53,952 nt of DNA. Source: Leptospiraceae bacterium (lineage in GTDB: Bacteria; Spirochaetota; Leptospiria; Leptospirales; Leptospiraceae). Positions 1-53,952 of this stretch are shown here, one piece after another (the stretch's first letter is position 1; every line of letters begins with the position of its first letter). The translations under genes were made by a program, and so were the position numbers. Under the pieces are notes generated by a model, which worked only from the letters and a program-made list of their open reading frames with translations, was not told the origin of the DNA and made no database searches. The stretch covers positions 1 through 53,952 of the forward strand of contig CANGZW010000011.1 of the NCBI GenBank assembly GCA_947458405.1. Direction: 5' to 3'.

Positions 1-816
1 TACCAAGGAGCGATTCATGGCAACACACATGATTCTAGTTAAAATGATTCCCGAAGAACCTACCAATGCGCCCGAAATCACGAGAACCGGGTTATTCAAA
101 ACAAAACCCGTAGCACAACCCGCCATTCCCGAATAGGAATTGAGCAGGGAAATCACAACTGGCATATCTGCCCCACCAATTGGAATTACGGTTAATACTC
201 CTAAAAGCAGTGAAACGCTAATGAGAATGTATAGGAAAACTGTATGCTCCATCGGGGCAACAACCACCATAAATCCACTAAATATAGCAACTAGCAATAA
301 GAGTAAGTTGATAAAGTGCTGACCCCTGTACATGATTGCCCTTCCATCAATCGTTCCGCTTAATTTCGCGTAGGCTATATAAGAACCTGTAAAAGTGATG
401 GCTCCTATGAGAATACTCACCACCACACTTGTCAGTATAATCGCGAGCCCTTCCTCATTTAGATTATGATGATTTTCAAAAAATCGATAATAATAATCAG
501 ATACCGCAACAAAGAGAGATGCCAGACCACCTACTCCATTGAAAATGGCGACCATTTCCGGCATCGATGTCATTGGGACACGAATTGATGCAAAGGTTCC
601 AATAGCTGAGCCTATGAGAATCCCCACCATAATCTCAGTATAAGTCAAAACTTTACTATCTACTAGGGTAGCTACTATTGCTATTAACATAGCTATTGCA
701 GAATAAAGATTTCCACTTCGTGCACTAGAAGTTCTTCCCATCTGCTTGATTCCAAAAATAAAAAGGAGAGAAGATGCCAGGTAGGCTAATTTTATTAAAA
801 TTTCACTCGTTTCCAT
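1..816 (-). CDS. pntB: NAD(P) transhydrogenase subunit beta, PntB (partial, C-terminus outside window)
   Basis: N-terminal 272 residues of the beta subunit of the proton-translocating NAD(P)+ transhydrogenase, which couples hydride transfer between NADH and NADP+ to proton movement across the inner membrane. The frame is open from the ATG at 816 to the window edge. It reads as a chain of hydrophobic helices with the family signatures VPMTSMPEMVAIFNGVGG, GGADMPVVISLLNSYSG and GFVLNNPVLVISGALVGSSG, ending at IMCVAMNRSL. The NADP(H)-binding domain III lies beyond the edge. The start sits 3 bases after the pntA stop, so the two are co-transcribed and probably translationally coupled. Very secure call. 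Confidence 0.96.
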   Translation of the reverse strand, partial: METSEILIKLAYLASSLLFIFGIKQMGRTSSARSGNLYSAIAMLIAIVATLVDSKVLTYTEIMVGILIGSAIGTFASIRVPMTSMPEMVAIFNGVGGLASLFVAVSDYYYRFFENHHNLNEEGLAIILTSVVVSILIGAITFTGSYIAYAKLSGTIDGRAIMYRGQHFINLLLLLVAIFSGFMVVVAPMEHTVFLYILISVSLLLGVLTVIPIGGADMPVVISLLNSYSGMAGCATGFVLNNPVLVISGALVGSSGIILTRIMCVAMNRSLV

Positions 817-819
817 ATT

Positions 820-1113
820 TTATTTCTTCTTCTTAAACATACGCAGCATTCTATCCGTAACCAAATATCCACCTACGACATTTATGGTAGCTAAAATCAG
901 TGCCCCAATGCCCAAGAGTTTTGAGTAGCTCCCCAATGGTTGGTCTGTACCAGAACAAAGTATGGCTCCTACGATTGTGATTCCGGAAATTGCATTTGAT
1001 CCCGACATTAAAGGTGTATGGAGGGTTGGGGGAACTTTAGAAATCAATTCTATACCCGTGTAGGTTGCTAAAAAGAAAACATAAACTAAAAGCAGTAAAT
1101 CTGGAATACTCAT
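820..1113 (-). CDS. pntAB: NAD(P) transhydrogenase alpha subunit, membrane part (PntA2/PntAB)
   Basis: A 97-residue membrane protein equivalent to the C-terminal transmembrane domain of E. coli PntA. It carries the signature VPPTLHTPLMSGSNAISGI and three or four predicted helices. In organisms with a split alpha subunit the soluble NAD(H)-binding part is a separate gene, expected just upstream on this strand. It is not upstream here: the next gene (1249) is divergent, so the soluble alpha-1 subunit is encoded elsewhere or outside this window. A GAGG Shine-Dalgarno sequence precedes the ATG by about 7 bases. The stop lies 3 bases before pntB. Confidence 0.93.
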   Translation of the reverse strand: MSIPDLLLLVYVFFLATYTGIELISKVPPTLHTPLMSGSNAISGITIVGAILCSGTDQPLGSYSKLLGIGALILATINVVGGYLVTDRMLRMFKKKK

Positions 1114-1207
1114 AAATACCTCTTTGGGGGGTCTTACCTACAATAATTTTCCACAAAATCGTGGCAACTACTATGTGAATGCAAATTCCCTGTCGAAAAT
1201 TTAGCTT

Positions 1208-1231
1208 AGGGAGTCTAAAGTTTAGATCCCT
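1208..1231 (+). promoter_or_regulatory. hairpin or palindromic operator just upstream of the Cys-rich exported gene
   Basis: AGGGA(1208-1212), a bulged G, and TCTAA(1214-1218) pair with TTAGA(1222-1226) and TCCCT(1227-1231) around the loop AGT. The core TCTAAAGTTTAGA is also a near-perfect DNA palindrome. The AGGAG Shine-Dalgarno of the gene at 1249 starts 3 bases after the stem, so the element could act as an operator or as an RNA hairpin affecting translation. The function is inferred from position only. Confidence 0.35.
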
Positions 1232-1248
1232 TTAGGAGTTTAATTCTT

Positions 1249-1563
1249 ATGAGTTTATTAAAAAAATCAATTTATTTGGGAATTTTTGGAATATTCACTT
1301 TCCTTACCTTTCCCTCTTTTTTACTGGCAGACTGCTCACAGGCTTGTGATAAGTTTATTTCCTGCACAGAAGAGGTGCAGAAAACAAAAGCAACTGTTCA
1401 ACAAAAAGCTACCTTAAGCAAAGCCTGTGCTGAGACATGTAAAAAACAAGGCCCTCAAATCAATGAATGTTTCGATAAATCCAATGAAGCGGGTGGAAGC
1501 TGCCAAGCGTATTCAACTTGTATAATGAAATATGCACAATTAATGAAATCCGCAAAAAAATAA
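1249..1563 (+). CDS. small exported Cys-rich protein, function unknown
   Basis: 104 residues. The N-terminus has two Lys and then a hydrophobic stretch to about residue 27 (FLLA followed by DCS), a classic Sec signal peptide. Cleavage before DCSQ by signal peptidase I looks likelier than a lipobox, because Asp directly before Cys is unfavourable. The mature part of about 77 residues holds eight Cys in roughly C-x3-C-x5-C, C-x3-C, C and C-x5-C groupings, suggesting four disulfides in the periplasm or outside the cell. A good AGGAG precedes the ATG. The gene lies 3 bases upstream of galK. I recognise no family; similar short Cys-rich exported proteins are common in leptospires. Confidence 0.75.
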   Translation: MSLLKKSIYLGIFGIFTFLTFPSFLLADCSQACDKFISCTEEVQKTKATVQQKATLSKACAETCKKQGPQINECFDKSNEAGGSCQAYSTCIMKYAQLMKSAKK

Positions 1564-1566
1564 TCC

Positions 1567-2721
1567 ATGAATGCTTCCCTTTTAAAACTATTTTACGAAA
1601 AATTTGGAGGGGAAGAAAAACCGAGAATTTTTCGTTCTCCCGCTAGAATAAATATTATTGGAGAGCATGTTGACTATGTGGGAGGATTGGTTTTGCCTGC
1701 GGCAATCCAGTTCACCACAAATTTGCTGGTAAGACCCAACCATATTCCTACTTATAGGATCTATTCCACTTATTTTGATTCCTTTCTTGAGCTTGAGAAA
1801 GTAGAGTACCAAAAGGATAAGAAATGGGCAAATTACATATTGGGTGTGATTCTTGAAATTCAAAAAGAAGGATTCTCTATTCCCGGATTTGATATGTTGG
1901 TCGAGGGGAATATTCCTCAGGGTGCGGGTTTAAGTTCTTCAGCATCCTTAGAGGTAGGTGTGGGTTATTCCCTATCGGAATGTTTCTCTTTTGAAATCCC
2001 CCGAGAAAAAATTGCTGTATTAGGCCAGAGAGCAGAAAATAATTTTGTTGGAACCAAATGCGGAATCATGGATCAATTTATTATTTCTGTTGGGAAAAAA
2101 AACCAATGTATTTTGTTGAATACAGAAACTCTATCCTACACCTATACAAATATAAATGCAGATGACCATGAATTTTATCTTATCAATTCAAACGTAAAAC
2201 ACTCTTTAGAGACAAGTGCTTATAATACCCGAAGGGAAGAATGTGAATCTGCCTTCACTAAATTGAAATCTAAATTTCCTAATTATAAAAATCTTTATTC
2301 TATTTTTGAAAATGAAATAAATTTTCTTGATTTTCCATTCACAGACACAGAATATAAAAGAGTACAACACATATCAGGAGAAAAAAAACGCACTGAAAAT
2401 ATCATAAGGGCATTTTCTGATGGAAATATGAAGTTAGCTGGGAGCATTTTAACAAAAACACATGAATCCCTATCTAAACTTTTTGAAGTGTCCTGCCCCG
2501 AAACTGATTTTCTTGTGAATTCATTGGTTTCAGAAGAAGTGAGTGGCGCAAGAATGATAGGGGGTGGTTTTGGTGGATGTGTTCTCGTTTTAGATAAAAT
2601 TGGTAAAAAAGAAGAGCTAGAGAAAAAAGTGAAAAAAAAATATTTTGATGAGTATGGAATTGAAGCAGAGTTTTATTCATTTCAAATTTCTGATGGAGTG
2701 AGTGAACTATTATATGACTGA
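1567..2721 (+). CDS. galK: galactokinase
   Basis: 384 residues, normal length for GalK (GHMP kinase family), which phosphorylates alpha-D-galactose at C1 with ATP in the Leloir pathway. Three family motifs are present. The sugar signature near residues 24-38 reads SPARINIIGEHVDYVGG, with the Glu, His and Asp that contact galactose. The phosphate-binding loop is GAGLSSSASLEVG near 119-131. The glycine-rich GGGFGGCVL is near 333. The catalytic Asp lies in KCGIMDQF. The ATG is 3 bases after the previous stop and has no clear Shine-Dalgarno, so translation may be coupled. No galT, galE or transporter is nearby. Another GHMP sugar kinase cannot be excluded, but the motif set favours galactose. Confidence 0.9.
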   Translation: MNASLLKLFYEKFGGEEKPRIFRSPARINIIGEHVDYVGGLVLPAAIQFTTNLLVRPNHIPTYRIYSTYFDSFLELEKVEYQKDKKWANYILGVILEIQKEGFSIPGFDMLVEGNIPQGAGLSSSASLEVGVGYSLSECFSFEIPREKIAVLGQRAENNFVGTKCGIMDQFIISVGKKNQCILLNTETLSYTYTNINADDHEFYLINSNVKHSLETSAYNTRREECESAFTKLKSKFPNYKNLYSIFENEINFLDFPFTDTEYKRVQHISGEKKRTENIIRAFSDGNMKLAGSILTKTHESLSKLFEVSCPETDFLVNSLVSEEVSGARMIGGGFGGCVLVLDKIGKKEELEKKVKKKYFDEYGIEAEFYSFQISDGVSELLYD

Positions 2722-2730
2722 GGATAAAAA

Positions 2731-3135
2731 ATGAAAGAGATAGACCTGGGTTCAGCAGATTTTACCTATGAGGGAACAAATTTAATTATTAGATCGAGAA
2801 TGGATTTACATCCAGCCATGCCACAGGATGGTGCAGTCATTGATATTATAGGAGAACTTAATTTATATTCAACCCCTCACTTAAAAAGTATCATGAATAA
2901 ATTAATTGAAAATGAAAGAATTAAATTTATTTTAAATACAGATAAACTAAATTATATAGATTCTTCCGGTTTAGGAGTCTTTTTAAATATACAATCAAAG
3001 CTATTAAAGATAGGAGGATACATTCATATATGTGCTCCAACAACTCAGGTTATGTCCATCCTTGAATTAACTAAATTAAAATCAATGCTTCGAATATACA
3101 GGACAATAGAAGATTCTATAATCTCAAAAGTATGA
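2731..3135 (+). CDS. STAS-domain anti-sigma factor antagonist
   Basis: 134 residues with a STAS domain of the SpoIIAA/RsbV type over about residues 33-130. The signature LNYIDSSGLGVFL near residue 75 contains the Ser that an anti-sigma kinase phosphorylates. In such systems the unphosphorylated protein binds the anti-sigma factor and frees the sigma factor. The first 30 or so residues are an unusual extension before the domain. A GAGGA site precedes the ATG. It follows galK by 9 bases, but a sigma-54 activator comes next, so its partner is more likely a HATPase protein elsewhere, such as the fusion at 35434. Confidence 0.85.
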   Translation: MKEIDLGSADFTYEGTNLIIRSRMDLHPAMPQDGAVIDIIGELNLYSTPHLKSIMNKLIENERIKFILNTDKLNYIDSSGLGVFLNIQSKLLKIGGYIHICAPTTQVMSILELTKLKSMLRIYRTIEDSIISKV

Positions 3136-3166
3136 TATTTTTCCGTAAATTCCTATTTTTATACAG

Positions 3167-3203
3167 AATATATTAATCCTAAGGGGTTAATATATTTCTT
3201 CTA
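3167..3203 (+). terminator. hairpin, probable terminator after the STAS gene
   Basis: A 13-base stem runs 3167-3179 (AATATATTAATCC) against 3184-3196 (GGGTTAATATATT), with one G-T pair and a TAAG tetraloop. It is followed by a T-rich tail (TCTTCTATTCTTT). It sits 31 bases after the STAS stop and separates that gene from the next one at 3256. The stem is AT-rich, so strength is uncertain. Confidence 0.55.
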
Positions 3204-3255
3204 TTCTTTAAAATAATAATATTATGAATATTTTTAGTATCACATATAAATTCTA

Positions 3256-4797
3256 ATGGAAAAATTCAGTGAAAGTTTATCGAAGTTTAGAGATATTCTT
3301 GACTCAGGTTCCAATGTATTTAATGTATTTGATGCTCTTCTTGATGTAATACTTAATTTCTGCAATGCAATAACAGGTAATATTTCCCTTACCGATCCTT
3401 TTGAGAAAGTTTTAATAATTCTTTCAGCGGTTGGTCTTGACAAAGAAAAAAAACTAGCTGTAAAACTCCCATTTAATATTGGTATTACAGGAACAGCCGC
3501 TTCCCTAAAAACTACTATTCATGTTAGAGATGTTTCAAAAGACAAGAGATATGTAAAACTAGTAGATTCAATTCAATCTGAAGTTGCTGTTCCAATTCTA
3601 TATGGAGATGAAGTCCTAGGTGTAATCAATGTTGAATCAAATAAAGTCGGTCACTTCTCAGAAGAGCATATAAGATTTTTAGAAAACATTTCTATCGAAC
3701 TATCAAATGCTTTAATTCAAAATAAAAATTACCGGGAATATTTTTTAAAAATACACAAAGATCCGGATACACTCAATAGAATTATAGGATATGATCCCAA
3801 AATTTTATTCATAAAAAACAGAGTTCGAATTGTAGCACCAACAGATGCAAGTGTGCTAATATACGGAGAATCGGGCTCCGGAAAAGAGATGATCGCCCAT
3901 AGCTTGCATTATCATTCTACTCGAAGTAAAAAACCATTTATTAGTATGAATTGTGGTGCTCTCAATGAAAATCTTCTAGAGTCAGAACTATTCGGCCATG
4001 TAAAAGGAGCCTTTACGGGGGCAGAAAGAAATAATATAGGAAGGTTTGAATCAGCAAATGAAGGCACGATTTTTTTGGATGAAGTATTCGAAATGACGCC
4101 TGCATTACAGGTAAAATTATTACGCGTACTACAAGAAAGAGAAATTGAGAGAGTTGGAGATTTAAAAAAAATTAAAATAGATGTTAGGGTAATTTCAGCA
4201 ACTCATAGAGACTTATCTTCTGAAGTAGATAAAGGTAATTTTCGTATGGATTTATTTTTTAGATTAGGTGTAATACCAATTCGACTTCCTCCATTAAGGG
4301 AACGACAGGGTGATATCCCCTTGCTTGCTCATCATTTTTTAAATGATTTTAATATTAGATATGGTAAACAAAAAATATTGAGCTCTGAAACAACAGAATC
4401 TCTACTCAATTATAACTGGCCTGGAAATGTTAGAGAACTTCAAAACACAATTCAATACATGGCTGTTGTATCACCATCTGATACAATACATACCGACTCT
4501 TTACCAGAATCACTGCATTTTCAGGAAACATACAAGGAAGAAGTCATTTCGGATGTAAGAAAAATATTTTCAAACTCTTCTTCAAGCAAACAACAATTCT
4601 TAGGAGAAAAATTAACTGAACTTAATTCAAAAGAGAGTTTAAATTTGAATGATGCAGTTTTAAAATTAGAAGCAAAATTAATTAGGGAGTCTTTGGAAAT
4701 TGGAAAGACTCAGGATGAAGCGGCTAGACTATTAGGAATAAGTAGAGGTGCATTACAGTATAAACTTAAAAATAATCCTGAACTAAAAAATATTTAA
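3256..4797 (+). CDS. sigma-54-dependent transcriptional activator with N-terminal GAF domain
   Basis: 513 residues in three parts. A GAF sensor domain covers about 15-155. The AAA+ sigma-54 interaction domain covers about 175-410, with Walker A GESGSGKE near 203, the sigma-54-contacting loop GAFTGA near 251 and Walker B GTIFLDEV near 272. A Fis-type helix-turn-helix lies at the C-terminus (DEAARLLGISRGALQYKL). The intact GAFTGA loop means it should open sigma-54 promoters, probably in response to a small ligand bound by the GAF domain. There is no receiver domain. The upstream gap of about 120 bases contains a terminator hairpin, so it has its own promoter. Its 3' end overlaps the convergent J-domain gene by 15 bases. 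Confidence 0.93.
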   Translation: MEKFSESLSKFRDILDSGSNVFNVFDALLDVILNFCNAITGNISLTDPFEKVLIILSAVGLDKEKKLAVKLPFNIGITGTAASLKTTIHVRDVSKDKRYVKLVDSIQSEVAVPILYGDEVLGVINVESNKVGHFSEEHIRFLENISIELSNALIQNKNYREYFLKIHKDPDTLNRIIGYDPKILFIKNRVRIVAPTDASVLIYGESGSGKEMIAHSLHYHSTRSKKPFISMNCGALNENLLESELFGHVKGAFTGAERNNIGRFESANEGTIFLDEVFEMTPALQVKLLRVLQEREIERVGDLKKIKIDVRVISATHRDLSSEVDKGNFRMDLFFRLGVIPIRLPPLRERQGDIPLLAHHFLNDFNIRYGKQKILSSETTESLLNYNWPGNVRELQNTIQYMAVVSPSDTIHTDSLPESLHFQETYKEEVISDVRKIFSNSSSSKQQFLGEKLTELNSKESLNLNDAVLKLEAKLIRESLEIGKTQDEAARLLGISRGALQYKLKNNPELKNI

Positions 4798-5448
4798 TTT
4801 AACTTTTAAAAATTTCTTTTTGAAATGAATAAAATTATCAGGTCTAAATCTAGACAATTCAAGCTCATAGATTCTCCCATTTTGAATCAGGTGCGGTTCA
4901 AAGGCTAAGTGTAACAATCTTGAACTTTTATAGGTCCCTATTCCCAAGCAAACATCACAATAAATATTTGACCCCATACAATTTGGACACAAAATTCGAA
5001 CTGTAAGGGGTAATCTCACAAGTATTCTATGAATAATTTCTTCTTTTTTTATCAATAAATCCAAATCATGAAAAATTCCTGTAAATTTTCTTCTATCCTT
5101 GTTGCGGAGACCAGTTTTCATAAGCCCCATCTTAGCAAGCCTACTCATTGTGCTGGTATAAACAATACGATTTGCTGGAAGTAAAACTGAGTTAGTTGTG
5201 TCCCGAAGATAACTTGCAGTGAAGGTAATTTTATATAAATAATCGTATTTTTCTCGATTAATTCCGGATAATACAGTATATGCGGTTTGAATATCGAGGA
5301 ATTTCTCTGCACTCCCCGAAGCCTTATTATCAGGATGATAAATTTTGGCTAGATTTCTATATGTTTTTTTGATTAGATCAGGAGCACTCCCAAAGGGAAT
5401 ATTTAAGATTTTATAATAGTCGGGAACTCCAGAGAGCCTGTTATCCAT
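4783..5448 (-). CDS. J-domain (DnaJ-like) protein with C-terminal Cys pairs
   Basis: 221 residues. Residues 10-65 form a J domain (DYYKILNIPFG, the diagnostic HPD at about 38-40, then AYTVLSGINREKYDYLY), which stimulates the ATPase of a DnaK partner. There is no Gly/Phe linker and no canonical DnaJ zinc repeat. Instead a single pair of Cys-x2-Cys motifs (CPNC and CDVC, the latter followed by LGIG) near 165-180 resembles half of a DnaJ zinc site. It is therefore not DnaJ itself but a specialised co-chaperone. It shares 15 bases with the sigma-54 activator in convergent orientation. The next upstream gene on the same strand is the Cys-rich lipoprotein. Confidence 0.85.
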   Translation of the reverse strand: MDNRLSGVPDYYKILNIPFGSAPDLIKKTYRNLAKIYHPDNKASGSAEKFLDIQTAYTVLSGINREKYDYLYKITFTASYLRDTTNSVLLPANRIVYTSTMSRLAKMGLMKTGLRNKDRRKFTGIFHDLDLLIKKEEIIHRILVRLPLTVRILCPNCMGSNIYCDVCLGIGTYKSSRLLHLAFEPHLIQNGRIYELELSRFRPDNFIHFKKKFLKVKLNIF

Positions 5449-5476
5449 GGGATTTTCAGGCTTCCAAACTCATACT

Positions 5477-5758
5477 TTATGGCTTTCTATTAAGAGTAGT
5501 ATAGAGTGTAAAAATGCTGCAGCTAGTCGTGCAACTCGTTTGGCAACTACTTACACAATAGGATGTATCGGGTGTCAATGTATCAGTGGATGACACTCCA
5601 CATTTAGTGTTACAATAGCTAAAACAATCTGCAGTCGTGCCTCCCTTACAGTCCAAAGCGAACGCCAGAATAGCTTTTTTCTTAGTTACGTCATCATTAG
5701 TCGTACAATTTACCAGGAACAGGACAAGAATTATTAGAATTATTTTGACGATTTTCAT
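5477..5758 (-). CDS. small Cys-rich lipoprotein, function unknown
   Basis: About 93 residues starting at the ATG at 5758: MKIVKIILIILVLFLVNC is a short signal peptide ending in a lipobox-like LVNC, so lipidation on the Cys at residue 18 is likely. A longer reading from 5818 would add 20 residues in front of this signal peptide and is unlikely. The mature part has eight further Cys, several in C-x3-C spacing (DCFSYCNTKC and YCVSSCQTSCTTSC), plus many Ser and Thr. It is divergent from thiS with a gap of 58 bases. No family recognised. Confidence 0.7.
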   Translation of the reverse strand: MKIVKIILIILVLFLVNCTTNDDVTKKKAILAFALDCKGGTTADCFSYCNTKCGVSSTDTLTPDTSYCVSSCQTSCTTSCSIFTLYTTLNRKP

Positions 5759-5816
5759 AATTTCCAATTTCCTAGTTCTAAAAGGCTTGTCAATATACAT
5801 TCGTTCTGGAGAAGGC

Positions 5817-6017
5817 ATGATAGTTAATGGAAAAGATTTAATTTTACAAAATTTATCCTCTCATTCCATCTCCTCTATTTTGGAATTCTATAAATTAAAA
5901 CCAGAAACTCTAGCAATTGAGAAAAATGGGGAAATTATCCCAAAAGAAAGCTGGAAAGAAAATGATCTAATAGAATCCGACCATATTGAAATTATCAAAT
6001 TTGTGGGAGGGGGCTAA
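5817..6017 (+). CDS. thiS: ThiS, sulfur carrier protein for thiazole synthesis
   Basis: 66 residues of ubiquitin-like fold beginning MIVNGKDL and ending in FVGGG, the same type of tail as Bacillus ThiS. The C-terminal Gly-Gly is adenylated by ThiF and converted to a thiocarboxylate that supplies the thiazole sulfur of thiamine. I chose the ATG at 5817 because GGAGAAGG lies just before it and the protein then has the normal ThiS length. The same frame is open upstream to 5637, but that part is antisense to the lipoprotein gene. Its stop overlaps the inferred thiE start by one base. thiG, thiF and thiO are not in the window. Confidence 0.88.
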   Translation: MIVNGKDLILQNLSSHSISSILEFYKLKPETLAIEKNGEIIPKESWKENDLIESDHIEIIKFVGGG

Positions 6018-6646
6018 TTAAATTTAGAAATATCCTCTATCCTATATTAGATTTTGATTTCTGTGAGAGTAAAAATCTAGATATCTATGGGTTGATTAAA
6101 ACATGGGAGAAATTTCCCAATTACATCTCTTTTTTCCAACTGAGAATAAAATCAAGAGACGAGAAAGGATACTTAGAAATTTATCAATCATTAAAAAACT
6201 TCTCAAATCTAAATATTATTATAAATGATAGATGGGAGATAGCACTGAATGAAAAATCATTCGGATTACACTTGGGAAAAGAAGACTATGAATCCCTCGA
6301 ATACCAAGCTAAAACTGCAATCAAGAATTCTTCCTTTATAAAGGGAATATCCTCTCATTCCATTGAAGATATTCAAAACCTGGAAAATTTTTGGTCATAT
6401 AGTGGAATTGGGCCCCTATTTCATACGACAACTAAAAACACAATATACAATCCAATAGGAATTTCTAAGCTATTGGAAATTTCTGAAATTTCCTCCATTC
6501 CATTGGTTGCAATTGGGGGGATTTCTATAGAAAATATCAAAGTTATCGCAGGAATAAAAAATGTAATACCCGCATCCATAAGTTTATTTTCTCAGGCAGA
6601 GAATTTTTCGGGAATTGTTAAAATATGGTCTGAAAACATGACTTGA
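6017..6646 (+). CDS. thiE: ThiE, thiamine-phosphate synthase (probable ATT start)
   Basis: Joins the thiazole and pyrimidine moieties to make thiamine phosphate. Recognised by FQLRIKSRD, NDRWEIA, GLHLGKEDY, GIGPLFHTTTK and AIGGI. The first TTG is at 6092, but that start would cut off the first beta strand. The frame is open upstream and reads NILYPILDFDF, which matches the LYPxxD strand expected at a ThiE N-terminus. Counting from ATT at 6017 gives about 209 residues, normal for the family. That ATT overlaps the thiS TAA by one base and has GGGAGG six bases upstream. A canonical TAATG overlap would need only one base change. The domain call is secure; the start is inferred. Confidence 0.85.
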   Translation: MKFRNILYPILDFDFCESKNLDIYGLIKTWEKFPNYISFFQLRIKSRDEKGYLEIYQSLKNFSNLNIIINDRWEIALNEKSFGLHLGKEDYESLEYQAKTAIKNSSFIKGISSHSIEDIQNLENFWSYSGIGPLFHTTTKNTIYNPIGISKLLEISEISSIPLVAIGGISIENIKVIAGIKNVIPASISLFSQAENFSGIVKIWSENMT

Positions 6647-6685
6647 CTCAAACTATGGATTTCTTAAAATTAGTAGATAAAACTC

Positions 6686-7522
6686 ATGAAAGAACAATTT
6701 CAAATTGTACACCAATCAGCGAAAGAGGAAAGAGACTATTTTCTCGAATATCAGAATATTGATACAACAGACAGACCAAAGCTAAATTTGGCTGGTATTG
6801 AATTTGATAATATTTCCCGCGATAAATCGGTAGCCGTCATCTTAGATTGGATTAAGAAAAAAGAAAAATTTAATCATGTACTTTTTCTCGATCCTTTAAA
6901 ATTAATAGTTATGAGAGAAGGAAAACCTTTAAATCGTATTACAAAAAAAGCATCTATGGTGCTTGCGGAAAGTGGGGGAATCGAGTGGGCTTCTTCCCAA
7001 GTTGGAATGAAACTAGTGGAAAGAATTTCAATAATTAGCCTTATGATGGATCTCATCAGATATTCCGAAAAACAAAGTCTGACTTTATTTTTTTTAGGAA
7101 GCAAAGAAAAGGTTATTGAACAATTATTTTTTAATTTAATAAAACATTTTCCTGCAATTCGGATAGTAGGCAGGCACTCAGGTTATCTTACAAAAGAAAG
7201 AGAGTTAATGGTTAAAGAAGCTATCAGAAAAACCAGTCCTGATATAATATTTCTTGGGATGGACTTTCCTGAGCAAGAATTATGGATTGAGAACAATACT
7301 GGTTTTTTTGGTAAATCTGTTGTGATTGGAACTTGGGGAACCTTTGATATTCTCTCAGGTAACCTTGATAAGATTCCAGATTATTTTCAATCAAGAGGAT
7401 TGGGATGGCTCTGGAAAGTAATTATAAATCCTTGGAGATTAAATAAATTATGGAAAACAGCACGTTTTTTCATATATTTTAAAATAGCTGGCCTCAAAAA
7501 AAGGAAAGTATCTGAAACCTAA
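6686..7522 (+). CDS. WecG/TagA/CpsF-family glycosyltransferase homologue
   Basis: 278 residues. The family (GT26) transfers a sugar, often N-acetylmannosamine or its uronate, to an undecaprenyl-linked acceptor at the membrane during surface polymer synthesis. Visible family features are LFFLGSKEKV, IVGRHSGYL, PDIIFLGMDFPEQELWI, IGTWGTFDILSG and the C-terminal RGLGWLWKVIINPWR tail that contacts the membrane. The N-terminal active-site region is atypical. Where most members have a T-x-N followed later by a D-G-x-G segment, this one has FLDP and AESGGIEW. Acceptor or activity may therefore differ. No other polysaccharide genes are adjacent. The DUF2779 gene downstream appears to overlap its end. 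Confidence 0.85.
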   Translation: MKEQFQIVHQSAKEERDYFLEYQNIDTTDRPKLNLAGIEFDNISRDKSVAVILDWIKKKEKFNHVLFLDPLKLIVMREGKPLNRITKKASMVLAESGGIEWASSQVGMKLVERISIISLMMDLIRYSEKQSLTLFFLGSKEKVIEQLFFNLIKHFPAIRIVGRHSGYLTKERELMVKEAIRKTSPDIIFLGMDFPEQELWIENNTGFFGKSVVIGTWGTFDILSGNLDKIPDYFQSRGLGWLWKVIINPWRLNKLWKTARFFIYFKIAGLKKRKVSET

Positions 7523-9056
7523 GAAGGAGTTTTCAACTCTTCTGGATTCTATACTTTCTAAAATTGACATCAATTCCCAAGAAAATTCTTATACTATCGG
7601 CAATAGACTTTTTTTAAAAGCTACCAAGTGTGATATTCATTTCTGGTATTTATTAAATAATCCAGAAAAAATACCCCCCCGTGATGAAATTATAGGGTAT
7701 AGACATAACTCTCAATCCCGTGAGGTTATCAAAATGGGACGTGAGCTTTATCCAAATGGAAAAGAAGTATCACATTTTTTATCTCCCGAAGAAGCTACTT
7801 CTGAAACTAAAAAATTATTGATTGATTCTCCAGTAATTTACAATGCAACTTTTTCTATTCCTAATTTTTATACCAGATCGGATATTTTAATTAATATTGA
7901 AAATAACATATATGATATTGTTGATATAAGTAGTAACTCAAATCCAAAAAATGAAAACTATACTGATCTGGCATTTCAAAAGTTTGTAATTGAAAATTCT
8001 GGATATTCCATACGAAATATTTTTGTTCTTTATGTGAATTCAAATTTAATTCATTCCCTACCTATAAAAACAGAACTTTATTTTAAATCAAAATGCATTA
8101 ATGATAAGATAAGTTATATTTTCCCATTGATTAAAGATAAAGCTAAAGAGATTCTCTCTATACCTAAGTTAGAAGATCCCCCTACTCTAAGTGAACACTC
8201 ATGTAAGTCTCCTAAGGATTGCAAAATGAATCTCATGTGTTGGAATTCTAAAAAAGATATGAATATTTTTTCATTGAGAGAAAACCAAGAACTTGCTAAA
8301 AAATTATATAATAATAATATTTATTATCTAAGAGATATTCCGGAAAGTGAAGAATTAAGTAGAACTCAAAAAATTCAAGTTGAATGTGATAAAACTAATA
8401 AAATACATACAGAACTAAATGGAATTGAAGAGTTTTTGAATAAATTAAAGTATCCTTATTATTATTTAGATTTTGAAGCAATAAATCCCGTAATACCTAT
8501 TTATGATAAATCCAGATCATTTCAACATATACCTTTTCTTTTTTCATTACAGATAGAAAAAGAATCAGGGGAAATCTTTGATGATTTTTTTATAGAAGAA
8601 GATGAAGATCCTCGACTGAGTATTTTAAATAAATTATCTTTTTTAATAAAAAATGAGGGCTCGATTATCTGTTTTAATGATACTATAGAAAAAAAATGCA
8701 TTCAAGAGTCGATTTCAGTATACCCGGAATTTAATACTTGGTGGGAGTCGATAAAAGGTAATTTTGTTGACTTATCTATTCCTTTTAAAAATTTTTCATA
8801 CTACAATCCTCTTCAGGGAGGTAGTACTTCTTTAAAATCCATAATTACTCCCCTAACAGGAATGAACTATAAAGATCTTGCAATTCAGGATGGAAGCCTA
8901 GCAAACAGAGAATACTTGAATCTTAAATTAGATAAAAACTTGGATAATTTAAAAAAGGAAAAATTAAAAAAAGACTTAATCGATTATTGCAAAAAAGATA
9001 CACAAGCCATGATAAGTATTATACATACATTAAAAAAAATAATCAATCAAAGTTAA
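7512..9056 (+). CDS. DUF2779 protein: RecB-like nuclease remnant plus DFEA exonuclease-like domain
   Basis: About 514 residues if started at CTG 7512. The first ATG at 7734 is too late, because the in-frame upstream sequence reads FLKATKCDIHFWYLL and then NPEKIPPRDE, the normal N-terminus of this family. No ATG, GTG or TTG exists in frame between the TAG at 7485 and 7734. CTG 7512 has AAGGA six bases upstream. The middle part aligns with the PD-(D/E)XK nuclease of the family (RSDILI near 122-127), but the catalytic E-x-K is replaced by D-I-S near 138. A CKSPKDCKMNLMC Cys cluster follows. The C-terminal half (DFEA at about 320, CKKDT near 493-497) is a complete RNase H-like or DEDD-type domain. 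A run of seven C lies at 7674-7680. Confidence 0.75.
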   Translation: MKPKKEFSTLLDSILSKIDINSQENSYTIGNRLFLKATKCDIHFWYLLNNPEKIPPRDEIIGYRHNSQSREVIKMGRELYPNGKEVSHFLSPEEATSETKKLLIDSPVIYNATFSIPNFYTRSDILINIENNIYDIVDISSNSNPKNENYTDLAFQKFVIENSGYSIRNIFVLYVNSNLIHSLPIKTELYFKSKCINDKISYIFPLIKDKAKEILSIPKLEDPPTLSEHSCKSPKDCKMNLMCWNSKKDMNIFSLRENQELAKKLYNNNIYYLRDIPESEELSRTQKIQVECDKTNKIHTELNGIEEFLNKLKYPYYYLDFEAINPVIPIYDKSRSFQHIPFLFSLQIEKESGEIFDDFFIEEDEDPRLSILNKLSFLIKNEGSIICFNDTIEKKCIQESISVYPEFNTWWESIKGNFVDLSIPFKNFSYYNPLQGGSTSLKSIITPLTGMNYKDLAIQDGSLANREYLNLKLDKNLDNLKKEKLKKDLIDYCKKDTQAMISIIHTLKKIINQS

Positions 9057-9063
9057 TAATTTA

Positions 9064-9088
9064 ATTCCCCTTAATTTATAAGGGGAAT
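9064..9088. terminator. bidirectional terminator hairpin between convergent DUF2779 gene and pckG
   Basis: A perfect 10-base stem ATTCCCCTTA (9064-9073) and TAAGGGGAAT (9079-9088) with loop ATTTA. A- and T-rich flanks on both sides let it serve both strands. It lies in the 46-base gap between the two stop codons. Confidence 0.75.
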
Positions 9089-9102
9089 ATATGAAATAAT
9101 TT

Positions 9103-10941
9103 TTATTCAGCCCTTTCCGGTGCTAAACCAAAATGTGCCGGTGATCTCCATAGACTTGAGGTTATTAATTCCCTAATCCAAATAAATTCTTTTGGTAGCT
9201 TGTCATACAATTTCATAAATAATTCTTCATGAGAGGCGATTTCTTGTTTCCATAGTTCCCGATCAATAGACATTAATTTAGCAAATTTATCTTTAGGAAA
9301 ATCAATACCACTCCAATCTAAATCCTCATATTTAGGAACCCAACCAATTGGAGATTCAATTCCCATGCCCCTACCATGAACTCGATCAACTACCCATCGT
9401 AGTACACGCATGTTATCCCCAAATCCGGGCCACATAAACTTTCCATTTTCATCTTTTCTAAACCAATTCACACCAAAAATTCGAGGTGGATTAGGAAGCT
9501 GTCTTCCAAAACTTAACCAATGATTAAAATAATCCCCAGCATGGTACCCCATAAATGGAAGCATTGCAAATGGGTCACGTCTTACAACACCCTGTTGACC
9601 AAAAGCCGCAGCTGTAGTTTCAGAGCCCATTGTTGCGGCTAAATATACGCCAAAATTCCAGTTAAATGCTTGGTAAACTAGTGGTACAGTAGTGGCTCTT
9701 CTTCCCCCGAAAATGATTGCACTGATGGGAACTCCCGCAGGATCTTCCCATTTTGAATCAATAGATGGGCATTGAAAAGCAGGAGCTGTAAATCTAGCAT
9801 TAGCATGAGCCGCTGGTTTTCCACTATTCTTATCATAGGGTTTACCTGTCCAATCGATCAAACCATCTGGAACATCTTTTGTAAGTCCCTCCCACCAAAC
9901 ATCCCCATCTGTTGTGAGGGCAACATTGGTAAAAATAGTATTTTTTTGCAAAGAGGTCATTGCATTTGAGTTTGTATCCCAATTTGTTCCCGGTGCTACG
10001 CCAAAATAACCAGCTTCTGGGTTAATTGCTCTCAGTTGTCCGGTAGGATCCGCTTTTAGCCAAGCAATATCATCTCCTACAGTAGTCACTTTCCATCCAT
10101 CCATACTCTTTGGAGGAATTAGCATGGCAAAATTTGTTTTTCCACAAGCGGAAGGAAAAGCCGCACTTAGATATGTTTTCTCCCCTTTTGGATCCTCTAC
10201 GCCTAAAATTAGCATGTGCTCTGCCAGCCAACCCTCATCTCTTCCCATGGTTGAAGCAATTCTTAGAGCAAAACATTTTTTTCCTAATAGTGCATTTCCA
10301 CCATATCCTGACCCGTAAGAAATAATTGAATTTTCTTCCGGAAAATGGCAGATATACTTATTATCCCGATTACAGGGCCAGGACACATCCTGTTGACCGG
10401 GAGCCAAGGGAGCCCCAACAGTATGAAAGGCTTTTACAAATTTCCCATTTCCCAGGACATCATATACTTGCTTACCCATTCGGGTCATAATCTTCATGTT
10501 GACAACAACATAAGGTGAGTCAGTTAATTCTACCCCGATATGGGCTATGGGTGATCCTAGAGGTCCCATACTGAAAGGAATTACATAAAGAGTTCGACCC
10601 TTCATACATCCCTCTAATAGCTTGTTTAGCGTTTTTTTCATTTCATCGGGCGCAACCCAATTGTTTGTGGGACCTGCATCTTCTTTTCTTTTAGAATTAA
10701 TATAAGTTCTATCTTCCACACGAGCAACATCACTCGGATCAGAAAATGCTAAGAATGAATTGGGCTTTTTATCAGCATTAAGTCTAATAAAGGTCTTGGA
10801 TTTGACCATTTCTTCGCACAATCTGTCATATTCCTCCTGTGAACCGTCACACCAATAAACCTGATCAGGCTTGGTTAACTCTGCGGTTTCTTTTACCCAG
10901 TCGACTAACTTTTGATTTTTTACATAAGATGGTATTTGCAT
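9103..10941 (-). CDS. pckG: phosphoenolpyruvate carboxykinase (GTP)
   Basis: 612 residues, the usual length of the GTP-dependent family. Converts oxaloacetate plus GTP to PEP plus CO2, the committed gluconeogenic step in an organism growing on fatty acids or amino acids. Key features are the P-loop [12 protein letters not shown] with the hyper-reactive Cys, GDDIAW for metal and PEP binding, [20 protein letters not shown] and the C-terminal [14 protein letters not shown] stretch. Alone on its strand, with a terminator after it and a gap of about 190 bases before it that probably holds its promoter. I saw no convincing operator in that gap. Confidence 0.97.
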
Positions 10942-11130
10942 TCCGAAGACCCCATATTTCCTTTAATAAAGAATTGCTCATGGATAGAATCGCTTTCTGA
11001 ACTAAAATAGTCAAACTTTTTGTCTTTTTTCTTCACTTAGATTCTTATGATATTCAACAGGTAGTTTACAAATTAAAACATCTTTTGGATTTAATTTTAG
11101 ATTTTGGATTTTGGATGGATGGAAAATATT

Positions 11131-11808
11131 TTAATTTAGTAAGCCTAATAAATCAGAGACATTGCTTGCTTTAGCAGTAAAATGGGGAATTTCACCGAGA
11201 TCTGCATGCCCATATTCACAAAACAAAAATGGAGTCTGTGCCTGTTCTGCTGCTTCAAAGTCCGAAAATCGGTCACCAATCATTAAAATTTGATTTGGTT
11301 TTATATTATATTTTTTTATATAATGAAGTAATATATCACCCTTTACCTTTAGTTTATTATAATCTAATGTAACCTTATCACTAAATAAACTATTTACTAG
11401 AGCAACGTCAAGTATTGAGTCTATATAAGGAATTCTGCCATTAGATGCTGTTAATAAAATATATGATTTTTTGTGTAATTCTTCTAGTGTATCCCTAACT
11501 CCATCGTAAATATGTCCTTCTTTATTTCTTACCTTTTCGCATAAAATTCGAAGTACATCATCTGAAATTAAGTCCCTATCTTTTTCTTCTAATTGTGGCA
11601 CAAGATTTAAAAAAATAGTTTTTACTGGCTTACCAATTTGTGCCATTATTTTTTCTTGGGAAGGTATTTCAATATTAGATCCAGTTCTATTTTTGTATAA
11701 CTGAATTGATTCTTTATATACATTTAAAATTATATCTTCAGAAGAAAATAAAGTACCGTCAATATCAAAAGCAAGATACTTTATTTTTTCTAGCCCATTC
11801 ATAATCAA
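11131..11808 (-). CDS. HAD-superfamily hydrolase (phosphoglycolate-phosphatase-like)
   Basis: 225 residues. Motif I is FDIDGTLF at about residues 14-21, with nucleophile and acid Asp. Motif II is LLTASNGR near 116. A Lys (KLKVKGDI) precedes motif IV MIGDRFSDFEAA near 177. The cap is helical (subfamily I), as in Gph or pyrophosphatase PpaX. The substrate cannot be read from the sequence. It is the last gene of the long minus-strand run, 6 bases after the 66-residue gene. Confidence 0.85.
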   Translation of the reverse strand: MIMNGLEKIKYLAFDIDGTLFSSEDIILNVYKESIQLYKNRTGSNIEIPSQEKIMAQIGKPVKTIFLNLVPQLEEKDRDLISDDVLRILCEKVRNKEGHIYDGVRDTLEELHKKSYILLTASNGRIPYIDSILDVALVNSLFSDKVTLDYNKLKVKGDILLHYIKKYNIKPNQILMIGDRFSDFEAAEQAQTPFLFCEYGHADLGEIPHFTAKASNVSDLLGLLN

Positions 11809-11814
11809 TCCTAC

Positions 11815-12015
11815 CTACTTTGATAAAAAATGAGTAAGTTCCATGGCAATTTTATTTATTGCAAATTCCATGTAATACGGATCGTTAAGCTTTTTTTTAT
11901 ATAATTCAAATTTACTTTGGGTATTTCTAGCCAACCCTCTCTTACGAAGTATCACCGGATCTGGTCCATATTCAGATTCGGGTATAGTGCGACCGTATGA
12001 TATACTATTTGCCAT
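11815..12015 (-). CDS. conserved-looking 66-residue protein, function unknown
   Basis: Starts at ATG 12015, preceded by AGGGAAG at ideal spacing; a reading from 12099 adds 28 residues that look non-coding. The protein is charged and soluble, with a segment ARNTQSKFELYKKKLND followed by a short amphipathic helix ending at HFLSK. No signal peptide and no known motif. It sits between yraN and the HAD gene, with a gap of about 105 bases to yraN. Confidence 0.6.
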   Translation of the reverse strand: MANSISYGRTIPESEYGPDPVILRKRGLARNTQSKFELYKKKLNDPYYMEFAINKIAMELTHFLSK

Positions 12016-12120
12016 AGTTACTTCCCTGTAACATAATATAAGTTCTCTTCCTTGAGAACTCTGTGTATTACGGAGAGTATTTCTCTCACAAGGAATCACA
12101 GTAACCTCTGATTCAAAGAA

Positions 12121-12462
12121 TCAAAATAATTCAGTGTAGAAATCTATTTTTTCTTCTTGTACATAGAGGAGGGAAAATGATATAGTAAAATTTGACTCAA
12201 TCCAACCCAACTCATACAAAAAGAGGCTTGCCATACCTCTCATCCGATCGCATTTTATTTTTGTAAGCGATTCTAGTGGATGAGATAAAGCAGATCTCCA
12301 CGTCTTGACTTCTATGAAGTACAAGGTATTCTCCAAACGGCTTATTATATCTATTTCTCCGTTTCTTTTACGAAAGTTTTTTTTTAGAATTGTATGCCCG
12401 ATACTTTCGAGATACAAAACTGCTTTTCTTTCGCCTTCCTTTCCAATCGAGACTTTAGTCAA
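12121..12462 (-). CDS. yraN: YraN family (UPF0102) endonuclease-fold protein
   Basis: 113 residues with the family pattern GKEGERKAVLYLESIGHTIL, NFRKRNGEIDII and LYFIEVKTWR. These are the Glu, Asp and E-x-K residues of a PD-(D/E)XK-like fold. The biochemical role of the family is not settled, but the gene often accompanies rnhB and the trmD-rplS operon, as it does here. Start is TTG at 12462 without a visible Shine-Dalgarno; the resulting length is normal for the family. Confidence 0.88.
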   Translation of the reverse strand: MTKVSIGKEGERKAVLYLESIGHTILKKNFRKRNGEIDIISRLENTLYFIEVKTWRSALSHPLESLTKIKCDRMRGMASLFLYELGWIESNFTISFSLLYVQEEKIDFYTELF

Positions 12463-12535
12463 GTTGATAAGGAGTAAAGACTACAATAAAAATATCGGAA
12501 GGGTACAAATTTTCAGAGTAAAAATAATTCTTACT

Positions 12536-13600
12536 TTAAGAAAGTTGCTCTTGTGAAGGATTAAATTTTTTAATCTCACTGAATAATACTTTCTTTTGTT
12601 CTGGTGATATTCGACTGAATTTCATAAGATATTTACCGTGTTCCGAGCTAGAGGGCATTATCTTTCCAGAGACTTCTAATAATTTACCCGCTTCCATATC
12701 CAATTCAGCATCCCACAGATCATATTTTTTTAAATAGAGAGGGGAAATGATCGCTCCTGTAAACATGAATAAAACGGCTCTATCTGAAACTTTAGTTGTT
12801 GTTGCCAATGTAATTTCCGGCTCCTGGAGTGCCTCTGATTCTTCTTCTGAAGGTTTATCTAACTTGTCTTTGCCTTCTCTATGTGGAGTAATTTTCATTG
12901 CCCTTCTCAATTCAGCCGTTAGGTGAAGATCTGCCTTCCATTCTACCTGTCCATCGAATCCAAATGCCATGGTGCCGCCCTTCATTCGCTTTGCACGACC
13001 ATTTAGAAGATGACCACCCATTCCCAATCTAAAAAAATAGCACTGAATCTCTGCTCCCTCTTTTTTTCCAACAGGAGATGTCTTATAAAAATTTATTTGC
13101 AACTCCCCACCCGTTTTTTTCGAAACTGTACCTAAAAAAATTCCAACGGAGAATTCCACTGTGCAGGGCTCACCTATTTCAATATCATCCAAATCTTTTA
13201 TTTCTTGACCAAGCTCTTTTTCTGAAAAAAGTTTTTGTACAATTTGGATAAGAAGCTCCTCATTCCCATTGTGGATATCCGAGAAATGGCCCATTAGAAG
13301 GTTTTTAAAATTTTTCTGATCAGTAAGCAAAGTTAATTTATCTATGGAGCTCAAACCACCTTTATTAAAAAATACTTCAAGGACAGCTACATCCCCCGAA
13401 TTGAGTCTCTTGGAATATGCATGTCGCATTAATTCCCGCCATGCATTTTCGATTTTTACCACCCGCTTTTTATTTAGTATATACAAAAGTCCAATTGCTA
13501 CTACAATTAGAATCATGACCATTGCATTGTATAAACCGGCGGCTTGGGTTTGAAAATCAGGCCATTTAAGAGGAAGAATTGCTAAGTATAAGTGTATCAA
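12536..13600 (-). CDS. membrane-anchored PilZ/YcgR-like protein (tentative)
   Basis: 354 residues. One transmembrane helix lies near 28-44 (MVMILIVVAIGLLYIL) with a large cytoplasmic part. Residues of about 140-240 look like a YcgR N-terminal barrel (IGEPCTVEFSVGIFLGTV, then IQCYFFRLGMGGHLL), followed by ELRRAMKITPHRE, the place where PilZ domains carry their Arg-x3-Arg c-di-GMP switch. The downstream D-x-S-x2-G signature is not recognisable. The region after it ends in GKYLMKFSRISPEQKKVLFSE, a typical PilZ-like ending. The gene next to it encodes an HD-GYP-type protein, which supports a c-di-GMP connection. Moderate confidence. Confidence 0.55.
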   Translation of the reverse strand: MIHLYLAILPLKWPDFQTQAAGLYNAMVMILIVVAIGLLYILNKKRVVKIENAWRELMRHAYSKRLNSGDVAVLEVFFNKGGLSSIDKLTLLTDQKNFKNLLMGHFSDIHNGNEELLIQIVQKLFSEKELGQEIKDLDDIEIGEPCTVEFSVGIFLGTVSKKTGGELQINFYKTSPVGKKEGAEIQCYFFRLGMGGHLLNGRAKRMKGGTMAFGFDGQVEWKADLHLTAELRRAMKITPHREGKDKLDKPSEEESEALQEPEITLATTTKVSDRAVLFMFTGAIISPLYLKKYDLWDAELDMEAGKLLEVSGKIMPSSSEHGKYLMKFSRISPEQKKVLFSEIKKFNPSQEQLS

Positions 13601-13678
13601 ATTAACCTCGATAGGTAATTTTATTTATTAATTTAATTGAAATCAAAAAATTAAGAAAAGTCAAGAATTTAAAAATCA

Positions 13679-14830
13679 TTATGGATTGAGATCTATTGCT
13701 TTGGTAATAGTTATGTCGTTTTCTAGGGCTAAATTAAAATATTGCTCAGAAGGAGGAAGGTTTCCTGCTGAATCTCTCACTATATAGATGGAGGGACGGA
13801 GCATTTTAGTGTTGTTTGCTTCCAATACCTTTGCTATACAGCCATCACTCAATTCAACAAAAGATCCCACTGGATAGATAGAACTTTTATTCAAAAAAAT
13901 TCTGAGGATATTTAGGTCAAACTTATTCATGGTAACACTAATCATGGTTTTCATAGCATCGTAGGGTAGAAATTTCTTTCTCCATGGACGGTCCGATACC
14001 ATGGCGGAAAAATTATCCGCAAGGGAATAAATAGCAGTGACCTCATCAATTTCGATCTTTTTAATCTTTGAGGGGTATCCCGTACCATCATAATTTTCAT
14101 GGTGTTGCAAGGAAACGACAGCCTGGTTGTGACGGAGTTTCATTACTTTGGTTAAGTACTGGTATGCAAGAACTGTATGTTTTTGGACAATTTTATATTC
14201 TGACTCCGTAAGAGTTCCTTTTTTTTCAGATATATTGGAAGGTATTTTTGCCATTCCGCAGTCTGCAATTAAGGATGAAAATGCAAGCTCCAGGGCTCTT
14301 GGCTTAGAAAATTCTAAAGCAGAAGCTATTAACATAGAATAAAAGGTTGCCTTAACTGAATGATTGTATAAATAATAGCCTTCTTCTCGATGATTTAGGA
14401 GTAGATAGGGAAAATTAGGATAGGCTTTTGTAAAATCATAAATTTTGTCTCCCGCCAACCTGATAGAATTAGCATCTGCCTGTCTGTCTTCTGAAAATTT
14501 TCTATAAAAATCCTGAACGGCTAAAAAAGCAGTTTTATAAACACTTTCAAATTCAGTTCTAGATTTTTCTGTATTCATGTGTAAAAGTTTTAAAATTGCT
14601 TTATTGGGATCTGCAGGAAGGGAGTCAGAGAAATTTTTGGGAGAACTGGATTTATCAGAAATTTTTTCTCCTTCAGTAAAAACTTCCTTAAGGGAATTTT
14701 TTTTTAACTTCTGTAAATCATTCTCTGTGATTGGTGTATTGGCATTTATAAAAATGTTTTCATCGTCTAAATAAATAGGTTTTGAAAATCTATTACCTAC
14801 TACCAAATCCTCAATTTTTATTGCTTTCAT
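13679..14830 (-). CDS. HD-GYP domain protein lacking the catalytic His of the HD pair
   Basis: 383 residues. The N-terminal about 55 residues (MKAIKIEDLVVGNRFSKPI) are the beta-rich domain often found before HD-GYP. The HD-GYP domain spans about 145-330 with HHENYDGTGYP at 243-253. Intact members hydrolyse c-di-GMP through a metal centre. Here the HD motif reads LIADCGMAKIP at 187-197: the His is Ala, the Asp is kept and the Lys two residues after the Gly is Met. Other metal-site His (157, 218, 243, 244) remain. The domain could bind c-di-GMP without cutting it, or work weakly. It sits 78 bases before the PilZ-like gene on the same strand. Confidence 0.85.
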   Translation of the reverse strand: MKAIKIEDLVVGNRFSKPIYLDDENIFINANTPITENDLQKLKKNSLKEVFTEGEKISDKSSSPKNFSDSLPADPNKAILKLLHMNTEKSRTEFESVYKTAFLAVQDFYRKFSEDRQADANSIRLAGDKIYDFTKAYPNFPYLLLNHREEGYYLYNHSVKATFYSMLIASALEFSKPRALELAFSSLIADCGMAKIPSNISEKKGTLTESEYKIVQKHTVLAYQYLTKVMKLRHNQAVVSLQHHENYDGTGYPSKIKKIEIDEVTAIYSLADNFSAMVSDRPWRKKFLPYDAMKTMISVTMNKFDLNILRIFLNKSSIYPVGSFVELSDGCIAKVLEANNTKMLRPSIYIVRDSAGNLPPSEQYFNLALENDITITKAIDLNP

Positions 14831-14866
14831 CAGATTTTAAAATTCACCTAAATAATAAATAACAGC

Positions 14867-14935
14867 TTTAATGGATTGATTTTCATTTAAAAATAAGGAA
14901 AAACAATTTGATAGAGACCGAAACCATCCATTAAA
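14867..14935. repeat. inverted repeat in the gap between rnhB and the HD-GYP gene
   Basis: TTTAATGGAT at 14867-14876 is the exact reverse complement of ATCCATTAAA at 14926-14935, with 49 bases between. The gap 14831-14994 (164 bases) contains nothing else I can name. It may hold the HD-GYP promoter, and the arms could form a distal hairpin. A chance match is possible in AT-rich DNA. Confidence 0.3.
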
Positions 14936-14994
14936 TACTACATTTGAACCACAGAAATCTTCATGCAATTCTTTTTCCTTATCAATTGACAAGA

Positions 14995-15645
14995 TTAAAT
15001 CAAATCAAATAATCCCGGTTCATTGAGATGAATATAAGTTTTTCTGTGATACTTAGTAAGACCGAATTCATTTATTTTTTGTGAATGCAGTTTTGTTCCA
15101 TACCCCATATTCTTATCAAATCCATATTGGGGATGTGTTTTAGCGAGCTTTTTCATATAATTATCCCTCATGACCTTGGCTATAATAGAAGCAGAGGCGA
15201 TGGAAACTACTTTTGAGTCCCCTTTGATGATAGATAGATAATCAAAACTAAAATTTTTTGTAAAATATTTTTCAAATTTATAATTTCCATCTATTAATAA
15301 CTGTATCTCATTTTGCTTATAATTCCTTATTAACCGCTTTATTCCCCTGAAAATACAAAATGAAATTCCAAATGAATCTATACTTTTATTAGAAATGAAT
15401 ACATGATTCCACGTAGAAATAGAAATTATTTCAGAGAAAAGTTTTTCTCTTTTAGATGAGGATATTTTTTTGGAGTCATTAAGACCCTGCAAGATTGAAT
15501 GCTCAAGGACTTGAGACAGAACCTGTCTAGAAAAGGAAACTGAAGCAAGAGAAAGAGGACCCGCTAGTGGACCCCTTCCTGCTTCATCTATACCAATGAT
15601 AGTTTGTTTGTGAGGAAAGTTCCTTTCAACAAACTCAATATTCAA
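14995..15645 (-). CDS. rnhB: ribonuclease HII
   Basis: 216 residues, normal for RnhB, which removes ribonucleotides from DNA-RNA hybrids. The signature IGIDEAGRGPLAGPL near 17-31 provides the first Asp-Glu pair. LLIDGNYKF near 120 and KGDSKVVSIASASIIAKV supply the remaining metal ligands. It follows rplS by 3 bases, the standard trmD-rplS-rnhB arrangement. Confidence 0.95.
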   Translation of the reverse strand: MNIEFVERNFPHKQTIIGIDEAGRGPLAGPLSLASVSFSRQVLSQVLEHSILQGLNDSKKISSSKREKLFSEIISISTWNHVFISNKSIDSFGISFCIFRGIKRLIRNYKQNEIQLLIDGNYKFEKYFTKNFSFDYLSIIKGDSKVVSIASASIIAKVMRDNYMKKLAKTHPQYGFDKNMGYGTKLHSQKINEFGLTKYHRKTYIHLNEPGLFDLI

Positions 15646-15648
15646 ACT

Positions 15649-16077
15649 TTAAGCAACTGCCTCTTTGGACAAAGCAGCAGCTTCTTTGCTTGCCTCTAAA
15701 TCCTTTTTACGCTCGGATTGAACTATCGCCTGCCCACCGCGTAACTCTTTGATACGTGCGTTTTTACCTGATTTTTTGCGTAAGTAGAATAATTTTGCCC
15801 GTCTTACATCGCCCTTTCTAACCAGTTCAAATTTTGCAATTCTTGGTGAATAGACTGGAAAAATTCTCTCAACCCCTACATCATAGGAAATTCTTCTAAC
15901 TGTTACAGTTTTATCATTCATTTTGTTCGCCATTGATATGACGATACCTTCATATACCTGGATTCTTTCTTTGCCTGACTCAAGAATTCGATAATGTACT
16001 TTTACAGTATCTCCAATTTCAAAATTGATTTTTCTTTTCATGTCAGATTGAAAAATTTCAGCTAGTGCATGATTCAT
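15649..16077 (-). CDS. rplS: 50S ribosomal protein L19
   Basis: 142 residues. The core ([55 protein letters not shown]) matches L19, which sits at the 30S-50S interface. Typical L19 has about 115 residues; here a tail of about 25 residues rich in Lys, Glu and Ala follows LRGGQAI. It lies 20 bases after trmD. Confidence 0.95.
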
Positions 16078-16097
16078 GGTAGTGTCCTTTTAGTGTA

Positions 16098-16745
16098 TCA
16101 TTCAGAGAAAGGAGATTTTCTATGTGTCTCCTTCCATTTTTTTATTTCTCCATGGTGCCCATTTAATAACACCTCTGGAACATCCCACCCCTTGTAAGAA
16201 GCGGGCTTAGTATATTGCGGGTAATCTAGTATGTCTTCAATAGAATGGGATTCATCCTTGAGACTTTCTTCTCCACCGCCCATAAAACCTGGAATCAATC
16301 GCAAAACCGAATCGGAAATGCATAAAGCAGCGAGATCCCCCGATGAAATTACATACTTTCCAATACTGAGTTCTACGTCAACCAGATGTTCTGTAACTCG
16401 ATGATCGATGCCTTCATAATACCCCGAAATAAAGGTAAGTATGGAAAGTTTTGATAGTTCCTCTGCTTTTTTTTGAGTAAACAATGACCCACTTGGAGAG
16501 AGAAGAATGACTTTCCCCCGATCAGGAATAGTTTGAAGGGCTTTCTCTATGGGCTCTACTTTTAAGAGCATCCCTGGTCCGCCGCCATAGACGGTATCAT
16601 CTACCCTACCCCATTTGTCTCCGAAATCGCGGAGTTGGATAGTTCGATATGTAAGAATCCCTTTTTCCAATGCTCTTTGCTGGAGTCCCTCTTCAAAATA
16701 AGTAGATATTTTGGAGGGAAAAAGGGTAACAAAATTAAAGTGCAT
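16098..16745 (-). CDS. trmD: tRNA (guanine37-N1)-methyltransferase
   Basis: About 215 residues from the ATG at 16745 ([13 protein letters not shown]), the conventional TrmD start; a reading from 16766 lies within rimM. The enzyme methylates G37 next to the anticodon and prevents +1 frameshifting. The SAM-binding knot is seen in [30 protein letters not shown] and [15 protein letters not shown]. The C-terminal half has [16 protein letters not shown] and [13 protein letters not shown]. The start overlaps the rimM stop by 11 bases. Confidence 0.95.
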
Positions 16746-17250
16746 TAAACCAATCCTGCCAATCAATTACTTCAATTTCATTTTTTGTGAGGTCAATTTC
16801 TCCCACAAAACGATTGATATAGGGAATTAGGATAGTTTGGAGCCCATCACTAAATTCTAGTAAAGGATGAGCGGGGCTCTCTATAATATTTATTAGTTTA
16901 AAATCTGAATAGATTTTGTCTTTTTCGCGAGGAATTAGCCCGATCAATTGAAATTCATAAAATTCTCCCTTCTCGGGGGGTGGAATTTTAGACTTTTCAA
17001 TATAAACATTTTTCCCAACAAACAATTCTGCCTGTTCCACTGAGTTGATTTCTTCAATTTTTATAACAAAAGTTTTTTGTTTTGAAGTAGAGATTATTTT
17101 GTATTCAGGCTCAGTCTTTGAAGGTTCAAACTGAATCAAGAGATTTGAGGGAAAGGAGGATAGAATTCCTCTATCCGCTACAACTTTAAGTCCACCCTGA
17201 AGGCCGTGAGTTCCCACAACCTTTCCGAGGATAAGATAAATATCAGTCAA
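16735..17250 (-). CDS. rimM: 16S rRNA processing protein RimM
   Basis: 171 residues. The N-terminal domain [18 protein letters not shown] and the PRC-barrel beginning [12 protein letters not shown] identify RimM, which helps mature the 30S head and binds S19. The C-terminal [13 protein letters not shown] corresponds to the usual IPFV-x3-V stretch. It overlaps the KH gene by 8 bases and trmD by 11. Confidence 0.92.
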
Positions 17251-17479
17251 TTATCTCAAGTGTATAACTTTTCCCATCTTTAACACCAGCCGCGGCAACT
17301 AATGTTCGTAGAGAACGAGCAATCCTTCCATTTCTACCTATAACTTTCCCGATATCCTCGGGAGCCACTCTTAACTCCAAGACATTTGCTTCTTCAGAAT
17401 TAATTTCTTTCACAGAAACAGCATCCGGCTTTTCTACTAGAAAAGAGACTACGTATTTAAGGAAGTTTTCAGATGCCAT
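17243..17479 (-). CDS. khpA: KH-domain RNA-binding protein (KhpA/YlqC type)
   Basis: 78 residues consisting of one KH domain with the GxxG-containing loop GKVIGRNGRIARSLRTLV. The position between rpsP and rimM is the conserved one for KhpA, a small RNA chaperone. The start follows directly on the rpsP stop with no spacing, and the end overlaps rimM by 8 bases, so translation is coupled. Confidence 0.92.
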   Translation of the reverse strand: MASENFLKYVVSFLVEKPDAVSVKEINSEEANVLELRVAPEDIGKVIGRNGRIARSLRTLVAAAGVKDGKSYTLEIID

Positions 17480-17740
17480 TTATTTTGCACTTTTAAAGGT
17501 AGCTAGAACACCAGCTTTCTTCAAAATACCATTCACTGTGTTGGTAGGCTGAGCACCTTTTTTTAACCAATTGAGAGCTTTTTCAGCATCTACTATTATC
17601 TGACCATCTTTGTTTGTAGGGTGATATTGTCCTACGATTTCAATGAATCTACCGTCGCGGGGAAATCTACTGTCTGCCGCTACTATTCTATAATGAGGAG
17701 AATTCTTACTGCCAGTTCTCTGTAATCTTATTTTTACCAA
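17480..17740 (-). CDS. rpsP: 30S ribosomal protein S16
   Basis: 86 residues, beginning [20 protein letters not shown], followed by [12 protein letters not shown] and the [13 protein letters not shown] segment, all diagnostic of S16. It opens the rpsP-khpA-rimM-trmD-rplS-rnhB cluster. The gap of 60 bases to rpe, the longest in this part of the run, may carry an internal promoter. Confidence 0.96.
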
Positions 17741-17800
17741 TTTTTTACTTCCTTTGAAAACTAGAAAAAAATAGTGTTCTAAAACTTCAAGTTTTTTGTG

Positions 17801-18451
17801 TCAGGCTTTTTTTGAAGTCTGCTTTAAAAGAGTTCCATTTTGATTTGGATCCCCATTTTTGAATACTGCAGAGCCAGCTACGCAAATGTCTACGCCCAAA
17901 CTACTCAATTCTTGGATATTTCCCAAGCCGACACCACCATCAACTTCAAGGAGAATATTCGTTCCCTTGAGTAGCTCTTTTGTTTTCGCGATTTTTTTCA
18001 TTCCACTTTTGACAAAACTTTGTCCATAAAATCCAGGATCCACTGTCATTAGTAGTACTAAGTCGATATAAGGAAGAAGGTTTTCTATTGAAGAGATTGG
18101 TGTGGAAGGATTTAGAGAAATTCCCACTTTAGATCCATTCGCTCGAATATCCTCAGCAAGTCTAACACCAAAAAAGGTGGTCTCAATGTGAAAAGTGATA
18201 TACTCGGGTTGATATTTATAATATTTAGGAACTTCTCTCTCCGGATTGATTACCATGAGATGTACGTCCAGCGGTATATTCGTCAGATTTTTTACTTCAG
18301 AAGTAATAGCTTCCCCAAATGATATTTGTGGTACAAAATTTCCATCCATAACATCCATATGAATATAATCTATTGAGTCATGTTTTAATTGGGGTAATGT
18401 TGTAGAGAGATTTGTAATGCTAGTAGCTAATATAGAAGCAGATATTTTCAT
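17801..18451 (-). CDS. rpe: ribulose-phosphate 3-epimerase
   Basis: 216 residues of TIM-barrel fold. Interconverts ribulose-5-phosphate and xylulose-5-phosphate. Motifs are [13 protein letters not shown] at the start, [16 protein letters not shown] with metal-binding His and catalytic Asp, [24 protein letters not shown] and [10 protein letters not shown] with the second catalytic Asp. It overlaps the PASTA gene by 4 bases. Confidence 0.95.
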
Positions 18452-19464
18452 TTTTTGTAGTCCGATTTATAAGTTATTGAGTTAAGTGAGTCTTTGCCTT
18501 TCATTAAATCTACCCTTACATCACCCACTCTGTAGAATACATATTGAAAATTTTCTCCCCCTTCTAGATCTAAGGATGAAAATATTTCCGAGGAAGGGTT
18601 ATCTGAATCAATATTTTGGAGCTTTGCAGAGTATTTTTCACTGGAAGTAGGTTTGAAAGAGATGGTTTCGTATCCCTGGATATTCTTTTCTTTCAGAGGA
18701 AAAAGTGAAACAGCAAATTGTAGTACATTTCCAACTTTCTCAGACTTAACTATCAATCCATTTTCTCTGCGATCTTTTGTATTTAAGATTTCTTTAATTC
18801 TAAAAGGAATTTTTTGTTTTTGAAGAGAAGTTGCTACAAAAGGAAATGGATTACCTTCTAAGGAATTATTTATGGAAGATGCTTTATCATTTTTATTTCC
18901 ACTTTCAGTAACTAGTAAGTAAATTTTTTCTCTTGTTGAAGTATTTTTACCAGGGAAAGGTATTTGATCTACAACTGTATCCGCACTTAATCCTTCACTA
19001 ATTGGAATATATGTAATACCTCCAATTGTCATACTGACATAAGTATCACCAGAAAGAGTTTTATCTATTAATGCTCTAGCACTATTCAACTGCTGACCTC
19101 TAAAATCCGGTATGATAACCCTATCAACCCCATCATTTACAGTTAAGTACAATTTACTTCCAGATTCCAATTTTTTACCCGGTGAAATTGATTGATAAAG
19201 TATTTCACCATCATTTTTATCTGTGTATCTTTTACTTTCAATTCTAACTTTAAGCCTTAAACGCATTAATTCGTTGTGAACATCAATATAATTTTGACCT
19301 ACTAAATCAGGCATAATAATATTTGTATCACTTTTAGTTCTAACTAAAATTACCATAAAAGCAGATATAAAGAAAAAAAACAATCCTAAACTAAAATATA
19401 GTAGGTATCCAGAAAAAGGCATAATTTTTAAATAATATGATACAGGTTTTTTTTCTTCACTCAT
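18448..19464 (-). CDS. membrane-anchored PASTA-domain protein without kinase
   Basis: 338 residues. A short cytoplasmic N-terminus is followed by one transmembrane helix near 14-42. PASTA domains outside the membrane follow: first about 48-112 ([19 protein letters not shown]), second about 113-190 ([16 protein letters not shown]), and a weaker third about 205-265 ([17 protein letters not shown]). PASTA domains bind muropeptides or cell-wall precursors. There is no Ser/Thr kinase or penicillin-binding domain in this protein. It is embedded between fmt and rpe with 4-base overlaps at both ends, so it is tightly co-expressed with housekeeping genes. A cell-wall role is inferred from the domains. 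Confidence 0.85.
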
Positions 19465-20393
19465 ATAAACATTTCTCCGTTTAGAGGTCTTGAGCCATTG
19501 ATAAAATCACTGGACTTCATTACCTTTTTGTTTTCAAATTGAACTTCATCTAAAACTATAATTTTTTTATTTCCACAAACTACACCAAACGTTTTCTTGT
19601 CTAAAATTTGTAGAGAACCTGTCTTTTCTTCGGAACTCAATTCGGTTTTGGTAGTTTTATAAACATTTAGTCTTTTGTCGCGAAAGCTTGTAAAGCATAT
19701 ATTTCCAGGATTAAAAGCTCTAATTTTATTATGAATCTCTATATCGGAGTAATTAAAATCTAATTTTCTTTCTTCTACTTTAATTTTTTTACAAAATGTT
19801 GCCTTGTTATGATCCTGATCAATGGATTGGAATGGTTTTCCTGAAAAACTCTTTAGTAATCTAATTATCTCAGCTACACCAAGGTTTGTAAGTTTTTCCA
19901 ATAGAGTGCCAAACGTATCACTATCCTCAATATTTACTTTAGCAATAGAAATGATTGATCCCGCATCAAGTTCATCTGTGATATATTGGAGTGTTATTCC
20001 TGTTTCCTTGTAATTATTTAAAATAGCGGCTTGGAGTGGAGATGCACCCCTAAACTCAGGCAAGATACTCCCATGTAAATTAATGGTTTTTCCAACAGGA
20101 AAGTCGAATATTTTTCGCGGGATGATAGAGCCAAAAGCATATACAATATAAATTTCAGCATTGTAAGAATTTATATCTTGTATCGCGGAATCTTCTTTAA
20201 GGGAATTAAACTGTAAAACAGGTATATTATTTTCTCTTGCTAGTCTTTTTACAAATGAAGGAGTGAGTTTTCTATCTCTTCCCTGTGGTTTATCCATATT
20301 GGTAACGACAAAAGAAATCTCAAAACCACTATCAATTAGTGATTTAAGCAAAATTGCTGAATGTTCAGGAGTTCCAAAAAATCCAATTTTCAT
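19461..20393 (-). CDS. fmt: methionyl-tRNA formyltransferase
   Basis: 310 residues. Formylates initiator Met-tRNA using 10-formyl-THF. KIGFFGTPEHSAILLKSLI and NLHGSILPEFRGASPLQAA (with the catalytic Asn and His of the active-site segment) and the C-terminal OB-like domain (IRAFNPGNICFTSF) are present. Deformylase (def) is at 39416. The start lies 23 bases after priA on the same strand. Confidence 0.95.
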   Translation of the reverse strand: MKIGFFGTPEHSAILLKSLIDSGFEISFVVTNMDKPQGRDRKLTPSFVKRLARENNIPVLQFNSLKEDSAIQDINSYNAEIYIVYAFGSIIPRKIFDFPVGKTINLHGSILPEFRGASPLQAAILNNYKETGITLQYITDELDAGSIISIAKVNIEDSDTFGTLLEKLTNLGVAEIIRLLKSFSGKPFQSIDQDHNKATFCKKIKVEERKLDFNYSDIEIHNKIRAFNPGNICFTSFRDKRLNVYKTTKTELSSEEKTGSLQILDKKTFGVVCGNKKIIVLDEVQFENKKVMKSSDFINGSRPLNGEMFI

Positions 20394-20416
20394 ATATTAT
20401 TATAAATTATTAGTAT

Positions 20417-22375
20417 TTAAACAAGGTCAACAGGGTCAATATCTATTTCAAGATAAACCTGAGATCCTGAGAGTGTAATTATTTTTTTTCTAATTAAATC
20501 ACGAAATTTATTTTGTTCATTTGATTTAATTAAAATATGATATCGAAAGTTGGAATCTATTCTATAAAATGGGCATTCCACAGGGCCTAAAATATATGTG
20601 GAAGGAATTTTTTCTTCTTTTAAAAACTCTTTTAATATTTCTGAAATTTTTTCAATTACCTCTTTAGCTTTTTCTTCTTTTGGTGATCGGGATACAATTC
20701 TAATTAATCTAACAAAAGGGGGAAATCCTAAACTTTTTCTAATTTGAATTTCCTCTTCATAAAATTTATCATAATTTTGATCTTTCGATAATTGTAAAAT
20801 TCTATGATCTGTATTTTGAGTCTCAATGACAACTTCACCTTTTAACTCTCCTCTTCCGGCTCTACCCGCAACCTGTGTTAATAGAGAAAATACCCTTTCC
20901 CCTGCTCTAAAATCGGGAAGTCCCAATCCACTTGCCGCATTGACTACTCCAACAAGAGTAACACCTGGAGCATCCAAACCTTTAGCAATCATTTGCGTAC
21001 CTGTTAAAATATCTAATTCCTTATTTATTAATTTTGAAATTGTTTGGGAGATTACTTCTCTATTCTTGGTAGAATCCTGATCTAATCTTTCAAGTCTTAC
21101 ACCTGGAAATTTTTCTAGAAGATATTCTTCGAGTTTTTGAGTCCCGGCACCCATCAATTCTAAATTATCAAAATTTTCTTTTTGTAATTTTAAAAATTTA
21201 TCTGTATATCCACATAGATGACAGATTACCTTTCCTTTGTTATGAAAACATAAATTCGAAGTACAATTTGGACATTCTAAAAATTTCTTATCTTTTTTAT
21301 TATAGATCAAAGGACTATATCCTCTTCTATTTAACAATAAAATAACCTGTTCCTTTTTATCCAATCTTTGCTTTATTTTAAATAACAGATCTTCTCCGAT
21401 TAATTCTTTATCCTCTTTTTTTTGTACTACATTTACAGTTGATAATACAGAATTTTTGGCTCTTTTTGAGAGGGAATGAAGATTTATTAATCCTTTTTTA
21501 GCATGATAAAATGATTCAAGTGATGGAGTCGCACTTCCTAAAACAAGAGTTGCATGATTCATTTTTATTCTTTGTTGTGCAACCTGTCTTGCATGATATC
21601 TTGGGCTGGAATGCTCTTTGTAAGACATATCATGCTCTTCATCCATTATTATTAGACCCAGATTTTTAACTGGAGCAAAAATTGCACTACGAGTTCCAAT
21701 TACAATTCGTTTCTCTCCTCTCAATAATTGCAAATAATTTTTAAATCTTTCTGAGACTCTTAAATTAGAATGAATGAGTGCTAATTGCTTACCAAAAATT
21801 AATTCTAATCTATGAAGAATTTGAAATGTAAGAGAAATTTCTGGAACCAACAAAATAGCAGACTTTTCAGTCTCGGTAAGTATATGATGAAATAAATGAA
21901 TATATACCTCAGTTTTTCCACTACCTGTAATACCATATAATAAATGAATACTTTCTTTTCCGATAGTTGACTTAATGTTTTCGTAGGATAGGCTTTGCTC
22001 ATCGTTTAATTTTAATAATTCAGGAGAGCCTAATGGTGATGGTTCTGAAAGTTGATTTTTTCTACCTGAGGGTATCATTTTATAGAGGGACTCTCCTAAT
22101 GAAGAAACATAAAAGTCTCTCATCCAGTAGGCTAATTGGATTTGCTCAGCATTTATTATAGGTTCTTTATCAATTTGTCTTTTTATTGTTTTTAATTCAA
22201 ACGTTGGCATATTGAAGTGTATTGCAATTACCAATCCTTCCATTTTTTTGTTTCTTAATTCAAATTCCACCCTACAACCAACTTTTAAATTAGTCATATC
22301 AATTGGAATTTGATAAGTTAAAGTTTCTTCAGATTTAAATGGGATATTTAAAGCAATATCCGCATATTTTATCAA
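20417..22375 (-). CDS. priA: primosomal protein N', replication restart helicase (one zinc site missing)
   Basis: 652 residues. The N-terminal DNA-binding domain starts ADIALNIPF. Walker A is GITGSGKTEVYI, the helicase box is DEEHDMSYKE, and GTRSAIFAP, GSATPSLES and RAGRGELKG are further helicase motifs. Normal PriA binds two zincs with eight Cys in four pairs. Here only the second and third pairs survive (C368/C371 and C385/C388, in CPNC and CHLC), which form one site. The first pair is replaced by Asn359 and Asp362 and the fourth is absent near residue 398. One zinc site is thus lost as a unit. The gene overlaps its upstream neighbour by 4 bases. Confidence 0.95.
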   Translation of the reverse strand: MIKYADIALNIPFKSEETLTYQIPIDMTNLKVGCRVEFELRNKKMEGLVIAIHFNMPTFELKTIKRQIDKEPIINAEQIQLAYWMRDFYVSSLGESLYKMIPSGRKNQLSEPSPLGSPELLKLNDEQSLSYENIKSTIGKESIHLLYGITGSGKTEVYIHLFHHILTETEKSAILLVPEISLTFQILHRLELIFGKQLALIHSNLRVSERFKNYLQLLRGEKRIVIGTRSAIFAPVKNLGLIIMDEEHDMSYKEHSSPRYHARQVAQQRIKMNHATLVLGSATPSLESFYHAKKGLINLHSLSKRAKNSVLSTVNVVQKKEDKELIGEDLLFKIKQRLDKKEQVILLLNRRGYSPLIYNKKDKKFLECPNCTSNLCFHNKGKVICHLCGYTDKFLKLQKENFDNLELMGAGTQKLEEYLLEKFPGVRLERLDQDSTKNREVISQTISKLINKELDILTGTQMIAKGLDAPGVTLVGVVNAASGLGLPDFRAGERVFSLLTQVAGRAGRGELKGEVVIETQNTDHRILQLSKDQNYDKFYEEEIQIRKSLGFPPFVRLIRIVSRSPKEEKAKEVIEKISEILKEFLKEEKIPSTYILGPVECPFYRIDSNFRYHILIKSNEQNKFRDLIRKKIITLSGSQVYLEIDIDPVDLV

Positions 22376-23244
22376 GAAAGTATCCTATTTTTAAAATCAG
22401 TAAGAGTTCTTACAATTTGGAGTTTAATATTTTTTTCTTCTTCCACGGCATTTTTATATTCCGAGGATTCTTTTAAATGTTCTAATTTTTTCTTTTTATC
22501 CTCTAAGCTCAAAACTTTTTCAGGAGATCTTATCACAATACTAGGTATCTCAAAATCTTCAAATTCAAATGGATGTATTTTTTCTAGTAAATTTTCAGCC
22601 TTTTCTATTCCATAATAACTCACAGCCGCTCTCCCTGTGATTATAATTCCTTTTATATTATTACTTTTTACCGTCAATGCTACATGCTCTAAGCAATTTT
22701 TTGACCTCTGCTTCCATTCATCACTTGAAGAATTTACATTTTTAAAATTACACCCTGGAAATTCTTGATAATTTAACTCCCTCATACGTACGGAAAATAC
22801 TTTTTGAACCATTCTATCGAATAAATCTTCTTGGTTTTGTTCTCTAAAGACCTGATTTTTACCTGTTTTAGAAAAAACTTTTTTATTAGGTGAAATTTCT
22901 CCTGTATAATGTAGTACAAGAATTGGAATACTCCCTTGGTGAATAAAACCCCTTATAGCAGAAATTCTATCCATACATTTTTTACATGTTAAATTTCTTG
23001 TTAATTCAGAGACTGAAGGTTTAAAATTTGGAACTAAATTTAATATTTTTTTAGGTGCTGATTTCCATTTTACGTTAAATTCATCGGGTAGCTTTTGTTC
23101 CGCATATTTATTTATAGGAAATTCATCATTTTGAACTACATTTTTCAATTCAGCTAAAATGATTGAATACTTTTCGAGAATTAACCGTTGACTCAATTTT
23201 TTTCCAACCTTAACGTATACAAATTTAATAAAAAATGAATTCAA
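22372..23244 (-). CDS. divergent uracil-DNA-glycosylase-like Fe-S protein (tentative)
   Basis: 290 residues. The overall order resembles family 4 UDG: a Cys-x2-Cys (C87, C90), a strand IPILVLHYTGE where VGEAPG is expected, a third Cys (C165, in EFPGC) where KCRPP occurs, a fourth (C184, in KNCLEHVALTVKS) where the C-x-PFL helix occurs, then GIIITGRAAV like the usual VALGRTA. All four positions that hold a 4Fe-4S cluster in the family are therefore occupied, although the catalytic motif is not conserved. A charged coiled-coil-like tail follows 220. It overlaps priA by 4 bases and seems to be the first gene of the run, which suggests a DNA-repair link. Homology is inferred by eye. Confidence 0.5.
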   Translation of the reverse strand: MNSFFIKFVYVKVGKKLSQRLILEKYSIILAELKNVVQNDEFPINKYAEQKLPDEFNVKWKSAPKKILNLVPNFKPSVSELTRNLTCKKCMDRISAIRGFIHQGSIPILVLHYTGEISPNKKVFSKTGKNQVFREQNQEDLFDRMVQKVFSVRMRELNYQEFPGCNFKNVNSSSDEWKQRSKNCLEHVALTVKSNNIKGIIITGRAAVSYYGIEKAENLLEKIHPFEFEDFEIPSIVIRSPEKVLSLEDKKKKLEHLKESSEYKNAVEEEKNIKLQIVRTLTDFKNRILS

Positions 23245-23341
23245 TTCTAATAAAAATAATTTTTTATAAAAATATGAATGGGAATAAATACAATTAATAG
23301 TGAAGAAAGTTTAAAAGTGAAGAAAAAAAATTCGATTAGTT

Positions 23342-23393
23342 AAAAAAGATATTAAAAATATCTTACCCAAAATCTGAGAAAGATATTTTTAAT
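23342..23393 (-). terminator. terminator hairpin after the fliD operon
   Basis: ATTAAAAATATCTT at 23351-23364 is the exact reverse complement of 23380-23393, giving a 14-base stem with a 15-base loop. Read on the minus strand, the stem is followed by ATCTTTTTTA, a T run typical of intrinsic termination. It begins 17 bases after the stop of the 318-residue gene. The rest of the gap 23245-23409 is AT-rich and presumably holds the promoter of the UDG-like/priA run. Confidence 0.65.
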
Positions 23394-23409
23394 TATAAAT
23401 TTATCAAAA

Positions 23410-24366
23410 TTACACTAAGATTTCTTTTATTCTTCGCAGATATGGAACGAATTTTTCTAATATATCTGGCAGTTCGTACTCCAATAAATCTCCGGCCATC
23501 ACGATATCATTAATTTCTAGAGATTTTACAACTTGAGATAATAAAGTATTTAGTTTATCAATGGTATCACCTAAAGTTTCTCCTTCAATTTCTATTGAAT
23601 CTAAATTGTATTCAGGAAATCTACCTTTAATAGAAACAAATGAACTCAACATAATATGTAATCTTCCAATAGAGTGATTTAGTAACTCCCCGGCAACAGC
23701 ATCTTTACCGGATTGGAAATTCTCATTGATTCTTATAAATTCTTTTTTTAGAACTTCCATATTATCAGCATAGGTGGAAATAATATCTTTAATTGTTTTT
23801 AAATCTACTCCCAAAATAGAAGTTTTGTTAATTAAAGTCATTGTAAATAACTTTAAGTCTCTCAGATTTTCTAAATAATTTTCTACTGAAGAAATTGAAT
23901 CTAACTTTGAAAAATCATTTGTAATATTATCTATTATTTTTAGAAGATTATTACCTCCAGGGATTGGAGTAATACGACTATAATCTAATTTAAGAAGACT
24001 TTTTGCAGAGTCTAAAACTTCAGAAATCCACTGAACCCCATCCTTTAAATCTCTATTTTCCTTTTCTGTGAGAGAGTCCCTTCCCAATAATGTATTACCA
24101 ACAGTATCAATGTATTTATCTAACTCGATTAATCCAGCAATCAATACATCTAAATTCTCTCCTACATAAAAATCCAATCTGTCAGCAGAATTAATTAAAA
24201 TTGACTTTAACTCATCCTTTTGCATCTCTTTACCATCGACGAGACATTGTAATAAAAATTTCCCTTGGGATTCAGCCCATCGTTTGATTTCTTCATAAAT
24301 ATCAGCTAGGGTCTCTTCTTTCTCAATTCTACTATCTAAAATCTCTTCATTTAAATATATTTTCAT
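23410..24366 (-). CDS. unknown protein co-transcribed with fliD
   Basis: 318 residues, soluble, with no signal peptide. The first about 75 residues form a small alpha/beta unit (MKIYLNEEILDSRIEKEETL, then LQCLVDGKEMQKDEL). The remainder is predicted to be long amphipathic helices. It lies 40 bases after fliD on the same strand and before a terminator, so it probably serves the flagellar filament cap or its export. No FliS or FliT motif is visible, so a FliD-specific chaperone is a guess from position. Function unknown. Confidence 0.65.
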   Translation of the reverse strand: MKIYLNEEILDSRIEKEETLADIYEEIKRWAESQGKFLLQCLVDGKEMQKDELKSILINSADRLDFYVGENLDVLIAGLIELDKYIDTVGNTLLGRDSLTEKENRDLKDGVQWISEVLDSAKSLLKLDYSRITPIPGGNNLLKIIDNITNDFSKLDSISSVENYLENLRDLKLFTMTLINKTSILGVDLKTIKDIISTYADNMEVLKKEFIRINENFQSGKDAVAGELLNHSIGRLHIMLSSFVSIKGRFPEYNLDSIEIEGETLGDTIDKLNTLLSQVVKSLEINDIVMAGDLLEYELPDILEKFVPYLRRIKEILV

Positions 24367-24406
24367 AATAACTATAAAATCTTTTTTGATCTTCTCCTGA
24401 ATTTTA

Positions 24407-26344
24407 TCATTGTTCGTTGTTGGCTTTCATTTGTTTAATACTTTGGTTTAAGTAAGTACCGATATTTTTATTTTTACCGATTCCCTGCTCCATATATTCA
24501 AACTTCTGTTTTAATTTTTTTTCATAGTTCACAAGATGAGATTCAAAATCCCTTATTTTTTTATTATTTTCTTGCATTTGGGACTCAGCTAACTTTACCT
24601 TACTTGAGACAATTCCTGATGTAAATTGAGTGTAAGGTTTTATAGTTTCTAAAATTGTGATACCAACTCCATCATCAAATCTATTATCTTCATTTGTGTC
24701 ACTTGCAAATAATTCTCTAACTGATTCTGGATATTCCGATAAAGCATTTTGCAATTCGGAATCATTTATAGTTAAAAACCCTTCTTGAATTTGTTTCCAT
24801 GATGAACCAGGATCTCCCGTTGTAATACCAACATCACTTAAAACCTTGAATCTAGGCTCAGTGGAAGATGGATAAGAAGCTCCAACTGCAGTCTTAAGTC
24901 CTACAATGAGTCTCATTAAAGTTGGGTCGCCGGCAAGAATCCCAGATTTATTTTTATTCGTCCAAAAATCCTGTGAAATATCCAATTCAGGATTTTCATT
25001 GGAGGCATTACTTTTATCAACTTTATCGTCTTTATTTGTTGCACTTATTTCTCTTGAAAATTTCAACAAGTTATTGTAGGCATCAACCCATTCCCTTATC
25101 ATATTAATACCTTTTTTTGTATCACTAATTACTTCTAAGGTAATAGGGTTTTGTGTCTCTTTTAAAAGAGTCAATGCTGTTCCTTCGATTGCATCCCTAA
25201 TATTTTCATTTGTCTCACGGGTTAACTGAATTCCATCAATTTTGAAAATTGCATCCTGAGCGGCTACCACTTCATTTGTAACACTTGCACCTTTTATATC
25301 ACCAGGATTTGAAAGCTCCAAGGATTGAATTTTAACATTCATTTCACTTGTATTGGCTAGTATAAATTTGATAAGAGTCTGTTCACGAGCATATTCACTT
25401 AAAGGAAAAATATATTTTCCATCTTTATGTTCAATATTAATAAATTTAGTTTTCTCCCCCTCTTTTGTATCATAAACAATGCCTAATCCCAAAAACTCAA
25501 TTATCTTAGCTTCTTCCCCTGTGTTTACTGTTAATTCTAAAATAGAGGTTCTTGCAATTTTTTGTCGATCAATTGGAAATACATAGGCACAATTTGATTT
25601 GATTTCGATTCCATCCGCTGTCAGTATCGGCTTGGGGGATTCTGCATTTCCAGCATACTTTTCAGGAAGATAGGGATTAGAATTTTCTATTAACAATGAA
25701 ATATTGCTTGTATTTGGAGGTGGCTCCGGGACATTTTCTCCTACAAGACCAGCCGTTTGCAATACACCATCTGGATCTAAAAATTTCAGTGCACTTTCTT
25801 TTCCATATTGTATCGCAGTCAGAGAAATTACTATATTGTCAGAATCAACTTTTGTAACACTTGCTCTAGCTACTTGTGAGGCAGTAATACGAATCTTCTC
25901 TCCTAGCTTTTCAGGATCTCCACCGGGAAAATCTATATTCACTCTTTTGTATTTAGAAATTATAGAAAATTTTCCTGCTGGAATTTTTGTATCAGTGGGA
26001 ATTTTATTACCAGCTATTTTATTTCTAGAAGCCAATTGAATAATTTCGACTTCCTGACGGGCCGCTTTTGCACCTTTTCCTGCTTCTCCGGTTATATATC
26101 CATCTTCATTTGCGGTTATTTTTTTGGAGGCAAAAGGAGAAGTAAAAGATGTTAAGTTTTTAGTTTTTATTTGGAGATTCGTGGTTTGATTCTTCAGTTC
26201 ACTCCAAGCACGGATTTGAATCTTGTTATGTTCATTTTCCTTTTCCCATCTGCGTATGGGCTTGGATTCAACATCGACAAGCTTTCGAACAAGGTCATTT
26301 GTATTTTGGCCGGAGCTCAACCCCGGAATTGTAAAAGATGGCAT
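24407..26344 (-). CDS. fliD: flagellar hook-associated protein 2 (filament cap)
   Basis: 645 residues. The N-terminal region is typical FliD (MPSFTIPGLSSGQNTNDLV followed by KLVDVESKPIRRWEKE), forming the D0 helix of the cap. The C-terminal half carries FliD_C features (DPTLMRLIVGLKTAVG, LSDVGITTG, LTINDSELQNALSEYPESV) and ends in a long helical tail. At 645 residues it is longer than enteric FliD because of extra middle domains, as in other spirochaetes. In spirochaetes it would act in the periplasm. First gene of a two-gene operon. Confidence 0.94.
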   Translation of the reverse strand: MPSFTIPGLSSGQNTNDLVRKLVDVESKPIRRWEKENEHNKIQIRAWSELKNQTTNLQIKTKNLTSFTSPFASKKITANEDGYITGEAGKGAKAARQEVEIIQLASRNKIAGNKIPTDTKIPAGKFSIISKYKRVNIDFPGGDPEKLGEKIRITASQVARASVTKVDSDNIVISLTAIQYGKESALKFLDPDGVLQTAGLVGENVPEPPPNTSNISLLIENSNPYLPEKYAGNAESPKPILTADGIEIKSNCAYVFPIDRQKIARTSILELTVNTGEEAKIIEFLGLGIVYDTKEGEKTKFINIEHKDGKYIFPLSEYAREQTLIKFILANTSEMNVKIQSLELSNPGDIKGASVTNEVVAAQDAIFKIDGIQLTRETNENIRDAIEGTALTLLKETQNPITLEVISDTKKGINMIREWVDAYNNLLKFSREISATNKDDKVDKSNASNENPELDISQDFWTNKNKSGILAGDPTLMRLIVGLKTAVGASYPSSTEPRFKVLSDVGITTGDPGSSWKQIQEGFLTINDSELQNALSEYPESVRELFASDTNEDNRFDDGVGITILETIKPYTQFTSGIVSSKVKLAESQMQENNKKIRDFESHLVNYEKKLKQKFEYMEQGIGKNKNIGTYLNQSIKQMKANNEQ

Positions 26345-26429
26345 GAGATTTTAACATTCTCCACAATTTAATTCTCGACGGTTAGGGAAAAAATATTACA
26401 CTATGTCTAATAAATTCACCGAGGTTTCA

Positions 26430-28487
26430 ATGAATACAACAATAAGTCCCGAAAATTACGAAATTTTTTTTGATCGTGAGCTATCTTGGATTAATTTTAA
26501 CCTCAGAGTTCTAGAAGAAGCCCGAAATGAAAATAATCCTGTATTGGAGAGGTTAAAATTTCTTTGTATCAGTGAGTCCAATCTGGATGAATTTTATATG
26601 GTCAGAGTTGCAGGTGTCAGAGAAAGGATTACCTCCGGATTTGAGGAAAAAGGTCTTACTGGACTTTCTAGTGCAGAAATTTTAAAAGAAATTTCTACCA
26701 AAGCGGCCGATTTTATTAAAATTCAATATGATACCTTAAGTAGCATAATTTTGCCCGATTTAGAAAAAAATAATTTTCATATTATTCAAAATACTATTGA
26801 ATTAAAGAAAGATGATATAGCTTTCCTTAAAATTTATTACAAAGAAGAAGTTTCTGATATTTTAACCCCACTTGCCATAGATACATCTCACCCCTTTCCT
26901 CACATTCTAAACAAATCCTTAAATTTAGCCATTACCCTTATGGAAAAAGATGATAAAACCGGAAGAGATTTGTTTGCGATGGTTCAGGTTCCTAGCGTTC
27001 TTCCGAGATTTATTGAACTCCCTAGAGATGGACAAAAAAGAAGATTTTTTCCCCTCGAAAGAATTATTGAACTTCACCTATCCGATCTTTTTTACGGAAT
27101 GCAGGTTAAAGAAATACATGCATTTAAAATTACAAGAGATTCAGATATCTCAATCAGAGAAGACAATGCGGGAGATCTTCTCTCCACTGTAAAAAAAGAA
27201 CTAAAAAATAGAACTTGGGGGGATGCGGTTAGATTAGATCTCTCTAGTAATACACCTATCATAGTTCGTTCTATACTAAAAGAAGCACTAGCCCTCCAGG
27301 ATTATGAAATCATGGAAGTTAATAATATTATTAATTTAACTGATCTTATGTATTTTTATAATCTTAGCGATGCACCCCATTTAAAATTTCCAGTTATCAT
27401 TCCTAAAAATATCATGTCAGAACATGATTTGGATAGAGTTTTCTCTATAATTAGAAAAGGTGATTTATTATTTCATCACCCTTTTGATACATTTCAAGCC
27501 GTAGAAGATTTATTAAAATTTGCCAGCCTGGATCCGAAAGTACTGGCAATTAAAATGACTCTGTATCGCACTTCTGGTGATTCACCCATAATACAATATT
27601 TAAAACAAGCGGCTGAAAATGGTAAACAGGTGACAGTTTTAGTGGAGCTAAAAGCAAGATTTGATGAAGAAAGAAATATTATGTGGGCACAAAGATTAGA
27701 AGATTCTGGTGTGCATGTGGTTTATGGTGTAGTTGGTATGAAAGTACATTGTAAAATGCTTTTAATTGTAAGACGTGAAACAGATAAGCTCAGACGATAT
27801 GTGCACTTAAGCACTGGAAATTATAATTCAGCAACTGCAAAATTTTATACAGACCTATCCCTATTTACCAAGAATGAAGATATTACTGATGAAGTTTCAA
27901 GTCTATTCAATGTTATGACTAGTTTTGCGAAAATGCCTAAATTTAAGACCTTATCAGTTGCTCCACTTTATCTCAGGGATGATGTTATTACTTTTATTCT
28001 CAGAGAGTCAGAAATTGCCAAAAAAGGAGAGAAAGGATATATTTTCATGAAAATGAATTCTTTAGTAGATCCTGATGTAGTACTAGCGTTATACGAAGCG
28101 AGCTGTGCTGGGGTAAAGGTTGATCTGGTTATAAGAGGAATATGTTGTTTAAGGCCTGGAGTAAAGGGATTATCTGAGAATATAACTGTCAGATCAATTG
28201 TTGGAAGATACCTTGAACATTCAAGAATTTATATGTATTACAATAGAGGGCATAATAATTTATATTTGGCATCTGCGGATTGTATGCCCAGGAATTTTTA
28301 TAAGAGAATTGAAGTCATGTTTCCAATTACAGATTCAAATAACAAGAAGAGAATATTTAAAATCATTGAGTTAATTTTGAAAGATAATATTAAAGCAAGA
28401 TTATTGGGAAGTGATGGTATATATACAAAAGTTGTACCTGATTCTGATTTGCCTATAGACTCTCAAATTGAATTACAAAAAATTTAA
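26430..28487 (+). CDS. ppk: polyphosphate kinase 1
   Basis: About 685 residues. I prefer the ATG at 26430, because GAGG lies five bases upstream; ATG 26403 in the same frame adds nine residues but lacks a Shine-Dalgarno. PPK1 polymerises the gamma-phosphate of ATP into polyphosphate. Visible are FFDRELSWINFN, ESNLDEFYMVRVAG, the first phospholipase-D-like segment GVVGMKVHCKMLLI with the phosphorylated His, and HLSTGNYNSATAKFYTD. The second His is in LEHSRIYMYYNRG. Divergent from fliD with a gap of about 85 bases. Followed by the 7TM kinase 10 bases later. Confidence 0.95.
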   Translation: MNTTISPENYEIFFDRELSWINFNLRVLEEARNENNPVLERLKFLCISESNLDEFYMVRVAGVRERITSGFEEKGLTGLSSAEILKEISTKAADFIKIQYDTLSSIILPDLEKNNFHIIQNTIELKKDDIAFLKIYYKEEVSDILTPLAIDTSHPFPHILNKSLNLAITLMEKDDKTGRDLFAMVQVPSVLPRFIELPRDGQKRRFFPLERIIELHLSDLFYGMQVKEIHAFKITRDSDISIREDNAGDLLSTVKKELKNRTWGDAVRLDLSSNTPIIVRSILKEALALQDYEIMEVNNIINLTDLMYFYNLSDAPHLKFPVIIPKNIMSEHDLDRVFSIIRKGDLLFHHPFDTFQAVEDLLKFASLDPKVLAIKMTLYRTSGDSPIIQYLKQAAENGKQVTVLVELKARFDEERNIMWAQRLEDSGVHVVYGVVGMKVHCKMLLIVRRETDKLRRYVHLSTGNYNSATAKFYTDLSLFTKNEDITDEVSSLFNVMTSFAKMPKFKTLSVAPLYLRDDVITFILRESEIAKKGEKGYIFMKMNSLVDPDVVLALYEASCAGVKVDLVIRGICCLRPGVKGLSENITVRSIVGRYLEHSRIYMYYNRGHNNLYLASADCMPRNFYKRIEVMFPITDSNNKKRIFKIIELILKDNIKARLLGSDGIYTKVVPDSDLPIDSQIELQKI

Positions 28488-28497
28488 GGAAATATTT

Positions 28498-30396
28498 TTG
28501 AAAACATTAATTAATCTAAATCGAGTATATTTATTTATTATAATGTTATTTTTTTCAATCTCTATGTTTTCGGAAGATTGTGGTACTACTATTGATCCAG
28601 AAGATAGTGTAAAATCTTTGAAAGGAGCATGGTTATTTCAAAAAGGGGATAATCCGGAATGGAAAGATTTAGTGTACTTCGATTCTGGTTGGATGAGAAA
28701 GTCTTTTCCTGAAAGAGCTAAAGATAAAACTGCCAAAATTATTGGGTATCACTGGTATAGATGTCATATTATTCTGCCTGAAAAACAAGAAGGATATAGT
28801 TCTATTGCTATAAATTTAGGTAAACTTAGAGATGCTGATGAGGTATTTTTTAATGGAACTCTTATTGGATCTACTGGAAAATTTTCACCTCTTTCACCGG
28901 ATACAGACAAATATAGAACTTATTCTATTCCGGATTCAATAATAAAAGAAGGCGATAATGTAATTGCTGTAAGATTATTTTCTTCTACAAATTACTTAGG
29001 AATCTCTATGGTTCCAGAAATAGGGCCTGAATTAAAAGTAATGGAAAGGTACGCAAAAAGTCAGTTATTTATGGTAATAACAGGGGCTCTATTTATTGTA
29101 ATGGGATTATTTTTTGTTGTAGGAAGTATTGTTCGAAATAATAATAAAAGTAATCTTTATTTTTCTATCTTCTCTATACTAATAGGGTATTACACACTAT
29201 TAAGAACTAATTATAGATACATTTTTTTTGATGATTTTTCTACCTCTTACCAAGTAGAATTAGTTGTACTATGTACTATGCCAATTGTATTTTTAAACTT
29301 TTTTACAGAATTTATGAATATTAAAAGAAATAAATATAATTATTTTTATGATATCTTTATGATTTTATTTATTACTTATATTATTTTTAGTCCTAAAACA
29401 GTTGAAAAATGGATATTCGTGATAGACTTAAATGCAAAATTACTAATTGTACCTTCTATTTATATTTTATATAAAGTTAAGGTTTTGTTTAAAGAAAATA
29501 AAAGAAGACTTCGTTATATACTCTTAGGATTTATTGGATTAGCTCCAACTGTTTTTATTGATTCGCTGAGAGCATTGGATGTAATTAATTATCCTCAGAC
29601 CGTACATTTTGGTTTTATTGTTTTTTTGATCAGTATTTCAATTCAATTATCTGAAGAAATGGTTGAGAATTACAAAAACTATATAAAACAGGAAACAGAT
29701 CTTTTAAATATGGAAAAAATGAAGACAAGATTTCTCTTTAACATCTCAAGTGAATTTAAAACATATTTAGACAATGCTAGAATTCTTTGTAGAGAACTGA
29801 TGGTCGAACAACTTAATGAAAAAGAAATAAGTGAGAGATTAATAAAATTAGAGTCCTTGAGTGGATTAACTAAATCCATAATTGATGATGCAATTCGACT
29901 TCATTCAGTTGAATCGGGTACTTATGAAATTTACACAGAACGATTTTCTCTGAGAGAAATTATTTCTGAGACTTTAAATATAATTGAGACTCGTCATAAC
30001 CAAAAGAGAGAAAAAATTAATCTTCAATTTTTAACTGGTGATTTAGAAATTCAACATAACAAGGAATTAATTTTTTTAATAATATATCATAACTTAGAAA
30101 ATATTTTTCTATATACACCAATTGATACTGATGTATTTATTTTGGTAGACGTACTTGGTAAAAACTTTCAAATTTCATTTAAAGATTTGGGGCCCGGTAT
30201 AACCCAGGAAGATCAACTTAATATTCCACAAAAATTTGTAAGGGGTCCAAAATTAGCCATTAAAAATGTACATGGAACAGGGGTAGGGCTTACACTTATA
30301 AAAACAATTTCAGAGAGCCTGGGTGGTAGTTTTAAACTATTAAGTTCAACTGAATCCGGTACTACAATCGAAGTTGTACTACCTATATTTTACTAA
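28498..30396 (+). CDS. 7TMR-DISM sensor with histidine-kinase-like domain lacking the phospho-His
   Basis: About 632 residues from TTG 28498, preceded by AAGGA at good spacing; ATG 28468 would overlap ppk by 20 bases and place extra charged residues before the signal peptide. Order: signal peptide to about 28; extracellular jelly-roll domain (LRDADEVFFNGTLIGSTG) like sugar-binding domains; seven transmembrane helices about 185-385; linker helix; kinase-like region. Where kinases read F-x2-x-SHELRTPL, this protein reads FLFNISSEFKTYL, so the His is Ser418. The ATP-binding part is kept: NLENI (N box), DLGPGI (G1) and HGTGVGLTLI (G2). It probably signals without autophosphorylation on this His. 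Convergent with aroE (4-base overlap). Confidence 0.85.
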   Translation: MKTLINLNRVYLFIIMLFFSISMFSEDCGTTIDPEDSVKSLKGAWLFQKGDNPEWKDLVYFDSGWMRKSFPERAKDKTAKIIGYHWYRCHIILPEKQEGYSSIAINLGKLRDADEVFFNGTLIGSTGKFSPLSPDTDKYRTYSIPDSIIKEGDNVIAVRLFSSTNYLGISMVPEIGPELKVMERYAKSQLFMVITGALFIVMGLFFVVGSIVRNNNKSNLYFSIFSILIGYYTLLRTNYRYIFFDDFSTSYQVELVVLCTMPIVFLNFFTEFMNIKRNKYNYFYDIFMILFITYIIFSPKTVEKWIFVIDLNAKLLIVPSIYILYKVKVLFKENKRRLRYILLGFIGLAPTVFIDSLRALDVINYPQTVHFGFIVFLISISIQLSEEMVENYKNYIKQETDLLNMEKMKTRFLFNISSEFKTYLDNARILCRELMVEQLNEKEISERLIKLESLSGLTKSIIDDAIRLHSVESGTYEIYTERFSLREIISETLNIIETRHNQKREKINLQFLTGDLEIQHNKELIFLIIYHNLENIFLYTPIDTDVFILVDVLGKNFQISFKDLGPGITQEDQLNIPQKFVRGPKLAIKNVHGTGVGLTLIKTISESLGGSFKLLSSTESGTTIEVVLPIFY

Positions 30397-31274
30397 TTTA
30401 GCTTAGCTTCAAGTAACTTTCGAACTTGATTTATATGTTTAGAGGCTGGGGTTATACCACTAAATAACTTAAATTGTTCCATTGCTTGGTATAGTAACAT
30501 CTCATAACCGGGTATTATTTTTGCACCAGCTTTAATACCTGATAAAACCATAGGTGTTTTGGTTGGGTTGTACACTATATCAAAAATTAATTGAGTTTTA
30601 GAAAAAAAGTCTTCGGGTAAGATTGGAAGATCATTTATACCTTTCATCCCCACGGGAGTAGTGTTAATGATCAAATAAAATCTCTTTTTTTGTTTAATAA
30701 CTTCCTCAATAGATAAATATTCGGAAGATAAAGGCTTAACTAAATTTAATGAATTTACTATTTGTTTCCCTTTTTCTTCGTTTCTAGCACCAATCACTAT
30801 TTTATTAATAAAACCAGACTTTAGAAGTGCATAGGAAATTCCCCTTGCACTCCCACCACTGCCTAAAATTAAAACATCCTTTGTGATACTTAAAAAATTC
30901 TTTTTGGCTTCTAAAATTGCTTTAATTGCACCAATTCCATCAGTATTGTGAGATTGAATGATTCCTTCTATGTTAACAATCAGAGTATTTGCCGACTCCA
31001 TAGCTTTTCCAGTCTCATCACACTCATCTGATATTGTGTATGCCCATTCCTTATGTGGGATGGTTACACTTAATCCATAAATTTTTATTAGTCTCTTTTC
31101 TTTAAAAAGAGTAAATTTATCAGGATGCTCCTTTTCAAAGACCAAATAAATAGAATTTTGTTTATATTCTGAAAATAAGGTATTATGAATTAGTGGAGAA
31201 AGCGTATGAGATAAAGGATAGCCTAATATCCCATAAAATTTCGTTTCTTTGTCTATATTAGGATATTGTGCCAA
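30393..31274 (-). CDS. aroE: shikimate dehydrogenase
   Basis: 293 residues. Reduces 3-dehydroshikimate with NADPH in aromatic amino acid synthesis. Substrate-site motif GYPLSHTLSPLIHN near 18-31, VTIPHKEWA with the catalytic Lys, SANTL and HNTDGIGA with the catalytic Asp, and nucleotide-binding GSGGSARGISYAL near 138. It follows the aminotransferase gene by 9 bases, an amino-acid synthesis pair. Confidence 0.95.
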   Translation of the reverse strand: MAQYPNIDKETKFYGILGYPLSHTLSPLIHNTLFSEYKQNSIYLVFEKEHPDKFTLFKEKRLIKIYGLSVTIPHKEWAYTISDECDETGKAMESANTLIVNIEGIIQSHNTDGIGAIKAILEAKKNFLSITKDVLILGSGGSARGISYALLKSGFINKIVIGARNEEKGKQIVNSLNLVKPLSSEYLSIEEVIKQKKRFYLIINTTPVGMKGINDLPILPEDFFSKTQLIFDIVYNPTKTPMVLSGIKAGAKIIPGYEMLLYQAMEQFKLFSGITPASKHINQVRKLLEAKLN

Positions 31275-31283
31275 AGATAAACC

Positions 31284-32501
31284 TTACTTTAAATCTGCTA
31301 CCATCTTTGCAATTCTCTCTACGCCTTTATCGATTGCAGACTGAGATAATGCATATGATAATCTCAATGCATTATCATCCCCAAAAGCAATTCCGGGAAC
31401 TGCCGCAACTTCATATTTTTCAAGTAAATAATCACAAAATATCTTACTTTTAGGAAGAGACTCTTTTCCTATTGTCAGGGCTTTAAATTTATCCCAATTA
31501 TAAATTTCATTAATATATGGAAATACATAAAAAGCACCCTGAGGCATATTACATTCAAAACCTGGAATATTACGAAGGGAGTTTACAATTTTTTTCCTTC
31601 TATCATCAAATGCTTTAACCATTTGAGTGATACACTCCTGATTACCTTTTAGAGCTTCCTCTGCCGCAGCCTGAGCAATTGATGTTGCATTTGATGTTGA
31701 CTGCCCCTGCATTGTATCCATATTCTTAATAATTTCAGGATTCCCGGCTCCATAGCCTATCCTCCACCCCGTCATAGAATATGCCTTGGAAACTCCATTT
31801 ACAATAAATGTTTTTTCTTTCAATTCTGGACTTAGCATAGCTGGATTGAAAAATTCCAATCCATCATAGATGATTTTTTCATAGATGTCATCTGACATGA
31901 TTATTAATTTTTGATTTATAAGGACATTACAAATAGCTTCAATATCCTTTTTAGTATAAGCCGCACCTGTTGGATTGGATGGAGAATTAAAAATAAATAC
32001 TTTTGTTTTCGGAGTTATGTGGGATTTTAAATCTTCTGGAGTTATTTGAAAATTATTTTTAGGAGAAGTTTGAACCAAAATTGGAGTACCTTCCGCTAAT
32101 CTTACGATATCTGCATAACTTACCCAATAGGGAGCAGGAATAATTACCTCATCCCCAGGATTTAGTGTAGCCATAAAGAAATTATAAATAACTTGCTTAC
32201 CGCCTACTCCAACAATTATATTCTTCCTATCATAAGTTAAATGATTATCTCTTTTAAATTTTTCAATAATTGCATCCCTAAGAGACACTGTACCACTAAC
32301 AGGTGTGTATTTCGTTTGTCCCTTTTGCATAGCTACTATTGCCGCATTTTTAATATGCTCTGGTGTATCAAAATCGGGTTCACCTGCACCAAAACCAACT
32401 ACATCTTTCCCCTCTGCTTTTAAAGCATTAGCTCTAGCAGTGATTGCTAAAGTTGGTGAAGGCTCAACTACATCTAATCTTTTTGCCTGAAGGAACATCA
32501 T
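31284..32501 (-). CDS. aspC: aspartate aminotransferase (class I, type Ib)
   Basis: 405 residues. PLP-dependent transaminase. GAGEPDFDTPEHIK and KYTPVSGTVSLRDAI are typical of the thermophile-type (Ib) AspAT. FNSPSNPTGAAY and SDDIYEKI precede the PLP-lysine motif NGVSKAYSMTGWRIGYG. Two consecutive ATG codons; the second (32498) is better spaced from AAGGAG. It could also accept prephenate, as some Ib enzymes do, which would fit its place next to aroE; that is inference. Confidence 0.92.
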   Translation of the reverse strand: MMFLQAKRLDVVEPSPTLAITARANALKAEGKDVVGFGAGEPDFDTPEHIKNAAIVAMQKGQTKYTPVSGTVSLRDAIIEKFKRDNHLTYDRKNIIVGVGGKQVIYNFFMATLNPGDEVIIPAPYWVSYADIVRLAEGTPILVQTSPKNNFQITPEDLKSHITPKTKVFIFNSPSNPTGAAYTKKDIEAICNVLINQKLIIMSDDIYEKIIYDGLEFFNPAMLSPELKEKTFIVNGVSKAYSMTGWRIGYGAGNPEIIKNMDTMQGQSTSNATSIAQAAAEEALKGNQECITQMVKAFDDRRKKIVNSLRNIPGFECNMPQGAFYVFPYINEIYNWDKFKALTIGKESLPKSKIFCDYLLEKYEVAAVPGIAFGDDNALRLSYALSQSAIDKGVERIAKMVADLK

Positions 32502-32509
32502 TAACTCCT

Positions 32510-34216
32510 TTAAACTACACCCACAGGTTCTGGGACTGTAAATAATTCTTTAAATTGATCATAAGTATATATCTCATATTCATAACCCTGCTCTGTAAGA
32601 AAGAGCTGTCTATTTTGACCAAATCTCTCTTCGCTCGTGTCACGTGAAATTAATGAATAGAATATTGCTGTGTTGTCGTTCTTTTTAGGTCTAAGTATCC
32701 TACCCAATCTTTGAGCTTCTTCTTGTCTAGATCCAAAAGTACCAGAAACTTGTATTGCAATATTAGCATCCGGCAAATCTATAGAAAAGTTAGCAACCTT
32801 ACTTACCACTAATGATTTGATTTTACCATTTCTAAATGCACTGTATAATTCTTGTCTTTCACTTAATTGGGTTTTTCCTGTAATGAGAGGAATTTTAAAA
32901 TGCTCAGAAATCATTTCTAATTGATTGATATACTGACCTATCACTAATATATTTGAATTCTTGTGTTTATTCAAAATCATATCAATTGCTCTGATTTTTT
33001 CAGGATTTTCGGATGCTAACCTGAATTTTTCCCTATCATCTGAAATTGAATATTTTAATCGTAATTCTTCATCCATTCCAACTCGAATTTCAACACACTT
33101 TGCTTCCGCAATCCAAGACTTACTTTCTAGTTCTTTCCAGGGGACGTCATACTTCTTCGGCCCAATTAAGCTAAATACATCTTCCTCTAAACCATCTTCT
33201 CTCACAAGAGTAGCAGTTAAACCAAGTCTTCTCTTTGCTTGTAGCTCTGATGTCATACGAAATACAGGTGCGGGTAATAGGTGAACTTCATCATATACAA
33301 TCAGTCCCCAATTATTTGCACTAAAAATATGAAAGTGAGTAAAATCCGAACCTTTTTTCTTCCTATGAGTAAGTATATTATAAGTGGCAATAGTTACAGG
33401 TTTAATTTCTTTTGTTTCCCCTGAGTATTCACCGATATCACTCTCAGGAATATCTGTCTTATCCAAAATTTCATTTTTCCACTGACGAATGGATAATGTA
33501 TTAGTTACAAGTATTAGTGTTTCTGCACCAATAAGTTGCATTACACCCATTCCGACAATTGTCTTACCTGCACCACAAGGCAATACAACTACTCCAGAAC
33601 CACCTTCATTTCGTCCACCTGCATGAAATACATCTATGGATGCTCTTTGATAATCTCGCATTCCAAACTTTTTACCTTCTTTGGTCGTAGGACGAAGATT
33701 AAATCCATATTTATTTCCTTCATCGTAACCAGCTAAATCTTCAACTGGAAAACCTATTTTGATGAGTGCCTGTTTTATGTGACCCCTATACTCTTTTTTA
33801 ACAAGTATCTTTTCGGTGCTCAACCTTTGTTGAATAAAAGGTTGAATACTGCGGTGTGCAGAAATTTCTTGAATAAATCCTTTTTCATTGGAGATTATTG
33901 CTAACTCTCCATCTTCTTCCATGACGAGCTTTACTTTTCCATAACGGGAAATTTGCTCTCTGATCTCATTGATAACATTCTTTGGAATTGAATATCTGGC
34001 ATATTTCTCCAAACTATCCACGATTTCATCAGATGTTAACTTACTTGAGGCGGCATTCCACAAAGATAAAGGTGAAATTCTATATGTATGTAAATATTCA
34101 GGACTTTTTTCTAGTTCAGCGAATCTAGAGATATGAGTTCTACATTCCTCAAACTCGGGATTGTCTACCTCGAGAAGAAGTGTTTTGTCACTTTGGATAA
34201 TCAAAGGCTTGCTCAT
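32510..34216 (-). CDS. XPB/Rad25-type DNA helicase
   Basis: 568 residues of superfamily 2. After an N-terminal domain that ends with a DNA-binding-like stretch, Walker A is VVLPCGAGKTIVGMG near 208-222, the DEVH box near 305 is followed by RLGLTATLVREDG, and the C-terminal helicase lobe has RLGRILRPKK. The RED motif (VREDG) next to motif III and the GPKKYDVPWKELES stretch are diagnostic of XPB, an archaeal and eukaryotic repair or transcription helicase also found in some bacteria, including spirochaetes. A GGAG Shine-Dalgarno is present. It is followed 8 bases later by the aminotransferase. Confidence 0.93.
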   Translation of the reverse strand: MSKPLIIQSDKTLLLEVDNPEFEECRTHISRFAELEKSPEYLHTYRISPLSLWNAASSKLTSDEIVDSLEKYARYSIPKNVINEIREQISRYGKVKLVMEEDGELAIISNEKGFIQEISAHRSIQPFIQQRLSTEKILVKKEYRGHIKQALIKIGFPVEDLAGYDEGNKYGFNLRPTTKEGKKFGMRDYQRASIDVFHAGGRNEGGSGVVVLPCGAGKTIVGMGVMQLIGAETLILVTNTLSIRQWKNEILDKTDIPESDIGEYSGETKEIKPVTIATYNILTHRKKKGSDFTHFHIFSANNWGLIVYDEVHLLPAPVFRMTSELQAKRRLGLTATLVREDGLEEDVFSLIGPKKYDVPWKELESKSWIAEAKCVEIRVGMDEELRLKYSISDDREKFRLASENPEKIRAIDMILNKHKNSNILVIGQYINQLEMISEHFKIPLITGKTQLSERQELYSAFRNGKIKSLVVSKVANFSIDLPDANIAIQVSGTFGSRQEEAQRLGRILRPKKNDNTAIFYSLISRDTSEERFGQNRQLFLTEQGYEYEIYTYDQFKELFTVPEPVGVV

Positions 34217-34301
34217 AATTGTTTTCTCCTGTTAACTCCCTCAAGCCTTTAAAAGAAGGGTATTCTGTCAACCTTTATTATGATTATAGCAAAAAACCAC
34301 T

Positions 34302-35363
34302 CTATTTGGATTTAATTTTGGATGTAGTACGGGATTTCTCAGCCTCAAAAACGGATAGGGTGTCACGTTTTTTTGAATCTAACCAGTCTTCATCCTCTGC
34401 GGTAGCTATCGATTTCTTAAAAAAATCATCAGCTTTTGTAAAATCTCCTTTATACCAAAAATATACCCCTAAATTCCAGAGAGCACTTGAGGAGGAACCA
34501 CCCGACAATTGAAGTGCCTGTTCCCAGTCTTTTTTGGCTAAATCTATATTTGGTTTTTCTGTATCCAACCATTTATTTCCAGATGAAATTAACTTAACAA
34601 TTTCTTTTTTGAATTTTGACTCTCTGATTCCACTATCATCTTTTAAGAGGGAAACCTCTATTTCCTCCATAACTGGGGATAATTTTTCAACAATCTCTTC
34701 CCCCGCCAAATTTAAAGCTTCATTGAGAGCTTCTAATGCGGAGGGACAATCAAAATTAGGACTTGAGGAAGTTTTCTTTAAAATTGCAGGCTCTGTATTG
34801 GTGTATTCTAAATTTCGTCCTGACTCCAAGTGAATCATTCTAGCCTTAACAAAAACTGTGTAGGTCAACTCTTTTGTATATTCAGGGTAACGCTTCTGAA
34901 CATAACGCAAACAGCGTCCCATATTATCCATTTGTTGGCACTCTTGCCTTACAATAAAATTGGTATATTTCTTACATTCATAAATAGGATCCTGAGGAAT
35001 TTCAATGTACAGTAAAATATCAATAGGAAGGTCTTTAGTAAAATCCTTACTGACTCCCATCATTTGGGAAAAGGCAATTTCTTTTAATCTAACTTCCCTA
35101 CTACCTATATCAATAATTTTAAAATATCTCTTTTCGATAAATTTATTTACAACTGATCCCTGTATTAATTTTTTCCAATCAAATCCAGAGTTATATGAAA
35201 AATCTTCTGACTTATTTATTGATAATCCTAGATTTCTTCCGTTGCCCATCGAATCTTCGAACCCTTGTGGAAAACTTTTCACGATTGGAATTTTTACAAT
35301 TGTACTACAGTTTATAGTTAAAATTAAATATAAAAAAATATTCCTAATTGAAAATCTTAGCAT
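34302..35363 (-). CDS. probable lipoprotein with C-terminal TPR repeat, function unknown
   Basis: 353 residues. The N-terminus MLRFSIRNIFLYLILTINCS has a basic start, hydrophobic core and a lipobox-like TINC, so lipidation at Cys19 is likely. The middle part (IDILLYIEIPQDP, YTVFVKARMIHLESGRNL) recalls the alternating strand pattern of CsgG- or LpoB-like outer-membrane lipoproteins and contains five Cys. The C-terminus has one or two TPR units (ALWNLGVYFWYKGDFTKADDFF). It is 85 bases upstream of the XPB gene. No confident family. Confidence 0.65.
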   Translation of the reverse strand: MLRFSIRNIFLYLILTINCSTIVKIPIVKSFPQGFEDSMGNGRNLGLSINKSEDFSYNSGFDWKKLIQGSVVNKFIEKRYFKIIDIGSREVRLKEIAFSQMMGVSKDFTKDLPIDILLYIEIPQDPIYECKKYTNFIVRQECQQMDNMGRCLRYVQKRYPEYTKELTYTVFVKARMIHLESGRNLEYTNTEPAILKKTSSSPNFDCPSALEALNEALNLAGEEIVEKLSPVMEEIEVSLLKDDSGIRESKFKKEIVKLISSGNKWLDTEKPNIDLAKKDWEQALQLSGGSSSSALWNLGVYFWYKGDFTKADDFFKKSIATAEDEDWLDSKKRDTLSVFEAEKSRTTSKIKSK

Positions 35364-35398
35364 TTCTATTTTTATTTTTTTATTTAAGAATAATATTG

Positions 35399-35440
35399 TA
35401 ATTAATTTATATAATAATATATACTAATATAAATTAATTA
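35399..35440. terminator. perfect 14-base AT-only inverted repeat at the end of the SpoIIE gene
   Basis: TAATTAATTTATAT (35399-35412) is the exact reverse complement of 35427-35440, with a 14-base loop. It overlaps the stop codon of the SpoIIE-type gene (35434-35436). No T run follows on the minus strand and the stem has no GC pair, so it may be a weak terminator, an mRNA 3' end, or a DNA element. The 70-base gap around it is nearly pure A+T. Confidence 0.4.
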
Positions 35441-38148
35441 ATAGTCTTTTTCATAATTAACAAATTATATCCATCTTGGTATTTATATTCAACAGAATCC
35501 ATGAGCTTTTCCATTATAAATACCCCAAATCCCCCTCTTCTCTCTCCACGAAGATTGGCTTGTAATGAGGGCTTAGGAACGTTTTCCCTTTGGAATACTT
35601 TTCCCTGGTCTTTGAATAGTATTTCTATACTTTTATCTGTAAATTTTATAGAACAATCAAATGTTGGGTTTTTTAATGTAGTTTCTTTATAAGAATGCAT
35701 TATGATATTCGTACCCGCTTCATCACAACATAGCAATATATCTTCATATATAACTTCATTTAAGTTTCTAACTTTTATTGTATTATAAACAAATTCTCGT
35801 AAAATTGGAATTTGATTAGTTTTAGCGGGAAAACTTTTATTAAATTGATAATCATCATTAAATTTTAGTATCATTACAGTAAAATCATCAAATTGCTCAT
35901 TTCCAGAAGCAAATTCTTGAATATCCTTAAAGACTTCTTCTATTATTTGTTGGGGCTTTAACTCTTTTCTTTTTATAATTTCAGCTACAAATTTTTCTAA
36001 TCCATACTCTTCATCTTTTGAATCTTTCTCTTCCACAGCACCATCTGTGTATAACACAATCAGATCTCCAATTCCAGGATTAATTGTTCCACCAATATAA
36101 TTACCTGTAGGTATTACACCCAATGGAGCTCCCTTCCCCTTCATGAGTTCATAACTTCCATCTTGCTTAATCCATATCTGATCATTGTGTCCCGCTGATG
36201 CAAAATTAATTTCCATAGTAGAAGGGTTATAATGAATAAAAAATAGGGTTACAAACATTCCTGATTGAGAATCTTCATAAATCAAACTATTGGATTGTCT
36301 GAGTAAATCATCTGGAGTTAAATCATGATTTCTTCCCAATGTCCTAATGATAGAAGAACTCATTGCCATAAAAATTGCCGCCGGTAAACTTTTTCCCGAA
36401 ACGTCAGCGATTAAAAATGAAAACTGACCATCACTATATTTAAACGAGTCATAGAAATCTCCCGAAACTTCTTTTGCTGGAACAGTTTTCACACCAACTT
36501 CAAAATTCGATCCCATTGCTAATTTTGCTGGAAGAATATTATTTTGAATATTTCTTGTGATCTCAATCTCTTTTTCCATGGCTTTTTTTGCGAGCATGTC
36601 ACGATTTAATTTAATATTCTCAAATCCCTTCACAAACTGGGAAGATATAGTCAACAAAAATCTAAGCTGATTATTTGTAAAAGGATGGTGACCTTCTGAT
36701 TCAGATACTGATATAGCTCCAAAAGGTTTCCCGTTTGAAAAAATCATTGGTATTACAACAAAAGGTCCTGAAATAAATTTTTGATCAATTGGATCTGGAT
36801 TACTAATTTCTGTTAAACTTTCTTTATTGATAATTTTATTTTCTGTTATACTACTTACAATCACAGAATTACTTACTAATTTCTCTGTGGAACTTTCATA
36901 ATTTCCATTTATAAAAGATTTTACAATTAAACTTTTTGCTCCTTCATCATAGATAAAAATACCTGTTCTCGCAGTTCTTAATTCTCTTGATATTATTTTT
37001 ATCGATCGAAAGAAGAGATCCTCATCGTCCTTAGATTCATTTACAGCAAGGCCGAGTTCGTATAGGCTTCCGAGCTCACTAACCGTTTTAGCAAGGTCTT
37101 TATTCGATTTTTCTAAATCTTCAAGTAATCTGGTTTTTTGTATCGCAAGGGCCGCCGCATCAGAAAAACTTAAGAATAAATTAATATCTGTTTCATTAAA
37201 ATTATTTCTATCAATAGTGTTGATTGCTTCAATTACACCAACAGTTTCATCTCCAGCCACAAGTGGTGCCGCAAGAATATTTCGTGTTACAAATCCAGAA
37301 CTCTTGTCTACTACTTTATAAACCCTATCATCATTTTGTGCATCATTAATAATCATAGGCTCCCGAGAAATAGCAACCGTACCGGCAATACCCTTTCCCA
37401 TGGGAACTCGAATTTTAGATATTTCCTCTTCTTTTTCCCCTGCAATTAAGTGAAAATATAAATCATTTCTTACTTTATCAACCAAGAGTATAGAGCAAGA
37501 TTCCGTTTTAAACACACTCTTAACGCTTTCCATTACTTCTCTCAATAAAGAATCCAAATGGGATGATTTATTGATTAAACCCGAAACACGAATTATTTCT
37601 TTAAGCAAATATTCTAGATGAGTATTTTTTTGATAATTATCTACAGAATGCAGAAGATAAAGAGCGGAGGTTGATAATTTTAAGAAAATATCTTTTTCAT
37701 TTTCAACTTCATTTGCTTCTTTTAATAATAATGTGAGTGTGTTTGAATATACTACAAATAGATCAAAATCACTTGAGGAAAAATTTTCAAAATTTTCGAT
37801 GCCCTCTAAAACGAAAGCACCTATATCAAGATTTTCATTTCCTAAAAAACAGGATAAATATGACTCTGGAACATTTTCATTTCCAAAGCTATCTTGTTTT
37901 TTTAATAAAAAATTCTTTCTTTCAGAATAAGAAGTGTTAGCGATTTTTTCTGTTATTGGTAGAATTTTTTTATTTGTAGCCTGAAGTATTCCGTTTTCAT
38001 CCGGAAAGAAAAGAGAGCCTTTTTTGGCACCAATACTTTTGATTGCTTCTTGGAGAATAAGAGAGAAGATTTCATTAAAATTCTCTTTATTTTTAATATA
38101 AACTTTATTACCGTTTAGCTTAAGTAGTGGGTTAATTAGTAAGGACAA
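35434..38148 (-). CDS. multi-GAF SpoIIE phosphatase fused to a HATPase anti-sigma domain
   Basis: 904 residues. Three GAF-like domains lie near 20-155, 195-345 (RVPMGKGIAGTVAISREPM) and 375-510. A short coiled coil precedes a SpoIIE/PP2C domain about 545-745 with metal residues in EVSGDFYD, LIADVSGKSLPAA and YTDGAVEE. At the C-terminus (about 770-900) is an RsbW-like HATPase with CCDEAGTNIIMHSY and GGFGVFIMEKLMD. One protein therefore combines the phosphatase that activates STAS antagonists with the kinase-type domain that inactivates them. Likely clients are STAS proteins such as those at 2731 and 39952. The coiled-coil gene lies 12 bases upstream in the same operon. Confidence 0.92.
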   Translation of the reverse strand: MSLLINPLLKLNGNKVYIKNKENFNEIFSLILQEAIKSIGAKKGSLFFPDENGILQATNKKILPITEKIANTSYSERKNFLLKKQDSFGNENVPESYLSCFLGNENLDIGAFVLEGIENFENFSSSDFDLFVVYSNTLTLLLKEANEVENEKDIFLKLSTSALYLLHSVDNYQKNTHLEYLLKEIIRVSGLINKSSHLDSLLREVMESVKSVFKTESCSILLVDKVRNDLYFHLIAGEKEEEISKIRVPMGKGIAGTVAISREPMIINDAQNDDRVYKVVDKSSGFVTRNILAAPLVAGDETVGVIEAINTIDRNNFNETDINLFLSFSDAAALAIQKTRLLEDLEKSNKDLAKTVSELGSLYELGLAVNESKDDEDLFFRSIKIISRELRTARTGIFIYDEGAKSLIVKSFINGNYESSTEKLVSNSVIVSSITENKIINKESLTEISNPDPIDQKFISGPFVVIPMIFSNGKPFGAISVSESEGHHPFTNNQLRFLLTISSQFVKGFENIKLNRDMLAKKAMEKEIEITRNIQNNILPAKLAMGSNFEVGVKTVPAKEVSGDFYDSFKYSDGQFSFLIADVSGKSLPAAIFMAMSSSIIRTLGRNHDLTPDDLLRQSNSLIYEDSQSGMFVTLFFIHYNPSTMEINFASAGHNDQIWIKQDGSYELMKGKGAPLGVIPTGNYIGGTINPGIGDLIVLYTDGAVEEKDSKDEEYGLEKFVAEIIKRKELKPQQIIEEVFKDIQEFASGNEQFDDFTVMILKFNDDYQFNKSFPAKTNQIPILREFVYNTIKVRNLNEVIYEDILLCCDEAGTNIIMHSYKETTLKNPTFDCSIKFTDKSIEILFKDQGKVFQRENVPKPSLQANLRGERRGGFGVFIMEKLMDSVEYKYQDGYNLLIMKKTIN

Positions 38149-38160
38149 GGAATTTATCTT

Positions 38161-38472
38161 TTACCCATTCAGATTAAGATGTAATGCTTCTTCTCTTAAT
38201 TTTCTATTTTGTTCTTCAAGCTCTTTAATTCTACTAATTGCCGCTAGTAGCTCTTCTCTAGAAATGGTTGCAACTATATCTGTTGCTTTAACTGTCTCTT
38301 GTGCTGATTTCAATTCTTCAGATGAGTATGACATTATTGTTTCATACATTTTGATAATTTCATCTGCATTGGCTAATTCCCTTTCATTGAGTTTAAGTAC
38401 TTTTTCATACCCCAAGAGAAGCTTTTTTTGGGTCTCAATTTGTTTTCTCATATTTTCGATAGATTCACTCAT
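38161..38472 (-). CDS. short coiled-coil protein upstream of the SpoIIE-type regulator
   Basis: 103 residues, nearly all predicted helical coiled coil (MRKQIETQKKLLLGYEKVL at the start, RIKELEEQNRKLREEALHL at the end). No membrane segment or known domain. It is the first gene of the pair, 12 bases before the 904-residue regulator, and probably oligomerises or tethers it. Function unknown. Confidence 0.7.
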   Translation of the reverse strand: MSESIENMRKQIETQKKLLLGYEKVLKLNERELANADEIIKMYETIMSYSSEELKSAQETVKATDIVATISREELLAAISRIKELEEQNRKLREEALHLNLNG

Positions 38473-38541
38473 AGAAAATTCCCTTCCTAAACATAAAACT
38501 TAATTGACCTCTCCAGTAAACAACATCTTCCTGTAGTAAAT

Positions 38542-38614
38542 GGGGATGTAGCTCAGCTGGGAGAGCACTTGAATGGCATTCAAGAGGTCGGGGGTTCGAT
38601 CCCCCTCGTCTCCA
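38542..38614 (+). tRNA. tRNA-Ala (GGC anticodon)
   Basis: 73 bases fold as a full cloverleaf: acceptor GGGGATG with CGTCTCC, D arm GCTC/GAGC, anticodon stem CTTGA/TCAAG around loop ATGGCAT (anticodon GGC), T arm with TTCGATC loop and discriminator A at 38614. CCA is not encoded. Wobble pairs occur in the acceptor stem. A TTGACC at 38504-38509 upstream might be a -35 element, but no matching -10 is convincing. Confidence 0.97.
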
Positions 38615-38670
38615 TTGTAACCTAAAATAAATTCTTCTGAAATAAATATCTCATAGTCAATGTTTTTTTT

Positions 38671-39390
38671 ATGACACTATATAAAATACATTTCCAAAGC
38701 TCAATTCTTTATGATACATACGGTAACCCTTTTGGCGTTCCCGTCTTGCTAATAGAGGATGTTTTCTCTACCTTTCAAAATGAGACGGATTTCCTAATGA
38801 AATCTCAAAATAGAAAGTTTCAAGTGACTCATATAAAAAAAATCAATTTTAATAATGTTGATTCAGCTGAATATTCCCTTCTAGATTCAACCCTTAAATC
38901 CCTTGAGGAAATAATTATTGGTTCGGCCTCTAAAATCATTATTATCTCAGAAGGTTTTAGTTGTACATTGGCTTTGCACCTCAGTATGACCCATCCCTCA
39001 AAAATAAACTCATCCTACCTTATTAACCCTGAATTCTGTCTTAGAAAAAATGATTATAACCCAGCATTTGCCTTTTGGGATTGGTATAGTAAGAAATTTG
39101 AATTTCTTCCCAATCTAGCTAAATTTCCATTTTTGTTGGATTTTTATTTGAAATTCTCAAATTTCAGTGAAAGAATCTACAATCATGAGCAGGATTTCTC
39201 CAACCACATTATTTTCTCTGCAAGACCAACTGAATCGAATGTTGAAAAATCGAGATTCTTAGGAAAAAAGAATACTATTTCAATATTGGATCAAAACTTT
39301 GAATCAACAACTATTCTGAATTCTCCAGTTTTTCAAAAACTTATGATTTGGTTTTTGGAAAAAGATCATTTACAAATTACAGATACATAG
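38671..39390 (+). CDS. alpha/beta-hydrolase-like protein with degenerate nucleophile elbow
   Basis: 239 residues. The segment [17 protein letters not shown] followed by the start of a helix and SSYLINP looks like the strand-elbow-helix of an alpha/beta hydrolase, but the nucleophile position of G-x-S-x-G is Gly (SEGFS). No clear Asp or His of a triad can be assigned. It may be a non-catalytic relative, or the resemblance may be loose. The ATG has no Shine-Dalgarno. It ends 25 bases before def. Confidence 0.5.
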
Positions 39391-39415
39391 AAAGTTAAAT
39401 GACAAGGGAAATTAT

Positions 39416-39955
39416 ATGGCTGTAAAAAAAGTTCTTAGATTGGGAAACCCACTCCTTCGACAGAAGAGCCTGGCGATTGATGAATCTGAAGTTAAAACTA
39501 AAGATTTCAAAAAGTTAATCAAAGACATGTTTGAAACTATGCGCTTTGAAAATGGTATTGGGCTGGCGGCTCCTCAAATTGGTATTCTTAAAAGAATTGT
39601 AATTGTAGGAATTGAAGAAGAAAATCCTCGGTACCCCGATGCTCCAAAAATAGAAGAACACATTTTAATTAATCCCATTATTACTCCCCTCTCAGAGCCA
39701 GAGGGAGGTTATTGGGAAGGTTGCCTCTCTGTTCCGGGAATGCGAGGATTCGTGGAGAGACCAAAAAAAATTAAGCTAGAATATTATGATGAAAAATGGA
39801 ATTATTACAATAAAATGATAGAAGGCTTCCCAGCTGTTGTCTACCAACATGAATGTGACCACCTAGAAGGTGTTTTGTATGTAGATAGACTAAAGAGTCC
39901 AAAGCTTTTTGGATATACAGATGAATTTGATATTAAAGAAAAAAGTCTCGATTAA
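39416..39955 (+). CDS. def: peptide deformylase
   Basis: 179 residues. Removes the N-formyl group from nascent proteins. All three motifs are present: [10 protein letters not shown] near 44-53, EGCLSVPG near 102 with the metal-binding Cys, and the QHECDHLEG motif near 144 with two metal His and the catalytic Glu. The C-terminal extension past YVDRL is short. Its stop codon overlaps the stop of the convergent STAS gene (TTAA shared). Confidence 0.96.
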
Positions 39956-40368
39956 ATTAGAGGCTTTTTTAATAGCTCATCGATTTCTTTATCTTCTTCA
40001 TTACTAAACTTAGCATTGAATTGATCATTAGTCATTATTTCAAAAAACATATCTAATTTTGCTAATTTAAATACATTGAGAATCATAGGTTTAAGACCTA
40101 TCAAAATCAATATACCTTTTTTGTTTTTCACCACATTCAGCGATTTAATCAAAGTACCTATACCTGAAGAATCAATATAATCGAGTTTATTCATGTCGAT
40201 AGCTAAAATGCTAGGATTGGATTCCATTTGTTTTTGAAATAATGTTTCAAATTCTTCAGTATTTTCGATATCAAACTTTCCATGGATTTCTATAATCTTT
40301 ACTTGTCCAAGAGTGCGTAACTTTAGTTCCAATTTTAATCCTTCCTTCGTGACTATCGAACGAGTCAA
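39952..40368 (-). CDS. STAS-domain anti-sigma factor antagonist
   Basis: 138 residues with a STAS domain from about residue 15 to 115. The phosphorylation-site motif [13 protein letters not shown] lies near 60-72. The last 20 or so residues are acidic and extra to the domain. Monocistronic. Expected to be phosphorylated by an RsbW-like HATPase and dephosphorylated by a SpoIIE-type phosphatase; the fusion protein ending about 2 kb away (35434-38148) is a candidate for both, by proximity only. Confidence 0.88.
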
Positions 40369-40477
40369 AATATAGTTTCTTAATTCCCTTTTAAAAAATC
40401 AATTGTTTTTCTTTTATTTAAGTTAAGGAAAATCTTTATAGCTGACATTCTTCCTTTTTGTTGTATGGTATATAATT

Positions 40478-41674
40478 ATGTTGAAGAACATTGAATTAGC
40501 TATTGAGGAAATCAAATCTGGAAAGATGATCATCTTGGTTGACTCAGAAGATCGCGAAAACGAGGGAGATTTAGTAATTTCTGCGGAATTTGCTAGCCCA
40601 GAAGCCATTAATTTTATGGCTACCCATGGAAGGGGACTGATTTGCATTCCTATGACTTCAGAAAAGCTGGCTAAACTTGGTTTGAGTAGAATGGTTGAGA
40701 GAGGTGGAGATCATCATGGAACTGCCTTTACAATTTCTGTTGATGCCAAAGAAGGAGTCTCCACTGGAATTTCTGCCTTTGATCGGTCAAAAACAATCTC
40801 CGTGCTCTTAAATGAAAACTCTTCTCCAGAGGATTTAGTAAAACCAGGACATTTATTTCCACTAGAAGCAAGAAAGGGGGGAGTTCTTCGCAGGGCGGGG
40901 CATACTGAGGCCTCCGTGGATCTTTCCATATTAGCAGGTTTAAAACCCGCCGCTGTCATTTGTGAGATTATGAACGATGATGGAACAATGGCACGTATGA
41001 AAGATTTAGAAGGATTTGCAAAAATTCATAATTTAAATATCTATACTATTGCTGATTTAATAGCCTATCGAACTCAAAAAGATAAATTAATAAAATTTGA
41101 AGCTGAGGCAAGATTACCCACTGAATATGGTGAATTTACAATCAAAGCCTACTCTACATTGATAGATGATAAAATTCATGTGGCACTTATAAAAGGGAAT
41201 ATTATTGGTAAAGATGTCCTGGTAAGAGTTCATTCAGAGTGTCTTACAGGTGATATTTTCATGAGCAATAGATGTGACTGTGGACCTCAACTAAATGCCG
41301 CTCTTGATAAAATTAACAAAGAAGGAAGCGGTGTACTTTTGTATATGAGACAAGAAGGCAGAGGTATCGGTTTAATTAATAAATTAAAGGCATACTCAAT
41401 TCAAGATAGGGGTTATGATACAGTTGAGGCAAATGAAAAGCTGGGATTTCCACCAGATCTAAGAGATTATGGTATAGGTGCTCAAATTTTAAGAGACTTA
41501 GGGATTGAAAGAATGAAGATTATGACTAATAATCCTCGCAAAATAGTTGGACTCGAAGGATATGGCTTAAACATTACCAGTAGAGTTCCCCTTGAAATAC
41601 AAGCCGTCGATGAAAATCAAAAATATCTCCAAACAAAAAAATTAAAATTAGGACATATTTTAAATTCTATTTAG
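40478..41674 (+). CDS. ribBA: bifunctional DHBP synthase / GTP cyclohydrolase II
   Basis: 398 residues. The N-terminal half makes 3,4-dihydroxy-2-butanone-4-phosphate ([36 protein letters not shown]). The C-terminal half opens GTP for riboflavin synthesis, with zinc ligands in HSECLTGD and NRCDCGPQL and the catalytic stretch [11 protein letters not shown]. Both active sites look intact. No Shine-Dalgarno precedes the ATG; instead TATAAT sits two bases upstream. No FMN riboswitch fits in the gap of about 110 bases. Confidence 0.96.
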
Positions 41675-42013
41675 CTATTCCCTTCTTCGCTTTTTTTGTA
41701 GTACATCTACTATAAATAGCGATAAAAAAGCTCCAATTACGATAACTATTAAATTAACATTAGATAATTGAATTGTACCGATTTTGGGAGACATTAGCCA
41801 CATTATGAAATCTCGTATTACCTTATGAAAAAAAGCAAATAGCAAAATAGATCCAAAACTAGCAATGGCAGTAGCTCCAATGTATCCACCCAAAATTTCT
41901 TTCTTCTTGTAATAATAAAAATAATAAGAAACAAGCATAGAGAGGGCTAGGATAAATATAATATCCATGAGTAAGGTCCAGGGAGCTGATACATTTGCAA
42001 GAGGAAAGAACAT
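41675..42013 (-). CDS. small integral membrane protein, function unknown
   Basis: 112 residues with three hydrophobic segments (about 14-34, 42-70, 84-104) and a basic end KKRRRE. A small-residue run GGYIGATAIASFGSILL resembles transglycosylase-associated membrane proteins, but too weakly for a call. Its stop abuts the ribBA stop (TAGCTA) and its start is one base from the end of the thioredoxin-domain gene, so it is likely in that operon. Confidence 0.6.
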   Translation of the reverse strand: MFFPLANVSAPWTLLMDIIFILALSMLVSYYFYYYKKKEILGGYIGATAIASFGSILLFAFFHKVIRDFIMWLMSPKIGTIQLSNVNLIVIVIGAFLSLFIVDVLQKKRRRE

Positions 42014-42014
42014 T

Positions 42015-44102
42015 TTATAAACCTATTTGGGGAAATTTATCCTTTAATTTTGATATAATTGACTCTTTCGTATATTGAGGTACTTCACAAATAGTTTCTT
42101 TACAAATATACAATGTGTAAGGATCCTCTGGATATTTCCCTTTGAGAAATGGAATTTTTTCTTTCATATCTCCAAAATCTGAAGAGAGTATAAAACAAAA
42201 AGCTAAATTTGGAATATGCGAAGTCTGAAAAAAGTGAATTATTTTATCAGAAAATTCATCTCTTACTTTAGAAATAAGAATTATTTCAAATTTTGTTTCC
42301 AGATAATATAAATAGGATTTCAGAAGGAAAGATGAGCTTAATGGTCTAGTTTCAATATCTTTTTTATAATATTTAAAAATTTTCTCTGCTCTCGAAGTAA
42401 AATCCGAATAGTCAAATCCAAATAAGGATAATTTTTGTAGTACTAATGAAAATGTACTATTGCCCGCAGGTTCAACACTATCATAACTATCAATGGATCT
42501 TCTTATTAATTTTTCAGCATCATTACCCGTGGAATAATAAACACCTTTTTCTGTATCAAATAATTTAATCACTTCTCTTGTTAAATTATAAGCATGAGTC
42601 AAATATTCAAACTTAAAAGTTGATTTATATAATTCTATTCCTGCATTCGCTAACTCAGCATAATCATTCAAATAGCCTTTTATTGAACTCTCTCCATCCC
42701 TCCAAGACCTTAGAAGCCTTCCATTTATAAATAAATTTTTATATATAAATAAGTAAGTTTTCTCAGCAGAAGATACAAGGTCATTATCAGAAAAAATCCG
42801 TCCTGCATATGCTAAAGATGTTATATAAAGTGAATTCCAAGACGTTAAAACTTTATCATCCCTTAGCGGACGAATTCTCAGGCACCGAACTTTTAAAATT
42901 TTTCGTCTTACATTTTCTACAATTTCTTTCCATTCAGATTCGATAAGATTATTTTTTTTTATGAAATCTAGATTGAAAGATTCATTTAGAATATTCTTTC
43001 CTTCGAAGTTTCCTTCAGGTGTAATATTCCAGAATTCTAATAATAGGTTTGCATTTTCTCCCAAAAGTGGTTTAATTTCGTCGTACAACCATACATAAAA
43101 TTTCCCCTCCTCACCATCACTATCCGCATCTTCCGCACTTGAAATTCCATTATCGGAAAGTCTCATATCCCGATCTATATATCTGATAATATCATAGGAT
43201 ATTTCCTTATAGATAGTTTTTTTTGTTATACTAAAACATTCAACCAATGCATATAAAAAAAGAGAATTATCGTATAACATTTTTTCAAAATGTGGAACTA
43301 ACCAATTATGATCTGTAGAATACCTAGAGAGCCCTCCTCCAATTTGATCATATACTCCACCTTTTTTAATTGCAATTAAAGTGGATTCCACCATTTCTAA
43401 GGCAAAATCATCTTTAGAAAAGTAGTAATAATTTAATAAGTAAGAGAGCCCCATTGATGGAGGAAATTTATTTTGTGCATTCGTTTTAAATCCATATTTT
43501 TCTTTATCATAAAAATTTTTATAAATTTGGTATCCATTCGAAAAAGAGGAAGAATGAGGAAAATCGTTTTTATTTTCTGATTCTTCAATTGATATCAGAA
43601 ATTTTACTAAATTTTCTCCTGATTGTTGTATTTCATCCCGTCTATTTTCCCATGCGTTGTTAATTATAGAAAGAATTTCCTTAAAACTTTTTCTACCATA
43701 TCGGGGTTCAGGAGGAAAATAGGTTCCTCCGGCTATTGGTAGTGTGTCAGGAGTAAGAAACATATTCAACGGCCAACCGCCCTGTTGATCCATAGCCTGC
43801 AATGCATCCATATAAATTGAATCTATATCCGGTCTTTCCTCTCTATCAACTTTTATGGGAATAAAATAGGTGTTTAGTATTTCAGCTATGGCTGGATCTT
43901 CAAAAGATTCCCTCTCCATAACATGACACCAATGACAAGTTGCATAACCAATAGAAACTAAAATTGGCTTATTTTCCTGTTTAGCTTTTGTGAGTGCTTC
44001 CTCTCCCCAAGGATACCAGTCTACTGGATTGTTTGCATGTTGAAGAAGGTATGGACTTTTTTCTTTTATTAATCGATTAGGCTTAGTAATTTTCCCATTC
44101 AT
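42015..44102 (-). CDS. YyaL/SPATA20-type thioredoxin-domain protein
   Basis: 695 residues. The N-terminal DUF255 thioredoxin-like domain begins [19 protein letters not shown] and has the redox-like CHWCHVM near 59-65, followed by [13 protein letters not shown] and [11 protein letters not shown]. The rest is an (alpha/alpha)6 barrel of N-acylglucosamine-epimerase type ([37 protein letters not shown]). The physiological substrate is unknown across the family. It overlaps the upstream unknown gene by 4 bases. Confidence 0.9.
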
Positions 44103-45994
44103 GAAATTTCTTGACCCAGAATTTCTAATAAATTTTGAGCTTTTTCAATCTTTGCCATATCAACAGGAGCTGATAGATGGGGATTTCTGTCAGCTACAAC
44201 ATTTTCTAGAGATTCTATCAAGAATTGTTTTTTGGTAGCCCATGAGTCATCATCAGGATATACAACTATTTCAATATTCTCACCCCCTCGAATGGGGAGT
44301 GATATTATTCGAAACTTTTTCTTTTTTAAATTATTTATAAAGTCCGGATCTTCTGGATAATATTCTGTTAATTCGCTGAGAGTGGGGACATGTTTTTTGA
44401 CACTATAAAAATAATCTAAGGTACTTTTAACTGAATCAGAAAAAAACTTATCCTTCACCCCACTAACCATATCTCTTTTCTTGCTATCTACATCTGAATT
44501 TATTTTTTGATTATTATTTTCATTCTTTATTGCAAGTTGATCCTGCTCGAGTTTGATTTTTTCCTTAGCTTTTTCATAAAATAATTCATTAAGGGATTGA
44601 ATGGGAATATACATGAAAATTCTAAAATACCATGGTATATATGGTGTATATATAATTTTATTTAACTCCTGATATATGATAGCAAAATTAAAATCTATTA
44701 GAAGCGGGCGAAGAGTTCTTTCATTTTTATCAATTAAATATTTCAAAGCAACAGCTTTCCAATGCTCTCCCGCACCGATAGCAATCATACCAACAACTAA
44801 TGATCTTATAAAACCATGCTCTCTTCCTGTGAAAACGTTTACTGTTCCTTTCGGGGATTGCCATTTAATGTAGTACAATTCCCTATCTGTTAATAAATCT
44901 TTCCAAACATCAGGAGGATATTTTAATGATTCAGAATGGTTTATGAATGTAATTAAATTCATCCATTTACTTGAAGGGGCTGTGATTGCTCTTTTAAATT
45001 CTGATTTTACATTCTCACAATCATCCCTCCAATTTTGCATGTAAAAGTTATCCACATAGGGTTCGAGTTGAATGATTATATCCATAACCAATAATTTTTT
45101 TACATTATCAATACCATCTCTCAGCTTGATTTGTTTAGTTACTCTTGCTAACTCAACTGCAAATCCAGTCGTCTTAAATGGAAATTGACTAGTTTCAAAA
45201 TATATTTTCTTTTCTAATAAAATAGGTTCTAGTATAGTTCTATTTATTGTACTACCAATTAATGATTTTATTATATCTTCCTGCATAAATGAATCAGCGT
45301 TTTCAAATATATCCATTACTTCATTTGTTTTTATGAAAAATATTCCAAATTCTTTTAGGGGAATAGCCAAATCTGATTCAATAAATCTTCTTTCAATCTC
45401 TCTTGAAATGTATTCAATAACTTCCTCATAAATAGGAATTCCGTTATTCATTTTTTTTAGAATATGCCAGGGATTAAAGATATTTGAATGCCCACCATAA
45501 GGGTCAATATTCCCATTCATATACCATCTGTATTCAGAAACTTGATCTTCTTTGGAAATTTTGGCTCTAGACTCATACCAATATTTTATAGACTTAAACG
45601 AACATACAATCAACTCTTCGAAAAGATTAGCTATAGAAAAGTTTTTATCATCTCCGGGATGAGTTATGAAATAGGGAACTATTTCTAATGCGATTTCACC
45701 GGCATCAAATTCAAAAACAGGTATTTGGCATAGAAATTGATTGCTAACCAAATGATTTAAATTTAGTGTTAAGGTTTTTTCTTCAATTTGTAGACTATCT
45801 ATAAAAGATTTCTTTAGAGAAAAGAGTCCACCTTTGGTAGCATTCTGTACAGTACTATTATTTTTAGCAACTTTCAGAATCTCTTGTTGAATTTTATTTG
45901 TAGGACTGATTCCTAAAATAATTGATTCTTTCTCTCTTCTAACACGTAGAAAAGAATATTTTATATCCGTTTCATTTGGGGGAGAGATAGACAT
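44099..45994 (-). CDS. large unknown protein paired with the thioredoxin-domain gene
   Basis: 631 residues, soluble, without signal peptide. Rich in aromatic and charged residues; no nucleotide-binding or catalytic motif recognised. A hydrophobic patch near 460-480 ([15 protein letters not shown]) may touch a membrane. A low-complexity linker (about 490-525, many Lys, Asn, Asp) separates it from a C-terminal domain of about 100 residues that includes [23 protein letters not shown]. Overlaps the next gene by 4 bases, so translation is coupled. I do not recognise a family. Confidence 0.7.
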
Positions 45995-46219
45995 TCAATA
46001 ATTCTATCGGAAAATGCAAAAAAAAAAAAAGTAAATCTTATTTTTGAACGTATTCATTTTAAGATTAAAGCAATTTGATGCTGTAAAGAGAGAGAATATA
46101 GGCTAAAAAATTATTCAATTAAAAATAGCATAGAATTTGAGATCCTACCCTATTTTTATTGCACCTGAATAGAACATTTAGAATCCTGAAGGAAACTGAA
46201 TAAGAGAGTAACATTAAAA
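45995..46219. other. 225-base divergent intergenic region with an A13 tract
   Basis: Separates the minus-strand unknown gene from aspS. It holds a run of 13 A at 46018-46030 and AT-rich DNA that should include promoters in both directions, but I cannot assign -35 and -10 boxes with confidence. No open frame of note and no tRNA-like or T-box-like structure seen ahead of aspS. Confidence 0.4.
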
Positions 46220-48025
46220 TTGAACAATTGGTATAGAAACGAATACAAAAATAGAGTATTTGCGGCAGATATAATTCATCTTAAACCGGGAACTAAAATA
46301 TTTATGTGTGGATGGGCATTTCGATTTCGGGATCAGGGTGGAGTCATCTTCATTGATTTGCGAGATAGATCCGGAATTGTTCAGGTAACTGCCCGGAAAG
46401 AAGTAATTGGGGATGATTTTAAAGCTGCAGAGCAGGTTCGTTCAGAGTATGTTATAGCGATCAGTGGAACTCTGCAGGAAAGATCTCCTGATGCTAAAAA
46501 TCCAAAAATACTTACGGGAAATTTTGAAATAATTATTGATAAACTGGAAATTCTAAACCATTCCAAAACTCCTCCCTTTCAATTAGATGAGTTTGATGAA
46601 TCCGGGGAAGATATTCGATTGAAATACAGATATCTTGAATTCCGAAAAGATGAACTTAAAGATAGAATGATAAATAGACATAAATTTATTTTTTCTGTAC
46701 GAAAATACTTAAATGACAAAGGATTTCTGGAAATTGAAACACCAATCTTAAATAAATCTACTCCAGAGGGGGCGAGAGATTTTTTAGTTCCCTCTAGACT
46801 AAATCCGGGCACCTTCTATGCTTTGCCACAATCCCCACAAATTTTTAAACAAATTCTAATGGTTGGAGGAATGGAAAGATATTTTCAAATTGTAAAATGT
46901 TTTCGAGATGAAGACCTTAGAGCAGATAGACAACCAGAATTTACCCAGTTAGATATGGAGTTTTCTTTTATAGATGAAGAAGATATTCTATCTAATATGG
47001 AAGGCTTGGTTTCAAATGTTTTTCAGGAGGTTTTCAATCTCTCACTCCCTACTAAGTTTCCCAGAATGACTTACGCAGAAGCTATGAATTCTTATGGCTC
47101 CGACAAACCTGATTTAAGATTTGGAATGAAATTGTATGACATCTCTGATATTGTAAAAGATTGTAATTTTCAAGTATTTACTGGTGCACTCAACAGTGGG
47201 GGAATTGTAAAGGCAATTTGTGTAAAAGGTGGCTCTAATATCTCCCGAAAAGAAATTGAAGACCTTACATCATGGTTAAATAAAGATCATCGCTCTAAAG
47301 GTTTGGCTTATATGAAGCATACCTCTATTGGTTTAGAGTCTACTATTACAAAGTTTTTCTCAGCAGATTCATTAAAGAAAATTGCTGAAAAATTGGATTC
47401 TAAAGAAGGAGATATGGTTTTTTTCGGAGCGGATGCACACACTATTGTGAATAATTCTCTAGGAGCCCTTCGATTACGATTATCCCAAAAATATGAAACT
47501 CCTGACCCCAATTTTTTTCATATTTCCTGGATAGTTGATTTTCCGATGTTTGAAAAGGATTCAGCTACTGATGAATTATTCGCTATGCATCATCCTTTTA
47601 CTGCCCCACAGGATGGATGTATTACAGATATGGACACAATTGAATCAATTAAATCGAAAGCACATACATTTAATTCTAAAGCATATGATTTAGTTTTAAA
47701 CGGAAATGAAATTGGAGGAGGAAGTATTCGTATCCATGATGAAAAAATTCAACAAAAAGTTTTTGGACTTCTTGGTATTACACCTGAAGATGCAAAACAT
47801 AAATTTGGATTTCTACTCGAAGCTCTTCAATATGGAGCTCCTCCCCATGGTGGAATTGCATTGGGAATTGATAGAATTATGATGCTTTTAACAAAAGGAA
47901 AATCAATTAGAGATGTGATAGCATTTCCAAAAACACAGAAAGGTGTTTGTATGATGAGTGATTGCCCTACTCCTGTTGATATTAAACAACTCGATGAGTT
48001 AAAAATAAGAGTGGTAAGTGTCTAA
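46220..48025 (+). CDS. aspS: aspartyl-tRNA synthetase
   Basis: 601 residues, bacterial type. OB-fold anticodon domain at the N-terminus ([15 protein letters not shown]), motif 2 [23 protein letters not shown] split over 220-240, a GAD insertion about 285-420, [24 protein letters not shown] and motif 3 [14 protein letters not shown]. Start is TTG 46220 with only a distant purine stretch upstream. Whether it is discriminating or also charges tRNA-Asn cannot be told here; no gatCAB genes are in the window. phoH follows with a one-base overlap (TAATG). Confidence 0.96.
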
Positions 48026-48987
48026 TGATAAAGAAAAAGGATCTTCCTAAAATAAGTGAAAAGTTTAGTTTTCAGAATGAAGGTCTATATCGAAAAGTAT
48101 GTGGGTTAAAAGATAGTCATCTTAAAGATTTAGAAATTTTCTTAAAAATTGAGATTATCCCTCGGGGTAATTCTCTCATTTTAAATGGATACCAAGAGAG
48201 TATTACATATGCGATACAATTCTTTCAGCATTTAGAAGAAAATTTTAAAAATAGACCTGATAAAGAAGATTTTGATGCTTTTGACATACATTATTTAATT
48301 AAATCTAGAGAAGAAGGTCAACCCTGGAATCCTACTGAAAAAATCTTAAATAATTTTAAAGGAAAACCTATTTTTCCAAAAACATCCAATCAGCAAAAAT
48401 TTGTAGAAAGTCTAATTAAAAATTTAATAAGTATTGCAGTTGGTCCTGCCGGAACTGGCAAAACCTTTTTATCTATTGCTGTTGCCTGTAGAATGCTACA
48501 AAATGGTGAGGTGGAAAGACTAGTATTGACACGACCCGCAGTAGAAGCAGGAGAATCCTTAGGATTTTTACCGGGAGATATGGTTCAAAAAGTTGATCCA
48601 TACTTAAGACCAATCTATGATGCATTAAATGATTGCTTGGGTCATGAAAAGGTTCAAGTTTTAACTTCTTTAAATAAAATAGAGATAGCTCCAATAGCTT
48701 TCATGCGAGGAAGAACTCTCTCTAATTCATTTATAATTTTAGATGAAGCCCAAAACTGTACAAGTATGCAATTAAAAATGATTTTAACCAGACTTGGAAA
48801 AAACTCCAGAATGGCAATTTCTGGGGATGTAACACAAATTGATTTAGCAAATGGAAAATCAGGCTTTGAAAAAGTTTCTATTGCACTAAGAAATATTCCA
48901 GAAATTGGAATTATACACTTAGATAAAGAAGATATAACCCGACATCCATTGATTGAGGCTATAGTTAATAGATTGGAGTCTATTTAG
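48025..48987 (+). CDS. phoH: PhoH family ATPase
   Basis: 320 residues. A KH-like N-terminal part ([17 protein letters not shown]) is followed by an ATPase core with Walker [17 protein letters not shown] near 138-153 and Walker [12 protein letters not shown] near 236. PhoH proteins are linked to RNA metabolism and often sit beside ybeY and pgpH. Here pgpH follows directly (GTG start overlapping the TAG by one base), but ybeY is not found. Confidence 0.93.
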
Positions 48988-51401
48988 TGGGTAAGTTTTC
49001 CAAAATTTTAGAATCTAATATGGCTGGATTCACTGATCAATTAACAATGATCAGGACTCCAAAATATATTTGGAGACTACAAATTATATGCGTACTATTG
49101 ACTTTAATTTTAATGACCTTCTTTATTTCTTTTCCTTACTTTGGTCAAGAAAAAATTGACCTTAGTCCTGAGGGTGGATACTCCCTCGGTTCAATCTCAC
49201 CAGAAACAATTATTTCTACTCGAGAGATAGTTTATGATGATCCACAAAGAACTCAGATTGAAAAATCAAAGGCATATAATTCTGGTAATTATATCTTTGA
49301 AAGAGATTATACTTATTTAACGAATGTTGTCTATTCTACAATAGACGAAGAGTTAAATAATCTTAAATCAATTGGATCTGTTAACAATTTAAAAAACCTT
49401 CAATTATTGATCTCAAAAAATCCCCGCTGGAAGTTTAAAACAAAAGAGGATTTAGAAGCCTTAATTTTAAATCCTGAAAAAGATCGACTAAAAGAATTAA
49501 TACAACAATGCACCAATATAATATTCTCTTCTACTTGTATTCTTAAAGATTCTCCTGTAATACTTCTAAACATGAAAACATATGGAGGAAAGGTTCATAA
49601 TCGCGGTATTAAAGATAAGTTATCAATTATAGATGGAAAATATATAATTCCAAGAGAAAATTTATATAATGACAAAGATACTATAATCACTATCCAACAG
49701 CTTTTAGATGAAAAGTTTCCTAAATTAGACAATGATTTATATAATATTGTAAAAAGAATTAGTACTTCATATATCTACTCTTTTCCAGCTTGTTACTATA
49801 ATGCAGAAGAAACAGAAGAAGAAAAAAATGCCTTACAGGATAAAGTAAAATCAATTAAGAGTAAAATTGATAAAAATGAAAAAATTATCACTAAAGGAGA
49901 ACTTATAACGCCAGATACATATTTTAGACTGGAACAATTGAATCTTCAGGCTTCGAGAATAAATATAAATTCTATTATTTCAATACTAATTGTTCAATTG
50001 GTAATTGTATCAATTATGTTAATATTCTTAAAAAAATATGATCCTAGAAAATTAAATGATATAGGTAATAATATTATAATATTTTCACTTATATGGATAT
50101 TAGTATTATCTGGTTTTATTCAATCTAGATTATTTTATCATCCTGACAATAATTATGATTCTGTATTTTACTTTGGACTATTTGTACCTATTGGATTGAT
50201 TTGTCTTTTAATAAGCTTTTTATTTGACGAACAACTTGCTATCACATTAGGATTTTTTCTGTCATTTTATATTTTTCAAATATCATATCACAATTTATTT
50301 ACATTTATAATTGTATTTTCAACAGCAATAATATCATCAATACAAGGCTCAAGAATTCGTAAAAGAATTGATTTTATTAAATCAGGAATTATAATTTCTG
50401 GAATTGAAATACTACTCTCAACAAGTGGATATTTATTAGACAATAGAGAGTTCTGGGTAAGTTCAAATAGTGATTCATTCTTAAAAGATTTTTTATCGGC
50501 AAATATAATAAAAATTTATATAGTATGTATAATTAATGGTTTTGCATGTGTCACATTAGCTCAATTTTTATTGCCTATTTATGAGTACTTATTTAATATT
50601 CCAACTAGATTCAAATTACAAGAATTAGCAGATACAGGTCATCCACTTCTTCAAGCGCTTTTGACAAAAGCACCATCGACCTATACTCATACATTTATGG
50701 TTGCGGCACTTTCAGAGAGAGCGGCTCAAAAGCTCGACTTAGATTGGCTTTTAATTAGGGCTGGTGTGTATTTCCATGATATAGGTAAAATTCCTAATGC
50801 TGGTTTTTTCGTAGAGAACCAGCATTTAATTCCTAAATTAGAACATATCGATAAAAATAATCCCGGTCTAGCTGCAAAAATAGTGATCGATCATGTCATT
50901 GATGGAATTGAAATGGCAAAGAAAGCTCGCCTACCAAGAGATGTAATTAGTTTTATTCCAGAACATCATGGAACAAGTACGATGGCATTTTTCTATCATA
51001 AAGCTCTCCTAAGTCTATCTCCCCGACAGAGATCTAAAATCAATAAAAAAGATTTCCAATATCCGGGTCCCAAGCCACAGAGAAAAGAAACAGCAATTGT
51101 AATGATCGCAGATAGCGTAGAAGCTGCAAGTAGATCATTAGATTTAATTACTTTAGAAATTCTTGATGATTTAATTCAAAAAATAATTAATATTAAGATA
51201 AGTGAAAATCAATTAGATGAATCAGGTATCACACTTGGAGATCTATTTATTATAAAAGAATCATTTAAAGAAATATTGATTTCCAGTCTCCATCAAAGAC
51301 CAAAATATCCTAATACTGAAGCTACTAGTAAATTAGAAAAGGAATCAGTTGAGTTACCTTCCAAAAATAATTCAAAGAAGAAGCGGGGAAAAAATGAGTA
51401 A
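48987..51401 (+). CDS. pgpH: 7TM-HD family phosphohydrolase (PgpH-like, c-di-AMP type)
   Basis: 804 residues. One N-terminal helix near 29-50, an extracytoplasmic 7TMR-HDED domain about 60-325, seven membrane helices about 330-545, then a cytoplasmic HD domain with HTFMVAALSERAAQK, YFHDIGKIPNAGFF, IPEHHGTSTMAFF and MIADSVEAASRSL, all metal ligands intact. Homologues in Listeria degrade c-di-AMP. Start is GTG 48987. The Lys-rich tail is overlapped by the next gene for 8 bases. Confidence 0.92.
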   Translation: MGKFSKILESNMAGFTDQLTMIRTPKYIWRLQIICVLLTLILMTFFISFPYFGQEKIDLSPEGGYSLGSISPETIISTREIVYDDPQRTQIEKSKAYNSGNYIFERDYTYLTNVVYSTIDEELNNLKSIGSVNNLKNLQLLISKNPRWKFKTKEDLEALILNPEKDRLKELIQQCTNIIFSSTCILKDSPVILLNMKTYGGKVHNRGIKDKLSIIDGKYIIPRENLYNDKDTIITIQQLLDEKFPKLDNDLYNIVKRISTSYIYSFPACYYNAEETEEEKNALQDKVKSIKSKIDKNEKIITKGELITPDTYFRLEQLNLQASRININSIISILIVQLVIVSIMLIFLKKYDPRKLNDIGNNIIIFSLIWILVLSGFIQSRLFYHPDNNYDSVFYFGLFVPIGLICLLISFLFDEQLAITLGFFLSFYIFQISYHNLFTFIIVFSTAIISSIQGSRIRKRIDFIKSGIIISGIEILLSTSGYLLDNREFWVSSNSDSFLKDFLSANIIKIYIVCIINGFACVTLAQFLLPIYEYLFNIPTRFKLQELADTGHPLLQALLTKAPSTYTHTFMVAALSERAAQKLDLDWLLIRAGVYFHDIGKIPNAGFFVENQHLIPKLEHIDKNNPGLAAKIVIDHVIDGIEMAKKARLPRDVISFIPEHHGTSTMAFFYHKALLSLSPRQRSKINKKDFQYPGPKPQRKETAIVMIADSVEAASRSLDLITLEILDDLIQKIINIKISENQLDESGITLGDLFIIKESFKEILISSLHQRPKYPNTEATSKLEKESVELPSKNNSKKKRGKNE

Positions 51402-52263
51402 AATTAATATTGGTATCATTGGTGTTGGAATAATGGGTAGGGGAATTGTTAAAAATTTACAGAAAAATAATATATCATTATCCCTTTACTCTAGAAATAT
51501 AAATAAGATTAAAGATTTAGAAACTAATAATACTAAAATATATGATTCAACAGAAAAAATAATTTCTGATTCTTCCCATATTATTTTCTGTCTTACTGAA
51601 GATAAAATCGTATTAGAGTATTATAATAAGATAAAAGATAATTTTAAAGGTTATTTATTAGATTTTGGTACTACATCTCCCGAACTAACTCAACATATAA
51701 ATTCAGATTATAGAAAAAGAGGAAATATATTCTTAGATTCCCCTATGACTGGATCAAAATTAGCAAGTGAAACAGGTAATATAATCTTTATGGTGGGGCA
51801 CGAAAATGAAGATGAAATAAATGCTTGTAGATTTATTTGGAATGCTACTGGAAAAAAGATTATTCCCTGCCCTGGAGTGGGTAATGGACAAAAAGTAAAA
51901 ATTTGCTTAAATATGGTACAAGCCGAAATATTACAATCCTATATGGAAGGCATGGTATTAGCGGAAAAATTAGGAGTATCTGAAAATATTTTTTTAGATG
52001 TAATTGAAAACTCAGCCGCTCGATCCGGTATTTCAGATTTCAAACTAAAATGTATTCAAGAAAAAAACTATTCACCTAATTTTTCCCTTAAAAATATGAA
52101 CAAAGATCTAAATCATGCATTAGATTTAATTTTGGAAATGAACATTTCACTCCCACAAGCAATGTCATTAAAAACAATTTATAGTCAGGGCATAACATCT
52201 AATCTAGGGGAAGAAGACTTTTCATCCCTTATAAAAGTAAATAGATCCTTAAACAATTTATGA
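51394..52263 (+). CDS. beta-hydroxyacid dehydrogenase (3-hydroxyisobutyrate dehydrogenase family)
   Basis: 289 residues from ATG 51394, which has GCGGGGAA upstream; a start at 51349 would add 15 residues of pgpH antiframe. Rossmann motif GIIGVGIMGRGIVKNL at 6-21, substrate-site DSPMTGSKLASETGNIIFM near 115, catalytic Lys in GQKVKICLN near 166 and the cofactor/substrate stretch NMNKDLNHALD near 232. Family members reduce or oxidise short beta-hydroxyacids or semialdehydes; the exact substrate is unknown. It occupies the place where ybeY often follows pgpH. Confidence 0.88.
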   Translation: MSKINIGIIGVGIMGRGIVKNLQKNNISLSLYSRNINKIKDLETNNTKIYDSTEKIISDSSHIIFCLTEDKIVLEYYNKIKDNFKGYLLDFGTTSPELTQHINSDYRKRGNIFLDSPMTGSKLASETGNIIFMVGHENEDEINACRFIWNATGKKIIPCPGVGNGQKVKICLNMVQAEILQSYMEGMVLAEKLGVSENIFLDVIENSAARSGISDFKLKCIQEKNYSPNFSLKNMNKDLNHALDLILEMNISLPQAMSLKTIYSQGITSNLGEEDFSSLIKVNRSLNNL

Positions 52264-52304
52264 AAAAATAGTGTATCATTTATATGTCTGAATAAATAAA
52301 AGGC

Positions 52305-52335
52305 TTGACATTATTTTATTTTAAAGGATTATACT
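52305..52335 (+). promoter_or_regulatory. sigma-70-like promoter for the response regulator operon
   Basis: A perfect -35 TTGACA (52305-52310) is followed after 19 bases by TATACT (52330-52335); ATTATA at 17 bases spacing (52328-52333) is an alternative -10. A second TATAAT overlaps at 52335-52340. The gene starts at 52351, so the leader would be very short. No Shine-Dalgarno is visible before that ATG. Confidence 0.5.
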
Positions 52336-52350
52336 ATAATTAAAATTATT

Positions 52351-52734
52351 ATGAAACATAAAAATTGGATAATTGCATTCGTTGAAGATGAAATTTTAAT
52401 TTCTCTTGCATTACGTGCCCAATTAAAAAAAAAATATGGAGATACACTGACATACCAAGTATATAAGGATTTTCTCATAGCTGAAAAATCAATAGAAGTA
52501 TTGTTTAACTCTAATCAAAAGATTATACTGATTTCTGACTATAATATAGGAGGAAAACTAGCTGATGATTTTTTTACTATCATCAATACCAAATATCCTA
52601 ATATTATTAAAATTTTAATCTCAGCCCATGAAAATCCAGTCATACTCCAGAGGGATTTAAACATTTTTAAGTTTATCAAAAAACCATGGACAGAAAGAGA
52701 AATAATTGATACATTAGAAAAAGCTTTCAAATAG
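52351..52734 (+). CDS. single-domain response regulator (receiver only)
   Basis: 127 residues comprising one receiver domain. Acidic pair Glu12/Asp13 (VEDE), phospho-acceptor Asp63 (LISDYNIGG), Ser91 in ILISAHE and the conserved Lys-Pro at 111-112 (KKPW) are all present, so phosphorylation should be possible. There is no output domain and no kinase nearby. It is co-transcribed with the glycoside hydrolase 9 bases downstream. Confidence 0.88.
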   Translation: MKHKNWIIAFVEDEILISLALRAQLKKKYGDTLTYQVYKDFLIAEKSIEVLFNSNQKIILISDYNIGGKLADDFFTIINTKYPNIIKILISAHENPVILQRDLNIFKFIKKPWTEREIIDTLEKAFK

Positions 52735-52743
52735 GAGTATTCA

Positions 52744-53691
52744 TTGAACCATATTCACCCTGGATTGGGTATAAATGTTGTTATAAAACATACAGATAAA
52801 ATTTCATTAAATAAGTATATAATATCCCTTCAAAATATAGGTGCTGAATGGATTCGATTAGAATTAAATTTTTATAATCCCCTTCCTGAAGATGTTTTAG
52901 ATTATTTTATTGCAGAAATAAACAAAACTGGAATAAAAATTTTAGGACTATTAACAGGACTCGTACCTGGAACATTAGTAAATTGTATTTATCCTGCTTT
53001 AAAATTTAAAAACCCAGTTGATGATATTGAAAATTATTTAAAATTTGTAAATCATCATGTTACTAAATATAAGTCGAGTATTCAATATTGGGAAATTTGG
53101 AACGAAGCTAACACATTACGATTTTGGATAAATAAACCTGATCCAAAATCCTATTTTGAACTAGTTAAACAAACATCACCTCTAATTAAAAACTTATCAC
53201 CAAACTCAACTATTCTTCTCGGTGGTATTATGAGTAATGATTTAAAATCGTATGCACCCTTTCAAAAAGTACTTTTTATTCGAGAATGCTTAGAACTTGG
53301 AATTGATGAATATATTGATATTTATAACTTTCATCCGTACATTCCATCTTGCTATTATTCAATGAAGAATATTGAATTTTATAAAAAAGAAATCAAAATT
53401 ACCATCGATGGTTATTTAAACGAATACTCTGATATTACAAAACCTAGCTGGATTTCAGAATTTGGAATCTGTCCTCTCTGGGTGAAAATAGGATTAACTG
53501 AGATTGGTATTTTATATAAAGAATTTTATGAATTTTCTCGTCAGAGAGAAATCCCATTTTTTATATGGACCTTAACTGATTTTAGAGATGAGGAATATTC
53601 CAGGTTTAATCCTGAAACAGCTTTTGGATTATATGATTTCGAAATAAATCCTAAAGAAATAGTAAATTCATTTAATAAATCTTTTGAATAA
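52744..53691 (+). CDS. clan GH-A glycoside hydrolase-like protein, cytoplasmic
   Basis: 315 residues from TTG 52744, preceded by AGGAG at good spacing. TIM-barrel pattern with the acid/base Glu121 in YWEIWNEAN and the nucleophile Glu239 in PSWISEFGI, both at strand ends as expected for GH-A enzymes such as GH39 or GH5. FHPYIPS near 196 is also typical. There is no signal peptide, so it would act inside the cell, unusual for this type. Substrate unknown. Its stop abuts the convergent WD40 gene. Confidence 0.8.
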   Translation: MNHIHPGLGINVVIKHTDKISLNKYIISLQNIGAEWIRLELNFYNPLPEDVLDYFIAEINKTGIKILGLLTGLVPGTLVNCIYPALKFKNPVDDIENYLKFVNHHVTKYKSSIQYWEIWNEANTLRFWINKPDPKSYFELVKQTSPLIKNLSPNSTILLGGIMSNDLKSYAPFQKVLFIRECLELGIDEYIDIYNFHPYIPSCYYSMKNIEFYKKEIKITIDGYLNEYSDITKPSWISEFGICPLWVKIGLTEIGILYKEFYEFSRQREIPFFIWTLTDFRDEEYSRFNPETAFGLYDFEINPKEIVNSFNKSFE

Positions 53692-53952
53692 CTATTCCAG
53701 ATTAGTTTCTGAATTATCTTTAATCCATAGCATAATTTTATCCGGACTTGCAGTTGCTAAATAATTTCCATCAGATGAAAATGCAACTGCACTAACATTT
53801 CTAGTATGTCCTGATAATTTCTTTTTTAGTTCACCTGTACGATTCCAAATATAAGCACCTTTTATTCCACCTGTTAAAAGATATTTTCCGGAAGGACTCA
53901 AAGCTGCATAATTTCTATAATCCGTATCCAGTTTGTAGTCTTCACCCTTAAA
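53692..53952 (-). CDS. WD40-repeat protein (partial, N-terminus outside window)
   Basis: The C-terminal 86 residues of a beta-propeller protein; the frame is open to the window edge. Repeat features: AALSPSGKYLLTGGIKGAYIW, split by the W, then LSGHTRNVSAVAFSSDGNY and LATASPDKIMLW. The family mediates protein contacts; nothing more can be said from this part. Its stop codon directly abuts the stop of the glycoside hydrolase gene. Confidence 0.85.
   Translation of the reverse strand, partial: FKGEDYKLDTDYRNYAALSPSGKYLLTGGIKGAYIWNRTGELKKKLSGHTRNVSAVAFSSDGNYLATASPDKIMLWIKDNSETNLE

Follow-up and report, generated by a model that had tools for sequence, protein, structure and literature searches.

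Family 4 uracil-DNA glycosylases (UDGs) are characterized by a motif A of the form GE(A/G)PG, and UdgX, with GEQPG as motif A and a KRRIH loop, illustrates that members of this family are able to change their chemistry (passages in PMC10359453). Fe-S glycosylases, including a family 4 UDG, have been described as redox-active and as binding DNA more tightly when oxidized, but the effect is not general, the cluster of the D. radiodurans Nth2 protein cycling independently of DNA (both in parts of PMC9266487). A catalysis-independent role in replication is described for vaccinia D4 in part of PMC1936997, and a section of PMC3000357 lists both Ung and PriA in the interactome of the SSB C-terminus. 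Among the matches listed, searches of the open literature that combined priA with UDG, or that were directed at the family itself, at UdgX or at inactive UDGs, gave no description of the protein family reported here, which, as judged from profile homology and predicted models, is a divergent relative of the family 4 (Fe-S) UDGs.

The protein, here called UDGL for its resemblance to UDGs, is encoded in a 53,952-nucleotide stretch of a Leptospiraceae genome (contig CANGZW010000011.1 of assembly GCA_947458405.1), which as a whole is referred to as the window. The plus-strand frame across positions 22372-23244 is riddled with stop codons; the coding ORF is on the minus strand and comprises 290 aa when read from the first TTG (22372..23244). 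Its translation places Cys 87, 90, 165 and 184 and the segment HYTGEISPN (residues 112-120) exactly where an earlier note on this DNA had put them. Translation probably begins with codon 17, a TTG (position 23196), because the orthologues largely lack residues 4-19 and residues 1-15 have a pLDDT under 50, and the most likely coding part is therefore 22372..23196 (minus strand, 274 aa). It opens with an N-terminal extension that reaches up to the first cysteine (22996..23196, minus strand) and consists of a predicted helix at residues 14-38 and a poorly conserved linker. At its other end, the UDGL gene shares 4 nt with the priA ORF, its stop codon running into the TTG with which priA starts, in agreement with the overlap noted earlier. 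The replication restart helicase gene priA (20417..22375, minus strand; TIGR00595, 542 bits versus a cut-off of 230) is followed in the same gene run, on the same strand, by fmt for methionyl-tRNA formyltransferase (19461..20393; TIGR00460), a gene for a PASTA-repeat protein (18448..19464; matched in part by NF033483, at a score under the cut-off) and rpe for ribulose-phosphate 3-epimerase (17801..18451; TIGR01163).

The proposal that UDGL constitutes a new branch of the Fe-S UDGs is supported by predicted fold, profile homology, cysteine register and linkage to priA. With the predicted UDGL model as the query, the top Foldseek match was 4zbx (E 6.6e-7), and rows 1-35 were all family 4 or UdgX; in the VIA comparison, the best matches were family 4 structures, with a Z of 15.1 to 1vk2 and 3.4 A over 177 residues. 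The predicted model of L079, an orthologue with only 18% identity, likewise matched family 4 best (Z 14.2 to 1ui0/1ui1), in a comparison that used the same set of sequences as the window model with another query, so that two predicted models have the alpha/beta fold of UDGs. In the HMM-HMM comparison, UDGL matched best (hhalign E 4.8e-11) a 17-row set of canonical UDGs, LINKcanon, made up of 15 sequences whose neighbourhood was read (14 with priA downstream and L227, which is not beside priA) together with L035 and L055. The E values were 6.8e-9 against the half-degenerate group UDG2 introduced below and 2.4e-5 against stand-alone canonical UDGs, and the controls gave 0.37 for the reversed profile and 0.019 for the best of 60 column shuffles. 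The window protein alone had no match in Pfam or NCBIfam and, among PDB sequences, just two chance matches to antibody chains (E 1.6-2); a 29-row profile found no UDG among PDB sequences; and a profile of the eight closest sequences reached a non-significant E of 0.14 against canonical UDGs. PF03167 exceeded its gathering cut-off in two of the nine relatives scanned and was found below it in two more. The N-terminal extension has a median of 70 residues ahead of CxxC in UDGL, 75 in LINKcanon and 17.5 in the stand-alone copies of the class; taken alone, it gave a weak profile match with E 0.007.

The four cysteines occupy the ligand columns of the family 4 cluster in all 42 UDGL orthologues and in 81/81 rows of the joint alignment, as the earlier note had read from the single sequence. 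The presumed ligands are C87-x-x-C90 (22975..22986), C165 (22750..22752) and C184 (22693..22695), all on the minus strand, and from their register we infer that UDGL binds a [4Fe-4S] cluster. A site for zinc or another metal, for which the shorter spacing C165-x18-C184 might be cited (in L050, the canonical UDG of the same genome, 21 residues separate the third cysteine from the fourth), is highly improbable, given that UDGL shares both the fold and the cysteine columns with the family 4 ligands.

The catalytic residues, in contrast to the cluster ligands, are gone. HYTGE (residues 112-116; 22897..22911, minus strand) stands in place of motif A and lacks the catalytic Glu, Q160-E161 (22762..22767, minus strand) replace the pocket Asn of TNxV/ANIVKC according to the joint alignment, and R239-S240-P241 (22522..22530, minus strand) replace motif B, Y-H-P-S, with Ser in place of the His. 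In the joint alignment, 38/38 canonical rows and 0/24 rows of UDGL have the motif A Glu, and the same counts apply to the pocket Asn and to the His of motif B. The same holds for the 42 UDGL sequences, none of which contains the GE(A/G)PG or the HPS pattern: the motif A Glu is absent from all orthologues aligned, E, Q or D stand at the pocket Asn and S, G or R at the His column. The loss of GEAPG recognized earlier is thus confirmed, and because two further residues, the pocket Asn and the His of motif B, have been lost with it, uracil excision by UDGL is unlikely on sequence grounds. An ordinary active UDG was rejected on these motif columns, and identity with UdgX on the absence of both a GEQPG motif A and the KRRIH R-loop from the window protein. 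As far as the motifs tell, the name uracil-DNA glycosylase should be taken as a statement of ancestry and not of activity.

It could be argued that the pocket was not lost but reshaped to accept a different base, lesion or nucleotide, which would leave UDGL a glycosylase or lesion-binding enzyme of new specificity and not a pseudo-enzyme; UdgX sets a precedent for altered chemistry within family 4 (passages in PMC10359453). In the families f1 and f2 of the class, pocket positions are newly fixed and have not drifted (Q160 in 26/27, R239 in 25/27, S240 in 24/27, and at 161 E in 19 or Q in 8), whereas across residues 84-260 the top residue has a mean frequency of 0.51. In the UDG2 group, Asn takes the place of the motif A Glu, and the His of motif B is kept, throughout. 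However, the new residues differ across the class, with R at 160 and G at 240 each in 15/42 sequences (the type of families f3-f5, as in L028 and L029), and the motif A Glu position of UDGL holds an acidic or amide residue in 0/24. We regard such a re-tooled enzyme as the main rival to the reading preferred below, and as a somewhat unlikely one.

The gene is found in 42 of the 48 genomes of the class examined and in all 30 good ones. The best match has no internal stop in 41/42 cases; the exception, G035, has one TGA, yet a 240-aa frame is open there. The pN/pS of UDGL was 0.20-0.34 in nine pairs (pN/pS alone is quoted because synonymous sites were saturated in four of them), and purifying selection on UDGL is strongly supported by these comparisons of sequences. 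Nevertheless, UDGL evolves faster than priA (0.06-0.22), and this, together with the missing catalytic motifs, is what would be expected of an ordinary decayed paralogue that has no specific function and is held in place by operon inertia. Such a relic is very unlikely in view of its presence in every good genome of the class, the near absence of internal stops, a pN/pS well below 1 and the invariance of the four cysteines in 42/42 sequences.

The linkage to priA holds within two families of the class. In f1 and f2, priA is directly downstream of UDGL in 27/27 loci, the window included; the 20/20 named loci from a scan of contigs belong to genomes already in the earlier search, and the two counts are not independent. 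In f3-f5, priA is not a neighbour, and dksA is directly upstream of UDGL in 15/15 loci. The statement that UDGL heads the priA operon stands for the window, where 165 nt are free upstream, but does not extend to the relatives, since an NtrC-type regulator gene is directly upstream in 14 of the 20 f1/f2 loci read (one of them scanned). Both dksA and the NtrC-type gene, which is also upstream in 19/20 UDG2 loci, would fit a regulatory Fe-S protein tied to transcription, with priA as a bystander in the gene run. Within f1 and f2, however, it is the upstream gene that changes (SH3, CutA or, in the window, a gene for an unknown 318-aa protein) and the downstream priA that remains constant, and we consider a transcriptional role improbable.

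The preferred reading, a descendant of a UDG that already belonged to priA, draws on the rest of the phylum. Outside the class, a family-4-type UDG precedes priA in 36 of the 39 Spirochaetota neighbourhoods read, some of these UDGs being canonical and others half-degenerate. For UDG2, a group of 20 of the 44 genomes counted as UDG2, priA is downstream in 19/20 loci, and for UDG neighbourhoods from other families in 17/19. UDG2 proteins have Asn where motif A would have its Glu (N-x-P, 20/20), the motif B His in 20/20 and the pocket Asn in 12/20. It was the weak out-of-class matches L148 and L149 that led to this group. In L223 and L226, the gene order is dksA-udg-priA, which, taken with the dksA-UDGL order of f3-f5, joins the priA and dksA arrangements. 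An apparent UDG-NtrC fusion in G181 (a 556-aa open frame) was dismissed as read-through in GC-rich DNA, the NtrC gene being complete in another frame.

A quick tree united UDGL with the UDG2 group (SH-aLRT 91). The trees comprised 24/42 UDGL, 10/20 UDG2 and 9/26 stand-alone sequences of the class, L211 being excluded from the AU tests, which rejected neither a kinship of UDGL with the stand-alone copies (p 0.72, the constrained tree even being better than the free one) nor one common origin for every degenerate form included (p 0.67). Catalytic loss on at least two occasions, for which L212 is the one case, received no support from the AU tests. L212 has GDSPE in place of GEGPG and is otherwise close to L213 and L214 of the same genus code (g72); judged by its residues, it may still be active, since it keeps the Asn and the His.

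The genome of the window encodes a separate canonical family 4 UDG, L050. In a hand count over 90 genomes that carry a degenerate copy, 63 had elsewhere either Ung or a family 4 UDG scored as canonical by its PF03167 match (E <= 1.4e-29) and the remaining 27 had neither, in contrast to 0/15 genomes in which the counted UDG is itself canonical (Fisher p 1.8e-7, uncorrected for phylogeny). The weak or fragmentary matches in G006, G017, G048 and G085 were treated as absences, the search for Ung covered 14 of the 42 UDGL genomes, including every one of the nine that lack a canonical family 4 match, and among the 15 genomes with a canonical copy, G056 (L227) is the sole one in which it is not beside priA.

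Taken as a whole, these data suggest that an old repair protein now has a different job near DNA replication. Most likely, UDGL is the UDG that was ancestrally linked to priA and has since lost the uracil chemistry. We give about an even chance to the fuller proposal that this spirochaete protein now binds DNA as an Fe-S accessory in replication restart. UDGL would have descended from a priA-linked copy and not from a stand-alone one, would have retained its [4Fe-4S] cluster and would bind DNA without excising uracil, uracil repair being left to the stand-alone canonical UDG. As an accessory of PriA-dependent restart, it might, for example, mark DNA that is single-stranded or damaged where forks have stalled, with an affinity for DNA that is perhaps set by the redox state of the cluster. 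A wider idea, which we put forward tentatively, is that a family 4 UDG of Spirochaetota has for a long time also served PriA as a non-catalytic Fe-S partner, and that this second role persisted when the glycosylase activity was lost in the class of the window and became weaker or disappeared in other lineages; this would leave an Fe-S pseudo-glycosylase throughout the class, a new kind of replication-restart factor, possibly redox-switched. If this is true, the fold and the cluster ligands of a DNA glycosylase have been conserved through the history of a class without glycosylase chemistry, which bears on the purpose of the [4Fe-4S] cluster in repair glycosylases, and a candidate primosome partner would be at hand in bacteria outside the usual model species.

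Compared with known systems, UDGL resembles the family 4 UDGs of T. maritima (TM0511, 1vk2), T. thermophilus (1ui0) and S. tokodaii (4zbx) in its fold (Z about 14-15), its four-cysteine register and its order of helices and strands, and differs from them in having lost motif A, pocket Asn and motif B His and in having the long N-terminal extension. This extension and the position before priA are shared with the priA-linked canonical UDGs of other Spirochaetota (for example L213-L223), whose set is the best profile match of UDGL; these proteins keep the catalytic signatures (GEGPC in L213), and UDGL has none. UDG2 (query L148) has priA downstream, the four cysteines, a lost GE(A/G)PG and an NtrC-type gene upstream in common with UDGL or many of its f1/f2 loci, and is set apart by its N-x-P at motif A, its motif B His and, in part, its pocket Asn. 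UdgX, the mycobacterial AP-DNA cross-linking UDG, has the same Fe-S fold (Z about 14) together with two signatures, GEQPG and KRRIH, that are missing in UDGL. A UDG fold within the replication machinery is seen in the UDG-like N-terminal domain of the family-A DNA polymerase of phage phiLo (9qhs; Z 11.6 to UDGL) and in vaccinia D4, a UDG of the UNG type that is used as a processivity factor; the families and partners of both are other than those of UDGL.

A single open frame of 290 codons, read from the minus strand and beginning with a TTG, occupies the interval 22372-23244. The true start of this gene, which together with its orthologues is here called UDGL, is likely the TTG at codon 17 (23196), because the orthologues have almost nothing at residues 4-19 and because residues 1-15 of the predicted model are of low confidence. 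Translation places Cys 87, 90, 165 and 184 and the sequence HYTGEISPN (112-120) at the positions given in the earlier note, and the overlap with priA that it described is present, the UDGL stop codon sharing four bases with the priA TTG start. The downstream frame encodes PriA (TIGR00595, 542 bits versus a cut-off of 230) and is followed in the window by fmt, a gene for a PASTA protein and rpe. The upstream neighbour of UDGL, between fliD and UDGL, is a 318-aa gene without family (23410-24366, minus strand; no Pfam or NCBIfam matches).

The window protein alone matched no Pfam or NCBIfam family. Homologues were found in 42 of 61 related genomes searched, and with a 29-sequence profile UDGL was present in 42 of the 48 genomes of the class Leptospiria, including 30 of 30 good ones; 296 genomes drawn from the phylum gave 44 matches, two of which, both weak, lay outside the class. 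All 20 named loci are from metagenome-assembled genomes, 14 of them labelled Leptospiraceae or Leptospirales, and no published description of UDGL was found among the matches listed.

UDGL is a uracil-DNA glycosylase (UDG) by descent, clearly derived from the family 4 kind, and by the defining motifs of that family it is not a family 4 UDG. The PF03167 gathering score was passed by two of nine homologues, two others scoring below the cut-off, and the UDGL profile also retrieved L056 (E 1.3e-5), L035 and L055, three canonical UDGs from other families. The eight closest sequences alone matched canonical UDGs insufficiently (E 0.14). The HMM-HMM comparison proposed earlier upheld the homology: with hhalign, a 29-row UDGL alignment matched one of 16 canonical UDGs from the phylum (E 5.4e-5, probability 66.5), the four Cys falling in register, and 42 UDGL rows matched 17 rows of canonical, mostly priA-linked UDGs with E 4.8e-11 and probability 97, as against 0.37 for a reversed alignment, 0.019 for the best of 60 column shuffles and 0.53 for DksA.

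Two predicted structures likewise agree with a UDG fold, family 4 members being the best matches. When the AlphaFold2 model of the window protein (21 sequences; mean pLDDT 83, pTM 0.70) was searched against the PDB with Foldseek, the first 35 rows contained solely family 4 UDGs and UdgX (best E 6.6e-7). By VIA this model matched 1vk2 with Z 15.1 (3.4 A over 177 residues), UdgX with Z about 14, the UDG-like domain of a phage DNA polymerase with 11.6, a second T. thermophilus UDG (2d3y) with 10.7, and Mug, a UNG and TDG with 9-10. A second model, on L079, a relative's protein 18% identical to that of the window, reached Z 14.2 to 1ui0/1ui1.

The proposal that the four Cys occupy the family 4 ligand positions while GEAPG is replaced holds throughout the group: the Cys are kept in 42 of 42 UDGL and in all 81 rows of a joint alignment, and neither the motif A nor the motif B text pattern occurs in any of the 42. 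The motif A Glu, the pocket Asn and the motif B His are each present in 38 of 38 canonical rows versus none of 24 UDGL rows, and the catalytic columns of all 42 UDGL lack Glu, Asn and His, respectively. The pocket may, however, have been re-tooled instead of merely lost, a serious rival because former pocket positions are fixed anew in f1 and f2, two families of the class (Q160 26/27, R239 25/27 and S240 24/27, against a domain mean of 0.51), alongside N84, F167 and W177 at 27/27, although the Q160, R239 and S240 positions vary more over the whole class. UDGL is under purifying selection, weaker than that on priA (pN/pS 0.20-0.34 versus 0.06-0.22, nine pairs each).

In f1 and f2, priA lies directly downstream of UDGL in 27 of 27 loci, window counted; the 20 of 20 among the named loci come from the same genomes and are not independent. 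The upstream gene varies, being an NtrC-type regulator in 14 of 20 loci read (one of them scanned, along with its histidine kinase) and an SH3 or CutA gene in others. In families f3-f5, priA was not found in the stretches around UDGL examined, and its place is taken by a dksA-like gene that immediately precedes UDGL in all 15 loci (L111-L125; five called by Pfam scan, the remainder by likeness).

Two weak matches elsewhere in the phylum led to a second, half-degenerate group in other spirochaete families, UDG2, with priA downstream in 19 of 20 neighbourhoods (gaps of 400 nt in L193 and 1.65 kb in L195; in L194 the contig ends before any priA). On the upstream side, 19 of the 20 have an NtrC-type gene (exception L198). 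A gene of roughly 600 aa, a kinase by its look, also lies upstream in UDG2 loci (L190-L209). In L190 (3407-5279) priA is spread over two open frames that overlap, which may reflect a frameshift or a fault in the assembly. All 20 UDG2 retain the four Cys and the motif B His and carry Asn at the place of the motif A Glu; with N-x-P in motif A, they could still be active.

In 19 further neighbourhoods, chosen without prior look at priA, it follows the UDG in 17 (exceptions L211 and L227; gap of 525 nt in L225): 14 of 15 with canonical or near-canonical motifs and three of four degenerate or partly degenerate ones. The UDG of L212 (4991-5812), adjoining priA, has GDSPE where GEGPG is expected, and L213 and L214, of the same genus code, retain the motif A Glu; L212 is apparently a recent partial loss. 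The order dksA-udg-priA in L223 and L226 joins both arrangements of the window's class, and the simplest reading is a single ancestral gene in that order. The run in L223 (4246-9099) is dksA-udg-priA-def-fmt; in L228, udg-priA is followed by matches to the two window genes also matched in L223.

A gene tree built from 156 columns by a quick method recovered each of UDGL and UDG2 as one clade (99 and 100) and joined them at 91, together with two other degenerate copies; stand-alone canonical copies from both kinds of genome formed another (86; 97 without L232). AU tests rejected neither a kinship of UDGL with the stand-alone copies nor one common origin for every degenerate copy, and thus orthology with the priA-linked UDGs rests not on the tree but on gene order, profile similarity and the long N-terminal extension (median residues before CxxC: UDGL 70, canonical linked set 75, stand-alone copies 17.5), which by itself gives a weak profile match (E 0.007).

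The window's genome encodes a canonical family 4 UDG elsewhere (L050). By hand count, 34 of 42 UDGL, 27 of 44 UDG2 and two of four other genomes carry such a UDG or Ung alongside their degenerate copy, whereas a second one occurs in none of 15 genomes whose counted UDG is itself canonical (Fisher p 1.8e-7, relatedness ignored); no companion was found in 27 of the 90 degenerate-copy genomes, some incomplete. A UDG type marked by GQAPG and HPSGLN, distinct from the three groups discussed, occurs in five genomes of the class (L129-L132 and L134).

We infer that UDGL may assist replication restart as a DNA-binding Fe-S protein. Known systems offer precedents for this role rather than evidence about UDGL itself. 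Ung and PriA are both described in the B. subtilis set that binds the SSB C-terminus (PMC3000357). Fe-S glycosylases, including a family 4 UDG, are described as redox-active on DNA, which they bind more tightly in the oxidised state, one Nth homologue departing from this pattern (PMC9266487), and vaccinia D4 is described as a UDG with a catalysis-independent role in replication (PMC1936997).
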